Made by a program: the position numbers and the translations under genes
DNA from: Desulfocurvibacter africanus subsp. africanus DSM 2603
Lineage (GTDB): Bacteria; Desulfobacterota; Desulfovibrionia; Desulfovibrionales; Desulfovibrionaceae
Assembly (NCBI RefSeq): GCF_000422545.1
Contig: NZ_AULZ01000021.1
Span: 1-64,000, forward strand
Direction: 5' to 3'
Length of the DNA stretch: 64,000 nucleotides
Notes under the pieces: generated by a model
Databases searched by the model: none
What the model saw: the letters and a program-made list of their open reading frames with translations, nothing else
Told to the model about the DNA's origin: nothing
Shown: positions 1 to 64,000 of the stretch, piece by piece
Position numbering within the stretch: position 1 is the stretch's first letter
Layout: each line of letters starts with the position of its first letter

Positions 1-95
1 CGTTGACGGCGCAAGTGAATTGCGCCTACGCCTACGCGGCGGCAAGCCATGCCGACGCATGGCTTGCAGAGCATTTTCAAAAGCAAAATGCTCTA
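1..95 (+). repeat. Inverted-end repeat element, copy 1 (cut by window start)
   Basis: This is the right three quarters of a repeat that recurs six more times in the window. Visible parts are the GGCGCAA/TTGCGCC hairpin, the 11-bp stem GCAAGCCATGC/GCATGGCTTGC, and the terminal stem AGAGCATTTT/AAAATGCTCT. The inner segment is the variant with CTACGCCTACGCGGCGG. The left end lies outside the window. Confidence 0.9.
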
Positions 96-172
96 AAAAC
101 GATCATAAGGCCTTCGGAAGCATGCCCAAGCCCATCGGGGCCGACTTCACACAACCCGCATAGGAGCCGCCC

Positions 173-469
173 ATGGCCGAGCGCATCGAAGATATCACCA
201 TCAATTATGAAGAGGACGGCGAGCAGGTCGTCAAGGAACTGGATAAGGAAGTGCTCACCAAGGGCGCCTGGACCACCATCCTCTTCCGTTACCAACAGCT
301 CGACCGCAAGACCGGCGACTGGGGCAAGACACAGTATTCCATACGACGCTACCGCAAGGTCCAGGGCGAGTACCGCTCGCAGTCCAAATTCAACATTTCG
401 AGCGCCGACCAGGCCAAAAAGATCATCGAGACTTTGACCCTCTGGCTCGGCAAGGAAGAGCAGGCTTAG
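173..469 (+). CDS. Conserved hypothetical protein, 98 aa
   Basis: A small soluble, charged protein with no signal peptide or membrane segment and no Cys. I do not recognise a characterised family. The ATG is preceded by AGGAG with 6-nt spacing, which supports this start. It begins with MAERIEDITINYEE and ends with a predicted helix. The next gene starts 4 nt after its stop codon, so it is probably cotranscribed with the ABC-F ATPase; that is the only functional hint. Codon use matches the neighbouring genes. Confidence 0.8.
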   Translation: MAERIEDITINYEEDGEQVVKELDKEVLTKGAWTTILFRYQQLDRKTGDWGKTQYSIRRYRKVQGEYRSQSKFNISSADQAKKIIETLTLWLGKEEQA

Positions 470-473
470 GCCC

Positions 474-2453
474 ATGGCGGTTCTCAGCGCGCGTGGCGTG
501 CTTCTGGCCTTCTCGGGCCAACCGGTGCTGGACGGCGTGAACCTGACTCTGGAGGAGGGCGAGCGAGTCTGTCTGCTTGGCCGCAACGGCGCGGGCAAGT
601 CATCGCTCATGGCCATCCTGGCGGGCCAGGCGAAACCCGACAGCGGCGAGGTGCATCGCGCCCAAGGTCTACGCACGGGCCTGTTGCCCCAGGACGTCCC
701 GCCCGACCTGGGCGGAACGGTTTTCGAGGTAGTCACCTCGGGCCTCGGGGAAAAAGGCGAGTTGGGCCGACGCATGGCCGAGCACCATCGCCTTGCCCGC
801 GAGCTTGCGGCCAATCAGACGGATGCGGCCCTGACAGCCAAGTTGGCCCTGGAGTTGACCAAGCTCGAACGCGCCCTGGAAGCGGCCGGCGGCTTCGAGG
901 CCCTGCGCCAGGTCGATACGGCCGTATCCAAGCTCGGCCTGGACCCGGACGCGGAGTTCACGACCCTTTCCGGCGGATTGCAGCGCCGTACCCTGCTGGC
1001 CCGCGCCCTGGCCGGTGACCCGGATGTGCTCTTCCTGGACGAGCCCACGAACCACCTGGACCTGGATTCCATCGCTTGGTTGGAAGATTTCCTTCTGCGC
1101 CGGCGCGGCTCGCTATTTTTTGTGACCCACGACCGAGCCTTCCTGCGTCGCCTGGCCACGCGCATAGTAGAGCTGGACCGCGGTCAGCTCACCAGTTGGG
1201 CTTGCGATTACGACACCTATCTGGAGCGCCGGGCCGCGCAGCTTGAGGCTGAATCCTCGGAGCGGGCCAAGTTCGACAAGAAGCTGGCCCAGGAGGAAGT
1301 CTGGATTCGCACGGGCATCAAGGCCCGCCGCACGCGCGATATGGGCCGTGTGCGCCGCCTGGTGGATATGCGCCGCGAGCGGGCCGCGCGCCGCGAGCGC
1401 GTGGGCTCGGCTCAACTGCTGGCCCAGGAGGCTGATCGCTCGGGCAAGCTGGTTGCCGAGCTGGAGCATGTCAGCTTCACCTATGACGGCCGTCCGGTCA
1501 TCCAGGACCTGACCACTGTGGTCACGCGCGGGGACAAGCTTGGCATCATCGGACCCAACGGCGCGGGCAAGACAACGCTGTTGCATTTGCTTTTAGGCCG
1601 TTTGCAGCCAACCAGCGGCACGGTGCGCCTGGGCACGAACATGCAGGTGGCCTATTTCGACCAGCTGCGCGCCGAGCTGGACCACGACAAAAGCGTCAAG
1701 GACAACGTGGCCGGCGGCAACGATCAGGTCATTGTGAACGGTCAACCCGTGCACGTGCTCGGCTGGCTGCGCAACTTCCTGTTCTCGGCCGACCGCGCGC
1801 GCATACCAGTGCGTTTGCTCTCGGGCGGCGAGCGCAACCGGCTGCTGCTGGCCAAGCTCTTTGCCCGGCCCTGCAACGTGCTGGTCATGGACGAGCCCAC
1901 CAACGACCTGGATCTGGAGACCCTGGAGCTTCTGGAGGATCTGCTGGCCGACTTTTCCGGCACGCTCCTGCTGGTCAGCCATGACCGCGCCTTCCTGAAC
2001 AACGTGGTCACCTCCACCCTGGCCTTTGAGGGCAATGGCCGGGTGGTTGAGTACGCCGGCGGCTACGACGACTGGCTCAGCCAACGCCAGGCGACCTCGC
2101 AAGCCAAGTCGGCGGCGCAGCGGGTCCCGGATGACGAGGCCGCGGCCAAATCAGCCGCCTCGCGCGGCCCGCGCAAGCTGAGCTTCAAGGAAAAGGCCGA
2201 AGCCGAGACCAGGCGCAAGGAACTGGCTGAGCTGCCGGCCCGCATCGAGGCTCTTGAAACCGAACAGGCCGAACTCAACGCGCGACTGTCCTCGCCTGAT
2301 TTGTACAGCGATCCCCAATCCGTGCAAAAGGTCCAGGCGCGCATGGCCGAGATCGAGTCAGGCCTGGACAGAGCCCTGGCCCGCTGGGAAGAGCTGGAGT
2401 CGGCCCAGAAGGTTTTCGATGCCGCCCTGGCCAGCGGCGAGGTACGCGAATAG
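474..2453 (+). CDS. uup: ABC-F family ATPase, Uup-like
   Basis: A soluble ABC protein with two nucleotide-binding domains and no membrane domain. The first has Walker A GRNGAGKSS (about residues 36-44), signature LSGG (165-168) and Walker B with DEPTNHLD (189-196). The second has GPNGAGKTT (360-368), LSGGERNR (449-456) and DEPTNDLD (473-480). The linker carries the KARRTRDMGRVRRL motif typical of Uup, and the last about 90 residues look like the Uup C-terminal coiled coil with positive patches. Uup-type ABC-F proteins act on ribosomes or on branched DNA intermediates. Family assignment is secure; the Uup subtype is inferred from the linker and the C-terminal extension. A PAS histidine kinase gene starts 5 nt downstream. 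Confidence 0.9.
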   Translation: MAVLSARGVLLAFSGQPVLDGVNLTLEEGERVCLLGRNGAGKSSLMAILAGQAKPDSGEVHRAQGLRTGLLPQDVPPDLGGTVFEVVTSGLGEKGELGRRMAEHHRLARELAANQTDAALTAKLALELTKLERALEAAGGFEALRQVDTAVSKLGLDPDAEFTTLSGGLQRRTLLARALAGDPDVLFLDEPTNHLDLDSIAWLEDFLLRRRGSLFFVTHDRAFLRRLATRIVELDRGQLTSWACDYDTYLERRAAQLEAESSERAKFDKKLAQEEVWIRTGIKARRTRDMGRVRRLVDMRRERAARRERVGSAQLLAQEADRSGKLVAELEHVSFTYDGRPVIQDLTTVVTRGDKLGIIGPNGAGKTTLLHLLLGRLQPTSGTVRLGTNMQVAYFDQLRAELDHDKSVKDNVAGGNDQVIVNGQPVHVLGWLRNFLFSADRARIPVRLLSGGERNRLLLAKLFARPCNVLVMDEPTNDLDLETLELLEDLLADFSGTLLLVSHDRAFLNNVVTSTLAFEGNGRVVEYAGGYDDWLSQRQATSQAKSAAQRVPDDEAAAKSAASRGPRKLSFKEKAEAETRRKELAELPARIEALETEQAELNARLSSPDLYSDPQSVQKVQARMAEIESGLDRALARWEELESAQKVFDAALASGEVRE

Positions 2454-2458
2454 CCGCC

Positions 2459-5212
2459 GTGACGAACGCCTTCCGCTCCCAAGGCAGACTCGCCGACATC
2501 ATGGCGCATAGCCCGGCCGTGGCCGTGGCCTGGGCCGACATTCGGCGCGAGCGCGTTCTGTTCGTCTCGGACAATGCAGGCCGCCTTGGCCTGGACGCCG
2601 AGGCCCTTTTGTCCGGCAGCCTTTCCCTGGTCGAGCGAATCCATCCCGAGGACGCCCCGCGCGTGCGGGCTCTGACCGAGCAGGCCCTGGCCCTGGGTCG
2701 TTCAGAGCTACGCTTGGAGTATCGACTCGTGACCCCGGACGGCCGAATCGTGCGCGTGGAGGAACTGAGCCGCTTCGAGTGCGGAAGCGGCTGCGCCAGG
2801 CTGGAGGGGCTGCTGCTGGACGTGACCACGCGAGAAGCTCATGGCTACGGTGCCCGACCTCAGCCCGAGCGTAGCCAACTGGCCGTAGTGGATGATCTGT
2901 CCGAGTTCGTGGGCCGTTTCCTGGCTGACGGCACCATCACCTTTGTCAACGATGCGCATTGCCGCTTCTTCGGCGTGCCGCGCGAGTTTCTGCTGGGCCA
3001 GAACCTCTTCGCGCTGGTTCCCGCCCCCGAAAGCACATGGCTGCAGGACCATCTGAGCACGCTAACACCCCAGCAGCCCGCCAGCAGGACGCGCCGAGTC
3101 ATACCTATGCCCAACGGCGGAGAGCGCTGGGTGGAGTGGGTGGAGCGCGCCTTCTTCGATAGCGAAGGCAAAGTGCAGGAGTACCAGTCCGTGGGGCGCG
3201 ACGTGACCGCCGAGGTCACTTCACGGAAAGAGCTGAACGAAGCCAACACGCTGCTCACGGCCATTGTGGAAAGCGTGCCCACGCCAGTCTATATTCGCGA
3301 CACCGAGCACCGCTATCGCATCATGAACCCGGCCTATGCCCGCTTCTGGGGTTTGGAGCCCTCCGACTGCCTGGGCAAGACTCCTCATGAATTCTTGCCG
3401 CGCGAGGCCGCCGACATCATCGTGGCCGGCGATCAGGCTGTCCTGAGCACGCTCAGACCCCAGGAGGCTGAAGAGCCCTTCTATCCGAACGGCGAGGAGC
3501 GCATCCTCTGGTCACGTGAGGTGCCCCTGTGCGACAAGGACGGGAAGCCTTGGGGCATATGCGGCGTGGTGATGGATATCACCGAGCGCCAGCGCATGGA
3601 GTCCGAGTTGGAGGATGCCCGGCAAGGCTTGGAGGTGCGCGTGGCCGAGCGGACCCGTCAGCTCCGTGAAGCCAACCGGCGCCTTTCGCGCGAAATCGCC
3701 GAGCGCCTGGCCGCGGAGCGAGAGCAGCGTCTGCGCCAGGAGCAGTTGCGCATCATCTTGGACAACCTGCCTTCGCACGTCTACGTGCGTGATGCCCAGG
3801 GCCGCTACCTGCTCATGAACCGCCAGTATGAGCGTTTCTGGGGCCTCGACAGTGGCAGCGCCTTGGGTCGCACTCCCTACGACGTGCTGCCGGCCAAGGT
3901 CGCGGAAAAGATCCTGGCCGACGATGAGCTGATCCTGTCCGAAGGTCGGCCGCTGACCCTGGACGAAACCTTCCAGCGCGCAGGAAGGTTGCACACCTTT
4001 CTGACCTGCGAGGTTCCGCTGCTGGATTCCCAGGGCAGGGCCTATGCCGTGTGCGGTGTATGCACCGACGTGAGCGAGCGCAAGCGCATGGAGGCTGCCC
4101 TGGGCGAGAGTGAGCGCATCTTGCGCGGCCTGATCGACGCGATTGGCCAAAGTCTGGTGCTTCTCGATCCGACGGGTCGGTTACTGGCCATAAACAAGAC
4201 GTGCCTGGGCAGGATGGGTTATTCGGAGGCCGAGGAAGTACTGGGCACCTGCCACTTCGACCATATGACCAGTGAAGAGGCTGCCCAGCGCCGGGCCATG
4301 TTGGAGCGTGTGCTGTCTTCCCGTCGACCTTGTCATGAACGGATGCATTTTCGGAGCGCGCTCCACAAAACGTCTTTTTATCCCTTTTTTGATGAGGCCG
4401 GCCAAGTTTCCAGCGTGGCAATCTACTCCGAGGACATCACTCACGAAGTCAACTTGGAGCGGCAGCTGAGGCGCGCGCAGCGCCTGGAGGCCGTAGGCAC
4501 TTTGGCCAGCGGCATCGCCCACGAATTCAACAACATGCTGACTCTCATCATGGGCTTCGGCGAAATGGCCTTGGAAACTTCGCACGAGAAGTCGGACTGC
4601 CTGCTGCAGGTCTTGCGCACGGCGGAGCGGGGCAGGGACATCGTGCGCCAGATGCTCACCTTCAGCCGTGGCGACGATCAGCCCCGGATCCCCCTGAATA
4701 TCGGTTCGACCGTGCGCGAATGCCTGGACCTCCTGCGGGCGACCTTGCCGCGCGACGTGCGCCTGGAGTCCAGCCTGCCCGAGAGGCCTCTGTGCGTCCT
4801 GGCCAACGCCACCCAGATCCATCAGCTGCTCATCAATCTGGTGTCCAACGCGGCCGACGCCATGCGCGGGCAGGACCCGACCGGCGGCATCATCCGCGTG
4901 GAGCTGGCCCATTGTCCGGAGGACAAATCCCGGACAGATTCGTCGAGGCTCCTACCGGGAGAGCATGCGCGGCTCAGCGTGTCCGACACCGGGCCGGGCA
5001 TGGCCGCCGATGTCCTGGAGCGCATTTTCGATCCTTTTTTCACCACCAAGGAGCCCGGCAAAGGCACGGGCCTTGGCTTGGCCGTAGTTCACGGTATCGT
5101 CCAGGCCATGGATGGGGTCATCATGGCCGCCTCGAAGCCCGGTCAGGGCGCCTGCTTCGACATCCTCCTGCCATTGGCAACTGTCGGCTTCTCCGAGCCC
5201 GGCCAGCCATAA
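2459..5212 (+). CDS. Multi-PAS sensor histidine kinase
   Basis: Soluble-looking kinase of 917 aa with about five successive PAS domains (roughly residues 10-130, 135-255, 260-390, 420-550 and 555-670). A coiled-coil segment lies near residue 400. The HisKA phospho-acceptor is His688 in the motif AHEFNNM. The HATPase domain shows DTGPGM and GKGTGLGL boxes near 840-875. There is no transmembrane helix and no receiver domain, so a separate response regulator is needed, and none is adjacent. The start is a GTG 5 nt after the ABC-F stop without a clear ribosome binding site, so translational coupling is likely. An ATG at 2501 is an alternative. The ligand is unknown; repeated PAS domains suggest redox or small-molecule sensing. 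Confidence 0.88.
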
Positions 5213-5356
5213 TCCTCTTTTGCAGAACAAAACAACGACTCTCTAATTCCGCACCTGGGCCTTTTCCTGTATGCACTGATATGGATCGGGACTTTCCCGC
5301 CTGGCTGTCGCAACGTAGCCATGGCAGGAAGCCAAAACGCTTACAGGAGGGTGCCC

Positions 5357-5743
5357 ATGCAACGCCATCTCGCGATTTTGTTTATTCTTGCCCTGAGTCT
5401 GTCCATGGCTGCGGGCTGCGGTGCTTTAGTCGCCGGCGGCGCGGCGGCCGCCGGGACCTATGTCTACACCGAGGGTCGGCTCCAGCAGCAGTATGATGCG
5501 AACCTGGACCAAGCCTTCCAGGCTAGCCTTGCCGGAGCCAGGGATGCGGGACTGAAGGTGACCGAGCAAAACAAGGAAGTGGCCGAGGCCAGCATCCGAG
5601 CCGAGCAGCAGGACGGCTCGCCCGTGTGGATCACCTTGGAGTCATTGGACCAGAACAAGACCCAGGTTTCCGTGCGCGTGGGCTATACTGGCGACGAGCA
5701 GGCCTCGCGACGCATCCAGGAGGCCATTGCCAAAAGGTTTTAG
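5357..5743 (+). CDS. DUF3568-type lipoprotein, paralog 1
   Basis: Predicted lipoprotein of 128 aa. The N-terminus is a type II signal (MQRHLAILFILALSLSM) with lipobox MAAGC, followed by a Gly/Ala-rich stretch GALVAGGAAAAGTYVY and a compact alpha/beta domain. It ends with the block VSVRVGYTGDEQASRRI. AGGAGG at 5345-5350 sets the ATG at 5357; an upstream in-frame extension has no support. The domain organisation fits the uncharacterised DUF3568 family of small exported proteins. The next gene encodes a clear paralog, so the pair arose by tandem duplication. Function is unknown. Confidence 0.8.
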   Translation: MQRHLAILFILALSLSMAAGCGALVAGGAAAAGTYVYTEGRLQQQYDANLDQAFQASLAGARDAGLKVTEQNKEVAEASIRAEQQDGSPVWITLESLDQNKTQVSVRVGYTGDEQASRRIQEAIAKRF

Positions 5744-5820
5744 GCTGTTCTGACGTGGACCTGGCAGGCAAGGCCGCCCGGAGTTAGGCATGTGAAACAG
5801 GACAAACCAGGGAGGGCATC

Positions 5821-6228
5821 ATGTTCAAACGTTTTGCGGGATTCGTGGCTTTGGCGGCGTTCACCCAATGCTTGATCGGATGTGCTGCCGTGGGGGCCCT
5901 GTTGGGGCTGGCCGCCGTGGGAGCCGGAACTTATATCTACGTCGACGGTAAGCTGCAGCGTGATTATGAAGCGCCGCTCGACAGGGCCTACGAGGCCAGC
6001 CTGGAGGCGGTCCAGGAATTACGGCTCGAGCTGACGGAGAAGAGTAAGGACATCTCGGAGGCGCAGATTCGCGCTAAGGACAACGAGACATCCATCTGGA
6101 TCGGACTTGAATCCTTGGAGGCCAACAGGACCAAAATTTCCGTGCGCGTAGGCTACACCGGCGACGAGCAGGCCTCGCGGCGCATCCACGAGGCCATAGC
6201 CCGCCGGCTGGGTGTCAAGGGCTCCTGA
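5821..6228 (+). CDS. DUF3568-type lipoprotein, paralog 2
   Basis: Lipoprotein-like protein of 135 aa, homologous end to end with the preceding gene. It has a signal peptide with lipobox LIGC, a hydrophobic Gly/Ala segment ending GAGTYIYVDGKL, and the same C-terminal block VSVRVGYTGDEQASRRI. The ATG has a good ribosome binding site (GGGAGG). Spacing of 77 nt from paralog 1 would allow cotranscription. It probably sits in the outer membrane or periplasm; role unknown. Confidence 0.8.
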   Translation: MFKRFAGFVALAAFTQCLIGCAAVGALLGLAAVGAGTYIYVDGKLQRDYEAPLDRAYEASLEAVQELRLELTEKSKDISEAQIRAKDNETSIWIGLESLEANRTKISVRVGYTGDEQASRRIHEAIARRLGVKGS

Positions 6229-6290
6229 CGTCAGGACGGGCAGGCCGCCTTCGTCAAACGCGGCGCTAGCCGGTCCTGAAAGCGGGCTGG

Positions 6291-6629
6291 CTAGCGCAGG
6301 GTTTCGTCGCGGGTGCGGGTCAGGGTCTGCTCCGTATCCTCGATGAACAGCTCCACATCCATGGGCGAGATTTTCAAGATGCGGCCTGCGACCCGGCCTT
6401 TGATCTCGCCGCCTTCACTTTCGGTGAAACGCAGCTCGAACATGATGGGCTGCTCGTCGCCCATGCCGGGATGGCCGTAGAGATAAATGGCCATGGAATC
6501 AAGCGTGCGATCGCCCTGGTCGACCATGGCCTTGGGGCCGCCATGGAAGACCATGTGCCGCCCCAGCTCCTGGAATACCAGCTCCATGAGATCGGGATCG
6601 TCCAAAAGGAAAAAAGTGCCTTTCGCCAT
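6291..6629 (-). CDS. Conserved hypothetical protein, 112 aa
   Basis: Small acidic soluble protein with no signal peptide, membrane segment or Cys. It begins MAKGTFFLLDDPDLMELVFQ and has a predicted alpha then beta-rich layout. The ATG has GGAG 8 nt upstream. It converges on the DUF3568 pair and is transcribed away from the diguanylate cyclase. I do not recognise the family. Codon bias and a normal start support a real gene. Confidence 0.7.
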   Translation of the reverse strand: MAKGTFFLLDDPDLMELVFQELGRHMVFHGGPKAMVDQGDRTLDSMAIYLYGHPGMGDEQPIMFELRFTESEGGEIKGRVAGRILKISPMDVELFIEDTEQTLTRTRDETLR

Positions 6630-6866
6630 TGCGTGCTCCGTGCTCTGGTGTGGTTGCGGCTACAGCCTGCGCCCCTAGGCTGGCAGCCGTAGCCCCGCCT
6701 GCTTACGCCAAGGCGGCGGCCGTGTCCACGGCTTGACCGAAGGGCGCAGGGCCGGTAAGAGACCAAGCCGGAACCCATAGTAATTTCTGCAGGCTTCTTG
6801 CGCTCCCGGATTGGGCCATGCCGATCACGGGCTACCTGTATTTACAAGGCAGCGGGAAGGAAACTC

Positions 6867-8102
6867 ATGTCCATGCTGGCCTATCCGGCCGTATTTCTGC
6901 TGGCAGGTTTCGGCCTCCTGCATCTTGGTTTGGTCACGAGCGGTCTCGCCGTGATCTTTGGGGCCTTGCCGTTGATCCTGACGGTAGTTGGCGTCGGCCT
7001 GGCTTGGCGTTTCAACCGATCCGGGGCCGTGTTCGCCTTTCTTGCCTTGGGCCTGACCTACCTGGTTGGTGCCTGGGTGCCATTGGGCATGGCCGTGGAC
7101 GCGCCGGAAGCTCAGGCTGTCCTGGCCATCCTGGCTTTGGTCCTGCCGCTCAATTTCGTACTGGCCGCCGCCATCGGCGATCGGGGCGTGCTCACATTCA
7201 GGGGAATCCTGCAGCTTCTGCTCCTAACCGGCGAATTGACTACCGTATTCATTCTGGTGCGCGTCTCCCTGTGGCTCGGTGGGCCGGAAGGCGCGGCCAG
7301 CTGCAATAGAGCCGTGGCCGGGCTGCTTTCGTCGAATTTCCTCCCTGTTGAGGCCACGACCTGGATCGGCCTGCCTCTGTCGGGCATCGTGGCCGTGCAA
7401 TTTGCCCTGCTATTCTTCCTCTATCGAACCTTGCGCGACCGCTCGCCCCTGGATATCGGCTTCGGCGGCGCGCTGCTTGCCGCGGCCATAGGTCTCGGCT
7501 CGCGCACTCCCCAGGCCGTTGATGTCTATTTCACCGCTGCGGGTCTGACTCTGCTGTCGTCCATCTTCATGGATTCATACCGCATGGCCTTCCTGGATGA
7601 GCTCACGGGCCTGCCCACGCGCCGCGTGCTCAAGGCCGATTTCAAGAAGCTGGGCGGCGGATATGCCGTGGCCATGGTCGACGTGGATCACTTCAAGAAG
7701 TTCAACGACACCTATGGCCATGACGTGGGCGATCAGGTCCTGCGCATGGTCGCCTCGCGGCTGTCCAAGGTCACGGGCGGCGGTAAGGCCTATCGGTACG
7801 GCGGCGAGGAGTTCACCGTGCTGTTCCCAAAGCTGGGCAAGAAGGCGGCAAGGCCTCACCTTGAGGCCTTGCGCGAATCAATCGAGCAGTCCGGCTTTAA
7901 TTTGCGCGGGCAGGACAGACCCAAGCAGAAGCCCGAGAATCCCAAGCGGCCAGAGAAGCCAAAAATCGTATCGGTGACTGTATCCATCGGCGCCGCCGAG
8001 CACGGTGCTGCCAACGCCACGCCAGACGAAGCCATCAAGGCCGCGGACAAGGCCTTATACAAAGCCAAGAAGAACGGCCGCAACCGCGTGGAGTTGGGTT
8101 GA
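6867..8102 (+). CDS. Membrane-bound diguanylate cyclase (GGDEF)
   Basis: About 411 aa. The N-terminal half holds seven or eight hydrophobic helices (roughly residues 5-220), followed by a GGDEF domain. The active-site motif is GGEEF at residues 312-316, preceded by MVDVDHFKKFNDTYGHDVGD, so synthesis of cyclic di-GMP from GTP is expected. The inhibitory RxxD site normally found five residues before GGEEF is absent, so product inhibition may be lost. GGAAGG at 6855-6860 supports the ATG at 6867 over upstream in-frame starts. The isochorismatase-family gene lies 64 nt downstream. The signal sensed by the membrane half is unknown. Confidence 0.9.
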   Translation: MSMLAYPAVFLLAGFGLLHLGLVTSGLAVIFGALPLILTVVGVGLAWRFNRSGAVFAFLALGLTYLVGAWVPLGMAVDAPEAQAVLAILALVLPLNFVLAAAIGDRGVLTFRGILQLLLLTGELTTVFILVRVSLWLGGPEGAASCNRAVAGLLSSNFLPVEATTWIGLPLSGIVAVQFALLFFLYRTLRDRSPLDIGFGGALLAAAIGLGSRTPQAVDVYFTAAGLTLLSSIFMDSYRMAFLDELTGLPTRRVLKADFKKLGGGYAVAMVDVDHFKKFNDTYGHDVGDQVLRMVASRLSKVTGGGKAYRYGGEEFTVLFPKLGKKAARPHLEALRESIEQSGFNLRGQDRPKQKPENPKRPEKPKIVSVTVSIGAAEHGAANATPDEAIKAADKALYKAKKNGRNRVELG

Positions 8103-8166
8103 AGCCAAGGCAGTGAGCCGTGTTGCCCAGGCTTAGGCCGCGCCGCATGCTCAAAAGGAAGGCCTA

Positions 8167-8706
8167 ATGACAGCACTGCTCGTGATCGACATGCAGGCAG
8201 GCCTTTTTTCCGGCCCGGCGAAACGCCATGACGCCGAAAGCGTGATCGAACGCATCAATGCCCTTATCGGAGCGGTGCGGGCAAGCCGTGGCCGCATCAT
8301 CTTCATTCAGCATAACGGACCTGCGGGGGATGATCTCGAACCCGGTGTTCCAGGCTGGGACCTGTTGCCCATGCTGGACCGGGAAGCGTCCGATATGGTG
8401 ATACGCAAGGAAGCCTGCGACGCGTTCTATCGCACGAGCTTGCTCGCTGCCCTGCGCTCCCTTGGCGTGGAGCGGCTCGTCGTGACCGGCTGCTGCACCG
8501 ACTTTTGCGTGGACACCACCATCCGCTCCGCCGCTAGCAAGGATTTCCAGATCATCGTGGCGGCGGACGGCCACACGACTGCCGACAGGCCGCATCTGGA
8601 TGCGGCCGCCATCATAAAGCACCACAATTACATGTGGGAGAATCTCATCCTGCCTGGGCGGCCCGTGCGGGTCGAGCCCACGGCGGCGATCCTGAACAGC
8701 CTATAG
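8167..8706 (+). CDS. Isochorismatase-family cysteine hydrolase
   Basis: A 179-aa protein of the isochorismatase/nicotinamidase superfamily. The expected catalytic residues are visible: Asp8 in LLVIDMQ, a Lys in VIRKEAC, and Cys114 in TGCCTDFCVDTT. Substrate cannot be told from sequence; amide or enol-ether hydrolysis is usual in this family. It ends with conserved blocks around NLILPGRP. AAGGAAGG upstream supports the ATG. Confidence 0.88.
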   Translation: MTALLVIDMQAGLFSGPAKRHDAESVIERINALIGAVRASRGRIIFIQHNGPAGDDLEPGVPGWDLLPMLDREASDMVIRKEACDAFYRTSLLAALRSLGVERLVVTGCCTDFCVDTTIRSAASKDFQIIVAADGHTTADRPHLDAAAIIKHHNYMWENLILPGRPVRVEPTAAILNSL

Positions 8707-8851
8707 CAAAGCCAATGAAATGCGCGGAATCAATGGCGCATTCATCCGAAGCAGGGCTTGGTGGTGGAGCGTGGGGAGGATAAGATTCTTCCCGGCGCTC
8801 ATGCTGGCGTTGTAAGCCCCTGCCGAAGCGTTTGAGAGGGAAGCTGGCAGG

Positions 8852-10306
8852 CTACTTCCTGTAGAACTCCGGCACGAAGAGCACGATGACGGTGTAGATC
8901 TCCAGTCTGCCGAGGAGCATGCACCAGAGCAGCACCCATTTGGCGAAGGTGGGCAGGTGGGCGTAGTTTTCCGCCGGCCCGACCGAGCCCAGCCCTGGGC
9001 CGATGTTGCCGATACAGGCCAGCACGGACGTGAATGAAGTCATCAGGTCCACGCCCGACGCGGCCACGAGGAACACGGACAGGAACAGCAGCCCCAGCCA
9101 GAGCACCGAGAAGCCCCATACGCCCCCCATAACGTCTCCAGGCACCACGCGACCGCCGAACTTGACGTGCACCACGGCCCGCGGATGGATGAGCCGGATG
9201 ATCTCCTGGTAGGATTGCCGCAGCAGCAGAAGGATGCGCATGCATTTCATGCCGCCGGCCGTCGAGCCAGCCGAGCCGCCGATGAACATGCACAATAGCA
9301 GGATGGCCTGCGTCAGCGCCGGCCAGACCTCGAAGTCCGCCGTGGCGTAGCCCGTGGTGGTCAGGATCGAGGCCGTTTGAAAGGCGGAGTCCAGGGCGGC
9401 CCTGGGCAGGTTATCCTGCCCGCCGCTTAAGGTCAGGCTCACGGTTATGATGGCGAAGAAGGCCAGGAATATCGCAAGGTAGAACTTGAGTTCGGGATTT
9501 CGCCAGACGTCGCTCAGCCTGCCTTTGAGAGCCAGGTAGTGCAGCGTGAAGTTGACGCCGGCCAGGAGCATGAAAACCGTGATGACGAGCTCTATGTAGG
9601 CGCTTTGATAGTAGCCGATGGAAGCGTTCTTGGTGGAAAAGCCTCCCGTGGCCACGGTTCCGAATGTGTGGCAGAGCGAATCGAAGAAGTCCATGCCGCC
9701 GAGCATGAGCAGGACCGTCTGGGCCGCGGTGAGCAGCAGGTAGACCTTCCACAGGACCGCGGCTGTATCCTTGACCCGGGGCCTGAGCTTGTCCGGCGTC
9801 GGCCCTGGAACCTCGGCCTTGTAGAGCTGCATGCCGCCGATGCCCAGGAAGGGCAGGATGGCCAGAGACAGCACGATGATGCCCATGCCGCCCAGCCAGT
9901 GGGTCAGGCTGCGCCAGAAGAGCAGCCCGCGCGGCTGGACCTCGATGTCCGTGAGCACGGATGCTCCGGTAGTCGTAAAACCCGACAGGGATTCGAAGAG
10001 GCAGTCGGTGAAGTTGCCGAAGGTTCCGGCGAAGTAGAACGGCAGTGCGCCGCACAGGCCCGCCGCTATCCAGGCCAGAGCGGTGATGGCCATGCCCTCG
10101 CGGTGGCTCAGCGGCGCCCTGCGGCTGCGCTCCCGGAATGCCAGGAGCAGGGTGGCCCCGGCCATGCAGGTCAAGCCGGCGGACAGGGCCAGGGGCATGA
10201 GGCCGCCCTCGCCATAGTACAATGAAAAGCCCAGGGCCGGGAGCATGGACAGCCCCACGCAGGCCATGAGCGCGCCGGTGACGAAGAAGATGAAATCCCA
10301 GCGCAC
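8852..10306 (-). CDS. trkH: Trk potassium uptake protein TrkH
   Basis: Integral membrane potassium channel subunit of 484 aa with about ten hydrophobic segments and TrkH pore-loop blocks such as TTTGASV (near residue 110), TVATGGFSTKN and GGSAGSTAGGMKC. It forms the permeation pathway gated by TrkA. The start is GTG with AAGGAG overlapping the end of trkA, which lies 9 nt upstream, so the two are an operon and probably translationally coupled. Length is usual for the family. Confidence 0.93.
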   Translation of the reverse strand: MRWDFIFFVTGALMACVGLSMLPALGFSLYYGEGGLMPLALSAGLTCMAGATLLLAFRERSRRAPLSHREGMAITALAWIAAGLCGALPFYFAGTFGNFTDCLFESLSGFTTTGASVLTDIEVQPRGLLFWRSLTHWLGGMGIIVLSLAILPFLGIGGMQLYKAEVPGPTPDKLRPRVKDTAAVLWKVYLLLTAAQTVLLMLGGMDFFDSLCHTFGTVATGGFSTKNASIGYYQSAYIELVITVFMLLAGVNFTLHYLALKGRLSDVWRNPELKFYLAIFLAFFAIITVSLTLSGGQDNLPRAALDSAFQTASILTTTGYATADFEVWPALTQAILLLCMFIGGSAGSTAGGMKCMRILLLLRQSYQEIIRLIHPRAVVHVKFGGRVVPGDVMGGVWGFSVLWLGLLFLSVFLVAASGVDLMTSFTSVLACIGNIGPGLGSVGPAENYAHLPTFAKWVLLWCMLLGRLEIYTVIVLFVPEFYRK

Positions 10307-10315
10307 CGGGGCTCC

Positions 10316-11668
10316 TTAGCGTTTTCCGGCCAAGACCCGCTCTACCTTGGGCAGGGCCTGGCGGGAGGTCAGAACGATGACTCTGTCCTGGGGCTGTATG
10401 ACGGTATCGCCGTGGGGAATGACGACCTCGCCCGCGCGCACAATGGTCAGCAGCAGGGCCTCCCGGGGGAATCTGACGCTCTTGAGGGGCCGCCCCACGA
10501 TATCCGAGCCCTCAAGGGCCAGGGCCTCCATGACCTCGGCGTCCTCGCCCTTGATTGATACCGTGGAGATGATTCTGCCGCTGCGGATGTGCCTGAGAAT
10601 GGAGTGGATGGCCGAAAGCCGGGGGCTGACAATGTTCTCGATGCCCATGGCCTGCACGAGGCGGATGTAGGCCAGCTTGTTGACCCGCACCACGGCCCGT
10701 TTGGCTCCCAGGCGGCGAGCCAGGAGGGTTGTGAGGATGTTCGTCTCCTCGTCGCCGGTCAGAGCCATGACCATGTCCATGGCTCCGACGTTTTCCTGGG
10801 TCAGGATTTCGTGGTCCGTGCCGTCGCCGTGCAGCACGATGGTCCGGTCCAGGATCGCCGAGAGTTCCAGGCTACGGTCCATGCTCTTCTCCACGAGCTT
10901 GACGGAGATATGGCGCTTCTCGAGCTCCCTGGCGAGCCGCAGGCCGATTTTGCCGCCGCCCACGATCATGATGTCGCGGATGGGTTCGACCCGGCTGCCG
11001 AATATCTCCATGACCTTGTTGAGGTCCTTTTTTTCGCACACGAAATAAACCAGATCGCCCTGAAACAGGCGGTCGGTGCCTCGGGGGATGATGAGCCGTT
11101 CCTCGCGCAGCACGGCGGCCACGATGACCCTGACTCCGCCCGTGAGTTCAGGGAGCTGCATGAGGTTGATGCCGCATAAGGCGCTTTCGGCCGGCAGGCG
11201 CTTGCCGACCATGCTGATGCGTCCGTCGGCGAATTCGTTGACCTCGACCGCGCCCGGCGCGCTCACGATGCGCAGGATGGAGTTGACCACCTCCACGTCG
11301 GGATTGATGACCAGGCTGATGTCCAGCAAGCCGTCCCGCCCCAGGTAGGAGGAATACTCCTCGTTGCGGATGCGGGCCACCTTGAGAGCCTTGGGCGCGA
11401 TGCTTCTGGCGAAGAAGCAGACGATGAGGTTGGCCTCGTCGCTGTCGGTGACGGCCAGCAGGATATCCGATTCCTTCAGGCCTGCCCGCTCCAGCACGCC
11501 GGGGCTCGACCCCGAGCCCTCCACGGTCTGCACGTCAAGGTGCTCCGACACGCGCTTGAGAGCCTCGGGGTTTTTATCGACGACCACGACTTCCTTGTTT
11601 TCGAAGGCAAGCCGCTCGGCGATATGAAAGCCGACTTCTCCCGCGCCGACAATGACGATCCGCACCAC
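10316..11668 (-). CDS. trkA: Trk potassium uptake NAD-binding protein TrkA
   Basis: Cytoplasmic regulator of 450 aa with two RCK repeats. The first Rossmann motif is IVGAGEVGFHIAERL near residue 5, the second IVGGGKIGLRLARELEK near residue 235, and each is followed by a TrkA_C domain. It binds NAD(H) or nucleotides and gates TrkH, encoded directly downstream. It is the first gene of the trkAH pair. The 5' side (11669-11845) holds no gene before repeat copy 2. Confidence 0.93.
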   Translation of the reverse strand: MVRIVIVGAGEVGFHIAERLAFENKEVVVVDKNPEALKRVSEHLDVQTVEGSGSSPGVLERAGLKESDILLAVTDSDEANLIVCFFARSIAPKALKVARIRNEEYSSYLGRDGLLDISLVINPDVEVVNSILRIVSAPGAVEVNEFADGRISMVGKRLPAESALCGINLMQLPELTGGVRVIVAAVLREERLIIPRGTDRLFQGDLVYFVCEKKDLNKVMEIFGSRVEPIRDIMIVGGGKIGLRLARELEKRHISVKLVEKSMDRSLELSAILDRTIVLHGDGTDHEILTQENVGAMDMVMALTGDEETNILTTLLARRLGAKRAVVRVNKLAYIRLVQAMGIENIVSPRLSAIHSILRHIRSGRIISTVSIKGEDAEVMEALALEGSDIVGRPLKSVRFPREALLLTIVRAGEVVIPHGDTVIQPQDRVIVLTSRQALPKVERVLAGKR

Positions 11669-11845
11669 TGAACTCCTTTGAACATGAATGGCCGGACCTT
11701 ACAGTCGAGCTGGCCGCAACGCAACCGGGTCAGGCCGGGCCTGTCCCGGCAGCTTAGCGGATGTCGGCGGTCTGTCTGCCGGAACTCAGCCCGGAGTCAG
11801 GCAGGATATTATTCGCTCCAGTCTCGTGAAGTCGATGGGCTTGGC

Positions 11846-11973
11846 TAGAGCAGATTGCTTTTAAGACGCCCGCTCCGGCGTTGACGGCGCAAGTGAATTG
11901 CGCCTACGCCTACGCGGCGGCAAGCCATGCCGACGCATGGCTTGCAGAGCATTTTCAAAAGCAAAATGCTCTA
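11846..11973 (+). repeat. Inverted-end repeat element, copy 2
   Basis: Complete copy of 128 bp. The left end TAGAGCAGATTGCTTTT mirrors the right end, which reads TAGAGCATTTTGCTTTT on the other strand. Internal hairpins GGCGCAA/TTGCGCC and GCAAGCCATGC/GCATGGCTTGC are intact. It lies between the start of trkA and the end of lgt. The rest of the gap (11669-12063) shows nothing else. Confidence 0.95.
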
Positions 11974-12063
11974 TATGCTCGTTCATGCCCGCGCCCAGAA
12001 TGCGCTCGCGATCCCCGGCATGGTGGCGGGGAGTCGGAAAAGTACCGGAGCAGTCAGCTCCAT

Positions 12064-12867
12064 TCATGGGGTGGTGGGTGTTTGGGCCTTTACCCCAGCG
12101 CGCACGATCAGCCAGACTCCCGTAAGCATCATGGGCAGGCACAGGATCTGTCCCATAGTCAACCAGTCCAGGGCCACGAAGCCCAACTGCACGTCCGGCT
12201 GGCGGAAGAACTCGGCCAGGAAACGGAACAAGCCGTACAGCAGCAGGAACATTCCACTCACGGAGCCTCGCGGCCTGGGTCTGCCGGAGTACAGCCACAG
12301 GATGACGAACAGGACCAGGCCTTCCAGCAGGGCCTCGTAGAGCTGGCTCGGGTGGCGCGGAATGCCTCCGGCCGCGGGATCGGGAAAGACCATGGCCCAC
12401 GGCATGTCGCTGGGCCGGCCCCACAGCTCGGCATTGAGAAAGTTGCCGATACGGCCGGCCAAGAGGCCCGGCGGGGCCAGTGGCACGATGAAGTCTCCAA
12501 CGGCCAGCGGGTGCAGGCCGTGCCGCCAGGAGAACAGGAATATGGCGCAGGCTACGCCGATGAGCCCGCCGTGGAAGGACATGCCGCCCTGCCAGAAGGC
12601 CAGGATGTCCAGCGGATGGCGCAGGAACCAGCCCGCGTTGTAGAACAGGACATAGCCGAGGCGCGCGCCCACGAGCAGGCCCGCGAGAATCCAGGTCAGC
12701 AGATCGCTGAATTGAGCCTGGTTCAGAGGCGCCCACGGCAGCTTGGCGCGCCGATTGCCCAGAAGCCAGGCGGCGGCGAAGCCGGCGATATACATGAGCC
12801 CGTACCAGCGAATGGTCAGTGGGCCAATGCGCAGAGCCACGGGATCAAATTCCGGAAGGATGATCAT
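12064..12867 (-). CDS. lgt: Prolipoprotein diacylglyceryl transferase
   Basis: Inner-membrane enzyme that adds diacylglyceryl from phosphatidylglycerol to the lipobox Cys of prelipoproteins. About 267 aa with seven membrane segments. Lgt signature blocks are visible: IRWYGLMYIAGF, the GGMSFHGGLIG loop, and GRIGNFLNAELWGRP with the essential Asn/Glu region. The ATG at 12867 starts MIILPEFDPVALRIGP, typical of Lgt; upstream in-frame sequence overlaps the previous gene and is unlikely. It follows the VKOR fusion gene by 29 nt and is probably cotranscribed with it. Confidence 0.93.
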   Translation of the reverse strand: MIILPEFDPVALRIGPLTIRWYGLMYIAGFAAAWLLGNRRAKLPWAPLNQAQFSDLLTWILAGLLVGARLGYVLFYNAGWFLRHPLDILAFWQGGMSFHGGLIGVACAIFLFSWRHGLHPLAVGDFIVPLAPPGLLAGRIGNFLNAELWGRPSDMPWAMVFPDPAAGGIPRHPSQLYEALLEGLVLFVILWLYSGRPRPRGSVSGMFLLLYGLFRFLAEFFRQPDVQLGFVALDWLTMGQILCLPMMLTGVWLIVRAGVKAQTPTTP

Positions 12868-12896
12868 GCGTTCGATGCTCCAGGGTATCGTAAAAT

Positions 12897-13871
12897 CTAT
12901 TTTGCCGGGCTTTGCTTGGGTGCTCCGCCGAACAGCCCGTCCAGAGGCGCGGGCTCTTCCTCGCATGCATCGCCGGTGGCATAGTCGCAGCCTTCGTCGC
13001 GTGAGGCCGGATCGCCGTCCTGGACTTTGTCGTCAGATTGCGCCTTGAAAGCGGTCAGCAGAAGTCCGGGTGCGGAAGTGAACACAAAGGGTACGCTGCT
13101 GGCCCCGGAGCGGGCCAGAAAGGACTTGTTGCGCAGGGAGGCGGCCCTGATGGCCAATGCCTGGGACCAGGAGGGTTGCGAGCCGGCTTCGCCTGCCAGG
13201 CTGAAACAGGCCTCCAGGGCCTTGGACAGATCGCCGGAGCGGAACATCTCTTCGTGGAAGCGATGAATGCCGGCCAGGTCTCCATCATCCTTGGCCACGG
13301 CATACAGCGCCAGATCGCCTTGCAGACCGGGGGGCTGCGTCAAATCCTGGACCACCAGTCGGCAGGCCGGGCAGCTTGGGGAGAAGAAGACCTTAATGGC
13401 CGCATCTGCGCTGCCGTAGGCAGGTACCGGCGAGAGCTGATCTCGGAAGACGCCTGCTAGGGCTGCCACGAAAAGCACGGCCCAGATCGCCGTGACCTTG
13501 GCCAGAAGGGGCTGTTTCCGCAGGAGCAGCACGGCCGTGACGCCGAGCAGGCTCGCCACCACGAGACAATTCACACAGGGCACGGTAACCGCCTGCACGC
13601 CGAGCAGGGCGCTGTCTATGACAAGGCCGGCCAGAAGGGCGACCTTCAGAGCCCAGGAGAGTTGACCTCGCGGGCGCTGAAAAGAAAGCAGGGCAGTCAG
13701 GGTCAGGAAATAGGTCGCGCCCAGCCAGTACAAATCGATGCCCAGCAGCTTGGTGCCTTGAAATACGGAGCAGCCCTCGGTGACACAGAGGGCTTCGGTC
13801 AAACCAAGGGCCGCCAGGATACAGAAGGCTGCGCCTGCCAGGGAAACGAGGATTGCTGCTGTCCGCTGCAT
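12897..13871 (-). CDS. VKOR-like membrane protein fused to a thioredoxin-like domain
   Basis: About 324 aa. Residues 1-145 form four or five membrane helices with the Cys pattern of vitamin K epoxide reductase homologs: a loop pair Cys29/Cys34 in CVTEGC and a redox CxxC, CVNC (99-102). From about 155 a soluble domain begins with the thioredoxin-type motif CPAC (167-170). Bacterial VKORs reoxidise DsbA-like partners using quinone, and a fused Trx domain would be the built-in partner. A Cys pair near the C-terminus (GCDYATGDAC) is additional. The ATG at 13871 has AGGAG upstream; the long N-terminal extension in frame is not credible. VKOR assignment rests on the Cys pattern and topology. Confidence 0.68.
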   Translation of the reverse strand: MQRTAAILVSLAGAAFCILAALGLTEALCVTEGCSVFQGTKLLGIDLYWLGATYFLTLTALLSFQRPRGQLSWALKVALLAGLVIDSALLGVQAVTVPCVNCLVVASLLGVTAVLLLRKQPLLAKVTAIWAVLFVAALAGVFRDQLSPVPAYGSADAAIKVFFSPSCPACRLVVQDLTQPPGLQGDLALYAVAKDDGDLAGIHRFHEEMFRSGDLSKALEACFSLAGEAGSQPSWSQALAIRAASLRNKSFLARSGASSVPFVFTSAPGLLLTAFKAQSDDKVQDGDPASRDEGCDYATGDACEEEPAPLDGLFGGAPKQSPAK

Positions 13872-14247
13872 ATTGTCGCCTGCTCCTTTGAGAGCACGTT
13901 GCGGTCGTCTTCCTCGGACGGCATTGGGCCGCCCAAAGTCGCTTGGCCTTAACAGGCTGTAAACATGGCCGCAAGGGCGGGTTTGTAAAAAAATGTCTTT
14001 GCCGACCTGAATACGTAAACCATCGAGAAAGGATGTGGTTGCGGCTTCATGCAGGAATTGCAAGCTATTGCAAGCGAGCATAGGACCGTTAATCAGATGC
14101 CTGTCCGGCTGTCATGTATGTAAGGGGGGGTTTACGAGACGGCCCGACTAGGCGATTGTACAGCCCAAACCCCAATGGCCGAAACGCGAGTTTCGGGTAC
14201 TATTTCGGTCGATCACTGCATGTCGGCCCAAGGATCATGGATAGATC
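13872..14247. other. Divergent intergenic region between the VKOR fusion and sigma-54 regulator genes
   Basis: No gene seen. It must carry both promoters. A small inverted repeat, CCGAAA CGCGAG TTTCGG at 14179-14196, lies about 50 nt before the response-regulator start and could be an operator. No -24/-12 element was found here. Confidence 0.5.
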
Positions 14248-15639
14248 ATGTCGTTTGACCGCCGAGCCAAGATACTCGTGGTGGACGATGACGAAGGTGT
14301 ATGCGAAGCCCTTCGGCTCATCCTGGAGGATTCCTGCGGCCGTCATCAGGTGACTTGCGCCAGGGACGGCGTTACGGCCGTGGAGATCGTGCGCCGGGAT
14401 ACCTTTGATCTGGTCTTTCTGGATCTGGGACTGCCCGGCATGGACGGCTTCGAGACCCTGCGGCGTCTTAAGCACCATGACGCGGACCTGGATGTGCTCG
14501 TCGTCTCGGGCACTGACAAGGCTCGAGAAGCCGTGGAAGCTCTGCGCGGCGGAGCCCTGGAATATGTAACCAAGCCCTTTGACACGCAGCGCATCATGCC
14601 CCTGGTGGACGACATCCTGGGCCGGCGTTTTCGGGCCGAAGACTCCGCACGCCGGGCATCTCCAAAGCCTGGAGAGGGTCGCCGGCGTATCATCACCCAG
14701 GCCGAGAGCATGCGCGCCGTGTTGAGCCAGGTGGAGAAAGTCGCCGCTGCGGACTGCAGCGTGCTCATCACCGGTGAAAGCGGCACGGGCAAGGAGCTGG
14801 TGGCCGAACTAGTGCACTCGCGCAGCCCGCGCAGCTCAGGCCCATTCGTGGCCGTGAACTGCGCGGCCATCCCCGGCGAGCTTTTGGAGAGCGAGCTGTT
14901 CGGGCACGAGAAAGGGGCTTTCACCGGAGCCTACGCACGGCGCGTGGGCTTGTTCGAGCAGGCCCATCGCGGCACGCTCTTCCTGGACGAGATTTGCTCC
15001 CTGCGCATAGACTTGCAGGCCAAACTTTTGCGGGTGCTGCAAGGCCAAGCCTTCACCAGGGTCGGCGGCAGCGAAACCGTGCGAGTCGATGCCCGTCTGG
15101 TCGCGGCCTCCAACGCCTCATTGACGGAGCTCATGCGTCAGGGCCGTTTCCGGGAGGACCTCTACTATCGCCTGAGCGTCATTCCCATCCGCCTGCCGCC
15201 GCTGCGCGAACGTCCGGGCGACGTGGCCCTGCTGGCCGAACACTTCCTGACTCGCCTGTGCGAGAAGCATGGCAAGACCATTCCGGGCCTCTCGCCCAGC
15301 GTCATGGCCGTGCTGGGGCAATACCCTTGGCCCGGAAATGTGCGCGAGTTGCGCAACTTCATGGAGCGCACGGTGCTCCTGTCGGACGAGGGCAGGTCCG
15401 TGGATGAGCGCGACCTGCCCATGGACCTCCTCTTTCCTCGCGTGTCGCTGCAAACGGAGCAGTCTGCAGTCCACGATGAAGGGCTCATGCGCGCCCGCGA
15501 GGAGTTCGAGCGCCGCTACATCCTGCGCTGCCTTGAGCTGTGCTCCTGGAACCAGGCTGCGGCGGCCCGTCTGCTCAGGATTCACCGCAACACGCTGCTC
15601 AAGCGCATGAAGACCCTGGGCATCACCGCCAATGAATAG
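14248..15639 (+). CDS. Sigma-54-dependent response regulator (NtrC family)
   Basis: Three-domain activator of 463 aa. The receiver domain (1-120) has phospho-acceptor Asp59 in FDLVFLDLGLPG. The AAA+ domain has Walker A GESGTGKE (176-183) and the sigma-54 contact loop GAFTGA (223-228). The C-terminal Fis-type helix-turn-helix ends NQAAAARLLRIHRNTLLKR. Phosphorylation should trigger ATP-driven opening of sigma-54 promoters. A histidine kinase gene converges on it with only 29 nt between stops, so they may be partners. Target genes are not evident locally. Confidence 0.92.
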   Translation: MSFDRRAKILVVDDDEGVCEALRLILEDSCGRHQVTCARDGVTAVEIVRRDTFDLVFLDLGLPGMDGFETLRRLKHHDADLDVLVVSGTDKAREAVEALRGGALEYVTKPFDTQRIMPLVDDILGRRFRAEDSARRASPKPGEGRRRIITQAESMRAVLSQVEKVAAADCSVLITGESGTGKELVAELVHSRSPRSSGPFVAVNCAAIPGELLESELFGHEKGAFTGAYARRVGLFEQAHRGTLFLDEICSLRIDLQAKLLRVLQGQAFTRVGGSETVRVDARLVAASNASLTELMRQGRFREDLYYRLSVIPIRLPPLRERPGDVALLAEHFLTRLCEKHGKTIPGLSPSVMAVLGQYPWPGNVRELRNFMERTVLLSDEGRSVDERDLPMDLLFPRVSLQTEQSAVHDEGLMRAREEFERRYILRCLELCSWNQAAAARLLRIHRNTLLKRMKTLGITANE

Positions 15640-15668
15640 GCGGAAGTATGGAAAACTATTAATGCCGT

Positions 15669-16484
15669 TTACGGTTCGGCTGGCAGGCGCACGCGGATTG
15701 TGATGCCCTGGCCGGGGCTATTGGCGACTTCGATGCGGCCGTTATTCTCGCGTATGATCTTGCGGGCCAGGGCCAGGCTCAGACCCACGCCTCGCCCCTT
15801 GCCCATGGAAAAATAAGGCTCGAAGACGTACGGCAGATGCTCGGCCGCGATGCCGGGGCCGTTGTCACCGATGCATGTGTCCAGAGTGCCTGCGTCGCCA
15901 CGTGCCACACGTACGGTGAGCGTTCCTCCGGGGCCCGTGGCCTGGCTTGAGAAACGCAGAAGCGACACGAATGCTTTGCGCAGTCCGGCTGCATGGCCGC
16001 GTGCAGACGGCAGATCCTCTTCGGCCGACAGGTTATGGACGATGCCCCGCACCGCCAGTTCCTCGCCCAGTTCATCAAAGCAGCAGGAGAGCAAATCGGG
16101 CAGGGCCACGGCGGCCAGGCTCTCTCCGGCTGGATCGTCCAATCCGGCGGGGTCGGCCGGTCCGGCCAGCCCCGCCAAGTCGTCCAGCAGGGCTTCGATG
16201 CGCGCAATGCCTTGACCCACGTTGCGCTCGAAGCGCTCCAGAAAGTCGGGCTGGTCCTTTCTTGCTCGCAGCACCGAAACGAAGGCCTTGATGGATGTCA
16301 GCGGGTTGCGGATGTCGTGGGCCAAGCCGGCCGCCAAACTGGTCAAGCCAAACGACCCAGCGTCATCGGGCGGATCGTCGAACGCAGCCCGTGGGAGTTC
16401 GCGCGAAGCGGGTTGCGGCCATGTCGACGTGCTCATGCGAGTGCCGGGAGATCCTCGGTCATCAACTCCGCAGGACATGCCCAT
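15669..16484 (-). CDS. Sensor histidine kinase, soluble
   Basis: HisKA plus HATPase protein of about 255-271 aa. The H-box is AGLAHDIRNPLTSIKAF, whose His codon is at 16317-16319. ATP-binding boxes are DNGPGIA and GRGVGLSLALARKI. No membrane segment or recognisable sensor domain precedes the kinase core, and the N-terminus is short. Start is uncertain: ATGs at 16484 and 16436 are possible and neither has a strong ribosome binding site. It converges with the sigma-54 response regulator, the best partner candidate. Its input may come through a separate protein. Confidence 0.8.
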   Translation of the reverse strand: MGMSCGVDDRGSPGTRMSTSTWPQPASRELPRAAFDDPPDDAGSFGLTSLAAGLAHDIRNPLTSIKAFVSVLRARKDQPDFLERFERNVGQGIARIEALLDDLAGLAGPADPAGLDDPAGESLAAVALPDLLSCCFDELGEELAVRGIVHNLSAEEDLPSARGHAAGLRKAFVSLLRFSSQATGPGGTLTVRVARGDAGTLDTCIGDNGPGIAAEHLPYVFEPYFSMGKGRGVGLSLALARKIIRENNGRIEVANSPGQGITIRVRLPAEP

Positions 16485-17129
16485 GGACACGGCTCGGTAT
16501 ACCCGTGAGCGCTGAAGCGCGAAGGCGGGCCAGCGCAGGGCCCCGCGCCGACAATATCCCCCGGAATACCGCCCGGCCCGGACTGGCTGGTGGCGGATGC
16601 CCAAAGCCTGTGCGCAAGATGCGGACGGTGCTGCCCGGTGCGGGTGCGCACGTCTGGTATAGGCAGCCTGTGGCCTTGTGGGACCGTTGAGGCAGCCTTT
16701 GGTCGACGCAGATCCAGGGCGAGCCTCGGCGGGCCGGAGGGCGCACGTGGGGAGGGCTCGGCGGAATCCGCGCTGGCGAAGGGCACGCATGCATATGCCT
16801 TTGCTGTATATTTGAAACTACATGTACCTTCTTTTCTCCAAAACTGGAACTGGCTGCCGGATAAGGATCCCGGCTTGCTCGTAAGCTGCGGTCGCATCGT
16901 GGCGCTGATCTCGCATTGCCGAGTGCACACGAACATGTGCACTGCACACGTTCGTGTGCACTCGAGTGAGATACGGACACGGTTGCAAGGACACTCAATT
17001 TTTTGGGGATCGAGACAATGCAACGAATACGGGTCTGATTACCCATATCGGAGAGCGGGCATGCAAGTTGCTCATGATGTATGCTTTCGCGCTGATCGGC
17101 GCGGGGAATTAATGCATAAGGAGAGACCC
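16485..17129. other. Long divergent intergenic region
   Basis: Between the kinase and the 6PGDH-like gene I see no convincing gene, although an open frame runs through much of it on the plus strand without a good start. The distinctive content is the 45-bp palindrome listed separately. Local composition becomes more AT-rich near 16780-16850. Confidence 0.5.
16920..16964. promoter_or_regulatory. 45-bp near-perfect palindrome, possible operator or hairpin
   Basis: Outer arms of 15 bp (16920-16934 and 16950-16964, CGAGTGCACACGAAC and its complement) enclose a second palindrome TGTGCA-C-TGCACA (16936-16948). One A/C mismatch separates the two. In all, 21 of 22 positions pair. It lies 166 nt upstream of the 6PGDH-like gene and about 435 nt upstream of the kinase start. 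There is no T-run, so a terminator is unlikely. Confidence 0.7.
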
Positions 17130-17840
17130 ATGCATGTTGCGGTCATGACCGGCGGCTTGGAGAGCGAGGATCTCGCGCGCAGGCTGCTCAAGGCAGGCCA
17201 TCGCGTGCTCGCCTGCGCTCTGGACGACGAGGCCCTGGAGAGGTTGGCCCATCATGGAAGGATCGAACGAGCATCCCTGGAAAGCGTGCCGGCCAAACTA
17301 TCGCGGCCCCGTGTGCTCTGGTTCGCCACGACGCCTGCCCGCGAATTCGATGCGGCTTTGGACAAGCTGGAAGGCTCCTTGGCCAAGGACGACACGCTCG
17401 TGGATAGTGGTAATACCTTTTACGAGGACGATCTGTGCAGGGCCAAACGCCTTGAGCGCAGGGGGGCATTCCTGCTCGATGCGGGAGTTTTCAAGGAGGG
17501 CTACCGTCTTTCCTTTGCAGTGGGTGGTGACTTTGCCGCCTTCGAGTTCCTGCGTCCCCTATTCGAAAGTCTGGCTTTCCGGGGGGGCGTCTGCCATTGC
17601 GGCGGGCCAGGGGCAGGGCATTTCGTGCGCAGCCTGCACGAGCGTACCGAGCACCTCTTGCGCATGGCCTACCACGATGCCCGAGAGTGCATAGAGGCCT
17701 CGCCATATAAGGTCGACCTGGGTTTTTCCGAGTTCCTTTTGTTCACGCAGCGCTACTGCAAGGGGCAGCCATGTGCTGACCTGCCTCTGGAGGGACTTGC
17801 CGCCATGGCTGCGCCCAGTGTTACTAGCAGGCCTGACTAA
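17130..17840 (+). CDS. Degenerate 6-phosphogluconate dehydrogenase-like protein
   Basis: A 236-aa protein resembling the N-terminal part of NAD-binding 6PGDH (short GndA/YqeC type). It keeps a DSGN block, the signature-like FAVGGD, FLRPLFESLA and CHCGGPGAGHFVRSLHERTEHLLRM, which aligns with the HCGPxGAGHFVKMVHN region. The dinucleotide motif GLGxMG is replaced by MTGGLES, and the normal C-terminal domain is absent or rewritten, so it may not be a working dehydrogenase. AAGGAGAG at 17118-17125 fixes the ATG; longer in-frame versions are not supported. Confidence 0.65.
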   Translation: MHVAVMTGGLESEDLARRLLKAGHRVLACALDDEALERLAHHGRIERASLESVPAKLSRPRVLWFATTPAREFDAALDKLEGSLAKDDTLVDSGNTFYEDDLCRAKRLERRGAFLLDAGVFKEGYRLSFAVGGDFAAFEFLRPLFESLAFRGGVCHCGGPGAGHFVRSLHERTEHLLRMAYHDARECIEASPYKVDLGFSEFLLFTQRYCKGQPCADLPLEGLAAMAAPSVTSRPD

Positions 17841-18152
17841 GACTGGCTTCGCAAGCTATGCGGCAAACCACTTCGGACTGGAATTTCCACTGTGGAATGA
17901 TAATACTCTTAACAGCTTAGTGATACAGGAGTGGTTGACTCAGTTGTTGTCGGAAAAATGATGTCCTAATATTCCATGCCAGCACAAAATTAAGTAACTA
18001 GTATATGATCGAACCAGATTCCCTATCGGGCTTCCTCTAGAATTCTTCCGGTTGGCCTTGTGGGCAATGACTCTTGCTTTGTATTGGATTAGCTCTTATC
18101 ATGACTTCTCTTTTTCATCCCCCCCATGAGACTCATAGGAAGAGCGATTCAT
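17841..18152. other. AT-richer intergenic stretch before the phage repressor gene
   Basis: No gene is supported. Composition is clearly lower in GC than the flanks from about 17860 to 18120, as expected at the edge of acquired DNA. A short open frame here (17773-17961) overlaps the 6PGDH-like gene and lacks a ribosome binding site. Confidence 0.5.
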
Positions 18153-18824
18153 ATGGTATCATCGTTTGATTTGTTTCTAGAGCGTGTGCGCAAGGCCACC
18201 GGCGTCAAAACCCAAGTGGAGCTTGGTAAGGTGCTCGGCATCCGCCAATCCAGCATTTCAGATGCCAAGCGTCGAGGCTCCGTGCCTGCCGATTGGCTCA
18301 TGAAGCTTTTCAGGACCTACGGGCTCAACCCGGATTGGTTACTGGAGGGTGCAAGCCCAGTTTACCTCAAGCCTGGCGCGTCTCCGTCCAAGGGGCTTGA
18401 AGATGAAGCCGGCGCAGGCCAGCCCTCATCATCTCGCCTGGTAGGCGTGTCAAGCATGTTGGGCCGTGAGGACGAAAACGGCCAATGGCAGCCCGAGTGG
18501 ACCTTCCATATGGAGATCCCGGCCATGTTCCACCGCCCTTCGGTGCATGTGATGCAGGTGGACAGCGTGGACATGGCCCCGATCATCCTCAAGGGCGCTT
18601 TCGTGGGCATCGACACCATGCGCCGCAACATAGTGGATGGCGAGATATACGCCTTCCATGTCCCGCGCGAGGGGCTGATCATTAAGCGCGTCTTTCACGA
18701 CATGCATAGCGCCTCCTACAGGCTGGCGAGCATGGACCCGCGCTTCTCCGAGACGACCCTCACCCAGGCCCTCAAGGAGCAACGCTGCGTGGGCCGCGTG
18801 GTTTGGGTCATGCAGGATTTATAG
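18153..18824 (+). CDS. Phage-type CI repressor with HTH and S24-like domain
   Basis: About 223 aa. The N-terminus is a CI-family helix-turn-helix (TQVELGKVLGIRQSSISDAK) followed by PADWLMKLFRTYGLNPDWLL, typical of Bacteriophage CI repressor domains. The C-terminal part resembles S24 LexA-like peptidases: candidate Ser in VDSVDMAP and Lys in LIIKRVF. Whether it self-cleaves is not shown; no clear Ala-Gly cleavage site was identified. The ATG at 18153 is chosen because residues before it are not CI-like; AGGAAGAG lies 9-12 nt upstream. The next gene encodes GemA, so the pair is phage-derived. The flanks are chromosomal genes. Confidence 0.82.
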   Translation: MVSSFDLFLERVRKATGVKTQVELGKVLGIRQSSISDAKRRGSVPADWLMKLFRTYGLNPDWLLEGASPVYLKPGASPSKGLEDEAGAGQPSSSRLVGVSSMLGREDENGQWQPEWTFHMEIPAMFHRPSVHVMQVDSVDMAPIILKGAFVGIDTMRRNIVDGEIYAFHVPREGLIIKRVFHDMHSASYRLASMDPRFSETTLTQALKEQRCVGRVVWVMQDL

Positions 18825-18961
18825 ACGCCAATCGGAATGGTTGCGCGCATTGAAGGCGGGATGGTCCGGACAGGCCATTTCGCCTTTTTTCGTGCGTGCC
18901 GCGCGCCGGCCATGCGTGTATGCCGAATTGGAAAGGGCTCCGCCCGCCGAGGAGGTACGCC

Positions 18962-19513
18962 ATGGACAGCCGGGATTATCGCCGAGGCTTGCTGGCCAAG
19001 GTGCACATCGCCAGGAAGGATCTGGGGCTGACCGAGGAGGAATACCGGGCCACGCTGCGCGAGATGTTTGGCATTGAATCCGCCGCGCAGCTTTCGGAAG
19101 GGCAGCTTGGGGATCTCGTCGAGCATTTCCTGCACCGAGGCTGGCGCGGACCTCAAGACCTGTCGGACAGACCCGGTTATCTGGAGATTGCGGACAGCGA
19201 CCCCTACGCCCGCCAGAAACGCTACATTCTGGCCCTGGCCCGGCGTTTGGGCTGGCGGCCCGGCGTGCTGCAACGCTACATGCGCGCCAAGGTCCGGTCT
19301 TCGTCCCTGGCTCACCTGCATGACCCGACCAAGCTCAACCTTCTGGCCCGCGACCTCTGGGGCCGCTGCGTGCGCCAAGGCATTGATCCGGCGGCCAAAG
19401 GGGAGCCCAAGCCCCCCCAAAGGCCCGACGAACCGGCGGAAGGCGCTGGCGGTGAAGGAAGCGAATCCGGAACAAGACGCAGACCGCAGCGCAAGGCCCG
19501 GGACAAGAGTTAA
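18962..19513 (+). CDS. GemA-like regulatory protein (phage Mu gp16 family, DUF1018)
   Basis: A 183-aa protein whose N-terminal two thirds match GemA/gp16 (DUF1018): KVHIARKDLGLTEEEYRATL, a pattern shared by Mu-like phages. The last 40 residues are a Pro/Arg/Lys-rich low-complexity tail. AGGAGG 6 nt before the ATG decides the start. In Mu, GemA influences host gene expression and DNA topology. Here it follows a CI-type repressor by 137 nt, but no transposase, head or tail genes follow, so this is a remnant or a domesticated pair. Confidence 0.78.
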   Translation: MDSRDYRRGLLAKVHIARKDLGLTEEEYRATLREMFGIESAAQLSEGQLGDLVEHFLHRGWRGPQDLSDRPGYLEIADSDPYARQKRYILALARRLGWRPGVLQRYMRAKVRSSSLAHLHDPTKLNLLARDLWGRCVRQGIDPAAKGEPKPPQRPDEPAEGAGGEGSESGTRRRPQRKARDKS

Positions 19514-19583
19514 GACAAATTGCAGAAGAACCGGGAAGGGCATTGCCTGCCAGAGCGGCTCGCTCCTCCCCAGGCCCCACCTA

Positions 19584-19605
19584 CCAGGGGCGGACGCGCC
19601 CCTGG
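19584..19605 (+). terminator. GC-rich hairpin after the GemA gene
   Basis: Perfect 9-bp stem CCAGGGGCG/CGCCCCTGG with a 4-nt loop, 70 nt after the gemA stop. There is no U-run, so intrinsic termination is uncertain. The surrounding 19514-19696 has no gene. Confidence 0.4.
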
Positions 19606-19696
19606 ACCCTCGAAGTTCGTTGGCGAATTGCCATGGGGCAGCTTGCGCATAAGCAAACCCCGCCAGGTTGTTACCTGACAGGGTTCTCGTGTCAGC

Positions 19697-19837
19697 TACA
19701 GCAGATTCCTTTTAAGAGATTGCTTTTAAGACGCCCGCTTCGGCGTTGACGGCGCAAGTGAATTGCGCCGCCGCTTATGCTCTGCAAGCCATGCCGACGC
19801 ATGGCTTGCAGAGCATTTTCAAAAGCAAAATACTCTA
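19697..19837 (+). repeat. Inverted-end repeat element, copy 3 (diverged, 141 bp)
   Basis: Same architecture as the other copies. The left end is duplicated (GATTCCTTTTAAGA followed by GATTGCTTTTAAGA), the inner segment differs (CGCCGCTTATGCTCTGC), and the right end has TACTCTA instead of TGCTCTA. Both internal hairpins remain. This is the most diverged copy in the window. Confidence 0.9.
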
Positions 19838-19891
19838 ATTGCTTATCCGGAAAAGGGCTGTGGCCGCCTTCCAGGTCTTTGCCTGAGCTTG

Positions 19892-20140
19892 TTATGTATC
19901 TTGATCCCGTGCTGGCGTTGGCACCGGAGGCGGGACGTAGCCGGCGGGTGGCTCGGATTCCTGTACGTCGGGCTTGGCTTTTTTCTGCTCCTGTTGCTTC
20001 CGCCATTCCTCGAAGGCGGGGTTCACGGGAGCCTCGCGCGGCGCGTCCGAGTCCGGTTTATCCGGCCCACAGGCAGCGCATCCCCACACGGACACCGCCA
20101 GCAGCACGCAGCAGGTCAGGCTGGCAAGCAGACGCTTCAT
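19892..20140 (-). CDS. Small lipoprotein, 82 aa
   Basis: Signal peptide MKRLLASLTCCVLLAVSVW followed by a Cys-containing processing region (GCAACG) and a Pro/Lys/Glu-rich unstructured tail. GGGAGG precedes the ATG. The ATG overlaps the stop of the papain-like protease gene in an ATGA arrangement, so translation is probably coupled. No family recognised. It may accompany or anchor the protease at the cell envelope; that is inference from coupling only. Confidence 0.7.
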   Translation of the reverse strand: MKRLLASLTCCVLLAVSVWGCAACGPDKPDSDAPREAPVNPAFEEWRKQQEQKKAKPDVQESEPPAGYVPPPVPTPARDQDT

Positions 20141-23100
20141 GATCGGCCTCCCTTGATTGTCATGCGGCGCATGCGCCATGCCAGGGCCGCGGCGGCCAGC
20201 AGGACCCACTCCAGGCCCAAACCGGCGCCCGAGGTCATGACGCAGCCGCCACCGCCACCACCAGAGGATTGTCCGCCATCGCCGTCCGGATTGTCCAGAC
20301 CATCCTTGTCCTGGCCATCGTCCATGGCCGCATCGGGCTCGCCAAGGACGAGGCGCAGCTCGTCCTCGCCGATGAGACCGGCCTTGTCGCGCACGCGCAG
20401 CCGAAAGACCGGGTCCTGGTCGCCTTGGGCATCGGCAAGATCGATGACAGGTGCGGCCGAGGCCGGATCAGCTATGGCGACTGGGCTGCCCGCGATCTGC
20501 AGCCACTCGTAAGCCAGGTTTTCGGTCTGGTCGTCGCTGGAAGCAGCGGCGTCGGGTCGGTATTCGCTCAGGCCGTCGATGACCACATCGGCTCCGGCCC
20601 TTGCCTTGGGCGCGGTCTGGTTGAGGCTGCCCAGGACGTTGACCACGACCTGGTCGCTGCTGGACAGGCCGTTTGCGTCGGTCACGGTGATCTCGAAGGC
20701 CAGGCTTTCGCCCCAGGCGCTTGAATTCGGGGCCGTGAAGTAAGGCTTGTCCGTATCCGCATCCATGAGATCCACGGCCGTGCCGGCGACCTGGGTCCAA
20801 GCGTAGTAGGCGATGGAGCCGCTGGCCTGGGCCGCGCTGGCCGAGCCGTCCAGGGTCACGTTGCCGCCGGGCTGCGCGGTGCGCACCGGACCGGCCTCGG
20901 CCAGGGGCGGCGTGCCGTCCATGCCCACGAAAACGCGGCAGATGTCGGTGGTGGCATGCGCGCTGCCAGACGTGCTCACCGTGAGCTTGAAGGTCAGCGC
21001 CGCCGGAGTCGCCGGAGCCGTGAACGAAACCGTGGCCGCGTTGGGGTTGTCGAGTTGCACCGCCGGGGTGCCGATCTGCTCCCAGGCATAGGTCATGGCC
21101 CCATTTTGAGGATGGCGCGAGTGCGAGCCGTTCAGCGTAACGCTCGCGCCGGTCTGTACGTGCTGGTCCTGGCCAGCCGAAGCCTGGGGCGTGTCATTGT
21201 CCATGATCCGCACAAGGCAGGTATCCGAAACGCTTTGGCCGCCGGCGCTGACCGTCAGGCGGAACGTAAGCAGTGCTCCGTTTGGACCGACCTGCGGGGC
21301 CGTGAAGGTCGGCTGGGCCGACGTGGTGCTAGATAGGCTCACACTGGGGCCGGCGGTCTGGGCCCAGGCCAGGCTTGCGCCGGTAACTCCTCCGGCCGCG
21401 CCGGAGAGGCGCACCGCGCCGCTCTCACGGACGAGCACGTCCTGCCCCGCGTTGGCCGTGGGCTTGGGCGTATTGCCCCCGTCATCCGGGGTATCGTCAC
21501 CACCGGAATCATCTCCGCCGGAATCGTCGCCACCCGAATCGTCACCGCCCGAGTCTCCGTCGTCCTGGTTCGGATTCGTTCCTCCGGAATACTCCTGAAG
21601 ATTGGTCAGGCCGTCGCCATCGGAGTCGGCGGCGGCATCGTTGCTCTTGGGATTGAGGCTGTAGGTGACTTCCCAGCCATCGGGCATGCCGTCGCCGTCG
21701 GTATCGGCCTTGGCCGGGTTGGTGCCGAGTTCGTATTCCTTCAGGTTGCTCAGGCCGTCCTGTTCATAGTCGCCGGCCCCGGTCTGGGCCAGGTCGCCGA
21801 AGTACTGGCGCTCCCAGGCGTCGTCCAGCCCGTCGCCATCCGAATCAGGATCGGCCGGGGCGCTGCCCGCAGCGCGGGCAAAGGCCTTGACGCACACGTC
21901 CCGGCCGTTTTGGCCCATGTCGGTCCAGGACGTGCCGTTGCCGCTCATGTAGCTGCGTCCGCTGGCGGACGTGGCCTTGGAGGAATAGTTGCTCTGGGCC
22001 GCTTCCACGGGCACCAGGTATGTGGTGCCGGAGGTCGTGCTGACTTTGACGACCACGGAGAACTTCTCGCCTGGGGACACGCGCACGGGCGTGGGCAGGT
22101 CCACGGTGAAGTAGCCCGACTCGGCGGAGGTGCCGCTGACTTCGGCCACTGGGCCGGAAGCGTTCACCGGACTGCCCGAAGCCGGATTCTTGTACACGCG
22201 GATGGTGTAGCTGGTGGCTGGAGCCGCGGCATAGGTGCTCACGGCGAAGATATCCTGCTCCGTGCTGCCCTGGACGGGAAACACGTTGCCGTAGGACGGG
22301 CTTGATCCGCTGCCGTAGGTCGATGTCCAGCCCAGGGTGTCATATTGATATATCTGCGAGTACGCGCCGGCCTGGCCGAAGCCGAAGCTGTAGGCCGAGC
22401 CGTCGTAACCGAGCTTGCTGTCGTAGTAGGAGACGTAGAAGTAGCCTTTTTCACCAAAGCTCGTGCCCCAGCTGTTCTTGATGATGAACGCGCCGTTGCC
22501 CGGGGGAGGGCTGGGGAAGTTGGCGGCCGGGTAATTGTCGTCCCAGCCCACGATGACCACGGCGTGGTTGGCCGGGGTCGTGCCGGAATAGTAGTGCGCT
22601 GCCGTGGACGACTTGTAATGGCTCGTCGAGGTGCTCGTGTAGTGGCTCGTGTAGACGCCGCCGTGATCCATGACCGCCTGCTTGAGGAACTCGTTGTCCA
22701 ACGATCCGGTACGCGCGGGCAGGTAGGCCATGTTCCTGAGCCACTTGCGCGCCGCGATGGTCTGCGAGGTCGTGCTGCCGGTTTCGTAAGGGTCGTCGCT
22801 CTCCAATACGGGGCCAGCGCCGCGTGCCAGGTAGGCCGTGGACATCATGTGGTTGCCGCCTGCGCAGGGTCCCAGGTCGAATCCGTGGTTGTTCTTGAGG
22901 TTGTCCTCGGAAAAATCCAGGGATTCTCCTGGCATGAGCGCGGATTCGATGCTGGCCATGGTGGCGAAGGACCAGCAGGCCCCGCAACTGCCTTGGTCGC
23001 GGATGGCCGTGATCCGGCCGGTATTGCGCAGGTCGAAGCTGGCGGGCAGGTTGGCGCGCAGGATCTGCAGCCCCATGGGGGTCATGGGCTTCTGCTTGAT

Positions 23101-23271
23101 GGTCACTGGAAGAGGGACGAGGCCTGGTTCCAGGTCGCCGTTTCGTATGCGCTCCATGATGTGCGCAAATTCCGGGTTGGGTGGTTCCTTTTCGGGCTCC
23201 AGGGCCTGGGCCTGGAAGGGTTGGGCCAGCAGGATGAGCAGGGCCGCGACTATAGCGAAAAAAGCATTCAT
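20137..23271 (-). CDS. Secreted papain-like (C1) cysteine protease with Ca-binding and Ig-like repeats and a C-terminal sorting tail
   Basis: About 1044 aa. A signal peptide (1-24) leads to a C1A catalytic domain with QGSCGACW (catalytic Cys99), His236 in NHAVVIVGW and Asn266 in NSWG. A beta-rich region of the 'lectin-like' type found in such proteases follows (about 290-470). Next come thrombospondin-type-3-like calcium repeats (DSDGDGLDD, DTDGDGMPD, DSDGDGLTN), a DDSGG tandem repeat linker, and four PKD/Ig-like repeats. The C-terminus is a Gly run plus Cys, one membrane helix and a basic RMRRM tail, as in sorting signals of the GlyGly/MYXO/JDVT-CTERM kind. The ATG at 23271 has AAGGA upstream. 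Predicted surface-anchored or processed. Confidence 0.88.
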   Translation of the reverse strand: MNAFFAIVAALLILLAQPFQAQALEPEKEPPNPEFAHIMERIRNGDLEPGLVPLPVTIKQKPMTPMGLQILRANLPASFDLRNTGRITAIRDQGSCGACWSFATMASIESALMPGESLDFSEDNLKNNHGFDLGPCAGGNHMMSTAYLARGAGPVLESDDPYETGSTTSQTIAARKWLRNMAYLPARTGSLDNEFLKQAVMDHGGVYTSHYTSTSTSHYKSSTAAHYYSGTTPANHAVVIVGWDDNYPAANFPSPPPGNGAFIIKNSWGTSFGEKGYFYVSYYDSKLGYDGSAYSFGFGQAGAYSQIYQYDTLGWTSTYGSGSSPSYGNVFPVQGSTEQDIFAVSTYAAAPATSYTIRVYKNPASGSPVNASGPVAEVSGTSAESGYFTVDLPTPVRVSPGEKFSVVVKVSTTSGTTYLVPVEAAQSNYSSKATSASGRSYMSGNGTSWTDMGQNGRDVCVKAFARAAGSAPADPDSDGDGLDDAWERQYFGDLAQTGAGDYEQDGLSNLKEYELGTNPAKADTDGDGMPDGWEVTYSLNPKSNDAAADSDGDGLTNLQEYSGGTNPNQDDGDSGGDDSGGDDSGGDDSGGDDTPDDGGNTPKPTANAGQDVLVRESGAVRLSGAAGGVTGASLAWAQTAGPSVSLSSTTSAQPTFTAPQVGPNGALLTFRLTVSAGGQSVSDTCLVRIMDNDTPQASAGQDQHVQTGASVTLNGSHSRHPQNGAMTYAWEQIGTPAVQLDNPNAATVSFTAPATPAALTFKLTVSTSGSAHATTDICRVFVGMDGTPPLAEAGPVRTAQPGGNVTLDGSASAAQASGSIAYYAWTQVAGTAVDLMDADTDKPYFTAPNSSAWGESLAFEITVTDANGLSSSDQVVVNVLGSLNQTAPKARAGADVVIDGLSEYRPDAAASSDDQTENLAYEWLQIAGSPVAIADPASAAPVIDLADAQGDQDPVFRLRVRDKAGLIGEDELRLVLGEPDAAMDDGQDKDGLDNPDGDGGQSSGGGGGGCVMTSGAGLGLEWVLLAAAALAWRMRRMTIKGGRS

Positions 23272-23538
23272 GAAGCGATTCCTTGCGTTTGGGGGGCGTG
23301 GGACGCTCCCGCGGGGCAGAATGGGCCCGGCAGGCAAGGATGCATACTGCACGGCCTGTACCGATGGAGCTATGCGCGAACAGGCGCGGACATGCGCGGC
23401 ATCGGAAGACGCATAAGCGGGATGGTGCGGCCGGGCAGGCCAGCCGCAAGGTGTGACTACATCACGATTGGCGTGACGTGAGGTGCATGGAGGAGATCAA
23501 TCCTCGGCAACAGAGGCGCGCCGCAGGATGTTCGAAAT

Positions 23539-24093
23539 TCAATTCCGGATCAGGCCAAGCCAGGGGCAAGCGTCTTCTTCTCCACGGCGGAAGCAGTCGT
23601 CCACGCAGGCGGACAGGAGCCGGTAGGCGCTAAGGCCGAAGGAGCGCAGCCAGAAGAGTTTTTCGGGCAGCAGCCCCTGGTTTATGGAGAAGAAGCCGGC
23701 CTTGACGGTCTTGCCTTCGTACAGGTCGCCAAGGCCGAGCCCGTGCGTGTCGAGTACTGGCTTGAGCGTGGCGTACAGGGCGTGCACCTCGTCCACCAGC
23801 CGGTCCATGGGGAAGCCGCGCAGGACTCCGGGGAAACGCTCGCTACGCTCAAGGCTCTTGGGGGCATTCTCGTTATACTCGGCAAGCAGCGATACGGAGA
23901 AGAGAGGAAACAGGCGACTGCCCAACTCGCCGATAGCCTGGCGCTGGAGGAATTCGTACTCAGGGGTGTCAAGCTGGCTGCGCGCGGACTGCACCAGTTC
24001 CACGGCGCGATAGAATTCGTGCAGGGCCGTTACGACACGCGGAAACGGCACCATGCGCATGTAGGCATGGATTGCGAAGCGCTGCTCGTACAT
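23539..24093 (-). CDS. Conserved hypothetical protein, 184 aa
   Basis: Soluble, mostly helical protein with no signal peptide. It starts MYEQRFAIHAYMRMVPFPRV after a strong GGAGG ribosome binding site with 8-nt spacing. Three Cys lie near the C-terminus (CVDDCF and CPWLG). I do not recognise a family. It stands alone between the C1 protease and the M48 protease on the same strand. Confidence 0.72.
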   Translation of the reverse strand: MYEQRFAIHAYMRMVPFPRVVTALHEFYRAVELVQSARSQLDTPEYEFLQRQAIGELGSRLFPLFSVSLLAEYNENAPKSLERSERFPGVLRGFPMDRLVDEVHALYATLKPVLDTHGLGLGDLYEGKTVKAGFFSINQGLLPEKLFWLRSFGLSAYRLLSACVDDCFRRGEEDACPWLGLIRN

Positions 24094-24231
24094 GAGAAGG
24101 TCCTCCAATGGAATCGGAGGACCCTATCGTATAGGAATTGCTTAGACAACCATAAGCTGTCGCATGAAGCTGATGGTGCATCGCCGGGACGGCAGAGCGT
24201 TGGCTCGTCCACGGCAGCGGCAAGTGGGCAG

Positions 24232-25017
24232 CTAGCGCGCCGGCTGGTAGTACTTCTGGGCTTCGGCCAGATGCTTGCGAATGTTCGCGATGCGCTGCTG
24301 GTCCGAGGGGTGCGTGGACAGGAAGGCAGGCGGCTTGTCGCCGGGGGCCTGCATCATGTTCTGCCACAGCTCGATGGAGGCCTCGGGCGGGTAGCCGGCC
24401 TTGGCCATGAGAATGATGCCGATACGATCGGACTCGCTCTCCTGAGTGCGCGAGTAGGGCATGACCACGCCATAGTTGGCCGCGATGCCGAAAGCTTCCA
24501 TGACCGTGGGCGACAGGCCCAAGGTTGATCCGGCAATGCCGGTGCCGAGCTGGGTGGCCGCGGCGACGCTCATGCGTTCCGAGCCGTGCCTGGCCAGCAC
24601 GTGGGCGATCTCGTGACCGATAACCGCGGCAAGCTGGGGCTCGGTGCGCGCGTACTTGAACAGTCCCTCATAGACGAACACGTGGCCGCCGGGCAGGGCG
24701 AAGGCGTTGGGCACGTCCTTGCCTACCAGGTGGAACTGCCATTTGTACTGGCTCTCGGTCACGGCAGCGATGCGCTGGCCCACGCGCTGGACCATCTGCG
24801 CCTGGGGCGTGCCGGTGACGACAGGCTCCTTGGTCAGCACTTCCTGGGCGGCCTGGTTGCCCATTTCGCTGGCCTGGTCGTCGCCCACCAGCATGAGCTG
24901 CTGGCGGCCGGTGTAGGGAGCCTCGGCGCAGGCTGCCAGGATCGCGGCCAGCGTCGCGGCCAAGGCCAGAATCATTACCAGTGTGCGCGGGAAAGCAAAG
25001 CTCGGGTTCATGTCCAT
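24232..25017 (-). CDS. M48-family metalloprotease, lipoprotein
   Basis: About 261 aa. The N-terminal signal ends in lipobox LAAC, so it is probably an outer-membrane or periplasmic lipoprotein. The zinc motif HEIAHVLARHG (HExxH) is intact, followed by the ESESDRIG block that supplies the third zinc ligand. This is the LoiP/YcaL/BepA-like class of single-domain periplasmic M48 proteases involved in outer-membrane protein quality control. The C-terminus has LSTHPSDQQRI, conserved in the family. Start is one of two ATGs (25017 or 25011); longer forms run into the upstream methyltransferase gene. Confidence 0.9.
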   Translation of the reverse strand: MDMNPSFAFPRTLVMILALAATLAAILAACAEAPYTGRQQLMLVGDDQASEMGNQAAQEVLTKEPVVTGTPQAQMVQRVGQRIAAVTESQYKWQFHLVGKDVPNAFALPGGHVFVYEGLFKYARTEPQLAAVIGHEIAHVLARHGSERMSVAAATQLGTGIAGSTLGLSPTVMEAFGIAANYGVVMPYSRTQESESDRIGIILMAKAGYPPEASIELWQNMMQAPGDKPPAFLSTHPSDQQRIANIRKHLAEAQKYYQPAR

Positions 25018-25039
25018 TGCATAGCGCGCCACAGCCCTC

Positions 25040-25660
25040 TCAGGCAAGGGTTTGCGGCAGGCATTTTGCGCTTGCCTGCTTTTCGCCAAGGCGTTCCAGC
25101 AGATAAAGCACTTCACGGTTTACGGGCTTGTTGACCTGCTCGTAGCGTGCGACCCGCCAGATGGTCGGGGCCAGGGACCCGCACCAAGCGGCGATTGCCT
25201 CGCCTTCGGCTTGGCCGCCGGGATGGCCGGTGTACACGGCGATGGATACGATTCCGCCAGGAGCCATGAACGGCAGGAGAACCGCGAGCGCGGCAAGGGT
25301 GGTTTCAGGCCTGGTGATTATGCGGCGGTCGCTGCCCGGCAGAAAACCCAGGTTGAATGTGGCCGCGCGCACACGCCCTTGGGACTCGGGCGGCAAATGC
25401 TCGGTCAGACGTTCGTGGCCCGCCCGGAAGATCTGCACGCGTTCGAGCAACCCGGCCGCGGCCAGGCGCTCGCGCGCCCGGTGGATGGCCACCTCCTGGA
25501 TGTCGAAGCAAAAAACTTTGCCTGCCTGCCCCACGCTCTCGGCCAGCAGCACGGCGTCACGGCCGTTGCCGAGCGTGGCGTCCACGGCCAGATCGCCGGG
25601 GCGCAATGCCTGATGCAGGATGGACGCGGAGAAGTCTAGGAAGTCTGGGAGGTATGTCAC
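25040..25660 (-). CDS. Class I SAM methyltransferase, MnmM/YtqB-like
   Basis: About 206 aa with SAM-binding motif AVDATLGNGRDAVLLAE, the catalytic-region block FNLGFLPGSD and the family-specific YTGHPGGQAEGEAI. These match the YtqB/MnmM family, which methylates nm5s2U34 of tRNA in Bacillus. GTG at 25660 is preferred as start; a TTG at 25699 would add 13 residues of poor similarity. It lies 22 nt upstream of the M48 gene and may be cotranscribed. Substrate here is inferred. Confidence 0.78.
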   Translation of the reverse strand: MTYLPDFLDFSASILHQALRPGDLAVDATLGNGRDAVLLAESVGQAGKVFCFDIQEVAIHRARERLAAAGLLERVQIFRAGHERLTEHLPPESQGRVRAATFNLGFLPGSDRRIITRPETTLAALAVLLPFMAPGGIVSIAVYTGHPGGQAEGEAIAAWCGSLAPTIWRVARYEQVNKPVNREVLYLLERLGEKQASAKCLPQTLA

Positions 25661-25831
25661 GGCGTTGTCTCTCGACCGGCTTGAGTATGTTCGCGGCAAT
25701 GCCTACGACGCCTCGATCAGCCTGTCCATGTTTCATCCCACTGAAATTGAAAAAAGTCTGGCGCTGTTTCAAACGTTTAGCTAATGGATTATACCAGTAA
25801 GGGTTAGAAATAATGCAATGGGGTGTAGATC

Positions 25832-27922
<2,091 letters not shown>

Positions 27923-27925
<3 letters not shown>

Positions 27926-28051
27926 AGCAGCTTGCTTTTAAGACGCCCGCTCCGGCGTTGACGGCGCAAGTGAATTGCGCCTACGCCGAAGCTAGCGGCA
28001 AGCCATGCCGACGCATGGCTTGCAGAGCATTTTCAAAAGCAAAATGCTCTA
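27923..28051 (+). repeat. Inverted-end repeat element, copy 4
   Basis: Complete 129-bp copy with left end TAGAGCAGCTTGCTTTT and the inner variant GCCGAAGCTAGCGGC. Its first three bases serve as the TAG stop of the hybrid kinase. It lies in direct orientation with copy 5, about 950 bp away. Confidence 0.95.
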
Positions 28052-28185
28052 AAGCCCTTTTCCCGGCAGGCCTCTTGCCTCCAGACCGGTAAACGCTTAA
28101 GTTTATCTCACCGGGCGCCACAAGACGGCATGCGACTTGTGGTGCTCCTTTTTTTCAACACCAATCAGACGGAGCGACAGGACAC

Positions 28186-28665
28186 GTGACTCACCAGGCA
28201 GGAGATTTCGTTGAGGCGCACTGTGGCAAGTGTGGGGATGCCTTAAGGCACGCGGTGGTAGCGCTCGTGAACGGCGAGGTGGTCAAGGTCCAGTGCATGG
28301 TCTGCGGCTCCACGCACAAGTACAAGCCCACCACCCGCCAAGCCAAGACCGATAGCCCTGGCACCGTGCGCCGCACCAAAACCGCTTCGGGCGTGTCCAC
28401 CACCCGAGTGTCCACTCCGCGCTCCCCGGCCAAGGCTACTTCGTCCTCGGGCAAAGCGGCCCGCGGACGCCGCGACTGGGAGGAGCAGATGGCCAAGCGC
28501 GACGTATCCACGGCCAAACCCTATAGCATGGGCGCTTGCTTCGCCGAGGGTGATCTTGTGGATCATTCCAAGTTCGGCTTCGGCATCGTCACCAAGACCA
28601 CGCGCCCCGACAAGATGGTTATTTTGTTCGAGGAAGGCCCCAAAGTTCTGCGCTGCACCCTGTAA
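28186..28665 (+). CDS. Zinc-ribbon-like conserved protein, 159 aa
   Basis: The N-terminus has two CxxC knuckles (HCGKCGDAL and QCMVCGSTH), likely one zinc site. A basic, Ser/Thr/Lys-rich linker (about 50-105) follows, then a C-terminal domain (CFAEGDLVDHSKFGFGIV) resembling small DNA- or RNA-associated beta-barrels. GTG start after AGGACAC. A strong terminator follows 27 nt after the stop. Family not characterised; nucleic-acid binding is inferred from the zinc knuckle and basic linker. It is bracketed by two direct repeat copies. Confidence 0.75.
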   Translation: MTHQAGDFVEAHCGKCGDALRHAVVALVNGEVVKVQCMVCGSTHKYKPTTRQAKTDSPGTVRRTKTASGVSTTRVSTPRSPAKATSSSGKAARGRRDWEEQMAKRDVSTAKPYSMGACFAEGDLVDHSKFGFGIVTKTTRPDKMVILFEEGPKVLRCTL

Positions 28666-28691
28666 GCGCGCATGTATCTTGACCCGCGTTT

Positions 28692-28728
28692 AAAAGGGGC
28701 GACCGCCTTTGCGACGGTCGTCCCTTTT
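28692..28728 (+). terminator. Intrinsic terminator after the zinc-ribbon gene
   Basis: 14-bp stem AAAAGGGGCGACCG/CGGTCGTCCCTTTT with one G-U pair and a 9-nt loop; the right arm ends in TTTT. Works as a classical rho-independent terminator on the plus strand and possibly in both directions. Confidence 0.88.
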
Positions 28729-28868
28729 CTGCGGCAAGTAGCCGGAATTTAATTTGAATCTTGAGAAGGGTCTTCTGTAATTCTCAACTGCGCATTATTC
28801 GAGCCAAGCTCGGACATCGCTCACCCAGGCCTTGCCTTCCGTACCTCACGCAGCCTTACTGATCTACA

Positions 28869-28996
28869 TAGAACAGATTGCTTTTAAGACGCCCGCTCCG
28901 GCGTTGACGGCGCAAGTGAATTGCGCCTACGCCTACGCGGCGGCAAGCCATGCCGACGCATGGCTTACAGAGCATTTTCAAAAGCAAAATGCTCTA
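28869..28996 (+). repeat. Inverted-end repeat element, copy 5
   Basis: 128 bp, with a left-end variant TAGAACAGATTGCTTTT and one mismatch in the 11-bp stem (GGCTTAC for GGCTTGC). The inner segment is the CTACGCCTACGCGGCGG form. It ends 20 nt before the stop of the minus-strand AsnC-domain gene. The remaining gap 28729-28868 shows nothing. Confidence 0.95.
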
Positions 28997-29016
28997 ACCC
29001 GCATTTCGGTGGGCTG

Positions 29017-29295
29017 CTATTCCATGCCTATCGAAAACAGCCGCTCCAGATCATGCTTGGAATAGGCCTTGAAGGCGATGAGCGTCTCCGAGTCGGTGAT
29101 GCCTTCTATCTTGAGGAACCTGCCCGTGACGATTTCCGCCAGAGCTTCGTTGTGCGGTACGCGCAGGATGGCCACCAGGTCGAAACGGCCTCCCACGGAG
29201 TAGACTTCGCTGACGCCCGGTATCTCCACGAGCTGCGTGGCGATCTCGTTGATCAGGTCAGGCTTGACGGTCATGAGCACGATTGCGTTCACCAT
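29017..29295 (-). CDS. Stand-alone AsnC/Lrp ligand-binding domain protein
   Basis: A 92-aa protein consisting only of the regulatory (RAM/SAM) domain of Lrp/AsnC proteins: MVNAIVLMTVKPDLINEIA, then VYSVGGRFDLVAILRV, and SETLIAFKAYSKHDLE at the end. It has no helix-turn-helix. Stand-alone RAM proteins may bind amino acids or modulate full-length Lrp partners. GGAGG with 8-nt spacing fixes the ATG; a much longer in-frame reading upstream is antisense to msrA and not real. Confidence 0.85.
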   Translation of the reverse strand: MVNAIVLMTVKPDLINEIATQLVEIPGVSEVYSVGGRFDLVAILRVPHNEALAEIVTGRFLKIEGITDSETLIAFKAYSKHDLERLFSIGME

Positions 29296-29409
29296 GGCTT
29301 TACCTCCGCCGGGATAATAGCTCAAAGTCGTTTTTCGGTCCAGGCAGCGGCGATTGGGGCTTGCCTGTTTCGCTGGGGTGGCTAGCATGGAGGCAAGGAG
29401 GTTTGGGCC

Positions 29410-30123
29410 ATGAACATGAAACAAAGCACAATGGCCGAAGCCGGGGTGTGGACGCCGGATATTCCGCCTCTGGACCGCATGATCCCTGCGGGACTCAAGA
29501 TCGCTACCTTCGCCATGGGCTGATTTTGGGGGCCGGACTCCCGGTTCGGGAGCATCGAGGGAATCTGGCGCACGCGTGTGGGCTACGCCGGCGGCAGCAC
29601 TCCGGACCCAACCTACAGGCGCATCGGCGATCATAGCGAGACGCTGCAGATCGAGTACGATCCGCAGACCATCGATTATGCCGAACTGCTGCGGCTGTTC
29701 TGGGAGGGGCACGAACCCTCGCGGCCGGCCTGGTCCCGGCAATACGCCTCGGTCATCTTCTGGGTTGACGAGGAGGAACGGCGACTGGCCGAGGAGAGCC
29801 TGCGCGAGTGGAATGCGCGTCGGGGCGGGGTGTACACGCGGGTGGAGCGGCTGGAAGAGTTCTACCGCGCCGAGGATTATCATCAAAAGTACTATCTGCG
29901 TGGGGCCACGGAAGTCATGCTCGACTTTACGGCCATTTATCCGGCCCAGATGGGCCAACGGGCCTTCGCCGACTCGCCCGCCGCGGCACGGGTCAATGGC
30001 TACCTGGGCGGCTATGGCGGGCCGGAACGGCTTGCGCGCGATCTGACTCTGCTGGGTCTGTCTCCGCGCGGGGAACGGTATCTCAGAAGGGTCGTGGAGC
30101 GCAGCGGAGGACTCTGGCGCTGA
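29410..30123 (+). CDS. msrA: Selenocysteine-containing peptide methionine (S)-S-oxide reductase MsrA
   Basis: Reduces Met-S-sulfoxide in proteins. Read from the ATG behind AAGGAGG (29395-29401), the frame meets one TGA at 29521-29523, exactly where MsrA has its catalytic Cys: the context is AMG-U-FWG against the canonical GCFWG. Beyond it the frame runs on with clear MsrA blocks: VGYAGG, DHSETLQIEYDP and FYRAEDYHQKYYL. A hairpin suited to a bacterial SECIS follows the TGA. The whole 237-residue product (Sec at 38) has no Cys, so there is no resolving Cys and reduction must come from an external thiol. SelA/SelB are not in the window. Without Sec insertion the product would be a 37-residue peptide, so a pseudogene is the alternative, but conservation on both sides argues against it. 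Confidence 0.88.
29521..29552 (+). promoter_or_regulatory. In-frame TGA (Sec codon) with SECIS-like hairpin
   Basis: TGA at 29521-29523 is followed after 14 nt by a stem CTCCC (29538-29542) / GGGAG (29548-29552) with loop GGTTC; a C-G pair can close the loop to three bases. The apical loop has G in its first positions and lies about 20 nt past the TGA, as in bacterial SECIS elements read by SelB. The element lies within msrA. Confidence 0.75.
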
Positions 30124-30214
30124 GGTCCGGCGACTGTTGAATTGCGCCACATGCATGCAGGGCTTCCCTGTCATTGCAAGATTTGCTATGCAGCATGCGG
30201 GAGTAGGGATAATC

Positions 30215-30514
30215 ATGAAAACGCGTATTCGCATGCTGACAGTCGCGTTGCTTGTGGCTGCGACGTTATTCAGTGCTCATGGAGCCTGGGCCATGACCGG
30301 TCGGGAATTCGTCGGCCTGTTTTGGTCGCGCGAAAAGCTTGCCGAGGTGGACCGCTACCGGAGCTTTTTCAAGGAGCAGGGTTACAGGTACGTCCCCGAC
30401 GCCTACTCGCTTGCCGCGCACATGGAGTTGAATATCCGCAGCAGAGAGCAGTACGACCTCTGGCTGGACCATTTGACGCTCATGGCGGCCAAGGAGCTGG
30501 GTATGCGGCGCTAG
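30215..30514 (+). CDS. Small exported protein, 99 aa
   Basis: N-terminal signal peptide MKTRIRMLTVALLVAATLF ending near AHGAWA, followed by a short helical, charged domain without Cys after cleavage. The ATG at 30215 is preferred because it gives a clean signal peptide. It is 91 nt downstream of msrA on the same strand. No known family; periplasmic location is inferred. Confidence 0.65.
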   Translation: MKTRIRMLTVALLVAATLFSAHGAWAMTGREFVGLFWSREKLAEVDRYRSFFKEQGYRYVPDAYSLAAHMELNIRSREQYDLWLDHLTLMAAKELGMRR

Positions 30515-30613
30515 GTCGCGCCGAGACGGTTTTCAGTTCCTCGAAAAAACCTTGAAGCGGCGGGCAAGCTGGCGTGCCCCCGCGTGAGGCCGCGCCGCTG
30601 ACTCGGACATGGC

Positions 30614-31198
30614 TCAGATGTCCAGATCCAATTCCTCGTCGTAAAAGAAAGCAGGCTCCCACAGCCATTCCGGACAACTGTCGGAACGGATGATCTTGGT
30701 GGCCGGTGCGCCATCGTACAGTACTTCGTCGATTACAAGGAGCATGTCGCGACCATGCTCCTGGGTCTTGATGCGCAAGGTAATGCGGGCCGGGTCCAAG
30801 GGGGCTTGCAGGCCGTTCCACGCATACTCGATGATTTCTCCGCCATGACAGCCCATGACCGCCGTAACCATGGGTTCGAGCATGCTCACGCCGGGATCGG
30901 ATGGCGCGGGCTGCTGGTCCGCGAATTCCAGGTTCACCTCGGACAGGGGCACTTCCTTTTCCTCTTCATCCACACGCATGAGCATGCGCATGCCTTCCTC
31001 ATAGGCCGTGAATCCGTCGGGAACCCAGAAGGTCACGGGATGGCCCAATATAGCCTCAAGAACGCCTCTGTCGTATAGGAATTTGTAGTCCTGGTCATGC
31101 GCCTTGCGATGGGCGATAATGCGGCGCATCTCCTCCACGGTGAAGACCATGAAGTTGTAGACGTTGTTGCCGCGATTAAAGCGCAGGATGCCATCCAT
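30614..31198 (-). CDS. Conserved hypothetical protein, about 194 aa
   Basis: Soluble acidic protein starting MDGILRFNRGNNVYNFMVFT and ending in EELDLDI. No signal peptide, membrane helix or recognised domain. There is an ATG at 31198 and a TTG at 31222, neither with a clear ribosome binding site. The C-terminal half (ITLRIKTQEHGRDMLLVIDE) looks like a beta-rich domain. Isolated gene on the minus strand. Confidence 0.65.
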   Translation of the reverse strand: MDGILRFNRGNNVYNFMVFTVEEMRRIIAHRKAHDQDYKFLYDRGVLEAILGHPVTFWVPDGFTAYEEGMRMLMRVDEEEKEVPLSEVNLEFADQQPAPSDPGVSMLEPMVTAVMGCHGGEIIEYAWNGLQAPLDPARITLRIKTQEHGRDMLLVIDEVLYDGAPATKIIRSDSCPEWLWEPAFFYDEELDLDI

Positions 31199-31377
31199 TG
31201 TCGTATCCGGGTGAGTGTTCAAGTGCTATTGGTTACAGCGGTTAATGATCATGATAGCATCAGGGTCCGCAGTGGACAAGATTAGCTGGGATCATGAGCA
31301 TGACTATATGCCTGGTTATTGACAAGATTCAAGCATTTGAATGTAAGGATACCATTAAAATTACCGGGAGTTGGTGC

Positions 31378-31638
31378 ATGTCCGAGTGGGAATCGTGCCG
31401 CAGGCGGCTATTGGAGCAGGCGAATGAATTCAAGACGCGCATCGGAAAACTTTTGAGCGATGCCAAGGGACGGGAGTCAGAGGCGGAAGTCGAGGCCTTG
31501 CGGTCCAGGTTGCGCGAGATGGAGGCGCGCGTAAGGGAGCTGTCCAGGCCGGGGAGCGCCTTGGATGAACTGCGTCAAGGTGCGGGACGAACTGTGGGGA
31601 AACTCAAAGAGGTCTGGCGAAAGACCATTGCTCGCTAG
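31378..31638 (+). CDS. Small coiled-coil protein, 86 aa
   Basis: Starts MSEWESCRRRLLEQANEFKT behind CGGGAG with 7-nt spacing. Nearly all of the protein is predicted helical, with heptad-like Leu/Glu/Arg spacing. No family recognised. The next small gene begins 74 nt downstream on the same strand. Confidence 0.6.
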   Translation: MSEWESCRRRLLEQANEFKTRIGKLLSDAKGRESEAEVEALRSRLREMEARVRELSRPGSALDELRQGAGRTVGKLKEVWRKTIAR

Positions 31639-31712
31639 CTGTTATTTGGATTTGACGCGGCCGGAGAGACGCGCAATAAAAGGCGGCATGCCAAGCCCCA
31701 CGGGGCGCAGGC

Positions 31713-31967
31713 ATGTTCAACCAGACACCATGGACGGAAGACATGAGCCAGTCGCAGGGCATCACGGCCGAGCAGCGTCGTGAGCTGATTGAACGGCTGA
31801 TTCGCTTTACAAGATCAAGGACGCCTGTTTGGGGCGCGACCCTGCACGCGTTTGCTCCCGCGCATCAGCCGCGCGTGGATAGGACCGGATTGCCAAGCGA
31901 AGCCATGCGCAGGGAACTGGCCCTTCTTGAACGCCTTACCCAGCGCATCGTGGACGAGCAGGCTTAG
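31713..31967 (+). CDS. Small hypothetical protein, 84 aa
   Basis: Helical protein rich in Arg and Leu (RRELIERLIRFTRS, RELALLERLTQRIVDEQ). Start at 31713 or at the internal ATG 31743; neither ribosome binding site is strong. It lies 8 nt before the AMIN-domain gene, so they are likely in one transcript. Function unknown. Confidence 0.5.
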   Translation: MFNQTPWTEDMSQSQGITAEQRRELIERLIRFTRSRTPVWGATLHAFAPAHQPRVDRTGLPSEAMRRELALLERLTQRIVDEQA

Positions 31968-31975
31968 AGGAAAGA

Positions 31976-32944
31976 ATGAGCATCAGGAACTTCGGGCGCA
32001 TCGTATGGATTGCCTCGCTGCTCGTAAGTGTGGCGTTGGTCGGCATGCCTGCCTTTGCCCAAGACGGAGGCGAGAAGCGCTTCAAGCTCTCAGCTCCGGA
32101 GTCCGAGCAACCCGTGCCCCCCCCGTCGACTTCCGCTCAACCTGCCGCAGTCAAGGAAGACGGGGAGCCGCCCGCTCCCAGTCAGAATTTGCCCGAGCCA
32201 ACGGCCCCGGCAGAGCCGGTGGTCCCTATCCCGGACCAACCGGGTGGAACGGCGGGCGGGGCGGAGACACCTGCCGTTGCGCAGGACCAGCCCCTGGCCG
32301 AGGAACCTGCTGCCGTAGCCGCGCCTGTTCCCTTGCCGGAAGACGATTTGCCGCCGCCAATGAAAGTGGAGAAGAACGCGGGGCAGCCTTCCGCGACTGT
32401 CCAGAGCTTTCAGGGCGTACAGGCCCAGCCGGCGGGCAAGCCCTTGGAGATCGTGCCCATTCGCGAGGGCAAGCTGTCGAATCTGTCAACTGAAGGCGAA
32501 CAAAAGGCCAAGTCTGCCAAGTCTGCCAAGTCTGCTAAGTCCGCAAAGAGCGCCAAGGTCGGCAAATCCGGCCAATCCGCCCAAACCATCAGGCCCCGCA
32601 CGTTGCGGCCATTCTGGTTGGACTCCCGGCGGCACCCGGCCGACCTGAGCTTCAAACAGGGCCAGGTGGCCTTCATTCTGGGCGCCGACATCGGCCGCCG
32701 TGGCGCATACAAGACTTTCCTGCTCGACAATCCACCGCGCCGCATCGTCGATATCCCTGGCCGCTGGCGCTATGACGGCCCCACCGATCATCGCGTGCGT
32801 TTCAACGGCGTTGGCTCCATCCGCGTTGGCGAGCACCCGGACTTCCTGCGCATCGTTTTCGACTACGTCCAGGGCGAGGCGCGTCCGCCCCTGGTGCATA
32901 CCACCCCCGACGGCATTTCCGTCATCTACTTCTGGGGCGAGTAG
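31976..32944 (+). CDS. Exported AMIN-domain protein
   Basis: A 322-aa protein with a signal peptide ending near GMPAFAQ. A long Pro/Ala/Glu-rich linker (about 35-160) follows, then a Lys-Ser-Ala tandem repeat (about 177-200), and a C-terminal domain (about 215-322) with the AMIN-like blocks TFLLDNPPRRIVDIPG and FLRIVFDYVQG. AMIN domains localise periplasmic proteins to peptidoglycan or secretin complexes. There is no amidase domain. The spacer-plus-repeat layout suggests a protein spanning the periplasm or the peptidoglycan layer. Confidence 0.78.
   Translation: MSIRNFGRIVWIASLLVSVALVGMPAFAQDGGEKRFKLSAPESEQPVPPPSTSAQPAAVKEDGEPPAPSQNLPEPTAPAEPVVPIPDQPGGTAGGAETPAVAQDQPLAEEPAAVAAPVPLPEDDLPPPMKVEKNAGQPSATVQSFQGVQAQPAGKPLEIVPIREGKLSNLSTEGEQKAKSAKSAKSAKSAKSAKVGKSGQSAQTIRPRTLRPFWLDSRRHPADLSFKQGQVAFILGADIGRRGAYKTFLLDNPPRRIVDIPGRWRYDGPTDHRVRFNGVGSIRVGEHPDFLRIVFDYVQGEARPPLVHTTPDGISVIYFWGE
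32504..32585 (+). repeat. Tandem 9-bp coding repeat (Lys-Ser-Ala units)
   Basis: AAGTCTGCC-like units repeat about six times inside the AMIN-protein gene and encode AKSAKSAKSAKSAK. Near-identity of adjacent units suggests slippage-prone length variation. Confidence 0.8.
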
Positions 32945-33081
32945 GCTATTCCGGGAGGCGGGGCGCAAGTCCTCAAGCCTTGTCCAATTCACTCATCTCC
33001 TGCTAGTGTTGAAGAAACACGTGCCTTTGTCGCGATAACAGCGGCAAGGCGCTGTTTTTCTTCAACCATGCCGGAGGCTTC

Positions 33082-33693
33082 ATGAAAGCGCTGATTCTCT
33101 TCTATACGACCTACGGCCACAATTACATCATGGCTCAAGCCGCGGCCGAAGGCGTGCGCCAAGTGGAAGGCTGCGAGGCCATCCTGCGCCGCGTGCCCGA
33201 AAACCTGTCCGACGAGATCCTGGCCAAGATGGGTGCTCTGGAGGCCCGCAAACAGTGGGAGCATGTGCCCGTGGCCACGGTGGACGAGTTGCCGGACTAC
33301 GACGCTATCATCTTCTGCGTGCCTACGCGCTTCGGCAACATGGCCGCCCAAATGCGCGTGTTCTGGGACGCCACGGGCAAGTTGTGGGTCAAGAACGCGT
33401 TGGGGGGCAAGGTCGCCAGCATCATGACCAGCTCCAACACCCAGCACGGCGGCCAAGAATCGACCATTCTCATGTCCATCCCGCCGCTGCTGCACCAGGG
33501 CATGATCTACGTTGGCCTGCCGTACACCTTCCAGGGCCAGTCGCGCATCGACGAGATCACCGGATGCTCGCCCTATGGCGCATCGACCATCGCCGGACCG
33601 GACGGCAGCCGCATGCCCAGCGAGAACGAGCTGGACGGCGCGCGGTTCCAGGGCAAGTATGTGGCGGGGATAGCTAAGAAGCTGGCGGGGTGA
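33082..33693 (+). CDS. wrbA: NAD(P)H:quinone oxidoreductase, WrbA family
   Basis: Flavodoxin-fold protein of 203 aa. Visible WrbA blocks are LFYTTYGHNYIMAQAAAEG (FMN phosphate loop), FCVPTRFGNMAAQMRVFWD, and SSNTQHGGQESTI. It reduces quinones with NAD(P)H by two electrons using FMN, protecting against oxidative stress. GGAGG upstream of the ATG. Length is normal for type IV WrbA. Confidence 0.93.
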   Translation: MKALILFYTTYGHNYIMAQAAAEGVRQVEGCEAILRRVPENLSDEILAKMGALEARKQWEHVPVATVDELPDYDAIIFCVPTRFGNMAAQMRVFWDATGKLWVKNALGGKVASIMTSSNTQHGGQESTILMSIPPLLHQGMIYVGLPYTFQGQSRIDEITGCSPYGASTIAGPDGSRMPSENELDGARFQGKYVAGIAKKLAG

Positions 33694-33801
33694 TGCTCGT
33701 TCCGTGGATTGTCGAAAATCCTGCGTGATCTCTTTCTGCATTGTCTAATAGGGCATGGACGTTGCACTAGGAAGCCAAGTCGGAAAAAAGGAGCAACGGT
33801 C

Positions 33802-34416
33802 ATGGCCATACAAAATATCGGATACGGCTTGGGTTCGCTTGCCAGCTGGCTTAGCGGGGGATCGGCGGAATCGACCGCGTCGGCTGACGCGGGCCAGACC
33901 CGGCAAAATGGGACCTCCCGCGAGACCTCGGGCGGCAAAATCCGCCGTCAGGTGGAAGAGCTGCTGGCGGATGTGCCCAGGCAGGGCGACAAGCTGACCT
34001 TCGACGACATAAAGGACTACCGCGAGGAACGGCTTGAAGAGTTCCAGAAAAAAGTGCGCGAAGGCCTGGAGGCCATGGGCGTGGACCTGTCCACTGACCT
34101 GAACTTGAGCTACGATGCCAATTCCGGGAAGGTGACCGCCGCGAACCACCCGGACAAGGCCAAGGTGGAGCGCTTCTTCGAATCCAACCCGGAGCTGACT
34201 CAGGAGTATGCGGATCTTTTGCAGCTCACCAAGCTCACCGAAACGGCCGATGCCAAGATATCTCCCGCCGACATGCGCCGCCGCATCCAGTCGGACATGA
34301 TGAGCACCTGGTTCTCGGACAATACCGAGGACTTCTTCGGCGGCAGCCTGGCCATGAGCCTGGCCAGCGTGAACAGCCAGGTACAGGCTTACACGGGATT
34401 GAGCCTGCGTATTTAG
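33802..34416 (+). CDS. Conserved hypothetical protein, 204 aa
   Basis: Starts MAIQNIGYGLGSLASWLSGG behind AAAAGGAG. An apolar N-terminal segment, a Ser/Thr/Gly-rich linker (about 20-50) and a helical acidic C-terminal domain are visible. No Cys. The shape recalls small accessory proteins with a disordered N-terminus, but no family is recognised. The 319 nt after its stop (34417-34735) contains no supported gene. Confidence 0.65.
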   Translation: MAIQNIGYGLGSLASWLSGGSAESTASADAGQTRQNGTSRETSGGKIRRQVEELLADVPRQGDKLTFDDIKDYREERLEEFQKKVREGLEAMGVDLSTDLNLSYDANSGKVTAANHPDKAKVERFFESNPELTQEYADLLQLTKLTETADAKISPADMRRRIQSDMMSTWFSDNTEDFFGGSLAMSLASVNSQVQAYTGLSLRI

Positions 34417-34735
34417 TATAGTGCATAGGCACCTGGAAGGGCTTTGCTCTCTCCAAGCTCACTCTCCAGGGGCGGATGCGACCCTGCTTCCGCGCAATGC
34501 ATGTGCGAATCGCTCCAATGCGGGCGATGCCGGCGCGGACCGGAGGGGGGCGTTGATCAGGAGCGGCGGCGCAAGTAGGGCAGGGAAAGGCGTTCCTGTT
34601 CCTGGCGGCGGCATTTGTAGCTCGTGCCGTCCATGGAGTATCCGGGCCGCCAGACCGCTACGGCAGGTATGGCCTGTCCTTGCGAGCATCCGGCTGTAGG
34701 GGCGAGACTTGCGCCCGCGCAACCTGGAGGAATAT

Positions 34736-35332
34736 GTGATCTGCCCGCGTTGCCGAGCCCTGAGCCCCGAAGGCTCTAATTACTGCTTTCAGTGCGGCGC
34801 GGCCCTGGGGCTTTTGGACGAGTTTATCTTTTCGAACGAGTCCGGCCAGGGCGGCATGCCGGCCTTGGAAGGGCCGCTGGCCGATGTGCCGGAACTGCAT
34901 TGGTTCCTGGTGCTCGTCTACAATATCATCACCCTGGGCATTTACGGCTCTGTCTGGTTCCTGCGCCGACTTGGGGCTTTCCAGCGGCTGCGCTCGGAGC
35001 GCCGGCTCAATCCCGGCCTGCTGACGGCAAGCCTCGTCTTCACCATAGCCTCGCTCGGCTGCGCCCTGACCTTGATCGTTATGGGCGAAGGGAGCGCCCT
35101 GGTTGTGGCCGGCCTGCCCGTGACGGACCTGCTGGACGACTTTTCGACCTTCCTGGATTTGTCGGCTTGGCTCATGCTCGCCCATCAGGCTCTGCGGCTG
35201 CGGCGCATGATCAAGGACCACGTTGCAGCCCAAGGTAGGCATGTGGCCATCACTGCCTTATGGACCATACTCTTCCAGAACATCAATCTGCAGCACGCCA
35301 TCAACGGCCTCAAACGGCACGGACGTTCGTAG
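34736..35332 (+). CDS. Zinc-ribbon membrane protein (DUF4234-like)
   Basis: About 198 aa. The N-terminus is a zinc ribbon (CPRCRALSPEGSNYCFQCG). From about residue 62 a membrane region of three or four helices follows, beginning VLVYNIITLGIYGSVWFLRR, a block typical of DUF4234-like proteins. The start is GTG at 34736, behind GGAGG with 5-nt spacing. Function is unknown; zinc-ribbon plus DUF4234 proteins are usually small inner-membrane proteins. Confidence 0.78.
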   Translation: MICPRCRALSPEGSNYCFQCGAALGLLDEFIFSNESGQGGMPALEGPLADVPELHWFLVLVYNIITLGIYGSVWFLRRLGAFQRLRSERRLNPGLLTASLVFTIASLGCALTLIVMGEGSALVVAGLPVTDLLDDFSTFLDLSAWLMLAHQALRLRRMIKDHVAAQGRHVAITALWTILFQNINLQHAINGLKRHGRS

Positions 35333-35792
35333 CCGCCATCCAACCCGGCTCTTCGCCGGACAGTTTCATTTCCCTTGCTTTCGCAGTCGATGCCAGCGGC
35401 ATGCGGCCAATGATCTAGTCTGGGGTTTCGACTTCCTGGCCGCCAACGGTTGCCCTCGCTTTCGTGGGCGGCTTTTTGGTTGCGATGGGGTGACGCTTCA
35501 GCTCACCTGTGCAGTGGTTTAGCATTGTGCTCCTCCCGGTATGGCAGGGATGGAATACGTGCATCTGCATGCATGACGCATTTGATAGGTCGTACAGGAT
35601 GAATTCAGACTGGCATGTGCATCTTTTTATGAGGCTGGTGATTGCGTTCAAGGGCAGTCGCTTGATTCACCCGGTTTGGAGTAAGTAGTTCACATGAATT
35701 TTTTCCGTGCATTATTCCTGTAACGTGTTATGGCTATGGTCAGGGTTGGGTGCGTTGGCTTACTGCGTGAACCAAAGCATGGAAGGGTGAGC
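35333..35792. other. Low-GC intergenic region with one small minus-strand gene candidate
   Basis: Lower GC than the neighbours, particularly 35530-35740. Apart from the 36-codon frame listed separately nothing is supported. Confidence 0.5.
35415..35525 (-). CDS. Small ORF candidate, 36 aa
   Basis: ATG preceded by GGGAGGAG with 5-nt spacing, an unusually strong ribosome binding site for a chance frame. The product starts MLNHCTGELKRHPIATKK and is basic then acidic. It is too short for family assignment. The strong ribosome binding site is the main argument; the frame stays open further upstream. Confidence 0.45.
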   Translation of the reverse strand: MLNHCTGELKRHPIATKKPPTKARATVGGQEVETPD

Positions 35793-36017
35793 ATGTATCT
35801 CTATTTCTGCAATGACCGGGGATGTACGGGCCATATCAAGGGTTGGGAGCGCTGCGATGACTTGCTGGCTGCGCCAAGCGCGAGAGAGCGGCTGGCGCGG
35901 AGTCGGATCGCCCAAGTTCCTGCCGGCGAGGATCGCGCGGCCGAGCCGCAGGCGGCAAACGGCACGTCGATCAGCGGGCAGGAGCCGCTCAACGGCGCGG
36001 ACATCACCTGGATATAA
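35793..36017 (+). CDS. Small Cys-containing protein, 74 aa
   Basis: Begins MYLYFCNDRGCTGHIKGWERC, so three Cys and one His lie in the first 21 residues, suggesting a metal site or disulfide. The rest is polar and probably disordered. GGAAGG upstream of the ATG and a strong terminator 27 nt after the stop support a real transcription unit. No family recognised. Confidence 0.6.
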   Translation: MYLYFCNDRGCTGHIKGWERCDDLLAAPSARERLARSRIAQVPAGEDRAAEPQAANGTSISGQEPLNGADITWI

Positions 36018-36044
36018 CTTCTCCTCGCCTCGTCCTCCGCCTTC

Positions 36045-36087
36045 CGGCCGAACGGCGACTCTCCGCCCGCCGTTCGGCCGAATTTTT
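36045..36087 (+). terminator. Intrinsic terminator before uvrA
   Basis: 13-bp perfect stem CGGCCGAACGGCG/CGCCGTTCGGCCG (36045-36057 and 36068-36080) with a 10-nt loop, then AATTTTT. It ends the small Cys-protein unit and isolates uvrA. Confidence 0.9.
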
Positions 36088-36223
36088 CGAGGCTTGCCTT
36101 TCCGGCGCTAAGTCTTATCCTCGCTAGCTGTCAAAACGAATTTCCGACAACCACGCCGCGATCGCCCGGGTCTGCCCGAGCGCCCGGCGCTTCCGCGCGG
36201 TTCGCCGCGCCCGTGAGGCGACA

Positions 36224-39004
<2,781 letters not shown>

Positions 39005-39038
39005 AGAAAAGGCGGGAAGTCCGCACTGCTCTTAATGG

Positions 39039-39071
39039 GGCTCCGTTCCAAGAGGAACGGAGCCTTTTTAT
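39039..39071 (+). terminator. Intrinsic terminator after uvrA
   Basis: 11-bp perfect stem GGCTCCGTTCC/GGAACGGAGCC with a 4-nt loop, followed by TTTTTATT. Classical rho-independent terminator 35 nt past the uvrA stop. Confidence 0.95.
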
Positions 39072-39277
39072 TACTGCCTAGGCCGTGGAAGGGATTTGGA
39101 CGGTGCTTCTCTCCATCCGCTTTCAGCACTGAAGTTCAACGGTTTTTGTCTGTACGGGAGAAAAGAATCGAAATCGATACTATGACCGTATCACTATTGA
39201 TAGTCATGCGGTGGACCTCGTATGGTCTTCAGTGAAAACATGTAATCATTTCTGTATATTAAATGTTGTAGTTGGCG

Positions 39278-39293
39278 TGGCATGCGCCTTGCT
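39278..39293 (+). promoter_or_regulatory. Sigma-54 (-24/-12) promoter of the sulfotransferase operon
   Basis: TGGCATGCGCCTTGCT matches the -24/-12 consensus (TGGCAC-N5-TTGCW), with the invariant GG and GC separated by exactly 10 nt. It lies 30 nt before the GTG of the sulfotransferase gene. A sigma-54 activator gene lies at the far end of the same cluster. An upstream inverted repeat GATAC-N7-GTATC (39176-39192) could be part of an activator site, but that is weak. Confidence 0.8.
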
Positions 39294-39323
39294 CAAAGGA
39301 GGGAAAAACACCAGGAGGTTTTT

Positions 39324-40481
39324 GTGGCTATAATGCTTAAGGAGCGGCCGATCATTATGCTCGGCCCTGAAAGGTCCGGCACTACATTGATCATGGCAAT
39401 GCTTGGCTGCCATCCCAGAATTGCAGTGCCTGAGGTCGTCTGGTACTACTCTCGCTTTCGTCCATACCTGCACACCTATGGCGATCTGTCCAAGAAGGAC
39501 AATTTCCATACCTTGGCCTCTGAGATGGTGCATGGCCTGAAAACCCCGTACTGGGGCATGAAGGTTAATCCCAGAACCATCGTGGACGAAATCGTGGCCA
39601 GCGCACGCGAGCAGAGCTTCGCCGGTCTCTATGCCGCCATGTTCGAACGCTATGCCAGGGAGACGGGCAACAAGCCGCGCTGGGGCGAAAAGACGCCTTA
39701 TAACCTATTCTTCGTCGGATCTATTCTTCAGGATTTCCCCAACGCTCAGTTCGTCTACATCACCCGCGATGGACGCGACGCCTCGGCGGACTACTTGGAG
39801 TCTTCATTCGGCCCCACGAACATCTACAGCGCGGCCAAGGTCTGGAAGATGTGCATGAACGCGGTCAAGCCCTGGCGCGAGAAGCTTAGGGCCGACCAGT
39901 GGTTCGACATCAGCTACGAGGAGCTCGTTCGCGAGCCCGAGAAGGTGCTGCGCGCCACCTGCGACTTCCTGGGCGAAGAATACAGCCCGCAGATGATGCA
40001 TTTCCACAGCTCCGACATCGGCAAGGCCCGCGGCAATACCGAGGACCACAAGCCTCTGGGCAGCCCGGTGAGCGACAAGTACATCGGCATCTACAAGGAT
40101 CTGCTCAGTCTGCGCGACCAGCGAATCTTCGCCGCCGTGGCCGGCAAGGAACTGGAGGAGGCCGGCTACGAACTTGATGTGAAGCCCGAGATGCCTCTGC
40201 CCGCGAAGATCGAGAAGTACGAAGAGTGGGACGGCCGCATCCGCGCCGCTACTCTGGACGGCCCCGAAGGCCATATCGTCTACGAGAGCTACAACGACTG
40301 GCTCATGGACCAACGTGAGGAGCGCAAGAAGAAGGGCCTGTGGACCGACGCCGATGTGCCGGCCGGAGTCTATCCCCTGGGCACGCCCGAGGAGGAGCTC
40401 ATTATGGGTCAGCGAGCCTGGCGCAAGTGGAAGACCCATTTCAGCATCAAGCGCGACTACAACGGCAAGCTGGCTCTGTAG
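39324..40481 (+). CDS. Sulfotransferase-family protein
   Basis: A 385-aa protein with the PAPS-binding 5'-PSB loop LGPERSGTTLIMAML near the N-terminus and a 3'-PB-like block ITRDGRDASADYLESS around residue 150. These are hallmarks of bacterial sulfotransferases, which move sulfate from PAPS to an alcohol or amine. The GTG at 39324 follows AGGAGG with 5-nt spacing, ruling out an upstream in-frame ATG. First gene of the sigma-54 operon. Acceptor unknown. The C-terminal 80 residues are charged and not typical of the domain. Confidence 0.85.
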   Translation: MAIMLKERPIIMLGPERSGTTLIMAMLGCHPRIAVPEVVWYYSRFRPYLHTYGDLSKKDNFHTLASEMVHGLKTPYWGMKVNPRTIVDEIVASAREQSFAGLYAAMFERYARETGNKPRWGEKTPYNLFFVGSILQDFPNAQFVYITRDGRDASADYLESSFGPTNIYSAAKVWKMCMNAVKPWREKLRADQWFDISYEELVREPEKVLRATCDFLGEEYSPQMMHFHSSDIGKARGNTEDHKPLGSPVSDKYIGIYKDLLSLRDQRIFAAVAGKELEEAGYELDVKPEMPLPAKIEKYEEWDGRIRAATLDGPEGHIVYESYNDWLMDQREERKKKGLWTDADVPAGVYPLGTPEEELIMGQRAWRKWKTHFSIKRDYNGKLAL

Positions 40482-40493
40482 GCCATCACTCCT

Positions 40494-40520
40494 GAGGCTG
40501 GCGGACGTCCCGCCAGCCTC
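40494..40520 (+). terminator. Hairpin between the sulfotransferase and SLC13 genes
   Basis: 11-bp perfect stem GAGGCTGGCGG/CCGCCAGCCTC with a 5-nt loop. Only a weak T-run follows, so it may be an attenuator or an mRNA-stability element that lowers downstream expression rather than a full stop. Confidence 0.55.
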
Positions 40521-40556
40521 CCTTCGCATCACCTACTCTGCAGGGGAGAGCGTGTC

Positions 40557-42062
40557 ATGAGGGAGAACGAGGTACAAAGCCAGCCCGGCAACGGCCGGAA
40601 CTGGCTGCACATCCTGCTCGGCCCGGCCATTTTTCTGGCCGTGCAGTTCATTCCATTCTTCGGTCCGCTGAACGCCCGCATGGGCTTCGGCATTCTGTTC
40701 TGGATGGTCTATTGGTGGGTCACCGTGGCGGTGGACATCAAGGTCACCTGCTTGGTGCCGCTCTTCGTAGTGGCCTTCCACGAGTACATGCCTCTAGTAA
40801 AGGTCCTGGAATCCTATGCGCACAAGGAATTTTTCCTGATCCTCGGCACGAGTATCGTGACCGTGGCCTGGGCTCGCTGGGGCTTCGCCAAGCGCATGGC
40901 CCTGCACTTCCTGCTGCGCTTCGGCAACGACACGCGTAAGCAGATGATCGGCTGGTTCCTGCTCACGGGCCTCATCAGCTTCGTCATGGGCAACACGCCC
41001 GTGGCGGCCATTTTCGCTCCCGTGGCCGTGGCCGCACTCATCTACGCCGGCTATGAGACCTTCGAGCAGCGCTGGAACAGCAACGCGGCCTCCAACGTGC
41101 TCATCGCCGTGGCCTGGGGCGCGTCCGTGGGCGGCATGGCCACGCCGCTGGGGGGCGGCCAGGCCGTGGTTACCCTGGGCATGCTCCAGAAGTATGTGGG
41201 CCACGAGATCTATTTCCTCGATTGGTCCCTGCGTATGATCCCGGTTTCGCTTGTCGTCATCGCGGCCATGTGCGCCTTCATGTGGCTGTTAATGAAGCCC
41301 GAGGTCCAGACCTTCAAGGGCGGCCGAGAGTTTTATCGCAAGGAGCTGGAGGCCATGGGTCCCTTCAGCTATGAGGAAAAAGTTTCTTGTTACGGCTTCC
41401 TGCTCATCGTGCTCCTGGCCCTGTTGCGGCCCGCCTATGTCGACATGGTCAAGGGACCGTTCTTCGCCTGGTTGCAACCCGGGCGCATGTTCTTCATCCT
41501 GGCCTTGGTGCTCTTCTTCATGCCCTCACGCCGCAAGTCGGGCGAAAACATCGTGTCCATCGACGCCCTGAAGAAGCACTTCCCCCTGGCCATATTGTTC
41601 ATCTGGCCGGCCTCCGTGGCCTTGGGCCGCATTCTCAACCAGACCGGCGCCAGCGCGGTAGTGGGCCAGTGGCTCGGCGGCGTGTTCGCCTCGGGCGGCG
41701 ACATCTCGGCCATCGTGGCCTTCAGCCTCGGCGGCAACGCCCTGTCCCAGGTCACCTCGGACACGGCCGCGGCAGGCGTCATGATCCCCATTGTCATTGA
41801 AGCCTTCAAGAACTGGGGCGGCATGGAATACGGTGCGGTGCCCTTCATCTGGTCCGTGGGCGCGGCCATCAGTTGGAGCTACGCCGTAGCATCGTCCACC
41901 GGCGCCCAGGGCATCGTGGCCGGCTTCGGCGCCAACCTCAAGCGCATGTTCGTCTATGGCATGATCGGCGGGGTAATCTCGGTTGTCGTGTCCACTCTCT
42001 ACTTCATCGTGACCATCGCGCTGCTCAAGTCCGATTTCTATCTACTGCCTCCCGGCCTCTAA
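40557..42062 (+). CDS. SLC13/DASS-family anion permease
   Basis: A 501-aa membrane protein with about 11-12 hydrophobic segments. Family-like blocks include MGNTPVAAIFAPVAVAALI and ATPLGGGQAVVTLGML in the first half, and a second pseudo-repeat SLGGNALSQVTSDTAAAG. SLC13-type carriers import dicarboxylates, sulfate or sulfonates with sodium. With a sulfotransferase before it and TauE/SafE after it, a sulfur-containing anion is a reasonable guess. AGGGGAGAG precedes the ATG. Confidence 0.82.
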   Translation: MRENEVQSQPGNGRNWLHILLGPAIFLAVQFIPFFGPLNARMGFGILFWMVYWWVTVAVDIKVTCLVPLFVVAFHEYMPLVKVLESYAHKEFFLILGTSIVTVAWARWGFAKRMALHFLLRFGNDTRKQMIGWFLLTGLISFVMGNTPVAAIFAPVAVAALIYAGYETFEQRWNSNAASNVLIAVAWGASVGGMATPLGGGQAVVTLGMLQKYVGHEIYFLDWSLRMIPVSLVVIAAMCAFMWLLMKPEVQTFKGGREFYRKELEAMGPFSYEEKVSCYGFLLIVLLALLRPAYVDMVKGPFFAWLQPGRMFFILALVLFFMPSRRKSGENIVSIDALKKHFPLAILFIWPASVALGRILNQTGASAVVGQWLGGVFASGGDISAIVAFSLGGNALSQVTSDTAAAGVMIPIVIEAFKNWGGMEYGAVPFIWSVGAAISWSYAVASSTGAQGIVAGFGANLKRMFVYGMIGGVISVVVSTLYFIVTIALLKSDFYLLPPGL

Positions 42063-42084
42063 CCTCACTCCCTCAACCCTAACC

Positions 42085-42111
42085 CCGGGCGGGCGCTATG
42101 TGCCCGCCCGG
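42085..42111 (+). terminator. GC-rich hairpin between the SLC13 and TauE/SafE genes
   Basis: Perfect 10-bp stem CCGGGCGGGC/GCCCGCCCGG with a 7-nt loop and no T-run. Probably a processing or stability element inside the operon. Confidence 0.5.
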
Positions 42112-42129
42112 AATAAAGAGAGACTCAGC

Positions 42130-42888
42130 ATGTCGATCCTTCTTCTGGCTCTCGTATCACTTATCGTAGGCACGCTCATCGGCTGTGTCGGCGTGGGCGG
42201 CATCCTGCTCATCCCGGCCCTGGCCGTTTTCTCGGGCCTGACCACGCATATGTCCATGGCCACTGCACTGTTCAGCTTCATCTTCACCGGCGTGGTCGGC
42301 ACATGGCTCTATCAGCGCAAGGGCAGTATCGACTGGGGCATCACCATCCCGGTCTGCCTGGGCGCGGTGTTCTTCGGCTACCTGGGGGCCATGGTTAATT
42401 CGCATATGAATGCCGTCTATCTGAACATCGCCCTGGCCTGCATCATCATCTTCGCCGGCATTTACACGTACCGGCCGTACACTGGCAAAGGCCTTATGGC
42501 CGCCGAGGGCGGCACGAGAGGAAAGCGCCTGGCGCTGTTCACAATCGGCGCCGCCGTGGGTTTCGGCTCGGGCCTGACTGGCGTGGGTGGTCCTGTGCTG
42601 TCCGTGCCCATGATGGTCATACTCGGCTTCGCCCCCCTGACCGCCATCGCCACGAGCCAAGTCATCCAGATCGTGGCAGCGGTTTCCGGAACTATCGGCA
42701 ACCTCAAGTTCGGCGGTATCGATTTCACGACGGGCATGTGGGTCACGGCCGTGGAGCTCGTCGGCGTAGCCATCGGCGCGTACATCGCGCACTGTTCCGG
42801 CGCCAAACGCTTGCGGACCATCGTGGCCGTGGTGTGCATCGTCGTCGGAGGATTTATTCTTTTAAAGTCGCTGATAGCGCTAGCTTGA
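42130..42888 (+). CDS. TauE/SafE-family sulfite/sulfonate exporter-like permease
   Basis: A 252-aa membrane protein with about eight helices arranged as two repeats: GTLIGCVGVGGILLIPAL near the N-terminus and GFGSGLTGVGGPVLSVPMM in the middle. This is the TauE/SafE/TSUP signature. Members move sulfite, sulfoacetate or related sulfur anions. The ATG at 42130 follows AAGAGAG. Third gene behind the -24/-12 promoter; its product would complement a permease that imports a sulfur-containing substrate. Confidence 0.87.
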   Translation: MSILLLALVSLIVGTLIGCVGVGGILLIPALAVFSGLTTHMSMATALFSFIFTGVVGTWLYQRKGSIDWGITIPVCLGAVFFGYLGAMVNSHMNAVYLNIALACIIIFAGIYTYRPYTGKGLMAAEGGTRGKRLALFTIGAAVGFGSGLTGVGGPVLSVPMMVILGFAPLTAIATSQVIQIVAAVSGTIGNLKFGGIDFTTGMWVTAVELVGVAIGAYIAHCSGAKRLRTIVAVVCIVVGGFILLKSLIALA

Positions 42889-42903
42889 GCAAACATTGCT
42901 GGA

Positions 42904-42942
42904 CCGGCGGCGCTTAGTCGAGAATCATGACTCTGCCGCCGG
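42904..42942 (+). terminator. Hairpin at the end of the permease operon
   Basis: 8-bp outer stem CCGGCGGC/GCCGCCGG with an inner AGTC/GACT pair. C-rich sequence follows, so it is not a classical terminator. It lies 15 nt past the TauE/SafE stop and 160 nt before the activator gene. Confidence 0.45.
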
Positions 42943-43101
42943 CCCCCTCATCCGATTCCGCAAGGGTGGAAACACCCCCGTGGAGAGAGGGGCGCTCCTT
43001 TCTTGCTTTCTCTGGCGCTTCATATGCTTGCCAGCCTCAAGAAGGGTGATTATTGCCAGGGCGTCCGGGCAATTCCTTCCCCGGGCAGGAGGAATTCCCA
43101 T

Positions 43102-45030
43102 ATGCCCGGCTTCAAGCCCTTCAAATTCGCTTTTGTCTCCAGCTCAGAACAAATCGCCCGCACGGTAAAGGCCTTCGAGGACCCGGAGCTGGAGCATATC
43201 GAGATTCGGCTGTCCAGTATGGAAGAGGCTCTGCCAGTGGCTAGAAAGTGCCTGGCCGACGGTGTGGAAGTTGTGTTTGGCGGTGGGGCCACTGGGCGGC
43301 TCCTGCGCGAGCAGCTCAGACTGCCCGTGGTGACGATCGCGCGCAGGGATATCGATGTGATTCGAGCGCTCCTGCTTGCCAGGGAACGCTCCCGGAAGAT
43401 CGGGTTGACGAGCTTCGGCGGATCGGTTTCGGGCGTTGAGATTATGGCCGAAATCTTGGACGTGGATGTGCGTAAATTGGAGTTCCGCTCCACACCCGAA
43501 CTGGTGGCATGCATCACACGCGCCGTGGAGGACGGTTATTCTTGTATCGTGGGCGGCGGCATCTGCAAGACGATCGCCGATTCCGTGGGCGGAAAGGGTT
43601 TTGTGGTCGTGCCCGGAGATCGTGTCATCCAGCAGGCCTTGGATGAGGCGCGTGTCATCGCCGCGTCCCAGCGACGCAATCAGCAAGAGGCCGAACGGCT
43701 GCGGGTCATTCTGCACTCGGTCAAGGAAGGCGTCGTGGGGATCGACTCCAACGGGAAGATCGATCTCATGAACCCCGTAGCTGCTGAGATGCTGCGCCTG
43801 GACGCCGAGAAGGTTCTGCACGGGCCCATACCGGAGGCTTTACGCACAGCCGGTCTGCACAGGGTTCTAGAGAGCGGCGAGGCCGAGGTGGACCAGTTCC
43901 GGCGCGTGGGCGGCGTGGACCTGGTCATCAGCGCCATGCCGTTCAGTGTTTCCGAGGACACGCGGGCCGTGGTGGCTACCTTCACACGGGCCTCGCGCAT
44001 CCAGGATCTGGATCGCAAGCTAAAGGAACGCTTATATTCCAAGGGGTTCGTGGCGCGCTACCGCATGGGCGATCTCAAGGGTTCCTGCGAGGCCCTGGTT
44101 AAGCTGCGTGACAAGGCCACCCAATATGCGGCCACGGATGCGGCCATCCTCATCCAGGGCGAGACAGGTACGGGCAAAGAGATCCTGGCACAGGGCATCC
44201 ATGCGGCAAGCCCCAGAAGAGACAAACCTTTCGTGGCCGTGAACTGCTCCGCGCTGCCCGAGTCCCTGCTGGAGAGCGAGCTCTTCGGCTATGAGGAGGG
44301 CGCGTTCACCGGCGCCAAGCGGGGCGGCAAGCAGGGGTTGTTCGAACTGGCCGCGGGCGGGACATTGTTCCTGGACGAGTTGGCCGACATCGCGCCGAGC
44401 CTTCAGGTGCGCCTGCTGCGCGCAATCGAGGAGAAGGAGATCATGCGCGTGGGCGGCGACAGGATCATTCCCGTCGATGTGCGCATCGTCGCCTCGACCT
44501 ACAAGGACCTGGCCCAGGAAGCCAGGGGTGGCCAATTCAGGGCGGATCTCTATTTCCGCATTGCTACGCTCAAGTTGCACAGCGTACCTCTGCGCGAGCG
44601 AATCAAGGATATACCAGCCCTTTTAGAGTCCCTGCTCGCACGCTACCACATCCCCGAGACCCTCTTGCCCCTGCCGCTCTCAGCGGCTGTCCTGTCCCGC
44701 ATGGCCACCCATTCCTGGCCGGGCAACGTGCGTGAGTTGGACTCGTTGGCGCAACGCTATGCCGCCCTGGCCGGAATGGCTGATGGCGATGGTCAGGCTC
44801 TGTTGCTGGAGATCATGGAAGAGTTGGCCCTGGAGGCCATGCCGGCATGCGCCGGGAAGCCAACCCGGCTGGTCGTGGATTACGGAGTGTCGCTCAAGGA
44901 ACGCATGCGCGAGCACGAGCAGGATATCATCGCCGAGATCCTTCGGCAAACCGGCGACAACAAGGCCGAGGCCGCCAGGCAACTGGGCGTGAGCGTCAAC
45001 ACCTTGTGGCGCAAGCTGCGGGGGGATTAA
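43102..45030 (+). CDS. Sigma-54-dependent activator with PrpR-N sensor and PAS domains
   Basis: About 642 aa. The N-terminal 190 residues match the PrpR-N type ligand domain (EVVFGGGATGRLLREQL, KIGLTSFGGSVSGVEIM, SCIVGGGICKTIADSVG). A PAS domain follows (about 200-300), then an AAA+ domain with GETGTGKE and the sigma-54 contact motif GAFTGA, and a C-terminal Fis-like helix-turn-helix (NKAEAARQLGVSVNTLWRKL). It is directly regulated by small molecules, not by phosphorylation. AGGAGG at 43087-43092 decides the ATG. It is the best candidate regulator of the -24/-12 promoter at the head of this cluster. A bidirectional terminator follows. Confidence 0.9.
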   Translation: MPGFKPFKFAFVSSSEQIARTVKAFEDPELEHIEIRLSSMEEALPVARKCLADGVEVVFGGGATGRLLREQLRLPVVTIARRDIDVIRALLLARERSRKIGLTSFGGSVSGVEIMAEILDVDVRKLEFRSTPELVACITRAVEDGYSCIVGGGICKTIADSVGGKGFVVVPGDRVIQQALDEARVIAASQRRNQQEAERLRVILHSVKEGVVGIDSNGKIDLMNPVAAEMLRLDAEKVLHGPIPEALRTAGLHRVLESGEAEVDQFRRVGGVDLVISAMPFSVSEDTRAVVATFTRASRIQDLDRKLKERLYSKGFVARYRMGDLKGSCEALVKLRDKATQYAATDAAILIQGETGTGKEILAQGIHAASPRRDKPFVAVNCSALPESLLESELFGYEEGAFTGAKRGGKQGLFELAAGGTLFLDELADIAPSLQVRLLRAIEEKEIMRVGGDRIIPVDVRIVASTYKDLAQEARGGQFRADLYFRIATLKLHSVPLRERIKDIPALLESLLARYHIPETLLPLPLSAAVLSRMATHSWPGNVRELDSLAQRYAALAGMADGDGQALLLEIMEELALEAMPACAGKPTRLVVDYGVSLKERMREHEQDIIAEILRQTGDNKAEAARQLGVSVNTLWRKLRGD

Positions 45031-45132
45031 CCACGGCTGCTCCGAGCCACATGTCGCTTGAACTCAAGCGGATCATCGGGGAGTTGCGGAAGGCCTGAAG
45101 CGGAGGGATAGCCTGCTGGCATCCTGTTTTTG

Positions 45133-45164
45133 AAAAGCTCCATCCAGACAAGGATGGAGCTTTT
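45133..45164 (+). terminator. Intrinsic terminator after the PrpR-type activator
   Basis: 13-bp perfect stem AAAAGCTCCATCC/GGATGGAGCTTTT with a 6-nt loop, U-run on both strands. It lies 103 nt past the activator stop. The rest of 45031-45357 has no gene. Confidence 0.93.
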
Positions 45165-45357
45165 CGCGTGCAGGCCAACCTCTCGACTACACGTCGCCCT
45201 TGGCGTACGAACTGTGCTCGGCAGTAATGTGAAGAACCAAGCAGACCACGCTCTAACTCATGTCGGAAGCGGACGGATGGCTGGTGATAGCGCCGGAAAG
45301 CTTGACGTTTCTTTGCCAAGTCAGAAATTTAGCGAACCTTAATTTCGGGTGATCAGC

Positions 45358-46197
45358 ATGCAGAATAAGCAGATTATCATATCGGCGCCTGGCAAATCGG
45401 TGTTGATGTCGAATTCTCTCCCCCTGGTATTCATCGCCGGTCCCTGCGCCATGGAAGGTCGGGATTTCGCCCTGCGTACGGCCCTTGAGCTCCGGGAAAT
45501 TTTCGAGGCCGCCGGTGTGGATTTCATTTACAAATCCTCCTTCGACAAGGCCAACAGGACCTCTTCAGGCTCTTTTCGCGGCGTGGGCATGGACGAAGGC
45601 CTGGATATTCTTGCCGAGGTGCGTGAGAAGGCCGGCGTGCCCGTGATCACGGACGTGCATAGCCCCGAGCAGGCCGCGCCCGTGGCTGCGGTAGTCGACA
45701 TGCTGCAGACTCCGGCCTTTCTTTGCCGCCAGACCGATCTCATCCGCGCCGTGGCTGCCACCGGAAAACCCGTGAACATCAAGAAAGGTCAGTTCCTGGC
45801 GCCCTGGGACATGAAAAACGTGCTTTCCAAGGCCTTGGAAGAGGGCAATGAGCAGATCGCGCTTTGCGAGCGGGGAGCGAGCTTCGGCTATGGCAACCTC
45901 GTCGTGGACATGCGTTCGTTTGCAATCATGGCCGAGACCGGCCAGCCCGTCGTCTTCGACGTGACCCATTCGGTGCAGTTGCCGGGAGGCCTGGGTTCTA
46001 GCAGTGGCGGCCAGAGGCACTTCGTGCCCACGCTTGCGCGGGCCGGAGTGGCTGCCGGCGTGGCAGCCTTGTTCATGGAGGTGCACCCGGACCCGGACAA
46101 AGCTCCGTGCGACGGGCCGAACATGATTCCTTTCTCGGAGTTGCCAAAGCTGCTTCGGCTGCTCAAGGAAATGGACGCCCTGGCCAAGGGACTTTAG
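45358..46197 (+). CDS. kdsA: 3-deoxy-8-phosphooctulonate synthase (KDO-8-P synthase)
   Basis: Condenses arabinose-5-phosphate with phosphoenolpyruvate to KDO-8-phosphate in lipopolysaccharide core synthesis, so the cell has a Gram-negative outer membrane. 279 aa, normal length. Conserved blocks: [33 protein letters not shown], and [12 protein letters not shown]. The ATG at 45358 is preferred over a GTG three codons upstream. Its TAG stop is supplied by the first three bases of repeat copy 6. Confidence 0.96.
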
Positions 46198-46322
46198 AGT
46201 AGATTGCTTTTAAGACGCCCGCTCCGGCGTTGACGGCGCAAGTGAATTGCGCCTACGCCTACGCGGCGGCAAGCCATGCCGACGCATGGCTTGCAGAGCA
46301 TTTTCAAAAGCAAAATGCTCTA
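46195..46322 (+). repeat. Inverted-end repeat element, copy 6
   Basis: 128-bp copy, left end TAGAGTAGATTGCTTTT, inner segment of the CTACGCCTACGCGGCGG form, both internal hairpins intact. It begins on the kdsA stop codon and ends 68 nt before the stop of the minus-strand TPR gene. Confidence 0.95.
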
Positions 46323-46390
46323 ATACTTGGTGGGGTGCAGGTGCTTGCGTAGGCAGTAGACGCAATCCGCAGGGCAGCTTTTCGGCTGCG

Positions 46391-47161
46391 TCAAGGCTGG
46401 AGCACGAAGAGCTGATCCTTGAGCAGTTCGAGATCCTCCTCGACCTCCGGGTGGCTGGCGGCGATGGCCTCGAACTTGCGCTCGGCTTCCTCCCAGTTGC
46501 CGCGTACTGCATCGGCGCTGGCCAGGGTGATCAGGGCATCGAGGTTGTCGGGATCGATCACGAGCATGCGGTTGGCGACCCGCTCCATGGCTTCGGCGTC
46601 CATGGCGTAAAGCGAGATGTTGGAGAGCATGGACAGCCCTTGGAGTTCGTCGGCTGGATAGGCGCGGATGTATTCCTCGGCGGTTCTGAGTGCGTCGTCC
46701 AAGCGGCCGGCCTCGATAAGGGCTGTAACGAGATAGTTGTAGCGTTCCTGGCTCGGCCCCCCCAGATCCATGGCAATGCGAAAGGCCGAGGCGGCCCGAT
46801 CGGGATCGAGCTGCAGCAGCCGTGTGATGCCGAGCAGGTGGTATGCATCTGCGCTTGGCAGGCTAGCGACCACTAGGCGCAAGTCTGCCTCAACCTCGTC
46901 AAGGAGCTCATAGCGCTCCTCGTTGTTCGGCAGGCTTCCCAGGAATTCCTCCCCGGGTGGTTCAGAGTTTCCGACTTCCGATGCGGGAGGGCCTGACGGG
47001 ATATGCACGACGCCTATACGTTCCAGCCGGGTGCGAGCCGTGGCGAGCAACGTGGCGGCCTCGTCGTCCGACAGAACACTCTGCTCCGGCTGGTCGGCAC
47101 AGAAGCCGTGAACGGCAACGCATAGCACAGCCAGAATAATCAAAGACTGGAACACGCGCAT
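46391..47161 (-). CDS. Exported TPR-repeat protein
   Basis: About 256 aa. Signal peptide MRVFQSLIILAVLCVAVHGF, then three to five tetratricopeptide-like repeats (ADAYHLLGITRLLQLDPDRA, YNYLVTALIEAGRLDDAL, ANRMLVIDPDNLDALITLA). Probably periplasmic scaffold protein. The ATG at 47161 has GAGGGTG 6 nt upstream and gives a proper signal peptide, unlike longer in-frame starts. It converges on kdsA across repeat copy 6. Confidence 0.8.
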   Translation of the reverse strand: MRVFQSLIILAVLCVAVHGFCADQPEQSVLSDDEAATLLATARTRLERIGVVHIPSGPPASEVGNSEPPGEEFLGSLPNNEERYELLDEVEADLRLVVASLPSADAYHLLGITRLLQLDPDRAASAFRIAMDLGGPSQERYNYLVTALIEAGRLDDALRTAEEYIRAYPADELQGLSMLSNISLYAMDAEAMERVANRMLVIDPDNLDALITLASADAVRGNWEEAERKFEAIAASHPEVEEDLELLKDQLFVLQP

Positions 47162-47509
47162 ACCACACCCTCGCAACGCTTTCCCAAAGACGATCTTGCC
47201 ATGGGAATTTTGCGGCCTGTCAGCGGTTATCTGTACGAATCCACAGGATATGCACAAAGAGAGCCAGGATAATGCATGCACTTTTGATGACTTGCAAGCC
47301 CGCTCGGTTTGCGGGAGATAATAGGCTGATCCATCGTTTCTACCGGCTGCCGTGCGTGTCGGACAGGAATCATGGATTACAGACCCTGGCTGTTTACATG
47401 AACCGGGTACGCCTGCCGGTGAGTATGGCGGTTGCAGGCTAGCGCTGGCTAAGGGTCTTGAGGTTGAGCTTCCGCAGGATGCATCCTGACATGCAGTGGC
47501 CGTTTGAGA
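47162..47509. other. Intergenic region between TPR and PilZ genes
   Basis: No gene, strong hairpin or recognisable regulatory element was found; it must hold the TPR gene promoter and the end of the PilZ transcript. Confidence 0.45.
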
Positions 47510-47923
47510 TCAGTGCCATCCCAGGCGCGTGGCCAAGCGAGTCAGGAAGGAGCTTTGCGGTGCGGATTGACTCGGGATCGTCAAGGCGCTCAGAAGCCGC
47601 TGAAATCCCGAGGGGCGGCCGAACAGCGGTATATCGAAGCGTAAGCCGCATGCTCGGCGATCGACCCAGACCATACGCACCCTGCGGCCGTCCAGGTGGT
47701 GTCCGAAACGGGGCATGCGGCTTCCTGACAAGGTGAAGATCGCGCCGGTCACAATCTTGGGAACGCCTTCATCCTCGGATTGACTGAGGCGGACGCCGCC
47801 CATGCCGATATCATGGATGAGCATATGCGTTGCGCCACCATGTTTGTCCAGCAGCGAACAGGCGCTCACGCCTTCCTGGAGGACGTCAAAGCGCTGCCAT
47901 TTCCTGCGTTCCCGCCACTGCAT
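47510..47923 (-). CDS. PilZ-domain protein (c-di-GMP receptor)
   Basis: A 137-aa protein made of one PilZ domain: the Arg-rich start RRKWQRF supplies the RxxxR-like motif and DIGMGGVRL stands for the D/NxSxxG motif, with Met in place of Ser. C-di-GMP binding is therefore likely but not certain. AGGAGG before the ATG. The diguanylate cyclase at 6.9 kb is a possible source of the ligand. Confidence 0.82.
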   Translation of the reverse strand: MQWRERRKWQRFDVLQEGVSACSLLDKHGGATHMLIHDIGMGGVRLSQSEDEGVPKIVTGAIFTLSGSRMPRFGHHLDGRRVRMVWVDRRACGLRFDIPLFGRPSGFQRLLSALTIPSQSAPQSSFLTRLATRLGWH

Positions 47924-48295
47924 AGACCCTCCTGAGGGTGTACTAGCCAGGATGCAGAGAGGAACGAGGAACCGTCAATGATTGTGGCAAAATCATTCCT
48001 TCGGCTGGCTCATGCGGCTGATGGAATACGGGTTCAACTTCAGCAGCCGGGCTGCCTTGCGATTCATGGCGATGAGTCGAAGCCGGCCAATTTGCGGCGG
48101 CCGAAAGCCCAAGGGGCGGCTCGTCAAAGTGGATTAGGGTCAACCCTCAGCAGGGTTATCGAGTCTTAAATCAGCCGTTTGCCATTGTTTGCCGCTTTGG
48201 CTATTGCAAACGGCTAACGGCGGATTCATTCCCATTTCCATACAGCGGCGGCCACGCAGCATGGCCATGCCATAGTCGAGGAGGCGGTGGACAAG
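47924..48295. other. purD leader/intergenic region
   Basis: No gene. A 10-bp perfect inverted repeat AGCCGTTTGC/GCAAACGGCT (48173-48182 and 48206-48215) lies 80 nt before the purD start, preceded by AACCCT/AGGGTT at 48142-48157. It could form a leader hairpin. Confidence 0.5.
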
Positions 48296-49573
48296 ATGCG
48301 TATACTGGTGATCGGATCTGGCGGCCGCGAGCATGCCATGGCCTGGAAGCTTTCCCAAAATCCGCGGGTGGAACGGTTGTTTATCGCTCCGGGCAACGGC
48401 GGCACGGCCGAGGCCGGCGAGAACGTGGACATCAAGGACGACGATATTCGCGGCCTGGTGGCCTTCGCCAGGAAAAACAGCGTGGATCTCGTGGTGCCCG
48501 GGCCCGAGCTGCCGCTTGTGCTGGGCGTGACCGACGCCATGACCGAGGCTGGCATCCCCTGTTTCGGTCCGGATGCTTACGCGGCCAAGCTGGAGGGCAG
48601 CAAGCTCTTCGCCAAGACGGTCATGCGCGAGGCGGGCGTGCCGACGGCCGGTTTCGCCATGTTCCAGGACGTCAAGGCCGCGCGCGAGTTCGTGCGTGAT
48701 CGCGGCGGTCCGGTGGTGGTCAAGGCCGACGGCCTGGCCGCGGGCAAGGGCGTGGCCGTGTGCCACACGGTGGAGTGCGCGGAGCAGGCATTGGAAGAGA
48801 TGCTCGTGGCCAACAGGTTTGGCGGCGCGGGCAGCAAGGTGCTCGTGGAAGACCTGCTGGAGGGCGAGGAAGCTTCTTTCCTGGCCTTCTGCGACGGCGA
48901 GCGTGTGGCGCTCATGCCGTCCAGCCAGGACCACAAGGCCATCGGCGATGGCGACACGGGCCCCAACACGGGCGGCATGGGCGCCTACAGCCCGGCTCCG
49001 GTGCTGCCGCGCTCCAAGTGGGAGGAAACGGCCGAGCTGGTCATACTGCCGATCATCCGGCACATGAAAGCCGCCGGCCATCCCTTCAGGGGCGTGCTGT
49101 ATGCCGGGATCATGATGACCGAGGCCGGCCCCATGGTCCTGGAGTACAACGTGCGCTTCGGCGACCCAGAGTGCCAGCCGCTGCTTATGCGCCTGGACTG
49201 CGACTTGACCGAGGTCATGCTGGCCTGCGCTCAGGGCAGGCTCGATCCGGCCATGGTGCGCTGGAAGGACGACACGGCCTTGTGCGTGGTCATGGCTGCC
49301 CAGGGCTATCCGGAGAAATACGAAAAGGGCATGCGTATCGAGGGCATCCGCAATTCCGAGGAGCTGCCCGGAGTTAAGGTTTTCCAGGCCGGTACCCGGC
49401 GCGAGGACGGGCTGGTCATTTCGTCGGGAGGCCGTGTGCTGGGAGTCACGGCCCTGGCTCCGAATTTGGCCGCTGCCCAGAAGTTGGCCTATCAGGCCAT
49501 TGAGCGCATTCAGTTCCCAAAATCATACTTCCGCCGGGACATCGGGGCCAAGGGCCTCGGAAGGGGAGTGTAA
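48296..49573 (+). CDS. purD: Phosphoribosylamine-glycine ligase
   Basis: Second step of de novo purine synthesis: phosphoribosylamine plus glycine and ATP gives GAR. 425 aa with typical N-terminus MRILVIGSGGREHAMAWKL, PSSQDHKAIGDGD, NTGGMGAYSPAPVLP, and EYNVRFGDPECQ. ATP-grasp enzyme of normal length. The ATG at 48296 (11 nt after AGGAGG) is preferred to GTG at 48287. Its stop overlaps the start of the cupin gene (TAATG), so those two are translationally coupled. Confidence 0.96.
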   Translation: MRILVIGSGGREHAMAWKLSQNPRVERLFIAPGNGGTAEAGENVDIKDDDIRGLVAFARKNSVDLVVPGPELPLVLGVTDAMTEAGIPCFGPDAYAAKLEGSKLFAKTVMREAGVPTAGFAMFQDVKAAREFVRDRGGPVVVKADGLAAGKGVAVCHTVECAEQALEEMLVANRFGGAGSKVLVEDLLEGEEASFLAFCDGERVALMPSSQDHKAIGDGDTGPNTGGMGAYSPAPVLPRSKWEETAELVILPIIRHMKAAGHPFRGVLYAGIMMTEAGPMVLEYNVRFGDPECQPLLMRLDCDLTEVMLACAQGRLDPAMVRWKDDTALCVVMAAQGYPEKYEKGMRIEGIRNSEELPGVKVFQAGTRREDGLVISSGGRVLGVTALAPNLAAAQKLAYQAIERIQFPKSYFRRDIGAKGLGRGV

Positions 49574-49938
49574 TGACCGTCAGTAAGGTCAACCTGGCCG
49601 AGAAGTTCGGCCAGTTCCACGATCACTGGAATCCGCGCGTAGTCGGTGAGCTCAACGGCCAATTGGTCAAGCTGGCCCGTTTGCAAGGCGAGTTCGTGCG
49701 CCACACGCATGAGGTCGAGGACGAGCTGTTCATGGTCGTCGAAGGCGAGTTGATCATGCGTCTGGACGAGGGCGATCTGCATATTGGTCCCGGAGAGTTC
49801 TGTATCGTGCCGCATGGCGTTGCCCACCAGCCCGTGGCTCCCCGGGAGGTCAAGGTGCTCCTCTTCGAGCCGGCGGCTACGTTGAATACGGGCGACGTGC
49901 GCAACGAGCGCACAAAGGATAGTCTGGACAGGATTTAA
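49573..49938 (+). CDS. Cupin-domain protein within the purD-purE cluster
   Basis: Small one-domain cupin, 121 aa, with HTHEVEDELFMVVEGEL and GPGEFCIVPHGVAHQP as the two metal-binding cupin motifs. The metal ligands His/His/Glu and a later His are intact. Translation is coupled to purD. No enzyme activity can be named; its location suggests a role tied to purine synthesis or merely shared transcription. Confidence 0.82.
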   Translation: MTVSKVNLAEKFGQFHDHWNPRVVGELNGQLVKLARLQGEFVRHTHEVEDELFMVVEGELIMRLDEGDLHIGPGEFCIVPHGVAHQPVAPREVKVLLFEPAATLNTGDVRNERTKDSLDRI

Positions 49939-49959
49939 GAAATCCGGAAGGAGTCAGGC

Positions 49960-50454
49960 ATGGCGAAAGTCGCGATCTTCATGGGCAGCATCTCGGACGA
50001 GGAGACTGTACGACCCTGCAAGGATGTGCTGGACAAATTGGGTATCGAGTGCGTGTACACCGTGACCTCTGCGCACCGCACGCCTGACCGCACGGCCGAG
50101 CTTGTGGACGATCTGGAGAGCCAGGGCTGTCAGGTGTACATCTGTGCAGCGGGCATGGCCGCGCACCTGGCCGGCGCCGTGGCCGCGCGCACCATCCGTC
50201 CTGTGATAGGCATCCCGGTCACGGCCTCGGCCCTGGGCGGCATGGACGCGTTGTTGTCCACGGTCATGATGCCTCCGGGCTTCCCGGTGGCCACCGTGGC
50301 CCTGGACAAGGCCGGCGCTCGCAACGCGGCCTGGCTGGCGGCGCAGATTCTGGCGCTGTCGGACGATGAAATCGCCTCGGCCATCAGGAAGGCGCGCGGG
50401 GAATTCCGCATTGATGTGGCCAAGGCCGCGGAGAAGCTGGCAAGTAAGGAATAG
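49960..50454 (+). CDS. purE: N5-carboxyaminoimidazole ribonucleotide mutase
   Basis: Class I PurE, converts N5-CAIR to CAIR in purine synthesis. 164 aa with [29 protein letters not shown], the loop GMAAHLAG and [23 protein letters not shown] supports the ATG. It follows the cupin gene by 21 nt, third in the purD-cupin-purE unit. purK was not seen. Confidence 0.95.
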
Positions 50455-50516
50455 GCTACAGACAGGTTCAGGCTGGCCCGTTTGCCTGCGAAGGTGCAAA
50501 AAAGGCGGGCCGCCTC

Positions 50517-50771
50517 CTATCTCAGGGGGTGGCCCGTGGCGTGCGCTGCCTCAAGCTTGAGGCGCACGATATGGGTCGGGAAGTACTCCTCTTCGGGGTC
50601 GCACAAAGGGCAACCGTCGGAAAGGATCATGCAGCTCAGGTCGAGTTGCAAGGGGTTTAACCCGGACCAGAGAATGATATCGGCGGTCTGGTCGGGCTCC
50701 AGCAGCACGGGCTGTCCGCACCGGCTGCACTCCGCGTACAACAGGTCGTTCGCGAATCGCTTAGGCATCAT
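50517..50771 (-). CDS. Small zinc-binding-like protein, about 84 aa
   Basis: Two CxxC knuckles, CSRCGQ near the N-terminus and CPLC later, suggest a zinc site. The start is unclear: tandem ATGs at 50771/50768 have GGAG just upstream; ATG at 50810 is an alternative. No family recognised. It converges on purE. Confidence 0.6.
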   Translation of the reverse strand: MMPKRFANDLLYAECSRCGQPVLLEPDQTADIILWSGLNPLQLDLSCMILSDGCPLCDPEEEYFPTHIVRLKLEAAHATGHPLR

Positions 50772-50938
50772 GCTCCACTTTGGGTTGAGGACTGATTCCC
50801 AAGTAATCATCCCCTCTGAGATGTAAAGTCGGTCTGTCGGGGATGTTCGGACGCTTGATCCGAATTTCGCCGACAAGATTGTCGGACAGAATCCCTCGAC
50901 TGTCAAAGAAATCCTGACATGGCTAAGGTTTCCGTATC

Positions 50939-51066
50939 TATAGCAGATTGCTTTTAAGACGCTCGCTCCGGCGTTGACGGCGCAAGTGAATTGCGCCTAC
51001 GCCGAAGCTAGCTGCAAGCCATGCCGACGCATGGCTTGCAGAGCATTTTCAAAAGCAAAATGCTCT
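50939..51066 (+). repeat. Inverted-end repeat element, copy 7
   Basis: 128-bp copy, left end TATAGCAGATTGCTTTT, inner variant GCCGAAGCTAGCTGC as in copy 4, intact internal hairpins, right end TGCTCT without the final A. The flanks 50772-50938 and 51067-51251 contain no gene that I can support. Confidence 0.94.
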
Positions 51067-51251
51067 GGCGGTTTTCTGGCGAGCCGAGCAATACGCCACG
51101 CCTTGGACCAAAGCCCATTGGCATCATCAGGGGTGACCTTCTCCAAAAGCGTACGCGGTGCCCTGTGACGGGCCTCCTCGTGTGAGTCTTATTTCGTCCG
51201 AGGCAATGGCATACGGCAAGCTGATTACGCCTTCCTGGCCTGTAAACAACG

Positions 51252-51611
51252 CTATAGCTTCAACAAGTAGTCAACCACCGCTGACTTGCTCTTCGCATCC
51301 ATATCCTTGAACGAGGGCATGACGCCCACGGGCTCGTTGAGCTGGCGCAGCAGGTTGGCCTCGTTCACGGGCCTGTCGCTTACGGGCAGGGTGCCTCGCG
51401 CGGCGAGATTCTTGAGTCCTGGGCCGAAGCCGCCCTGCACTGAATCGCGTGGATGGCAACCGGCGCAACGGCTGTTGAAGATCTCGGCTCCCAGGCTGGA
51501 GATGTCCTCGGACGTGTCGGCTTCGCTACGGTGCCAGGCGAAGGTCAGGACCATGATCGCCATGAGTCCGGCAGTGATCAAGGACGCGTTACGGAGCGCC
51601 GTGGTTCGCAT
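51252..51611 (-). CDS. Membrane-anchored c-type cytochrome
   Basis: A 119-aa protein with an N-terminal membrane/signal segment (ASLITAGLMAIMVLTFAW), one heme c motif CAGCH and a distal Met in PVGVMPSF. GGGAGG sets the ATG. It follows the ferric-reductase-like gene by 17 nt, so the two probably form an electron-transfer pair: membrane flavocytochrome to periplasmic heme. Confidence 0.88.
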   Translation of the reverse strand: MRTTALRNASLITAGLMAIMVLTFAWHRSEADTSEDISSLGAEIFNSRCAGCHPRDSVQGGFGPGLKNLAARGTLPVSDRPVNEANLLRQLNEPVGVMPSFKDMDAKSKSAVVDYLLKL

Positions 51612-51628
51612 AGGCAGCCTCCCGGCTG

Positions 51629-52954
51629 TCAATCCAGAAATGAAAAGTATTCGAGTCGAATCCTTCGCTCGGGCACGCCGAGTTTGCGCAGGTTCTGCAG
51701 TAAAGAGCGCACCAGCCCAGGCGGGCCGCACAGGTAAAAAGCCTTGCGCAGGCAATCCTGGCCACACTGGCGGGCGATGAACTCCTTGTCGATATGGCCG
51801 CTTTCCCCAGGCCACTCAGGCCCCGGCTTGCTCAACACGTGCACCACCGTGAGCCGTCCGCTGCTCTCGGCCGCCATCTCGTCCAGCTCCTTGCGGAAGA
51901 CGATGTCCTGCTCCCGGCGGTTGGCGTAGAGGAGCAGCACGCGCCGATCCGCCGCCGTGTCGTGCATGTGGCGCAGCATGCTGCGCAGTGGGGTTATGCC
52001 GATGCCGCCGGCTATGAAGACCATGTCCTTGTCCTCGGGATGGAACAGGTAGGAGAACCTGCCGAAGGCCGCGTGCACCGTGGCGGTGTCTCCGGGACGG
52101 GTCTTGCCGATGGTGGCCGTGAAATCGCCCACGGCCTTGACGGTCGAGGAGATATAGCCGGTTTCAGTGGGGCTGGAGGAGATGGTGAAGTGGTGTTCCT
52201 CCTCTGGCAATCCTCGGCCGTGGCGGTGCAGGGTCAGGAATTGGAATTGGCCGGGCAGGTAGCCGAAGCGCTTGTGGCCCTTGGGCGGGGCCAAACGGAT
52301 GGTCCAGACGCCTTCCGCCTTGGGCCTGACCTCGACAACGCGATAGGACTGGCGTCCCAAAAGAATAGGCCGCACGATCCGATGGTAGGCGAACAGCGCG
52401 AAGATGATCCCGAAAGCGGCGAACCACGCCGTGCGCATGACGTTCACCTTGAGGTCCTGACCGGCATTGCTGCTATGCAGCAGGACCAGCACCAGCAGCG
52501 TTGGTCCCAGCATGTCATGGGCGAGCCGCCAGCGCTCGAAGCGAATCTTCATCCTGCGGCGCAGGAGGCTTACCGTGACATTGATGGCCAGCACGAGTAG
52601 GGCCAGCCGTCCGACCGTGATATACCAGGGCGTGTCCAGGCTCCATAAAAGGCTCCAGCCTGCTCCGCCCAGAACCAAAAAAATGGGGTGCGGAATGAGC
52701 ATGGCCAAGCCGAGCACGGCCATGTTGCGATGGAAGCGCAGAAGCATGTCCAGGCCGTAGGGTCGTTCCACCCATTTGAGTCTAGCCGCCAGCACGACTT
52801 GCAGCAGGAGCAGCGTCGCGCCGGACAAGGCCAAGCCTCGGCCCAGTTCATATAGGAATGAGGATGATGCCTCGTGGGCCAGAGTCGCGGAAAGGGCAAG
52901 CGGCGAGCCGAGCACGACGATATAAAGGAGCAGGAGCAGTAAGCCACGTTTCAT
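51629..52954 (-). CDS. Ferric-reductase-like transmembrane flavocytochrome
   Basis: About 441 aa. The first 210 residues hold six or so membrane helices with His residues suited to heme b (MLLRFHRNMAVLGLAMLIPHP, RLAHDM, LVLLHSSN), as in ferric-reductase-like (FRD) domains. A ferredoxin-reductase-like FAD/NAD part follows: YLPGQFQFLTL, EHHFTISSSP, FIAGGIGITPLRSML, and YLCGPPGLVRSL. Expected to move electrons from NAD(P)H through FAD and heme across the inner membrane. The cytochrome c gene downstream may be its acceptor. The C-terminus ends in EYFSFLD. Confidence 0.87.
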   Translation of the reverse strand: MKRGLLLLLLYIVVLGSPLALSATLAHEASSSFLYELGRGLALSGATLLLLQVVLAARLKWVERPYGLDMLLRFHRNMAVLGLAMLIPHPIFLVLGGAGWSLLWSLDTPWYITVGRLALLVLAINVTVSLLRRRMKIRFERWRLAHDMLGPTLLVLVLLHSSNAGQDLKVNVMRTAWFAAFGIIFALFAYHRIVRPILLGRQSYRVVEVRPKAEGVWTIRLAPPKGHKRFGYLPGQFQFLTLHRHGRGLPEEEHHFTISSSPTETGYISSTVKAVGDFTATIGKTRPGDTATVHAAFGRFSYLFHPEDKDMVFIAGGIGITPLRSMLRHMHDTAADRRVLLLYANRREQDIVFRKELDEMAAESSGRLTVVHVLSKPGPEWPGESGHIDKEFIARQCGQDCLRKAFYLCGPPGLVRSLLQNLRKLGVPERRIRLEYFSFLD

Positions 52955-53105
52955 GCGGTCTGCGCGCCTTTGTCTGCTGAAGGGTGTCGGTCGCCATGGC
53001 GGATTCGCCAAAGCCCAACCGGTCATTATACCGTCATAATAGCAGGAACTTGGCGGCGTATGTCAATACGGATGTGATGCAAGAAGGGATGTATGGCCAT
53101 GGCAA

Positions 53106-53474
53106 TCAAGCCGGCTCGGTATCCTCGTGGCTGTAGGCCGGCGCGCAGCAGCAAAGGATGATCAGGTTGTCGGGGCCGGGGTTATCGAGGCCATGTGGAG
53201 TTCCGGGGGGAATGAGCACCGTGTCGCCGGGATTCACGGCAAAGCGCTCCCCGGCCAGGAGCACGACGCCCTGGCCGGACAGCACATGATAGAGTTCCTC
53301 GCTCTTGGCGTGGCGGTGGACCAAGGTCTTGGCGCCTGGCTGTATCACTGCTTCGGCCAGGCTCTGGTTGCGAACTCCGGCATGCACCGAGGGGTGCATG
53401 AGTTCGCGCACCGTGGAGCCGTCCTTGGTGCGGTACGGCTCCACTTGATCACGACGTGTGCGCATTGTCTTCAT
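53106..53474 (-). CDS. Cupin-domain protein with Cys-rich C-terminus
   Basis: A 122-aa single cupin: LVHRHAKSEELYHVLSGQG and INPxDTVLIPPGTPHGL-type motifs (here VNPGDTVLIPPGTPHGL) retain the metal-binding His/His/Glu/His set. Three consecutive Cys (LCCCAP) occur near the end. It starts 12 nt after the PBP1A stop, closing a four-gene minus-strand operon. Function unknown. Confidence 0.83.
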   Translation of the reverse strand: MKTMRTRRDQVEPYRTKDGSTVRELMHPSVHAGVRNQSLAEAVIQPGAKTLVHRHAKSEELYHVLSGQGVVLLAGERFAVNPGDTVLIPPGTPHGLDNPGPDNLIILCCCAPAYSHEDTEPA

Positions 53475-53485
53475 TCGGTCCCGCC

Positions 53486-55839
<2,354 letters not shown>

Positions 55840-55843
<4 letters not shown>

Positions 55844-56400
55844 CTGTTACTTCTCGCAAAGCTGACGATTGGCCGTGGCATGCCACGCTCCGGGGGAAGT
55901 CCCCAGGCTAGGCGCAGCCTGGCGTGCAATTCGCGCGCCTTGGCTGGGGTCGATGTGAATTTTCGCAGGAGCATGGCCATTCCGCGGGCTTCGCGCCGGG
56001 CTAGGCAATCGGCTCCCAGGACCATGATATCTCCACCACTCACCCAGAAGGGAAAGAGACGGCAGTAGTACGGCCGGGCCTCGGTGGGAAGCCTGCAGCC
56101 GGTGTCGGACAAAAAAATGCACTTACCGGACGAATCCACGGCCAGGCGAAAGTGGAATTTGCGGGGATGGAACAGCTCCTCCACGAGTTTCTGCTCGCCG
56201 GGAAAAAGTGTGGCCACATGGCTCACGAAGGCGGAGGAATTAGCTTCCTGCGCGAACCAGCCTTTGTTGACGACGAAATCGCGGATGCGGTCCATCTCGA
56301 TGTCCGAAAGCGGAAAGCAAAATTCCTCCTGCCCCGGCGCAAGCTGGCAGCAGGTAGGGCCCATGGATGCGCATCGAGCGCAAACGTATTCACAAGACAT
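55840..56400 (-). CDS. YkgJ-type cysteine cluster protein
   Basis: A 186-aa protein with the pattern CEYVCARCASMGPTCC and further Cys (GKCIFLSDTGCRL and YYCRLFP). Family members are thought to bind zinc or an iron-sulfur cluster; the biochemical role is unknown. It lies between the GT39 and PBP1A genes and is translationally coupled to the latter, which hints at an envelope-linked role, though that is inferred from position only. Confidence 0.83.
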
Positions 56401-56409
56401 GCATGAATC

Positions 56410-57975
56410 CTAATAATCCCCCGTGGGGCCTTGAGGCCAGTGGCCGTTGAAGCCGCGACACACGAGGAACGTGAACTCCTGGGCTGGCCGGCCCTTGTGT
56501 CGCGTGCGGTAATACACCGGCTCGACGCTGTCAAACATGCCCAGCAACAGGTCGGGCACAGGTCGATTCGGCTTGCGCTCGACGAATACGGCATCCCAGC
56601 CGAGCTTGTCGTGCGGTCCAGGCCAGAGGTCATACTGGTTCATGCGCCGCCCCAGGTTGACGCAGTAGGTGAAAGGCTGGCCCGGGGCGTAGAAGGCCAG
56701 CGCAGCCGTGGTGTCGTAAGCGCTCGAGAAGAAGAAAACCCTGGTCGGGTCCACGAAGCTCGCTTGCCGCAGTTCCGCGAGCTTATTCCCCAAGTCGCTC
56801 CAGCCCTTGAGCCGCAGGGCCGGGTCGTAGTCGTGGGGCAGGGGGATGGTGCCCTGCAAATGCAGGAGCATGAAGACAAGCCCTGCGAGCGCGAGCCAGA
56901 CTTTTCTGGCCCGGTGCAGCGCGCCTCTCCCTTCCCTCCAGAACCAGTGCCAGAAGAACCCCGCCGAGATCAAGCCGCTTACATAGCACATGGCGGGCCA
57001 GTTGCCCTCGATTTTGGTGTGCAGGCTCCAGGCGAGAAAAAAAGCGAACATGGGCCAGAAGCCGGCCACGAGCAAAGCGGCCTGGGTCTGGCTCAAACCC
57101 AACGGCGGGTGGCGCTTGCCCCAGACCTGGCGCAGGGCCGCCCACGAGCCGGCCAGGGTGGCCGCAAGCCACCACGGGCTCAGCAGGCCGATCTGGCTGC
57201 CCACGTATTCCGGCAGCTTTCTCGGCCGAAGAAACGCCTCGGCGCGATTGCCGCTCACGCCGGCCAGGTTGCCAACGTGCTTGAAGGCCGCGAAGCCGTT
57301 CTCGATGTTCCAGGCAAAGACCGGCGCAAGACCTACGACCGTGCCGGCGGTCAGCGCAGCCGCCAGCCTGGGCCAGAATCCCTTGGGCAAGAGCCCGGCC
57401 CTTTGCAGGATAAGCCCATGGAGCAGGGCCACGCCGATAAAGGCCAGCATCATGTACTTGGCCAGCAACCCCAGGGCCATGCAGACGGCCAGCCCCAGCC
57501 ACGGCCAAACGCCACCCTGTCCCTGACTGGCCGCGAGCAGGCACAGCAGCGCGCCCAGCCAGCAGACCAGCAGAGGGTTGTCCGTGGTCATGAGCAGGCC
57601 GGAGGCCAGGAATAGCGGTGTGGTCGAGGCGATGACCAACACCCACAGGGCCACCCGAGGCCTGCCGAAGAGCTTGGCGACGCCCAGGTACAGGAGCGCT
57701 TGAGTTGCCGCGGCGCCCATGAAGGCCCCGGCGCGCACGCCGCTCTCCGTGTTTCCGAGAAAGCCGGTCCAAAAAGCGATGATGTAGGCTATTAGCGGCG
57801 GCTTGGAATAGTAGGAGAGCTGCAGCCGGCGGGTCCAGTCCCAATATTGCGCCTCGTCCATGACCAGGTCAAGTTGCCCGCAGAAGAGGAAGGCCAGCCG
57901 GGCCAGACCGGTTCCCAAAATGATCGTGCCGGCCCAGAACCCCGGCCGGCGTCCCAGCACATTCCCTTCGCTCAA
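56410..57975 (-). CDS. GT39/ArnT-like glycosyltransferase
   Basis: Membrane protein of 521 aa with about 11 hydrophobic segments and an early acidic pair (MDEAQYWDWTRR), as in GT39 dolichyl/undecaprenyl-phosphate-sugar transferases. A periplasmic C-terminal domain follows. Likely moves a sugar from a lipid-linked donor onto an envelope acceptor. TTG start after AGGAGG with 7-nt spacing. First gene of the operon with the YkgJ-like, PBP1A and cupin genes. The donor and acceptor are unknown. Confidence 0.83.
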   Translation of the reverse strand: MSEGNVLGRRPGFWAGTIILGTGLARLAFLFCGQLDLVMDEAQYWDWTRRLQLSYYSKPPLIAYIIAFWTGFLGNTESGVRAGAFMGAAATQALLYLGVAKLFGRPRVALWVLVIASTTPLFLASGLLMTTDNPLLVCWLGALLCLLAASQGQGGVWPWLGLAVCMALGLLAKYMMLAFIGVALLHGLILQRAGLLPKGFWPRLAAALTAGTVVGLAPVFAWNIENGFAAFKHVGNLAGVSGNRAEAFLRPRKLPEYVGSQIGLLSPWWLAATLAGSWAALRQVWGKRHPPLGLSQTQAALLVAGFWPMFAFFLAWSLHTKIEGNWPAMCYVSGLISAGFFWHWFWREGRGALHRARKVWLALAGLVFMLLHLQGTIPLPHDYDPALRLKGWSDLGNKLAELRQASFVDPTRVFFFSSAYDTTAALAFYAPGQPFTYCVNLGRRMNQYDLWPGPHDKLGWDAVFVERKPNRPVPDLLLGMFDSVEPVYYRTRHKGRPAQEFTFLVCRGFNGHWPQGPTGDY

Positions 57976-58279
57976 GAGCAGCCTCCTTCTCCGAGCATAT
58001 GCGTTCTACCCATCGATTTGCGCCTTGTCCAGATTGATGCCTGTTTGTGCGATGGACAGAAGAAAATGAGCCGGCCTCTTGCCGCGAATCCATATCTAGC
58101 ATATCGCAAAAGGTCCCAACCCTCGACGCGATGGCCGGACGCCGCGTTGAGGAGGCGCCCTGCGGCTCGGATATCCAGCCGGTCAGATCGGTAACGTGAT
58201 CGGCATCTGAGCTTCATACGGCGACAACATGGGGGATATAGGGCAGGAACATCGTTCAACCGCAGAAGGAGGCGCAGAT
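57976..58279. other. Divergent intergenic region, GT39 operon and dksA-like gene
   Basis: No gene is supported here. It should hold two divergent promoters; I could not pick out reliable -35/-10 boxes. Confidence 0.45.
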
Positions 58280-58642
58280 ATGAATACTCGTGGTACGGAA
58301 GAAATCAGGCACCGCCTCACAATCGCCCTGCAGGAGATCGAAGAGGCCCACGAGGGCAGCATGGAGATGCTCGCCGACGGCTTCCAGGCCTTTGCCGATA
58401 CTGTCGATGTGGCTTCCCAGGAAACGGACAGGAAGATTCTCTTGGCTCTGCGCGAGCGGGACCGCCAGCGCGCCAGGGATATCCGCCGGGCACTTCGGCA
58501 GTTGGAGGATGGCAACTACGGTATTTGCGAGGAATGCGGCGAGCCTATCGCGCCTGCCAGGCTGAAAGCTTTCCCCACCACCACGCTGTGCGTACACTGC
58601 AAGGAGGCCCTGGAACAGGAGCAGTACGCTCACGCCAGATGA
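58280..58642 (+). CDS. DksA/TraR-type zinc-finger regulator
   Basis: A 120-aa protein with an N-terminal coiled-coil region and a C-terminal C4 zinc finger (GICEECGEPIAPARLKAFP followed by CVHC). It should bind the RNA polymerase secondary channel and modulate transcription with ppGpp. The start is ATG 58280, with AGAAGGAGG 7 nt upstream. Slightly shorter than E. coli DksA; the Asp pair at the coiled-coil tip is not certain, so it may be a DksA paralog. Confidence 0.85.
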   Translation: MNTRGTEEIRHRLTIALQEIEEAHEGSMEMLADGFQAFADTVDVASQETDRKILLALRERDRQRARDIRRALRQLEDGNYGICEECGEPIAPARLKAFPTTTLCVHCKEALEQEQYAHAR

Positions 58643-58682
58643 CGCCATCGCGTGACGACGCGGCGCAACAAACGCATTAAAC

Positions 58683-58715
58683 ACATGTCCGGAGGGCGCG
58701 GCCTTCCGGACATGT
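58683..58715 (+). terminator. Hairpin between the dksA-like and EamA genes
   Basis: 11-bp perfect stem ACATGTCCGGA/TCCGGACATGT with a GC-rich loop that can extend the stem. It lies between two converging genes and could stop transcription from both sides; the T-run is weak. Confidence 0.65.
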
Positions 58716-58742
58716 TCGTTCAGGACTTCGTCAACCCGGCGT

Positions 58743-59651
58743 TCAGACTGCGTTGTCGGCGGGCGCCCTGGCCGGCTGCGGCCGCCGGTTGGTCAGCCAG
58801 ACTCCGCAAATGACCATGGCTCCGCCCGCGGCCAAGGTCCAGGTCACGCTCTCTCCCAGCACGAGCACCCCAAGACCGATGGCCGCCACAGGCACGAGAT
58901 TGATGAACACGCCGGCCCTGCTTGCGCCGATGGCCTTGATGCCCTCGTAGTACCAGGCGAAGCTCAGGCCCGTGGCCATGACGCCCAGAAAGAGCAGATT
59001 GCCCCAGACCACGAGGCCGATGGACCGGACCGTTCCGGCAATACCCTCGGCCAGGGCGGCGGGCAGCAGCAGGAAGCAGCCGAATATGCAGGACCATGTC
59101 ACGGCCGTGAGCGGAGACATGATGACCATGGCTCGCTTGCCCAGCAGCGAGTACGCGCTCCAGGCCGCCACGCAGCCGAAGATGTAGAGCTCGCCGTGGC
59201 CCAGGCCGCCCTCCAGGAGCGCCAGCGGATCGCCGCGCGAAATGATGAGCAACACGCCGCTCAAGGACAGCGGGATGCCCACGGCATGCCAGCGGCCAAG
59301 CCGCTCCTTCAGGAACAGGCCCGAGAAGATGGCCATGACCGCCGGGGTGCTGGCGATGATGAGCGCGGCCTTGCCGGCCGGCACGCTGCGCAGCCCGGAA
59401 AAGAAGAAGGCGTTGTAGGCGAACACGCCCGTGAGGCCCAGCAGCAGGGCGTGCAGCAGGTGCTCGCGCCGCAAGATGGGCAGGCGTTTTTCCTCGCGCA
59501 TGGTCATGAAGACCAGGAAGATGGAGGCCACGAGAAAGCGCAGGAAGGCGGCCGAAAACGGCTCCATGGCCCCGGCCACGATGCGGCCTGAAACCCAGGT
59601 GCCTCCCCATATGGCCATGGAGGCGACAAGCTTGACGTAAATGGCGGGCAC
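58743..59651 (-). CDS. EamA-family (DMT) transporter
   Basis: A 302-aa inner-membrane protein with ten predicted helices in two EamA repeats; PAGKAALIIASTPAVMAIFS and RAGVFINLVPVAAIGLGVL are the two equivalent blocks at the end of the halves. Drug/metabolite exporter superfamily; the substrate is unknown. GTG start with AAGGGG upstream. Confidence 0.88.
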   Translation of the reverse strand: MPAIYVKLVASMAIWGGTWVSGRIVAGAMEPFSAAFLRFLVASIFLVFMTMREEKRLPILRREHLLHALLLGLTGVFAYNAFFFSGLRSVPAGKAALIIASTPAVMAIFSGLFLKERLGRWHAVGIPLSLSGVLLIISRGDPLALLEGGLGHGELYIFGCVAAWSAYSLLGKRAMVIMSPLTAVTWSCIFGCFLLLPAALAEGIAGTVRSIGLVVWGNLLFLGVMATGLSFAWYYEGIKAIGASRAGVFINLVPVAAIGLGVLVLGESVTWTLAAGGAMVICGVWLTNRRPQPARAPADNAV

Positions 59652-59773
59652 GGGGAAACCCCTTGGCTGTCGTGCGTGAAGAAGCAGCCTCTACGCCCTT
59701 TACCCAGGACTGCCAAGAGACTGCTTTCCTGCATCTGCTCCGGTCGGAAATCGGACCATGCGTCCGTTCCGGT

Positions 59774-60253
59774 TTACTCCGAGGCCGGGTCTGCTCCGAA
59801 GTCGTCCAGGACCCGCTGGGCCATTTCGGCCGAGGCGCGGGCCATGGGGATGCACAGCCCGAGCTTGAGGTTGCGCTCGCGGAAAGCCTGCTGGCCCTCC
59901 GCCGTGCGGAAATCCACGCTGGTCAGCTCCACGCAGGTCAATGCGCCGAAGCGCTCCTGAAATTCGTTCACCAGCTCCTGGACCATGGCGTAGACCGCCT
60001 CCAGGGACGCCTGGCCAGAGTCGCGCCCGTGCAGCAGGCCAAGGGCCATGATCGCGCCCGAGAGAGCACCGCACATGCCGCCCGTGCGCGCCACGCCGCT
60101 GCAGAATCCGCTGGCCATGCGCGGAGCGAAGCCGGACCAGGCCGCCTGTGCGCAGTTTCGCTCGCACAGGGCCTGCAACACGCTCTCGGCGCACAGTAAC
60201 CCGTTGGACTCGAACAACTCGCCGGCTCTGACCGCGACATCAATCCTGTTCAT
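59774..60253 (-). CDS. C_GCAxxG_C_C family redox protein
   Basis: A 159-aa protein with conserved Cys in LCAESVLQALCERNC, GFCSGVARTGGMCGALSG and a later single Cys in LTCVELTSVDF and LGLCIPMA. These patterns define the C_GCAxxG_C_C family of putative redox proteins common in anaerobes. Cofactor unknown. AGGAGG 4-5 nt before the ATG at 60253 fixes the start. Divergent from the LysR gene. Confidence 0.88.
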   Translation of the reverse strand: MNRIDVAVRAGELFESNGLLCAESVLQALCERNCAQAAWSGFAPRMASGFCSGVARTGGMCGALSGAIMALGLLHGRDSGQASLEAVYAMVQELVNEFQERFGALTCVELTSVDFRTAEGQQAFRERNLKLGLCIPMARASAEMAQRVLDDFGADPASE

Positions 60254-60371
60254 ATCTCCTCCTTGTGGATACTTCACTTTGAGTCAGGGGGACGATAATA
60301 GAGCCGGTACGATCGAGTAAAACGATTTTATCCCATAAGGCATATCGCACACATCGATCACAGGAGCATGG

Positions 60372-61271
60372 ATGGAGCTTCGACATTTACGCACCTTCCG
60401 CACAGTGGCCACGCTCATGAGCTTCAACAAGGCTTCCAAGGTGTTGAACTATGCCCAATCGTCCATCTCGGTCCAGATCCAGGCCCTGGAGCGTGACCTG
60501 GACAACCGGCTCTTCGACCGACGAGGCAAGAAGCTCTTCCTGACCGATGCCGGCCGGGAATTGCTGGTCTACTGCGACAGGCTGCTGGCCCTGGCTGACG
60601 AGGCCCGCGAGCGAGTCACGGCCCAGGGCGTACGCCAAGGCACGCTGAACGTGCGCGTGCCCGAGAGTCTGGGGCTCATGCTTCTGCCCGGTCTGCTTGG
60701 CCGGTTCCGACAATCCTTTCCGGATATCCGCCTGGCCCTGCACGCTTGCTCCGCGGAATCCCTGCCCAGGGATCTCTTCGAGGGAGTCTACGACCTGGCT
60801 TTCCTGCTGGCGGAATCGGTGGATGCAGCGGTGCTTCAGGTGGAGCGGCTGGGCTGCATGGAGATCGTCCCCGTTGCCGCGCCAGGTCACACATTGACCG
60901 ACACAGGCCGCATTCCCCTAGCCATGTTGGCTGCGCAGCCACTGCTGCTCGGCACTTCCGACTGCAGCTACCGCAAATCCTTCGAGCGGCTGCTGGCTGG
61001 CGAGGGCCTAACGCCTGCGTCCCTCACCGAAGTCGCCGGCATGGAGCTGCTCAAGCGCCTGGTGGCTGAGGGAGCCGGGTATACGATGTTGCCTTGGCCC
61101 ATGGCTCGCGAGGAGATGCAGGCCGGCCGCATGGTCGTGGTGGATTGCCCCGAGGCCCGCCTGGAAGTGGCCGTGCTCATGATCACGCACAGGGACAAGT
61201 GGCATTGTGCCGTGCTCAGGGCTTTCATGGACATGGCCAGGCAAGAGGCGACGCGAATTGGGCTTTTGTGA
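60372..61271 (+). CDS. LysR-family transcriptional regulator
   Basis: A 299-aa regulator with an N-terminal winged helix-turn-helix (MELRHLRTFRTVATLMSFNK, SSISVQIQALERDL) and a two-lobed periplasmic-binding-protein-like effector domain. CAGGAG fixes the ATG. It is divergent from the C_GCAxxG_C_C gene, across 118 nt, so it could regulate that gene in the usual LysR way; this is inference. Confidence 0.92.
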   Translation: MELRHLRTFRTVATLMSFNKASKVLNYAQSSISVQIQALERDLDNRLFDRRGKKLFLTDAGRELLVYCDRLLALADEARERVTAQGVRQGTLNVRVPESLGLMLLPGLLGRFRQSFPDIRLALHACSAESLPRDLFEGVYDLAFLLAESVDAAVLQVERLGCMEIVPVAAPGHTLTDTGRIPLAMLAAQPLLLGTSDCSYRKSFERLLAGEGLTPASLTEVAGMELLKRLVAEGAGYTMLPWPMAREEMQAGRMVVVDCPEARLEVAVLMITHRDKWHCAVLRAFMDMARQEATRIGLL

Positions 61272-61350
61272 AATGGGATCGCAAGGAGTGCATTATAGAT
61301 ATGGAGAGAAGCAAGCCTTCTTGGCGGCTCGCTCCTCTCCATGTGCATGG

Positions 61351-63327
61351 CTAGTAGAGTGTCAGCTCCCAGTTGAAGCTGCTGGCCGACCGCTCGGAGC
61401 GCACGTTCGCGGGCAGGGGCTCGTTGAGGCGCACGAACAGCTCGTAGCCGACGGCCTCCAATTCCTGTCTATGGGCCGACAGGTCCACTGGCCAGCCGGG
61501 ATAGACCCACACGTTCTGGCCATGGCGGCGGACCCAGGCGATCTCGCCCATGGGGCTGGTCAGGGGTTCGTTGGGCTTCACATCCTCGGCCAGGGTGCGC
61601 GACACGCACAGGGGCCACAGGCCCTCCATGACCATGCCCAGGGGCAGAGGGCTTTGCCGACCCAGCTCCAGCATATCCTCGCGGGCCAGCTCCGGACTGA
61701 CGATGGCGCCCGAGAAACCGAGACGCTTCAACTCCTGCAGGGCCAGGGGATTGGCCAGGTTGCAGAACGGCCCGGCCCAGATCTCCGTGGACTTCCTGCG
61801 CAGGCTCTCCAGCATGGCCATCTGCCAGGGCGCGTTCAGCACAAGCCGCTTGCCGCCGCTGGTGACCACCTGGTTCACGGCCCTCATCCACTCGGCTTCC
61901 TCGTCGGGCCAGATGACCGGCGGCAGCCACCACCACAGGCGCGGAACGAGCGTGCGGTTGACCTCGCGCAACATGCCGGGACGCAGCCACACGGCGGCCT
62001 CGCCCTCGATCTTGCCCATGGGCAGGCGGCGGTAGACCTGCGAGAGTCTGGGCCTTCCGCGCTTGGTGACCGGTGCGGGCAGCCTGGGCGAGAATGTCGA
62101 AGCGGACTTGCCGGGTGCCTTGATCTCCGACAGCTCCTTTTCCAATTCCTTGAGGCGCGCCACCAACTCGGGCTCGCGGCGGTCCACCAGAAAGATGTCC
62201 GTGCCGGGCTTGGGCGGCCGCTTGCCCATGGGCTTCACGTCGAAGGTGCCGTTGCGCGGGATGCGCCGAGGCACCTTGACCATCTGGTGCCAGGGTTCGT
62301 CCTCGTAGCCCACGCGCAAAAGGTCGCCGGCCAGCAGATCCACGCGCGGCTTGATGGCGAAGGTGCCTTCTCCACCCTTGGGAACTCGCGCCACCAACTG
62401 GCCGGAGCCGGTCTGGTCCTGCAGGTTCACGGGCACCTGCTTGCGCTGGGGAAGGAAATTATAGTGCGTGCCCGGGCGGCTCAGAGCTTGCTCCAGCAGG
62501 TCCTGAGCCTGCTTGCGCGCATCCGGCGTCGCGCCTTCATCACGCAGCAGACGGTAGGCGCTGGTGACGTAGAAAACGTAGTGCGGGCCCTTCTTGCGGC
62601 CTTCGATCTTCCAGGCCGCCACTTCGGGCACATCCAGCAGCGTCTTGACCAGCACATCCAGGTGCAGGTCGCGACAGGAGAACAGGCGTCCCGGCTGTCC
62701 CTTGCGCTGGTATCTGCGCCGGCAGGGCTGAACGCAACGGCCGCGCAGGCCGCTCTTGCCGCCCAGGTAACTGGACCAGTAGCAGCGTCCGGAAACCGCG
62801 TAGCACAATGCTCCGTGCACGAAGAGCTCCAGGCTCAGGTCCTGGGGGCAGGCTTCGGCGCAGGCTTTGATCTCGTCGATGGACAGCTCGCGGGGCAGGA
62901 TGACCCGGTCCATGCCGAGCTTTTCGCGCAGCCAAACCAGGGCGGCCGGTTGCGAGACGTTGGCCAGGGTGGAAAGGTGCAGCTCGCCGCTGAAGCCGAC
63001 CTGGCGGGCCAGAGCGGCCATGCCCAAGTCCTGAAGGATGATCGCGTCCGGGGCCACGGTCTTGTTCAGACGGTCGATGAGCCGGCCCGCGGCATCGGCG
63101 TCGCCGGGCTTGACCAGGGTATTCATGGCCACGTAGAGCCGGACGTCCCGGCGTTCGGCCATGCGCTTCATGACAGCCAGTTCGTCCAAGGAGAAGTTGG
63201 CGGCCTGCATGCGCGCCGAGAAGTGCTTGAGGCCCACGTACACGGCGTCGGCGCCGGCCGAGAGCGCGGCCAGGAAGGATTGCATGTCGCCGGCCGGAGC
63301 CAGGATTTGCGGGAATCGCCTGTTCAT
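61351..63327 (-). CDS. U32 peptidase-family protein (RlhA/YhbU-like)
   Basis: A 658-aa protein with N-terminal PQILAPAGDMQSFLAALSAG and the U32 signature (ELFVHGALCYAVSGRCYWSS) with the conserved Cys cluster (RGRCVQPCRRRY). U32 members include RlhA, which hydroxylates 23S rRNA C2501, and TrhP, which hydroxylates tRNA. The extended C-terminal domain is typical of the long form. The ATG at 63327 is preferred; a longer start adds an unrelated 12 residues. Confidence 0.88.
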   Translation of the reverse strand: MNRRFPQILAPAGDMQSFLAALSAGADAVYVGLKHFSARMQAANFSLDELAVMKRMAERRDVRLYVAMNTLVKPGDADAAGRLIDRLNKTVAPDAIILQDLGMAALARQVGFSGELHLSTLANVSQPAALVWLREKLGMDRVILPRELSIDEIKACAEACPQDLSLELFVHGALCYAVSGRCYWSSYLGGKSGLRGRCVQPCRRRYQRKGQPGRLFSCRDLHLDVLVKTLLDVPEVAAWKIEGRKKGPHYVFYVTSAYRLLRDEGATPDARKQAQDLLEQALSRPGTHYNFLPQRKQVPVNLQDQTGSGQLVARVPKGGEGTFAIKPRVDLLAGDLLRVGYEDEPWHQMVKVPRRIPRNGTFDVKPMGKRPPKPGTDIFLVDRREPELVARLKELEKELSEIKAPGKSASTFSPRLPAPVTKRGRPRLSQVYRRLPMGKIEGEAAVWLRPGMLREVNRTLVPRLWWWLPPVIWPDEEAEWMRAVNQVVTSGGKRLVLNAPWQMAMLESLRRKSTEIWAGPFCNLANPLALQELKRLGFSGAIVSPELAREDMLELGRQSPLPLGMVMEGLWPLCVSRTLAEDVKPNEPLTSPMGEIAWVRRHGQNVWVYPGWPVDLSAHRQELEAVGYELFVRLNEPLPANVRSERSASSFNWELTLY

Positions 63328-63390
63328 CTTATGCTCGCTCGCCTTAGGGCGTAAGTTGTTCAACCAGTAAGGGAAAAGGTATAGACCGAT

Positions 63391-64000
63391 ATGCTTGCCA
63401 GCCGCAACAACTGCCAGGACCTGCGGGTCGTCCGGATGACGCCTCTTGGGGGCGGGGAGGGCGCTCCGCCGCTCTTCGAGCTCGTATTGTCGCCGCCGGG
63501 CTGGGACTTCCGCCCCGGTCAGTTCGTCATGATCCGGCCGCCGGAGTGGGGCCTGGATCTCGTCTGGGGCCGACCCCTATCCATAGCCGATGTGCGCGAG
63601 GACGGCTTGCGGCTGCTGGTGCAGGCCATCGGCCGCGGAACACGCAGGTTGTCCGAGTTGCGGCCGGGCCAGGTCGTGACCGTGTGGGGCCCGCTGGGCA
63701 ACAGCTTCGCCGTGGAGCCGGACAAGCCGACCCTGCTGCTGGCCGGCGGCATCGGCATCGCGCCCTTCGTGGGCTATGCCAGGCGGCACCCCAAGCCGGA
63801 AAATGTGACCCTGCTTTTCGGCCACCGTCTGCCCGCCGAGAGCTACCCGTTGGCTGATTTCGGTGGCCTGCGCAAGGCCGAGGCCGTGCGCGAGCAGAAT
63901 CCGGAACAGTTGGCCCGTTTCATCGACCATCTGGGCCAGACCATGCGCGGCTACGCCCACGGCGGGCTCGTGCTGGCCTGCGGTCCGGAACCCTTCCTGC
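63391..64000 (+). CDS. pyrK: Dihydroorotate dehydrogenase electron transfer subunit (partial, cut by window end)
   Basis: The frame stays open from an ATG at 63391 to the end of the window. The product shows WGRPLSIADV (FAD-binding), GPLGNSF, LLLAGGIGIAPFVGYA (NAD-binding), and CGPEPFL at the cut edge. These match PyrK, which passes electrons from dihydroorotate dehydrogenase type B to NAD through FAD and a 2Fe-2S cluster. The cluster Cys lie beyond the window. A pyrD gene would be expected downstream. Confidence 0.9.
   Translation, partial: MLASRNNCQDLRVVRMTPLGGGEGAPPLFELVLSPPGWDFRPGQFVMIRPPEWGLDLVWGRPLSIADVREDGLRLLVQAIGRGTRRLSELRPGQVVTVWGPLGNSFAVEPDKPTLLLAGGIGIAPFVGYARRHPKPENVTLLFGHRLPAESYPLADFGGLRKAEAVREQNPEQLARFIDHLGQTMRGYAHGGLVLACGPEPFL

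Follow-up and report, generated by a model that had tools for sequence, protein, structure and literature searches.

There is little doubt, in our view, that the gene shown here, on the forward strand of Desulfocurvibacter africanus subsp. africanus DSM 2603, encodes a selenocysteine (Sec)-containing methionine-S-sulfoxide reductase A (MsrA) of the 1-Cys type, a predicted enzyme of the same kind as the MsrA of Clostridium oremlandii OhILAs (CoMsrA). The coordinates of its features (Table 1) are positions of the window, that is, the whole stretch of 64,000 nucleotides that was analysed.

Table 1. Features of the Sec-MsrA locus, in window coordinates
Feature	Position	Strand	Description
Shine-Dalgarno sequence AAGGAGG	29395-29401	+	8 nt 5′ of the ATG; sequence as read, assignment inferred
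Sec-MsrA coding sequence	29410-30123	+	237 residues, Sec38; final TGA (30121-30123) taken as stop
In-frame TGA, codon 38	29521-29523	+	Read as catalytic selenocysteine (GUFWG); TGA at this codon in 72 of 75 genes
Bacterial SECIS-type hairpin	29538-29552	+	6 bp stem, CUCCCG (29538-29543) with CGGGAG (29547-29552); GUU loop (29544-29546)
C-terminal helical domain, starting around residue 165	29902-30120	+	AlphaFold helices 167-231; full-length match to CoMsrA; boundary approximate

The reading frame, its in-frame TGA and the decoding machinery

The TGA of codon 38 is the sole internal stop of the frame and falls in the motif GUFWG, at the position of the catalytic Cys of MsrA; the protein contains no Cys at all. 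The Pfam family PMSR (PF01625) covers residues 32-164 (E 1.2e-39, 136.5 bits against a cut-off of 23.7), and with Sec entered as Cys the MsrA model TIGR00401 scores 122.4 bits against a cut-off of 108.1. The final TGA was taken as the stop on the basis of the relatives, in which homology runs out near query residue 218-238. A first-pass annotation made from the letters alone had described a strong ribosome binding site, a single TGA at the catalytic position, MsrA homology continuing past it and a Cys-free product, and on all these points it is borne out. Residues 29-181 also gave a weak match (38.2 bits, cut-off 275) to NCBIfam NF041383, a VPGUxxT thioredoxin-like selenoprotein of type 2, so that this family may include an MsrA-like part.

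Relatives were pooled from a sample of the order (nine loci), a contig scan (40) and a sample of the phylum (27 new); removal of L091, a Pelagibacteraceae Cys-MsrA below 150 bits, reduced these 76 loci to the 75 genes compared, our own included. The catalytic codon is TGA in 72 of them, TGC in two (L058, Dehalococcoidia, and L083, Sabulibacter ruber, Bacteroidota) and TTG in L084, whose frame is apparently disrupted just past its TGA. L084 remains among the 75 but does not enter the tree or the Cys count; L079, which repeats L025 with identical DNA, was omitted from these two analyses as well. Among the 297 genomes of the order sample, 227 had a match at E ≤ 0.001; the best nine, our own included, reach at least 185 bits and every one carries the in-frame TGA, while the next match (107 bits) is a GCFWC enzyme and the catalytic residue is Cys in the 21 lower-scoring loci examined. 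In the phylum sample (395 genomes) the in-frame TGA was present in all 28 matches at E ≤ 1e-40, our own included, and lies at the catalytic codon in the 27 other genomes. The relatives belong to Desulfobacterota and kin, Nitrospirota, Chloroflexota, Synergistota, Actinomycetota and Planctomycetota, with Bacteroidota for one Cys form. A match of 83 bits with an in-frame TGA in G073 was rejected as a Sec-MsrA, being an ordinary GCFWC Cys-MsrA with its own stop read through.

If the TGA were a true stop, the locus would be a pseudogene, or would be expressed solely as a fragment. The standard code does yield a 181-aa ORF, from a GTG at 29578 to 30123 in the ORF list, and this is the truncated MsrA that had been foreseen for any annotation treating TGA as a stop. 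This fragment is devoid of the catalytic motif, though, and the retention of TGA in 72 of 75 genes with protein homology downstream, together with the conservation of synonymous sites in the hairpin described below and the presence of Sec machinery in the genome, makes a true stop extremely improbable. A plain stop followed by a decayed tail, which had been named as one of two findings that would speak against Sec, was not seen in the relatives, whose homology crosses the TGA at 40-54% identity.

Profile searches of the genome returned selA (620.6 bits), selB (390.4 bits) and selD (333.3 bits), as well as a tRNA-Sec of 86.1 bits, which ARAGORN identifies as tRNA-SeC with anticodon tca. These are the Sec genes that the first-pass annotation had proposed to look for, and a lack of selA, selB and selC, the other finding it had named against Sec, is not what the genome shows. 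Judged by its gene content, this cell should be able to insert selenocysteine. Reading of the UGA as Cys or Trp, through suppression or a change of code, would find some room in the report that CoMsrA keeps a lower activity when Cys replaces its Sec (PMC4479559, accessible part), so that Cys would be tolerated at this site. The tRNA-Sec together with selA, selB and selD, the SECIS-type hairpin that follows the codon, and the use of TGA as the gene's own terminator speak against such a reading, which we regard as scarcely credible.

The PF01625 search of the genome (100% complete, 40 contigs) matched the 29410-30123 gene only, so that it is apparently the only MsrA of the organism; the MsrB family has one match, free of in-frame stops. 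The selD gene of this genome (L010, C2:245108-246025) has one in-frame TGA inside it, and selenophosphate synthetase is therefore probably a selenoprotein too.

Around the gene, an interspersed palindromic repeat with a 26-base core was found in seven copies with at most one mismatch, all on the + strand in the window (40, 11918, 19782, 27996, 28941, 46267 and 51012), none being expected by chance. The pair of copies that immediately precedes the MsrA gene has about 150 bases in common, at 91-93% identity. The divergent gene at 29017-29292 (-) encodes a small protein whose sole domain is the ligand-binding domain of Lrp/AsnC (PF01037, E 5.6e-14).

A putative SECIS hairpin after the catalytic codon

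The first-pass annotation had placed a hairpin with a G-rich apical loop at SECIS distance from the TGA. The hairpin and its distance stand, the loop starting 20 nt past the TGA, whereas the loop is not G-rich, G occupying its first position only. According to the accessible part of PMC13188914, bacterial SECIS elements have a loop of 3-9 nt, a stem of 4-16 bp, a spacing of 16-37 nt and an MFE ≤ -7.5, and require a G within the first two loop positions; with a loop of 3 nt, G first, a 6 bp stem, the 20 nt spacing and -9.2 kcal/mol for the segment, the hairpin lies within every one of these limits.

Free folding of 29515-29575, which had been suggested as a check, turned out to be uninformative: it gave a z of -0.29, 72 of 200 shuffles were equally stable and the structure predicted was a different one. 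Since this folding is unremarkable, fold energy by itself is no proof, and we rejected it as evidence of a SECIS element. Rfam returned nothing at gathering thresholds across the window. RNAalifold, applied to an alignment of 68 sequences, did not recover the hairpin and gave a weak, unrelated structure (-1.91 kcal/mol), a miss explained by a one-base shift of the stem in some of the sequences. Because of this other structure, the hairpin was tested as a named stem and by folding the segment of each sequence singly, restricted to the segment in which it should lie.

For our own gene, 212 of 20000 synonymous recodings were as stable as the hairpin segment or better, and in a separate per-sequence run the figure was 1.7%. 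In each of the 68 distinct TGA genes this segment folds with 5 or more pairs and an energy of -5 kcal/mol or below, and the loop starts 18-20 nt past the TGA. The first or second loop position is a G in 67 of these genes, and in 63 no more than 5% of 1000 synonymous recodings reach the stability of the native segment. Furthermore, hairpin codons 48, 44, 45 and 47 rank 1, 2, 4 and 5 in codon conservation among 121 columns. Serine columns are inflated in this ranking by their two separate codon boxes (rank 3 is column 100, a serine outside the hairpin), and the clean cases of codon bias are Arg45 (CGG in 50 of 54) and Gly47 (GGG in 62 of 68), to be read beside Ser44 (TCC in 48 of 48) and the nearby Gly51, whose GGC, GGA, GGG and GGT codons number 30, 15, 12 and 11.

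The named stem covaries beyond shuffled alignments of the 68 distinct TGA genes on four of five measures, with at most 14 of 500 shuffles reaching the observed value. Paired cells amount to 77.4% (shuffles 72.8, sd 0.6; 0/500 as high), 21 cells are changed on both sides, against 5.2 in shuffles (0/500), the stem scores 0.143 for covariation, against 0.081 (0/500), and further pair types number 11, against 8.3 (14/500). The fifth measure, pairs with a two-sided change, is unremarkable (3 against 2.5 in shuffles; 298/500), and with the 3′ arm shifted by -1 the covariation score is 0.136, nearly equal to 0.143. Support for this putative SECIS element is comparative, coming from the conservation of synonymous sites and from covariation.

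Likeness to CoMsrA, active site and proposed regeneration

Both in sequence and in fold, the best match is CoMsrA (PDB 4LWJ, 4LWK, 4LWL, 4LWM, 4U66 and 4W8C). The AlphaFold model, computed with Sec as Cys from an alignment of 45 of the 48 rows (L079, L084 and L089 left out), has a mean pLDDT of 91.6 and a pTM of 0.87, and in a Foldseek search against the PDB ranks 1-7 are all C. oremlandii MsrA chains (204-207 aligned columns, target TM 0.88-0.90, 43-44% identity), rank 4 being chain A, named MsrA, of an entry whose title refers to a glutaredoxin. The later Cys-MsrA entries, down to rank 25, have a target TM of 0.42-0.81. The ten active-site positions mapped from those published for CoMsrA in the accessible part of PMC4333827 are all kept: Sec38, Phe39, Trp40 and Gly41, and Tyr47, Glu55, Gln89, Tyr90, His137 and Tyr140 of CoMsrA, which correspond to Tyr69, Glu77, Gln111, Tyr112, His158 and Tyr161 here. 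The same partial source reports that CoMsrA is almost inactive without its C-terminal helical domain, and a comparable role of this domain may be expected in our protein.

The two proteins have in common the Sec at GUFWG, the absence of Cys and of any resolving residue, the C-terminal helical domain and the active-site residues. They differ by an identity of 43-44% and by their hosts, a member of the sulfate-reducer phylum and its kin against a member of the Firmicutes. The GCFWC Cys-MsrA, common in the same order (21 loci examined), resemble our protein in the PMSR fold and the catalytic site, and differ in having a catalytic Cys and further Cys. In most of them the C-terminal domain has no counterpart that matches; the identity over the catalytic domain is 35-42% in nearly all of them. 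One relative, L024 (G038:C168:3465-4788), has a Sec-MsrA adjoining a GCFWC Cys-MsrA on the same strand.

By analogy with CoMsrA, the hairpin would direct SelB and tRNA-Sec to insert Sec at the UGA, and the Sec38 selenolate would then attack methionine-S-sulfoxide at its sulfoxide group, within a pocket formed by Phe39, Trp40, Tyr69, Glu77, Gln111, Tyr112, His158 and Tyr161. Methionine would be released and a selenenic acid left on Sec38. A Cys-free protein cannot resolve this state by itself, and the oxidised Sec would depend on an external thiol for its reduction. The most likely donor is the genome's one glutaredoxin-family protein, which has the motif CIHC, and a Sec-Sec dimer may be an intermediate. 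That resolution within the molecule is impossible and an external reductant needed had been anticipated in the first-pass annotation, and this is consistent with the description of CoMsrA in the accessible part of PMC4479559 as an enzyme with a catalytic Sec and no Cys, whose activity exceeds that of its Cys form 20-fold. The same part of that paper gives CoMsrA as efficiently reduced by glutaredoxin and not by thioredoxin, its recycling proceeding either with glutaredoxin directly or after formation of a dimer between two catalytic residues.

The genome encodes one PF00462 glutaredoxin, the CIHC protein, and seven PF00085 thioredoxin-family matches, and a search of these eight for a Sec-glutaredoxin found no in-frame stop. 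The partner of CoMsrA is reportedly a Sec-glutaredoxin, whereas the glutaredoxin of our genome is a Cys form. Regeneration of the same selenoprotein by thioredoxin or small thiols instead is a minority reading that we nevertheless take seriously: thioredoxin-family matches outnumber glutaredoxin seven to one, and the genome search with TIGR01380, the sole glutathione-synthesis model used, found no confident classical glutathione synthetase (22.8 bits, far below the cut-off of 299). Against it stands the behaviour of CoMsrA towards the two reductants, on the strength of which we moderately favour glutaredoxin as the regenerating partner.

A Cys-free Sec-MsrA with glutaredoxin recycling has thus already been described, and the enzyme type is not new. 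The first-pass annotation was right in stating that Sec-MsrA is known in a few organisms: besides CoMsrA (PMC4479559, accessible part), Zhang et al. 2006 (PMC1794560, accessible part) include MsrA in the selenoproteins tabulated for Syntrophobacter fumaroxidans, likewise a deltaproteobacterium, a likeness that comes from the listing and not from sequence, and a 2026 review, in its accessible part, lists Sec-MsrA with a GUFWG/H motif. The weight that had been laid on a Sec-MsrA free of Cys holds as to the fact and not as to its being special, this being the described state of CoMsrA and, within the aligned part, that of 49 of the 68 TGA genes. A literature search, with most subscription papers outside its reach, found no paper on this exact gene.

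Selenocysteine and cysteine forms in the subfamily

Nearly all sampled members of the subfamily appear, from their codons, to be Sec forms, in a sample that is skewed towards such forms because query and cut-offs were taken from one. The two Cys forms, L058 and L083, have the catalytic Cys only. Nine of the 68 Sec-MsrA genes (e.g. L068, L071 and L075) share a Cys at alignment column 205, in the C-terminal domain, which might serve as a resolving residue in those relatives; the 29410-30123 protein lacks it.

In a tree built by a quick method, in which the placement of our own gene is poorly supported, two changes are needed to account for the two Cys rows, and L058 groups with a Sec row with a support of 95. 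L058 (L058:3001-3642) carries TGC, yet it retains a SECIS-like hairpin whose stability (-13.7 kcal/mol), as high as in any of the genes, was reached by none of 1000 recodings, and this intact hairpin in a TGC gene indicates an apparently recent change from Sec to Cys. In L083 the hairpin is lost (-3.0 kcal/mol, with 54% of recodings as stable). These sequences suggest that Sec has been lost to Cys in two cases within the subfamily. The wider proposal, that Sec is the ancestral and default state of the whole 1-Cys MsrA subfamily in several bacterial phyla, that Cys arises by loss with L058 as a fossil step, and that the lineage of our organism depends on its lone MsrA, is one that we advance tentatively, at a little under even confidence.

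For D. africanus, ordinary gene calling would cut the Sec-MsrA short and lose its active site. The gene is a well-supported added case of the CoMsrA kind, which leaves the knowledge of the enzyme mechanism unchanged, and the many Sec and two Cys relatives assembled with it provide material for asking whether Cys forms derive from Sec forms.
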